From: JBFLYE01 sp040756715 [NCBI: bacterium]
GTDB lineage: Bacteria > UBA9089 > UBA9088
Assembly: GCA_040756715.1 (NCBI GenBank)
Contig: JBFLYE010000204.1
Location: forward strand, 1-11,404
DNA: 11,404 nucleotides
Direction: 5' to 3'
Shown: in pieces, positions 1-11,404 of the stretch
How positions within the stretch are numbered: the first letter of the stretch is position 1
Layout: each line of letters begins with the position of its first letter
The notes under the pieces: generated by a model
What the model saw: only the letters and a program-made list of their open reading frames with translations
The model's database searches: none
Told to the model about the DNA's origin: nothing
Program-made: the position numbers and the translations under genes

Positions 1-2
1 CC

Positions 3-422
3 CTAATCTTTAAAGCAATCTCAGAAGACCCAGAATCAATAATAAAGATTATCCCAATTTCAACAAGGAATATGGCAAACAAAGAAATGCAAGCCCAAGC
101 AATCTCAATAACCATAAATACACAAGCCCCCCAAATCTCAGAGCTCCTTCAATCCTATCCCAATCCCGCAAAGGATGCCTGCTATATCCCATTCAAGCTT
201 TCCAAAGATTCAAATGTTTCTCTAGAAATCTATAACATCTTAGGACAAAGGGTAAGGACAATAGAGCTAGGACAAAAACCTAAAGGCTCATATACCCAAA
301 GAAACAGGGCAATATTCTTTGACCTAAAGAATGATAGTGGAGAAAACCTCTCTTCTGGATTATACTTTTACAAAATAAAGGCAGATGATTTCTCTGCCAT
401 AAAGTCAATGGTTGTCCAATAA
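3..422 (+). CDS. C-terminal end of a secreted protein with a T9SS-type sorting domain (5' partial)
   Basis: The frame is open from the first bases of the window and an ATG at 72 is only internal, so the gene begins outside the window. The last ~88 residues (about 156-419) look like a type IX secretion type A sorting domain, related to FlgD-like Ig folds: an opening YPNP motif, a hydrophobic/polar beta-strand pattern, the core LEIYNILGQRVRTIELG, then SGLYFYKIKADD and a final SMVV strand. In known T9SS bacteria this domain directs a folded cargo across the outer membrane and is then removed. The cargo domain itself is not visible, so its function is unknown. The stop codon overlaps the ATG of the groEL-like fragment by one base. 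The domain family is clear; whether a true T9SS exists in this organism cannot be told from here. Confidence 0.85.
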   Translation, partial: LIFKAISEDPESIIKIIPISTRNMANKEMQAQAISITINTQAPQISELLQSYPNPAKDACYIPFKLSKDSNVSLEIYNILGQRVRTIELGQKPKGSYTQRNRAIFFDLKNDSGENLSSGLYFYKIKADDFSAIKSMVVQ

Positions 423-502
423 TGGCAAAACAATTAAGCTTTAATGAAGAAGCAAGAAAAGAGATTCAAAAGGGCGTAAATACCTTAGCCGATAAGGTAG
501 GC
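422..502 (+). pseudogene. groEL: groEL N-terminal fragment (about 27 codons)
   Basis: The first ~26 residues, beginning MAKQLSFNEEARKEIQKGVN and continuing TLADKV, match the N-terminus of the GroEL/Cpn60 chaperonin. In a real GroEL the next residues should be a VTLGPKGRNV-like block that forms part of the nucleotide site. Here the similarity stops abruptly near base 500 and unrelated sequence follows in the same frame, giving a 98-codon chimeric frame that ends at 718. No groES is upstream, no Shine-Dalgarno is visible, and the ATG overlaps the stop of the preceding gene by one base. It cannot encode a chaperonin. It may be a genomic rearrangement scar or a metagenome assembly junction. Confidence 0.75.
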
Positions 503-718
503 AAACAATCAGATTCAAATAAAGCCTGTTTATCGAGGGGTTCTCCTAAGAATCAATGGAAGGGAGGTATCTTTGATTGTTTAGGAGAGGTAAGTAAAGG
601 AGAATCCCTGATTGGTCAGATACCATTAGAGGATTTAGACCTTGTTGTGGATATGACAACAAAGAGACTTATGCACAATCCAAAATCCCCTGATATTCCA
701 ATGGCTGAAATCTTATAG
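501..718 (+). pseudogene. retropepsin-like (clan AA) aspartyl protease remnant, frameshifted
   Basis: From about 585 to 718, the frame continued from the groEL start encodes ESLIGQIPLEDLDLVVD, followed by KRLMHNPKSPDIPMAEIL. This resembles the C-terminal part of small bacterial retropepsin-like proteases (LIGQIPLE...LDLVVDP...NP). Bases 501-575 in another frame encode IKPVYRGVLLRINGREVS, which fits the family's preceding strand; that frame then hits TAG at 582-584. The two halves can be joined only by a frameshift near 570-582. The N-terminal half with the catalytic DTG/DSG motif is absent, so the product cannot be an active protease. The family assignment is from memory of the motif pattern; the decay is directly visible. 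Confidence 0.6.
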
Positions 719-746
719 GACTTCTATTGGTGTTAAACCAAAGCAA

Positions 747-1427
747 TTATTTTCTAAGGTAATGAAACAAGGGGTTGATAATGAATGCAACAAGAAGAAG
801 GATTAAGCCTAAAGCAAACGAGTGGGCAAAATTTCCCTTGCTTGTCTCAAGGGCAATGGCGGTTGGAATATTCCTGGTATAGGAAGCTATATTCCCACCC
901 ACCATCATTGAGATTCCCACCTCAGCGAAAACCCTTCCAAATCCACAAATAATCGCAGAGACAAATCCTTGCCTTCCTTCCTCAAAAATCACTGCCATAA
1001 CCTGAAATTTATTAGCACCAAGGGCAATTGCTTCCTTTTTTACCCTTATATCCAATAATGAGATAGATGAAATAAGAAGCCCTGTAATGATTGGAGAGAT
1101 AAGGATTACCTGACCAATGACCATAGCATATGGTGTGTATAAAAGGGAAAGGCATCCCAAAGGGCCATTTCTTGAAAGGAGCGAATAAACAAGCAAGCCA
1201 ACCACAACCGTAGGAAGTGCCATCAGGGTGTTTATAATGGTAATTATTATTTTTTTTCCTATAAATTCGTATTGGGTAATCATAAGGCTTATTGGTAGAG
1301 AGAGTATTGCAGAAATCGTTGTTGCTATGAAAGAGAGCTTAATAGAAAGAAAAACAATCCCAAACAATTCCCTATCTCCCTTTAAGATAAGGTTTATGGA
1401 AGATACAATAGAATCAAGGAGATTCAT
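747..1427 (-). CDS. tupB: tungstate ABC transporter permease TupB
   Basis: 226 residues, hydrophobic throughout with about five or six membrane segments, of normal length for a TupB/WtpB permease. After the first helices comes LPTVVVGLLVYSLLSRNGPLG, a region typical of molybdate/tungstate permeases. The EAA loop, which contacts the ATPase, lies at about 132-155 (KEAIALGANKFQVMAVIFEE). The C-terminal third (GRVFAEVGISMMVGGNIASY, then an AIALETSKG block) is very TupB-like. The ATG at 1427 lies inside the 3' end of tupA (14-base overlap) without a good Shine-Dalgarno, suggesting translational coupling. It should form the membrane channel for the oxyanion delivered by TupA. The cognate ATPase gene (tupC) does not follow: the frame ends at 747, facing the decayed + strand genes. 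Confidence 0.92.
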   Translation of the reverse strand: MNLLDSIVSSINLILKGDRELFGIVFLSIKLSFIATTISAILSLPISLMITQYEFIGKKIIITIINTLMALPTVVVGLLVYSLLSRNGPLGCLSLLYTPYAMVIGQVILISPIITGLLISSISLLDIRVKKEAIALGANKFQVMAVIFEEGRQGFVSAIICGFGRVFAEVGISMMVGGNIASYTRNIPTAIALETSKGNFAHSFALGLILLLVAFIINPLFHYLRK

Positions 1428-2298
1428 ACATTTGATTATATTTGTCCTTTATAGACCTTGCCTTTTCTAAAGGGGTAGTGATATAGGAGGAAATAGGATG
1501 GAAAGGTTCATTTATAGGATTAAAAAGCCTTATTCCATTTACTCTGTATTCACCAATTATCCTTTGGCATTCTTGTTTTATAAGCCAATCTGCAAGCTTT
1601 CTTGCCGATCCATAATTTATGGGATATTTCTTTGGATTAATAATGATCACAGAATATGGATTATAGAGTTCTTTTGGGTCTTCTTTCAAGATAACAAGAG
1701 AAATCTTGTTCTTGTAAGAAAGATATGTTCCCCTATCAGATAAACAATACCCATTTTTTTCATTTGCGATTATCAATGTCTCTCCCATTCCCTGTCCTGT
1801 TTCAAGATACCATTTTCCCTTTGGCTTTATTCCTGTTTTTTCCCATAGCCCTTTTTCCTTTTTATGTGTTCCAGAATCGTCTCCCCTTGAAACAAATATC
1901 TCCTTTTCTTTTGCTATATTTTTTAAGCCTGATATAAGGTCTTTTCCCTTTATTTTTGCGGGATCATCCCTTGGTCCTAACAGAACAAAATCATTCCACA
2001 TAATCTCCTGCCTATTTATTCCAAACCCATCCTTTACAAATTCCTCCTCGTCTTTCTTAGAATGGACAAGAAGAATATCACAATCACCATTTCTTCCCAG
2101 CCTTAAGGCTGCTCCTGTTCCCACCGCAATTACATCCACCTTTATTTTATGGGTTTTCTCAAATTCTTTTAAAAGAACCTTAAGAATACCCGAATTTTCA
2201 AGAGATGTTGTTGTTGCAAGCCTCAATCTTTCCTCTCTTATACATCCTATAAAAAGAAGTAGAATAAAAAATGTACGCATCCTTTTAAGAAAGCTCAT
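1414..2298 (-). CDS. tupA: tungstate-binding lipoprotein TupA
   Basis: Periplasmic-type solute-binding protein of the TupA family, 294 residues from the chosen start. The frame is open further upstream to 2397, but that part overlaps the aminotransferase; the ATG at 2298 gives a proper lipoprotein signal (basic MSFLKRMR, hydrophobic core, FIGC with Cys19) and a weak AGAAG upstream. An ATG at 2280 is possible but leaves a very short n-region. The mature protein opens with LRLATTTSLENSGIL, the family's oxyanion-binding TTTS segment. It is followed by VGTGAALRLGRNGDCDILLV, NDFVLLGPRDDPAKIKG, SRGDDSGTHKKE and ETGQGMGETLIIANEK, all matching the TupA pattern. It should capture tungstate outside the membrane and pass it to TupB. 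It begins 2 bases after the aminotransferase stop and overlaps tupB by 14 bases. Confidence 0.92.
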   Translation of the reverse strand: MSFLKRMRTFFILLLFIGCIREERLRLATTTSLENSGILKVLLKEFEKTHKIKVDVIAVGTGAALRLGRNGDCDILLVHSKKDEEEFVKDGFGINRQEIMWNDFVLLGPRDDPAKIKGKDLISGLKNIAKEKEIFVSRGDDSGTHKKEKGLWEKTGIKPKGKWYLETGQGMGETLIIANEKNGYCLSDRGTYLSYKNKISLVILKEDPKELYNPYSVIIINPKKYPINYGSARKLADWLIKQECQRIIGEYRVNGIRLFNPINEPFHPISSYITTPLEKARSIKDKYNQMYESP

Positions 2299-2300
2299 CG

Positions 2301-3437
2301 CTAAATCTTCTTTAAAAAGCTTGCCATTCTCTCTATTGCCTTTTCTATTTTTTCTACTGAGGTTGCATATGAGCATCTTATAAACCCCCTTCCACAATCA
2401 CCAAAAACATTTCCAGGAACCACAGCAACCTTTTCAGAAAGTAAGAGCTTTTCGGCAAAATCATAGGAAGATAAACCTGTCTTTTCAATGGATGGAAAGG
2501 CATAGAATGCACCATCAGGCATCAAACAAGGCATACCAATGGAATTTAAGCCTGAAACAATCAAATTTCTCCTTCTTAAAAACTCATCCTTTATCTCAAT
2601 AAAGCTATTGCTGTTTAAAGCAGAAAGACCTGCATATTGGCTCATTATGGGCGCACAAAGGATGATATATTGGTGGATTTTACACATCGCAGAAATTATT
2701 TCTTCTGGTCCTAGAGCATAGCCAAGCCTCCAGCCTGTCATCGCATAGCCCTTTGAAAATCCAGAGAGCCAGATGGTTTTTTCTTTTAAAAATGTGCTAA
2801 ATGGTATATGTTCTATTTCATAAGAAAGAAGCCCATATATTTCATCCGAGATAACCATAATATCATTCTCTTTGCAAACATCAGCAATAGAAGAAAGCTC
2901 ATCCTTTGTATATGTCATTCCCGTAGGATTATTGGGATAGCAAAGGATAATTGCCTTTGTTCTGCTACTTAGCCTCTCTTTAATGTCATCGGGTTTTATC
3001 TTAAATTTATTAGAAAATTTTGTAGGAATAACCACAGGCTTTCCGCCTGCTAATAGGACACAGGGCTTATAGGAAACATAAGATGGTTCAGGAATAAGAA
3101 CCTCATCATCTAAATCTAATATAGCCCTAACTGCAAGATCAAGGCCTTCTGAAACACCAACCGTAATCAAAACCTCATTTTTTGGGTCGTAAGAGAGGTT
3201 ATATTTTGAATAGACCATTTGGCTTATCTTTTCCCTTAAAGAAAGAAGACCTGCATTTGATGTATAGGTTGTGAAGCCCTTTTCTATAGAATATAAGGCA
3301 TTTTCTCTGATATGCCAGGGTGTTGGAAAATCTGGTTCTCCTACACCCAATGAGATTACATCAGGCATCCTTGAGATAAGGTCAAAAAATTTTCTTATCC
3401 CAGATGCCGGAATTTCTAATATCCTTTTTGAAAGCAT
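2301..3437 (-). CDS. class I/II PLP-dependent aminotransferase (aspartate/aromatic type)
   Basis: A complete fold-type I aminotransferase of 378 residues. Visible hallmarks: GVGEPDFPTP at 31-40, the YTSNAG substrate/cofactor segment near 58-63, PNNPTG at 168-173, SDEIYG at 197-202 (Asp contacts the pyridine nitrogen), SGFSKGYAMTGWRLGY at 225-240 with Lys229 as the PLP Schiff-base lysine, and RCSYA at 354-358 with Arg354 expected to bind the substrate carboxylate. The sequence groups by eye with the PatA/aromatic/aspartate aminotransferase subfamily; the exact amino donor cannot be read off. It lies 12 bases downstream of the malate/lactate-type dehydrogenase, so an oxaloacetate-aspartate step is a reasonable guess. 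A strong -10 sits 6 bases before its ATG with no Shine-Dalgarno, suggesting a promoter of its own. Confidence 0.9.
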   Translation of the reverse strand: MLSKRILEIPASGIRKFFDLISRMPDVISLGVGEPDFPTPWHIRENALYSIEKGFTTYTSNAGLLSLREKISQMVYSKYNLSYDPKNEVLITVGVSEGLDLAVRAILDLDDEVLIPEPSYVSYKPCVLLAGGKPVVIPTKFSNKFKIKPDDIKERLSSRTKAIILCYPNNPTGMTYTKDELSSIADVCKENDIMVISDEIYGLLSYEIEHIPFSTFLKEKTIWLSGFSKGYAMTGWRLGYALGPEEIISAMCKIHQYIILCAPIMSQYAGLSALNSNSFIEIKDEFLRRRNLIVSGLNSIGMPCLMPDGAFYAFPSIEKTGLSSYDFAEKLLLSEKVAVVPGNVFGDCGRGFIRCSYATSVEKIEKAIERMASFLKKI

Positions 3438-3443
3438 ACAATA

Positions 3444-3452
3444 ATTATATCA
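3444..3452 (-). promoter_or_regulatory. extended -10 promoter before the aminotransferase gene
   Basis: Read on the minus strand the sequence is TGATATAATTATTGTATG: a perfect TATAAT (3444-3449) preceded by the TGn of an extended -10, with only six bases between the -10 and the start codon at 3437. The TGA is also the stop codon of the dehydrogenase gene. No convincing -35 is present, as is common for extended -10 promoters, and there is no Shine-Dalgarno. Transcription would be expected to start at or next to the ATG. Confidence 0.5.
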
Positions 3453-4295
3453 TAAATTTAGAGAGACTATTTGCTCTTTTATTACCCTTGTTGAATCTAT
3501 GAATTTTTCTTTTTCTTCTTCTGTTAAGGAAATTTTGGGGTGTCCAATTATCCCCTCCCTTCCAATTATTGTAGGTATGCTTATGGATATAGCATAATCT
3601 GGAATAAAGGATGACAATGGGAATATTTCCTTTTTATCAAGGGCGATTGCCTTTACTATTTCTAAACATGCCATTCCAACCGCCCACCCTGCTCCCCCTT
3701 TATGCTTTATCATCCAAGCCCCAGCCCCTCTTACCTTATCAATTATCTCCCTGTCACAACAGGAAATAGCAACCATCTTCTCCCCATGCTCACCAATCAT
3801 CATAGCATCCTTTGGGTCTTTTCCAGCTCTTTTTATAATGGATTTAAGCCTTATAGTATCAAGGTATGTCCCCAGACCAAAAACCCTTTCTTTTGCAAAG
3901 CCTGATATTTTTAAGACAGCATATGTCATAATGTCAACCGGGTTTGAGACAACAAAAAGGAGGCAATTCCTGTTATTTGATGTAATATTTTTGACAATAT
4001 CAGCTACCAAAGAGAGGTTTTTGTTTATAAGAGAAAGCCTTGTCTCTCCTTCCTTTCTCCTTAAGCCTGCTGTAATAATTATAAGATTACAATCTGAAAG
4101 GTCTTTATAATCTCCTCCTTTAACAATTGTCTCTTTTGGAAATAGGACAAGCCCCTGATTTATATCCTCTGCCTCTCCTATTGCAAGCTCCTTTATTGCA
4201 TCAAGTAGGATAATTTCATCTACAATTCCACTTTTTGCAATACAAAACGCGGTTGTTGCCCCAGTTCTTCCTGCACCAATTATTCCTATTTTCAT
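3450..4295 (-). CDS. mdh: malate/lactate dehydrogenase family enzyme, probably malate dehydrogenase
   Basis: NAD-dependent 2-hydroxyacid dehydrogenase of the LDH/MDH family, 281 residues, somewhat shorter than the usual ~310. The Rossmann motif GAGRTGAT is at 7-14, with Asp32 ending the second strand as expected for NAD over NADP. The substrate loop reads AGLRRKEGETR (76-86). At the position where lactate dehydrogenases carry Gln, this protein has Arg80, the residue typical of malate dehydrogenases; the following GETR resembles LDH-like MDHs. Other active-site residues are present: Arg86, Asn118 in SNPVD, the Asp146/Arg149 pair in LDTIR, and catalytic His170 in GEHGE. It would interconvert malate and oxaloacetate in the cytoplasm. 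It is the first gene of the minus-strand cluster and has a consensus-like promoter almost touching its ATG. Confidence 0.88.
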   Translation of the reverse strand: MKIGIIGAGRTGATTAFCIAKSGIVDEIILLDAIKELAIGEAEDINQGLVLFPKETIVKGGDYKDLSDCNLIIITAGLRRKEGETRLSLINKNLSLVADIVKNITSNNRNCLLFVVSNPVDIMTYAVLKISGFAKERVFGLGTYLDTIRLKSIIKRAGKDPKDAMMIGEHGEKMVAISCCDREIIDKVRGAGAWMIKHKGGAGWAVGMACLEIVKAIALDKKEIFPLSSFIPDYAISISIPTIIGREGIIGHPKISLTEEEKEKFIDSTRVIKEQIVSLNL

Positions 4296-4303
4296 AAGAG
4301 GAA

Positions 4304-4333
4304 ATTATATATTACCCATCTTTCTTTGGTCAA
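4304..4333 (-). promoter_or_regulatory. sigma70-type promoter of the mdh gene cluster
   Basis: On the minus strand TTGACC (4328-4333, one mismatch to TTGACA) is followed after 18 bases by a perfect TATAAT (4304-4309). Only eight bases (TTCCTCTT) separate the -10 from the ATG at 4295, and they contain no Shine-Dalgarno sequence. The expected start of transcription is therefore within a base or two of the start codon. Confidence 0.65.
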
Positions 4334-4343
4334 GATAATTTAG

Positions 4344-4373
4344 TGGACAAAACTATCCATAAAATGATAAAAT
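4344..4373 (+). promoter_or_regulatory. promoter of the lepB-grpE gene cluster
   Basis: TGGACA (4344-4349, five of six matches to the -35 consensus) is followed after 18 bases by TAAAAT (4368-4373, five of six), with an extended -10 TGA immediately before it (4365-4367). Six bases separate the -10 from the lepB ATG at 4380 and no Shine-Dalgarno is present. The promoter is back-to-back with the mdh promoter; their -35 boxes are ten bases apart. Confidence 0.55.
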
Positions 4374-4379
4374 TTAAGT

Positions 4380-5048
4380 ATGAAGAAAGAGAAAAAGGGG
4401 TTGAAGCAAAGGATTTGGGAATGGTTTGAATCCCTGTTTGTAGCCCTTATCATTGCTTTAATCATCAGGTTTTTCATTATCCAGCCATATAGAATTCCAT
4501 CTGGCTCTATGATTCACACATTAGAAATCGGGGATCAGCTATTTGTTATAAGATGTAAATATGGAATAATGATTCCTTTTACTGACAAATGGCTATGTAG
4601 ATGGGCAAAGCCTAAAAGGGGTGATATTGTTGTCTTTAGAAACCCTAAAGACCCTGATCGAGGTGTTCTTTTAAGAATAATCTCGCCTGTAATTTGGGCA
4701 GGAACCATTGGAAAGATTGACCTTAATCCACATAAGGATTATATAAAAAGGGTGCTCGGAACACCAGGGGATAAGGTAATGATTAAAGATAGGCAGGTCT
4801 ATATAAATGAAAAGGCGATAGATGAGCCTTATAAAATACATCAAGATCCATATAGGATATTTGGATATTCAGAGAGAGACAATTGGATTTCTCCTATTGT
4901 AGTTCCAGAGGGAAAATACTTTGTAATGGGAGACAATCGGGATTTTAGCTATGATAGCAGGTTTTGGGGCTATGTTCCCGAAGAGCTAATCGTGGGAAAG
5001 GCTCTGTTTATCCATTGGCCTCCCTGGAGGATAAAATGGCTGAAATGA
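4380..5048 (+). CDS. lepB: signal peptidase I
   Basis: Type I signal peptidase of 222 residues, which cuts signal peptides from exported proteins at the outer face of the cytoplasmic membrane. A basic N-terminus (KKEKKGLKQR) is followed by one membrane anchor at about 17-34. The S26 family boxes are in order: PSGSMIHTL with nucleophile Ser43, RGDIVVF at 80-86, YIKRVLGTPGD at 121-131 with the general-base Lys123, and GDNRDFSYDSRFWG at 184-197. Length and residues indicate an active enzyme of the single-anchor kind. It is the first gene after a promoter abutting its ATG, and its last 13 bases overlap the grpE start. It would serve secreted proteins such as the sorting-domain protein at the window start; the TupA lipoprotein would instead need LspA. 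Confidence 0.95.
   Translation: MKKEKKGLKQRIWEWFESLFVALIIALIIRFFIIQPYRIPSGSMIHTLEIGDQLFVIRCKYGIMIPFTDKWLCRWAKPKRGDIVVFRNPKDPDRGVLLRIISPVIWAGTIGKIDLNPHKDYIKRVLGTPGDKVMIKDRQVYINEKAIDEPYKIHQDPYRIFGYSERDNWISPIVVPEGKYFVMGDNRDFSYDSRFWGYVPEELIVGKALFIHWPPWRIKWLK
5026..5030 (+). promoter_or_regulatory. Shine-Dalgarno sequence deciding the grpE start
   Basis: GGAGG lies inside the end of lepB, five bases before the ATG at 5036. It is the clearest ribosome binding site in the window and selects 5036 over the ATG at 5045 (spacing 14) and over the upstream in-frame ATG at 4964, which lies deep in lepB. Confidence 0.8.
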
Positions 5049-5623
5049 GTCAGGAGTCGGGAGTCAGGGGTCAGGAGTCAAAGGAAAGAATACAGAAGAT
5101 AGTGCGAAAGAAGAAGGTAGAGCTTTTGCAAGAGATTGATGAGAAGGATGCGCAAATAGAGGAATATCTAAATCTGGCAAAAGTGATAAAGGCTGATTTT
5201 GAGAATTATAAAAAGAGACAAGAAGAAGAAAAAAACCAATTAAAAAAGATATACCAAAGAGAAATCTTTATTGAATTCCTTAATGTTTTTGATAACCTTG
5301 AGAGGGCACTAAAAGAGGGAACAGGGAATAGGGAACAGGAAATAGGGAATATAGAAAAAATTATAGATGGGATTGGTCTTGTTAAGAAGGGATTTGAAGA
5401 AATTCTTTCAAAATTTGGGCTTAAAAGGATAGAAACAATTGGACATCCTTTCTCTCCCAAATTTCACACCGCCATTCTCTCTATTCCCATAAAAGAGCAA
5501 AGAGAGGGAATAATCCTTGAGGAGGTTCAATCGGGTTGGAAAGATAATGATTTTTGCCTAAGACCTGCCTCTGTTATAGTTTCCAAAGGATGGGAAGAAG
5601 AAGCTTCGCAAAAAGGGGAATAA
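5036..5623 (+). CDS. grpE: nucleotide exchange factor GrpE
   Basis: GrpE homologue of 195 residues, a normal length. The charged N-terminal two thirds form the expected long helix (about 22-90, containing ADFENYKKRQEEEKNQLKK). The C-terminal beta domain carries the family signature: GHPFSPKFHTAI at 136-147, then VQSGWKDNDFCLRPASVIVS at 164-183. It would release ADP from DnaK in the cytoplasm; dnaK and dnaJ are not in the window. Two short tandem DNA arrays lie inside the gene: one gives SQESGVRGQESK at 5-16, right after the lepB stop codon, and another gives EGTGNREQEIGN at 94-105, in the loop between the helical region and the next helix. Both sit where GrpE tolerates variation. The gene overlaps lepB by 13 bases and the following TPR gene by 34. 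Confidence 0.93.
   Translation: MAEMSQESGVRGQESKERIQKIVRKKKVELLQEIDEKDAQIEEYLNLAKVIKADFENYKKRQEEEKNQLKKIYQREIFIEFLNVFDNLERALKEGTGNREQEIGNIEKIIDGIGLVKKGFEEILSKFGLKRIETIGHPFSPKFHTAILSIPIKEQREGIILEEVQSGWKDNDFCLRPASVIVSKGWEEEASQKGE
5048..5082 (+). repeat. heptanucleotide tandem array (5 x 7), RGTCAGG type, in the grpE 5' end
   Basis: Five consecutive 7-base units: AGTCAGG, AGTCGGG, AGTCAGG, GGTCAGG, AGTCAAA. The first base is also the last base of the lepB stop codon. The array is read in frame as SQESGVRGQESK in GrpE. A near-identical array of the same length and frame occurs at 9464-9498. Confidence 0.85.
5317..5351 (+). repeat. heptanucleotide tandem array (5 x 7), GGGAAYA type, inside grpE
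   Basis: Five 7-base units: GGGAACA, GGGAATA, GGGAACA, GGAAATA, GGGAATA. It is read in frame as part of EGTGNREQEIGN, between two GrpE helices. Period and unit number equal those of the other three arrays, but the unit sequence differs. Confidence 0.8.
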
Positions 5624-6348
5624 AGGTATTCTTTTTGTTTCTCCTTGTTATATTTGGGCTAAGTAGAATAATCGGGACAAAGAATTTAAGTAGAATAGAA
5701 AGCCTTGAAAGAAAACTAAAAGGGGATTCTAATAACTTAAACGTTATCCTTCCCCTTGCTGAGAGCTATTATAAAAAAGCCATTTATCTTGATGATGTAA
5801 AAGAAAGCTTCCCCTATTTTGAGGGTGCTATCTTCTTATATAAAAGGGCATTTAATATAAACAAAGACCCAAAAACTGCATTTTTATTAGGAAAGGCATA
5901 TTTTAATATAGCTAAATATTTAGACAAGGAAGAGAAAAGCAAATTTTACAAAAATGCAGAGGAAAATTTTTTATTTTCTTATCACAAAGGGTTTGTTGAC
6001 AAGGAGCTATTCATCCTGCTTGGTCATTCCTATTTAATAAATGGTTTCTTTGATAAATCAATAGAATTCTATAAAAAAGCCCTTTTGCTTGCTGAGAAAG
6101 ACCCAATTGTTATTTCAAACCTTGCCTTTTGTTATAAGGAAAAGGGATGCCTTGATAAAGCCTTGTCATACCTAAAAATGATAGAGAAGCCTTTGACTAA
6201 AGAAACATTTATAGACTTACACCTTTCGCTTGGTGAGATATATGAGAGAAAGGGCCTTCTTCTCTTGGCAAGGAAGGAATACCTTATTGTTTTAGAAAAA
6301 GATAAAGATAATAAAAAAGCCTTAAGGGCAATAAAAAGGCTTGACTAG
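5590..6348 (+). CDS. membrane-anchored TPR protein (small)
   Basis: A 252-residue protein with a basic N-terminus (MGRRSFAKRG), one hydrophobic segment at about 11-28 (signal anchor or uncleaved signal peptide) and about five tetratricopeptide repeats from residue 54 to the end, for example AFLLGKAYFNIAKYL, LFILLGHSYLINGFFDKSIE and VISNLAFCYKEKGCLDKALS. TPRs are protein-interaction scaffolds; no catalytic domain is present and the partner is unknown. The start is uncertain: the ATG at 5590 overlaps grpE by 34 bases and has a purine run directly against it rather than a spaced Shine-Dalgarno; a TTG at 5635 is a weaker choice. It is the last protein gene before the tRNA and may be functionally linked to the larger TPR protein beyond it. 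Confidence 0.8.
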   Translation: MGRRSFAKRGIKVFFLFLLVIFGLSRIIGTKNLSRIESLERKLKGDSNNLNVILPLAESYYKKAIYLDDVKESFPYFEGAIFLYKRAFNINKDPKTAFLLGKAYFNIAKYLDKEEKSKFYKNAEENFLFSYHKGFVDKELFILLGHSYLINGFFDKSIEFYKKALLLAEKDPIVISNLAFCYKEKGCLDKALSYLKMIEKPLTKETFIDLHLSLGEIYERKGLLLLARKEYLIVLEKDKDNKKALRAIKRLD

Positions 6349-6387
6349 CATCCCAGATAATTGTAATTTATAAATCCTAAATTAGAT

Positions 6388-6461
6388 GGCGGTGTAGCTC
6401 AGCGGCTCAGAGCAGACGGCTCATATCCGTAAGGTCGGTGGTTCAAATCCGCCCACCGCTA
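6388..6461 (+). tRNA. tRNA with CAT anticodon, probably elongator tRNA-Met
   Basis: A complete cloverleaf. The acceptor arm GGCGGTG pairs with CACCGCT (G-T at the first pair), the D arm GCTC pairs with GAGC, the anticodon loop is CTCATAT with CAT at 6422-6424, a five-base variable loop follows, and the T arm is GGTGG/CCGCC with loop TTCAAAT. The discriminator is A at 6461 and no CCA is encoded. The outermost anticodon-stem pair (6415 G with 6431 A) is mismatched. The paired first position argues against an initiator tRNA. A CAT anticodon can also belong to the lysidine-modified tRNA-Ile2; the overall sequence looks more like elongator Met, but this is not certain. Confidence 0.9.
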
Positions 6462-6475
6462 GATAAAATAGCGGT
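6455..6475 (+). repeat. inverted repeat joining the tRNA 3' acceptor strand to its trailer
   Basis: ACCGCTA (6455-6461), the 3' end of the tRNA, is followed after seven bases by its exact reverse complement TAGCGGT (6469-6475), four bases before the next start codon. In the precursor this trailer could compete with the 5' acceptor strand. There is no T-run after it, so it is not a standard intrinsic terminator. Confidence 0.6.
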
Positions 6476-6479
6476 TTAA

Positions 6480-8639
6480 ATGAAGGAACCAGATGATGTC
6501 TTAAGGGAGATAAGGAGGCTTCTTGGTGAGGATATAGAGAAGGTAGAGGAAGAAGAATCTAAAGAAGTAAAAGAAAAACCAAAAATCCAAATTGAAGAAC
6601 CAGAGAAAATAGACAAGCTTCTCTCTGAGATTGAAAAACAAAAAGAGCAGGGTTTTGAAGAAATTCCCAAAGAGCCTCCTTTGGAAATTGTGGAAGAAGA
6701 AAAGCCAATAGAAAAAGAAGAAATTGAGCTTGAAATGCCATCCATTGAGCCACCAGAGGAAGAAGAAATAGCCGAAGAAAAGCCACCAGAAGAAGAGCCT
6801 AAATTTGAGCCCGTTGAACAGGTAGAGATTGAATCTGAAATAGAAAAACCCCTTGAAATATTAGAGCCTCAAGCTCTAATTTCCGAACCTCAAATCCCTA
6901 AACCCGAATCCCAAATCTATGAAGAGCGAGAAGAAATTATTCAGCCCGCATATGAAAATCTAACGTATCCATTAGAGGAGGAATTCAAAGAACCCTCTTT
7001 TAATCTCAAGGAAGAACCAATTGAGGAAGAAGAAAGACCTGTTGAAGAAGAAAAAATTTTAGAGGAGAAAACGATTACAGAGCCAAGCAAGGACCAGGAG
7101 GAAATGAAGGTCCTCCTTAAGGAAAAGAAGGGGGTTTCACCTCCAAAAAGACCTATTAAAATAAATAAAAAATTTGTTTTTATTCCCCTTTTTATCCTTG
7201 GAATAATTGGAATAATCACAGGATATGCCTTTCTTTTCTTACTCCCCAATAAAGAGCTAAAAATTGCTATCTCTAATATAGAAAAACAAAGAATAAAAGA
7301 GGGAGAAAAAGGCTTTGATAAATGGATAAAATTTATCTTCTTAAAAAACCAAAAGATTTTTTTCTTTCATCAGCTTGGCGAGGCATATCTTTCGATAAAC
7401 GATTATAAAAGGGCAGGCTCTATATTTTGGAAGGCTTATGAATTAGACCCAAGCAATCAAAATACGCACAATTATATCCTTTCCTCTACTTTAAAAACAG
7501 AGGGATGGGAAAAGGCAAAGGAAAAAGCAGAGAAAATTCTTTTGAAAGACCCAAGGAGCATTCCCGCACACCTTATTTTATCAAAATACTTAAGTAGAAG
7601 GGGAGAGATAAAAGAGGCAATCTCCTCTCTTGAGAAAGGCTTAAAAGTATCGCCTTCTAATATTTCCCTTATCTCATTCCTTCAAGTTTTATACTTTCAA
7701 GACAAGCAATACAAGAAGCTAATAAGCCTGCACAGATTTTTAATTGACCATCTAAAAAATAACCCACTTAATCCCGATATTGTAGTAAAGGCAGCTGGAT
7801 ATTTTATAGAAAAAGGAGAGCTTAATATAGGGAAACCACCTTTAGAAGAAATATTGAAGGTATATCCAAAAAATATAGGGGCAAGATACCTCCTTTCCCT
7901 TGCTTTACTAAAGGAAGGAAATAAAGAAAAAGCAAAGGAAGGGCTTTCCTCCCTTCTTAAGGATGAAGGTTATCCTCTTGCTTATAACACGCTTGGAGAA
8001 ATATTAAGGGATGAAGGAAAATACATAGATGCCTTATCAGCCTTTTCGCTTGCTATTCTTAAAGACCCTTATTTTGGAAAGGCACATTATAACCTTGCAG
8101 ATACTGCATTCTACAACCTTAATGACTATTCAACAAGCATTAAAGGATACGAGGATGCAAGAGCGAATGGATATATTACCAGCCAATTACCATATAACCT
8201 CGGTGTTTCCTATTACATAAAGGGAAATTATAAAAAGGCAAGGGATTGCTTTGAAATCCTTTCTAAAGATAAAACAATCATCTATAATATTGCTTGTGCT
8301 GATGCCAGGCTTAAAAATTTTAAGGAGGCAAAAGAGGGCTTTGAAGCTGCAGAATCCATCATCAAAGAGGGTTTAAGGGAGAAAATATCAGCAAAAGAGG
8401 AAAAGGGGCTTTACTCCTTTCTTTCTAATATCTATAACAACTTTGGGCTTATTGCTGAATTTTCTAATCTTTCAAGTGAAGCACAGGAAAGGTATTGGGA
8501 TGCAATAAACACAGCAAAGCTTGCTGGTTTTGAGCACAAGGAGGCATTTTTAAATCTTACAAATTTCTTCAATGGAAAACTAAACTCCCTCTCTTTACTT
8601 TCAGATAAATTGGATAAAGAATATATTGTAGCAAAATGA
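6480..8639 (+). CDS. large membrane-anchored TPR protein with Glu-rich N-terminal region
   Basis: 719 residues in three parts. Residues 1-~215 are low-complexity and very acidic (Glu/Pro-rich), likely disordered and cytoplasmic. A basic patch (KRPIKINKK, 223-231) precedes a single membrane helix at about 232-256. The remaining ~460 residues are mostly tetratricopeptide repeats, probably on the outer side; clear units include FHQLGEAYLSINDYKRAGSI, AYNTLGEILRDEGKYIDALS and PYNLGVSYYIKGNYKKARDC. No enzyme domain is seen. It is probably a scaffold, and the topology is inferred from charge. The ATG at 6480 has no Shine-Dalgarno. The stop overlaps the formate dehydrogenase ATG (ATGA), so the two are probably translated in a coupled way. 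A heptamer array lies in the acidic part. Long open frames on the opposite strand here are a by-product of the GAA-rich sequence. Confidence 0.85.
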   Translation: MKEPDDVLREIRRLLGEDIEKVEEEESKEVKEKPKIQIEEPEKIDKLLSEIEKQKEQGFEEIPKEPPLEIVEEEKPIEKEEIELEMPSIEPPEEEEIAEEKPPEEEPKFEPVEQVEIESEIEKPLEILEPQALISEPQIPKPESQIYEEREEIIQPAYENLTYPLEEEFKEPSFNLKEEPIEEEERPVEEEKILEEKTITEPSKDQEEMKVLLKEKKGVSPPKRPIKINKKFVFIPLFILGIIGIITGYAFLFLLPNKELKIAISNIEKQRIKEGEKGFDKWIKFIFLKNQKIFFFHQLGEAYLSINDYKRAGSIFWKAYELDPSNQNTHNYILSSTLKTEGWEKAKEKAEKILLKDPRSIPAHLILSKYLSRRGEIKEAISSLEKGLKVSPSNISLISFLQVLYFQDKQYKKLISLHRFLIDHLKNNPLNPDIVVKAAGYFIEKGELNIGKPPLEEILKVYPKNIGARYLLSLALLKEGNKEKAKEGLSSLLKDEGYPLAYNTLGEILRDEGKYIDALSAFSLAILKDPYFGKAHYNLADTAFYNLNDYSTSIKGYEDARANGYITSQLPYNLGVSYYIKGNYKKARDCFEILSKDKTIIYNIACADARLKNFKEAKEGFEAAESIIKEGLREKISAKEEKGLYSFLSNIYNNFGLIAEFSNLSSEAQERYWDAINTAKLAGFEHKEAFLNLTNFFNGKLNSLSLLSDKLDKEYIVAK
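6884..6918 (+). repeat. heptanucleotide tandem array (5 x 7), CNAAWCC type, inside the large TPR gene
   Basis: Five 7-base units: CGAACCT, CAAATCC, CTAAACC, CGAATCC, CAAATCT, with a possible degenerate sixth unit just before (6877-6883). It is read in frame as part of SEPQIPKPESQIY in the acidic, probably disordered N-terminal region. It is more degenerate than the other arrays but has the same period and length. Confidence 0.65.
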
Positions 8640-11311
8640 TTGAATTGGTAATTGATGGAAAAAGGATAAAGACAGAACAAGGAAAGAACATTCTTGAGGT
8701 TTGTCTTGATGAAAATATTGATCTTCCAAACCTTTGCTATGATTCCCGTCTTAAAAGCTTTGGTGCCTGTAGGCTATGCCTGGTTGAGGTAGAGCGAGCA
8801 AAGGGCTTCCTTCCAGCCTGCACAACAAGCGCAATTGAAGGAATGGTTGTTAAGACAAACACAGAGAGGCTTTTAGAAATAAGAAAGGAGCTCCTTGAGC
8901 TTATCCTCTCAGACCACCCTGATGACTGCCTTGTTTGTGAAAAGAACGGGGATTGTAAGCTTCAAGAATATGCCTATCAATATGGTGTTAGAAGGGAGAA
9001 ATATTCAGAGAAATTAAGCATCCTAAAGGAAAACAGCCCATATCGGACAAACCCATTTATTGAGAGGGATACGGACAAATGTATTCTATGTGGAAGGTGT
9101 GTAAGAATCTGCGATGAGCTTATGGGAAGGAATGTTTTGGATTTTGCAAATAGGGGGTTTTCTTCTTTAATCACCACAGGCTTGAATAAGCCCCTTGAGG
9201 AGAGCAATTGTGAATTTTGTGGTCAATGTATCTCTACCTGCCCGGTTGGTGCTTTATCTTCAAAGATAAAAAAGAAAGGAAGACATTGGGAGACAAAGAA
9301 AACAAAGACCATCTGTCCATATTGTGGCTGTGGATGTCCGATAATATTAGAGACAAAAGGCAATACAATAATTGATGTTTCATCAAACAACAATCTCTGC
9401 ATAAAGGGAAGGTTTGGGTTTGATTTTGTAAACCACAAGGAGAGGCTGAAAAAACCCTTGATAAGTCAGGGGTCAGGGGTCAGGGGTCAGGGGTCAAAAT
9501 TTAAGGAGGTGGAATGGGGGGAGGCATTGGATTTTGTAGCAAAGAGGTTTTTAAAGATAAAAGAAAAATATGGGGCAGATGCTATGGGTGGGTTTGCTTC
9601 GGCAAAGGTAACCAATGAGGAAAATTTCTTGTTTCAAAAATTTATGAGGGCTGTTTTGCAGACAAACAATGTTGACCATTGTGCAAGGCTATGCCATGCT
9701 TCAACCATGGCTGGTTTAGCAAAATCTTTTGGCTCGGCTGCTATGACAAACACAATCAATGATATAGCTTGCTCTGATTGCATCATTGTCATTGGCTCAA
9801 ATACAACAGAAGCACACCCAATTGTAGGGCTTAAAATAAAGGAGGCGATTAGAGAGGGTGCAAAGCTCATTGTTATAGACCCAAGAAAGATTGAGCTAGT
9901 AGAGCTAGCAAATATATGGTTAAGGCAGAAGCCAGGCACAGATGTTTGCTTGATAAATTGCTTAATGAATGTCATTTTAAAGGAAGGTCTTTATAAGAAG
10001 GATTTTATAAATGAAAGGACGAGTGGATTTAAAGACCTTTGCAAGGCAATTGAAAAATATACCTTAGAATATGGAGAAGAAATTACAGGTTGCAAAAAGG
10101 AACTTATTATTGAAGCAGCAAGGATTTATGGAAAGGCAGAAAGGGCATCAATTATCTATTCAATGGGCATAACCCAGCATACAACAGGTGTGGACAATGT
10201 CCTTTCTTTGGCAAATCTAGTAATGATGACGGGAAATATTGGAAGGGAAGGAACGGGATTAAACCCTTTAAGGGGTCAAAACAATGTCCAGGGTGCTTGT
10301 GATATGGGGTGCTTACCAGACCTTTTACCAGGATACCAAAAAATAGAAGATGAGAAAATAAGGGAAAACTTTGAAAAGGCTTGGAATGTAAAGATTCCAA
10401 CCGAACAGGGTTTAACCCTAACAGAAATGATTGCATCTATTGATATAAAATGCCTCTATATTATGGGAGAAAACCCCCTTTTGTCTGATCCTGATATAAA
10501 CCGTGTAAAAGAGGCTTTTTCAAAAAAGGAATTCATTGTTGTTGCTGATATATTCCTCACAGAGACAGCAGAGCTTGCCGATGTTGTTTTGCCATCTTGT
10601 TCATTTGCCGAAAAGGATGGAACATTTACAAATACAGAGAGGCGTATTCAATTGCTAAATAAGGCTATAGAGCCACCCGGTGAGGCAAAAGCAGATTGGG
10701 AGATAATCCAGATGCTCTCAAATAAAATGGGATACAATATGGAATACAAAGATTCAGGGGAAATTATGAAGGAAATTGCAAGCCTTACACCAATCTATGA
10801 AGGAATATCTCATAAAAGGCTTAAAAATGAAAGTTTGCATTGGCCCTGCCTTAATGTCAATCACCCGGGAACGCCCATTTTGCATCGGGAAAAATTTACA
10901 CGGGGATTAGGATTATTTTGCCCAGTAGAATATAAACCAGCGGCTGAAGAGCCAGATATAGCATACCCATTTATCCTTACCACAGGAAGGATAAGGGAGC
11001 ATTACCATACAGGAACCCTCTCAAGGAGAAGTCTTGCTTTAGATAATTACATAAAAGAGGGATTTGCTGAAATAAACCCAAAAGATGCTAGCAAACTTGG
11101 AATTTTAGATGGAGAAATGGTGAAGGTTTCATCAAGAAGGGGAGAGATAGAGATAAAGGCAAGGATAACCGACATAGTTCCATCGGGTGTTGTCTTTATT
11201 CCATTTCACTTCAGGGAATCACCTGTAAATATATTGACCAATCCATCCCTTGACCCAATAGCAAAGATACCCGAATTTAAGGTATCCGCTGTTAGGATTG
11301 AAGCTCTTTAA
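8636..11311 (+). CDS. fdhA: formate dehydrogenase catalytic subunit (Mo/W-bisPGD, Cys type) with N-terminal Fe-S domains
   Basis: 891 residues. Order: a 2Fe-2S ferredoxin domain (Cys34, 45, 48, 62); a His/Cys 4Fe-4S site (His94, Cys98, 101, 107); two 4Fe-4S clusters (CILCGRCVRIC at 149-159, CEFCGQCISTCPVG at 192-205); and the molybdopterin oxidoreductase body with its own 4Fe-4S motif (Cys227, 230, 234, 255). Cys353 in DHCARLCHASTMAGLAKSFG takes the place of the selenocysteine of many formate dehydrogenases and is followed by the essential His354. Formate-dehydrogenase-like blocks follow (GITQHTTGVDNVLSLANL, PLRGQNNVQGACDMG), then the C-terminal dinucleotide-binding domain (LTTGRIREHYHTGT, PEFKVSAVRI). 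Length and layout resemble the tungsten NADP-dependent clostridial FdhA. It should oxidise formate or reduce CO2 and pass electrons to partner subunits not seen here. A heptamer array adds SQGSGVRGQGSK (277-288). ATGA overlap with the TPR gene; no Shine-Dalgarno. Confidence 0.92.
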   Translation: MIELVIDGKRIKTEQGKNILEVCLDENIDLPNLCYDSRLKSFGACRLCLVEVERAKGFLPACTTSAIEGMVVKTNTERLLEIRKELLELILSDHPDDCLVCEKNGDCKLQEYAYQYGVRREKYSEKLSILKENSPYRTNPFIERDTDKCILCGRCVRICDELMGRNVLDFANRGFSSLITTGLNKPLEESNCEFCGQCISTCPVGALSSKIKKKGRHWETKKTKTICPYCGCGCPIILETKGNTIIDVSSNNNLCIKGRFGFDFVNHKERLKKPLISQGSGVRGQGSKFKEVEWGEALDFVAKRFLKIKEKYGADAMGGFASAKVTNEENFLFQKFMRAVLQTNNVDHCARLCHASTMAGLAKSFGSAAMTNTINDIACSDCIIVIGSNTTEAHPIVGLKIKEAIREGAKLIVIDPRKIELVELANIWLRQKPGTDVCLINCLMNVILKEGLYKKDFINERTSGFKDLCKAIEKYTLEYGEEITGCKKELIIEAARIYGKAERASIIYSMGITQHTTGVDNVLSLANLVMMTGNIGREGTGLNPLRGQNNVQGACDMGCLPDLLPGYQKIEDEKIRENFEKAWNVKIPTEQGLTLTEMIASIDIKCLYIMGENPLLSDPDINRVKEAFSKKEFIVVADIFLTETAELADVVLPSCSFAEKDGTFTNTERRIQLLNKAIEPPGEAKADWEIIQMLSNKMGYNMEYKDSGEIMKEIASLTPIYEGISHKRLKNESLHWPCLNVNHPGTPILHREKFTRGLGLFCPVEYKPAAEEPDIAYPFILTTGRIREHYHTGTLSRRSLALDNYIKEGFAEINPKDASKLGILDGEMVKVSSRRGEIEIKARITDIVPSGVVFIPFHFRESPVNILTNPSLDPIAKIPEFKVSAVRIEAL
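9464..9498 (+). repeat. heptanucleotide tandem array (5 x 7), RGTCAGG type, inside fdhA
   Basis: Units AGTCAGG, then GGTCAGG three times, then GGTCAAA. It is read in frame as SQGSGVRGQGSK at residues 277-288, between PLI and the FKEVEWGEALDFVA block, a surface loop where related enzymes vary in length. It begins and ends like the array at 5048-5082, has the same length and uses the same reading frame. Confidence 0.88.
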
Positions 11312-11363
11312 AATCTTGGTATGTATTTAAAATTTATTCTAAACCTTCTTTTTGAGAAAATTA

Positions 11364-11393
11364 TTGACAAATCTTAAGCCTTTAAGATAAATT
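11364..11393 (+). promoter_or_regulatory. probable promoter of the next gene, with palindrome in the spacer
   Basis: A perfect TTGACA (11364-11369) is followed after 17-18 bases by a weak -10 (ATAAAT or TAAATT, 11387-11393). The spacer contains the inverted repeat ATCTTAA-GCCT-TTAAGAT (11371-11388), and CTTTAAGAT recurs at the window end (11396-11404), which could be operator sites. No start codon for the next gene is visible before the window ends. No clear terminator for fdhA is seen in 11312-11363. Confidence 0.4.
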
Positions 11394-11404
11394 TACTTTA
11401 AGAT

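What the first reader, a model, noticed from the sequence alone, without database searches (positions are those of the whole stretch)
5048..9498. Four tandem arrays with the same architecture (five 7-base units, 35 bases) inside three protein genes
Arrays at 5048-5082, 5317-5351, 6884-6918 and 9464-9498 all have period 7 and five units although three unit sequences are used (RGTCAGG, GGGAAYA, CNAAWCC). All lie in coding sequence, stay in frame and sit in loops or disordered parts. A period of 7 is not a codon multiple, so this is a DNA-level process (slippage, a mobile mini-repeat or a targeted insertion) tolerated by the proteins, not protein repeat evolution. A fixed unit number across different motifs is unexpected for simple slippage and suggests a defined element of about 35 bases.
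Basis: seen in the sequence. Interest (0 to 1): 0.75.

Follow-up and report, generated by a model that had tools for sequence, protein, structure and literature searches.

The report
Seven-base repeat arrays inside genes
This bacterium's genes, including essential ones, carry many short runs of a seven-letter DNA unit repeated about five times; a close relative often has a run at the same spot but with a different unit, which points to a DNA-level process that the proteins merely tolerate.

Summary
The four places named are the only separate 35-base stretches of the window with 19 or more of 28 seven-base self-matches; shuffles average 0.1. The third is degenerate. It is genome-wide: in 725 kb (47% of the genome) 77 period-7 arrays against 0 in one shuffle, other periods 0-7 each. 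Half are copies of one dispersed repeat; the other 45 (score 14 or more) use 24 units, and 36 lie in open frames by a crude gene caller, some in tRNA synthetases and UvrD. Length is peaked: 32 of 45 are 30-37 bases.

Against sites without an array the differences I could read are +9, +21 (three sites), +24 (an 8-base unit), +27 (two) and +33: all multiples of three, not one fixed insert. In 11 of 27 sister pairs both species have arrays of different unit at the same place. I favour seven-base slippage filtered by frame and stop codons, with regrowth and homogenisation changing the unit; copying between loci is the main rival. Bacterial heptamers are known; unit swapping inside housekeeping genes looks new. 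Why seven is open.

The parts
5047..5082 (+). Array 1, unit RGTCAGG (about 5 units), codons for the N-terminus of GrpE (...SQESGVRGQESK...); begins in the stop codon of the overlapping signal peptidase gene
   Evidence: TRF; 22 of 28 lag-7 matches; the sister has an unrelated sequence here, 3 bases longer
5316..5351 (+). Array 2, unit GGGAAYA (about 5 units, C/T alternating in part), inside GrpE between ...NVFDNLERAL and IIDGIGLVKKG...
   Evidence: TRF; 23 of 28; +21 bases against the sister, which holds about 2.5 units
6884..6918 (+). Array 3, degenerate unit CNAAWCC, in the acidic N-terminal region of a TPR protein
   Evidence: 19 of 28 lag-7 matches; not reported by TRF at score 30 or more; same length and nearly the same sequence in the sister
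9464..9498 (+). Array 4, unit GTCAGGG (about 5 units, perfect over 32 bases), at the N-terminal edge of the molybdopterin domain of a formate-dehydrogenase/NuoG-like protein
   Evidence: TRF; 25 of 28; +21 bases (7 residues) locally against the sister and six further phylum members
5036..5623 (+). grpE, host of arrays 1 and 2
   Evidence: PF01025, E 1.2e-35
6480..8639 (+). TPR protein gene, host of array 3
   Evidence: TPR families
8636..11311 (+). Molybdopterin oxidoreductase gene, host of array 4
   Evidence: PF00384, E 1.3e-85, and ferredoxin-type domains

Best explanation
The arrays are bacterial heptanucleotide tandem repeats made by strand slippage whose step in this lineage is seven bases (sometimes eight). 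A short seed grows by whole units. Inside a gene only net changes divisible by three survive; a gain of three units (21 bases, or 24 for an 8-base unit) on a seed of roughly two units gives about 33-35 bases, i.e. five units. Units with a stop on the coding strand are removed, which fixes the orientation. Collapse to a seed, regrowth and homogenisation of variants change the unit while place, frame and often length stay. Shown: the period, the length peak, differences divisible by three, the orientation filter, unit differences at matching sites. Inferred: slippage itself and the collapse-and-regrow cycle. Not explained: why seven, the +27 and +33 gains, and the sharing of units between loci.
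For: Period 7 is nearly exclusive in the genome sample and dominant in the sister sample. Of exact lag-7 runs of 17 or more, 22 of 33 (own 16 of 22, sister 6 of 11) lie at 23-28, about 21 above the chance tail of 5-10. Three-unit gains: +21 in GrpE and the oxidoreductase, +21 net at L079:7099 (the sister site there is not cleanly empty), +24 for an 8-base array. The sister's GrpE site holds a 2.5-unit seed-like stretch. Orientation 20:0. In the TMEM260-like family one site carries GGCTTAA, GACTCCA, GGGTCAA or AAATTCA arrays in one register, some mixed. 11 of 27 sister pairs have arrays of different unit, 7 of 27 the same unit or one step away. No reverse transcriptase domain was detected in the own genome. 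neuO is a published coding heptamer translated in full only when the repeat number is divisible by three (PMC13001214, passages read).
Against: A clean empty site shows +33 (sister L332:3010 against own L107), and two others +27, none a multiple of seven; a site with different flanking sequence shows +9. Five arrays outside genes have lengths 24, 26, 33, 34 and 34, so the peak near five units is not purely a frame effect. Identical units recur at unrelated loci more often than GC-matched chance seeds (35 pairs against a mean of 8.4, maximum 22 in 2,000 draws; against unmatched seeds the mean is 10.7 but the maximum 39). Runs of 11-22 also occur, so the two groups are not fully separate. Two relatives (G002, G008) have a 13-residue oxidoreductase loop of the same length as here without the GTCAGGG peptide; their DNA was not examined. 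No population data show slippage. Only two genomes were compared base by base.
Confidence: 0.5

Rival explanations
1. Arrays are copied between loci: a whole short array is inserted or overwritten from another array elsewhere (ectopic conversion or template switching), so a small library of units circulates, and in genes only inserts divisible by three survive.
For: A clean whole-array gain of 33 bases without a visible seed, using the common GAGTCRG unit (sister L332:3010). Identical units at unrelated loci, 35 pairs against 8.4 with GC matching. 14 of 25 sister arrays have a unit also found in the own sample, against a mean of 3.8 and a maximum of 11 in 1,000 draws (orthologous sites are included, which inflates this). 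Swaps of 4-5 of 7 bases at one site with no intermediate seen, e.g. TTGTCTG against CTTCTTA at equal length.
Against: Against unmatched seeds the sharing reached 39 in the highest of 2,000 draws. Within one gene family the units form small steps with mixed arrays. Several gains are exactly three units. Whether the 33-base case is a gain in the sister or a loss here was not settled.
Confidence: 0.27
2. One defined mobile element or targeted insertion of about 35 bases.
For: Narrow length peak, 32 of 45 at 30-37 bases; one clean +33 site.
Against: The other seven readable differences are +9 to +27. No common ends or common unit. Units of 7 and 8 bases both occur.
Confidence: 0.09
3. Selection for DNA or RNA structure such as G-quadruplexes maintains the arrays.
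For: Array 4 holds four G runs; Rehm et al. 2015 discuss this for Xanthomonas and Nostoc (PMC4692102, passages and one section read).
Against: Only 8 of 45 arrays have a unit with GGG on either strand, and swaps change the motif at the same site.
Confidence: 0.04
4. Protein-level selection for a repeated peptide.
For: At the TMEM260-like site, basic residues and serines recur across different units (read by eye).
Against: The period is not a codon multiple; host proteins are unrelated; most oxidoreductase homologues do without the insert.
Confidence: 0.05

Closest known systems
Heptanucleotide long simple sequence repeats of bacteria (Mrazek and co-workers, as summarised in PMC4679880, passages read)
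   Same: [quoted passage not shown] slippage with a seven-base polymerase contact was proposed.
   Different: That summary says repeats inside genes are most often multiples of three. Here non-triplet heptamers lie mostly inside genes.
GGGAATC repeats of Xanthomonas and GGGGAYT repeats of Nostoc (Rehm et al. 2015, PMC4692102, passages and one section read)
   Same: Heptamers dispersed over the genome with a preferred unit number (four).
   Different: A G-rich unit family, 89-93% intergenic in the two Xanthomonas; here 24 units in the sample, mostly coding, about five copies.
TAACTGA repeats of Beggiatoaceae (PMC4679880, passages read)
   Same: Heptamer direct repeats, two to six copies.
   Different: A single favoured sequence, mainly intergenic; related heptamers rare.
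trnL(UAA) intron P6b repeats of Nostoc (Kaasalainen et al. 2015, PMC4476775, passages read)
   Same: One seven-base motif replaces another at one site.
   Different: One RNA locus with a pairing constraint; here many protein genes.
neuO heptamer array (PMC13001214, passages read)
   Same: Coding heptamer AAGACTC; full translation only when the repeat number is divisible by three.
   Different: Phase-variable, 3 to 53 units, one gene; here housekeeping genes, about five units.
Heptanucleotide repeats of Haemophilus influenzae (PMC2651432, passages read)
   Same: Some lie inside genes, e.g. 14 units in an hmw1a reading frame.
   Different: Few loci, tied to phase variation of surface proteins.

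Membership tests
Bacterial heptanucleotide simple sequence repeats | Tandem units of seven bases in excess of chance | tested here: met
   77 against 0 in one shuffle of 725 kb; 34 of the 77 remain after removing the dispersed repeat
Bacterial heptanucleotide simple sequence repeats | Unit number changes by whole units between relatives | tested here: inconclusive
   Three units at four of eight readable sites; +9, +27, +27 and +33 at the others
Bacterial heptanucleotide simple sequence repeats | Mutation by slippage in living cells | not testable with these tools
   No reads or cultures
Phase-variable contingency locus (neuO type) | Unit number puts the gene out of frame in part of the population | tested here: inconclusive
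   36 of 45 arrays lie in open frames by my gene caller, but one assembly cannot show switching
Mobile element or miniature transposon | Constant sequence and constant ends | tested here: not met
   Units and ends differ
Mobile element or miniature transposon | Empty sites lacking exactly the whole element | tested here: inconclusive
   One clean case of 33 bases; seven others differ by 9 to 27
G-quadruplex repeat (Rehm type) | Unit with a run of three or more G | tested here: not met
   8 of 45 arrays have it

The most novel reading that the evidence does not exclude
The genome has an active heptamer-writing process that inserts or rewrites arrays in place, replacing all units of an array by another unit from a shared set while frame and often length are kept, so that dozens of genes, essential ones included, carry a continually rewritten ten- to twelve-residue cassette.
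Probability: 0.18. Interest if true: 0.85.

Novelty: new variant of a known kind. Interest (0 to 1): 0.52.

Why it matters
It gives a natural data set for an old open question: why seven bases is the favoured repeat unit in bacteria. Matching sites with different units, 8-base controls and a frame filter allow rates of gain, loss and unit turnover to be measured. It also shows that widely conserved proteins (GrpE, tRNA synthetases, UvrD) can take short arbitrary inserts, and warns that such insertions are poor phylogenetic markers.

Tried and rejected
Single 35-base element: disfavoured, not excluded (see rivals). Mismatch-repair loss as the cause: the MutS_I domain is undetected in the own genome and in eight relatives (I count the sister among them; its only hit is 21 bits in a 150-aa frame), but G010, with the most GTCAGGR hits, has a clear MutS, so there is no simple link. 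Reverse-transcriptase template: no RVT_1 match in the own genome (96% complete), though nine of the 19 genomes, the sister included, have one. G-quadruplex: 8 of 45 units. Purine-rich slippage preference: arrays are not more purine-skewed than chance seeds. GGGAAYA as a genome-wide family: with up to 2 mismatches only the GrpE array matches. My first GrpE alignment used the wrong strand for several relatives and was discarded, then redone for the sister alone.

Rows dropped or misjudged: 45 of 90 arrays at score 14 or more were set aside as one dispersed repeat. Masking of that repeat was incomplete (54 runs of length 11, probably from it). My gene caller labelled the two GrpE arrays 'inter' and 'edge' and L079:6675 'inter', although GrpE is coding and L079:6675 looks coding by eye. 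For the oxidoreductase the flank-based net is +36 because of a second length change nearby; locally it is +21. For L079:7099 one search gives +23 and searches give +21. Pair sites with large or unclear length differences (L044, L077, L103:4329; sister L357, L360, L361) were not used as empty sites. The sister-to-own table (64 arrays, 48 paired) holds duplicate loci and paralogues, so I give no tally from it. Structure prediction was not run. That unit swapping in coding heptamers is not in print rests only on the searches and 66 of an open-access library.
Full report
WHAT IS THERE. Within each 35-base stretch, 22, 23, 19 and 25 of 28 positions equal the base seven further on. These four are the only separate places in the 11.4 kb window that reach 19; 50 Markov-1 shuffles average 0.1 and never exceed 1. 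TRF finds three of them. The one at 6884-6918 is degenerate. Hosts are GrpE (two arrays), a TPR protein and a molybdopterin oxidoreductase with ferredoxin-type domains.

IT IS GENOME-WIDE. The window is contig C204 of a 1.55 Mb, 218-contig, 96% complete genome. I read 101 contigs, three of them cut at 20 kb (725,077 bases, 34.6% GC). At score 16 or more there are 77 period-7 arrays and none in one Markov-1 shuffle; other periods from 4 to 21 give 0 to 7 each. At score 14 or more there are 90. Of these, 45 belong to one dispersed, mostly intergenic repeat that itself holds a heptamer-like stretch and often lies at contig ends; I set them aside, which leaves 34 of the 77. The other 45 have 24 distinct units. 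My crude gene caller puts 36 in open frames, 6 outside and 3 at edges, and it wrongly leaves out the two GrpE arrays. The 17 host proteins scanned include class I tRNA synthetases (L065, L081), a class II tRNA synthetase with an editing domain (L120), UvrD (L037), FlgA, FlgH and FlgI (L092), a BadF-type activase (L107), NfeD (L088) and TMEM260-like proteins (L033, L103); one had no Pfam match (L079). By eye, some arrays encode hydrophilic peptides and others lie in hydrophobic or signal-peptide-like stretches.

LENGTH AND FRAME. 32 of 45 arrays are 30-37 bases, 7 are 24-29, 4 are 38-49 and 2 are 50 or more. Exact lag-7 runs show a falling chance tail (5 to 10); of the runs of 17 or more, 16 of 22 here and 6 of 11 in the sister lie at 23-28, with some runs in between. 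Of 36 coding arrays, 20 have a unit that is stop-free only in the sense orientation, 0 only in the antisense, 15 in both and 1 in neither. Five arrays outside genes have lengths 24, 26, 33, 34 and 34, so frame alone does not set the length.

COMPARISON WITH THE SISTER. A same-genus genome (G001) also shows period-7 dominance: 18 arrays of period 7, 5 of period 8, at most 2 of any other period from 4 to 21, in 365 kb. In GrpE the second array is 21 bases longer than in the sister, which holds about 2.5 units; the first lies where the sister has an unrelated stretch 3 bases longer. In the oxidoreductase the local gain is 21 bases, six residues against thirteen; six further phylum members (G013, G015, G012, G009, G010, G005) also have six. 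Of 14 other phylum homologues that align there, 11 have 6-8 residues, G002 and G008 have 13 and G004 has 18; G011 did not align. The TPR array has the same length in both species. Other readable differences: +21 net (L079:7099, sister site not cleanly empty), +27 (L079:6675), +27 (L037), +33 (sister L332:3010, a clean empty site here), +9 (sister L330:745, flanking stretch different), and +24 for an 8-base array in the TMEM260-like family. All eight are multiples of three; four equal three units; one fits a whole-array insert.

UNIT SWAPPING. Of 41 own arrays at score 16 or more (34 of period 7, 7 of period 8), 27, all of period 7, could be paired with the sister. Seven have the same unit or one step away, 11 a different unit (2 to 5 of 7 bases different, or an 8-base unit), one is unclear, and 8 have no array above the cut-off in the sister; one of these 8 (L033) looks degenerate rather than absent. 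The clearest case is L060, TTGTCTG against CTTCTTA at the same place with no net length difference. In the TMEM260-like family, site A is empty in two members and carries GAGCGGAA or GAGCACCA arrays in others, both exactly 24 bases longer; site B carries GGCTTAA, GACTCCA, GGGTCAA or AAATTCA arrays in one register, some mixed.

SHARED UNITS. Identical units at different loci: 35 pairs. Chance seeds matched for GC give a mean of 8.4 (maximum 22 in 2,000 draws); unmatched seeds give 10.7 (maximum 39). The excess is clear under one null and weaker under the other. Together with the +33 site it is the main result that slippage from random seeds does not explain.

OTHER LINEAGES. GTCAGGR arrays (20-base pattern, up to 1 mismatch) occur in 11 of 41 genomes searched, all within the same phylum (11 of 19), none of 22 outside. 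In 80 loci found with the oxidoreductase (1.35 Mb; titles mostly Nitrospirae, Thermodesulfovibrio- and Desulfo- names), 12 period-7 arrays are found and at most 4 of any other period. Three of the 12 lie in the gene carrying the oxidoreductase match; the loci were chosen by that gene, so the sample is not neutral, and L195 has the same loop as the phylum member G004. In G010 the listed pattern hits include facing pairs about 60 bases apart in at least seven contigs; the one read in full, between genes by eye, folds into a long hairpin.

MECHANISM. I favour seven-base slippage. In genes, changes divisible by three survive; three units on a seed of about two gives five. Regrowth from a collapsed seed and homogenisation change the unit. 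The frame rule has a published precedent in neuO (PMC13001214, passages read). A polymerase contact of seven bases was proposed earlier (reported in PMC4679880, passages read). The rival, copying of whole arrays between loci, gains from the +33 site and the shared units. MutS loss and reverse transcription are not supported as causes.

KNOWN OR NEW. Heptamer repeats are a known bacterial class (PMC4692102, PMC4679880, PMC2651432: passages read). Replacement of one seven-base motif by another at one site is known from the Nostoc trnL intron (PMC4476775, passages read). What I did not find in the eight searches named is many units, mostly inside housekeeping genes, swapped at matching sites. I therefore call it a new variant of a known kind.

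Noticed in passing
45 places in the own-genome sample, e.g. L060:12811-12842, L083:1487-1518: A dispersed, mostly intergenic repeat, alike over about 130 bases in many copies, holds a heptamer-like stretch of 32 bases and often lies at contig ends; perhaps a miniature transposon that breaks the assembly.
   Followed up: partly
G010 (L190 about 1427-1530): In a distant phylum member GTCAGGR hits include facing pairs about 60 bases apart; the one read folds into a long hairpin, resembling the inverted repeats described for Xanthomonas.
   Followed up: partly
L210, oxidoreductase loop (Nitrospirae CG02): The loop that carries array 4 here holds a peptide (PPTPPLAKGGEGGFERGG) that I recall from a widespread dispersed repeat: perhaps an insertion-tolerant site used repeatedly.
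   Followed up: no
G000-G004, G006-G008, G011: No convincing MutS_I domain in nine of 19 phylum members, all outside families f3, f7 and f8.
   Followed up: partly
L036:2480-2515 and L317: Some arrays hold AAGACTC units, the heptamer of the E. coli neuO array.
   Followed up: no
sister G001, contigs C9, C78, C119, C130, C158, C165, C172, C178: The TMEM260-like family is multi-copy in the sister, with arrays at more than one site per copy in those aligned.
   Followed up: partly
window 747-2397: By eye an ABC permease and a substrate-binding protein resembling tungstate/molybdate uptake lie in the same contig as the molybdopterin enzyme (names recalled, not tested).
   Followed up: no
window 6389-6461: By eye a tRNA gene lies between the two TPR-type genes (no tRNA search was run).
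   Followed up: no
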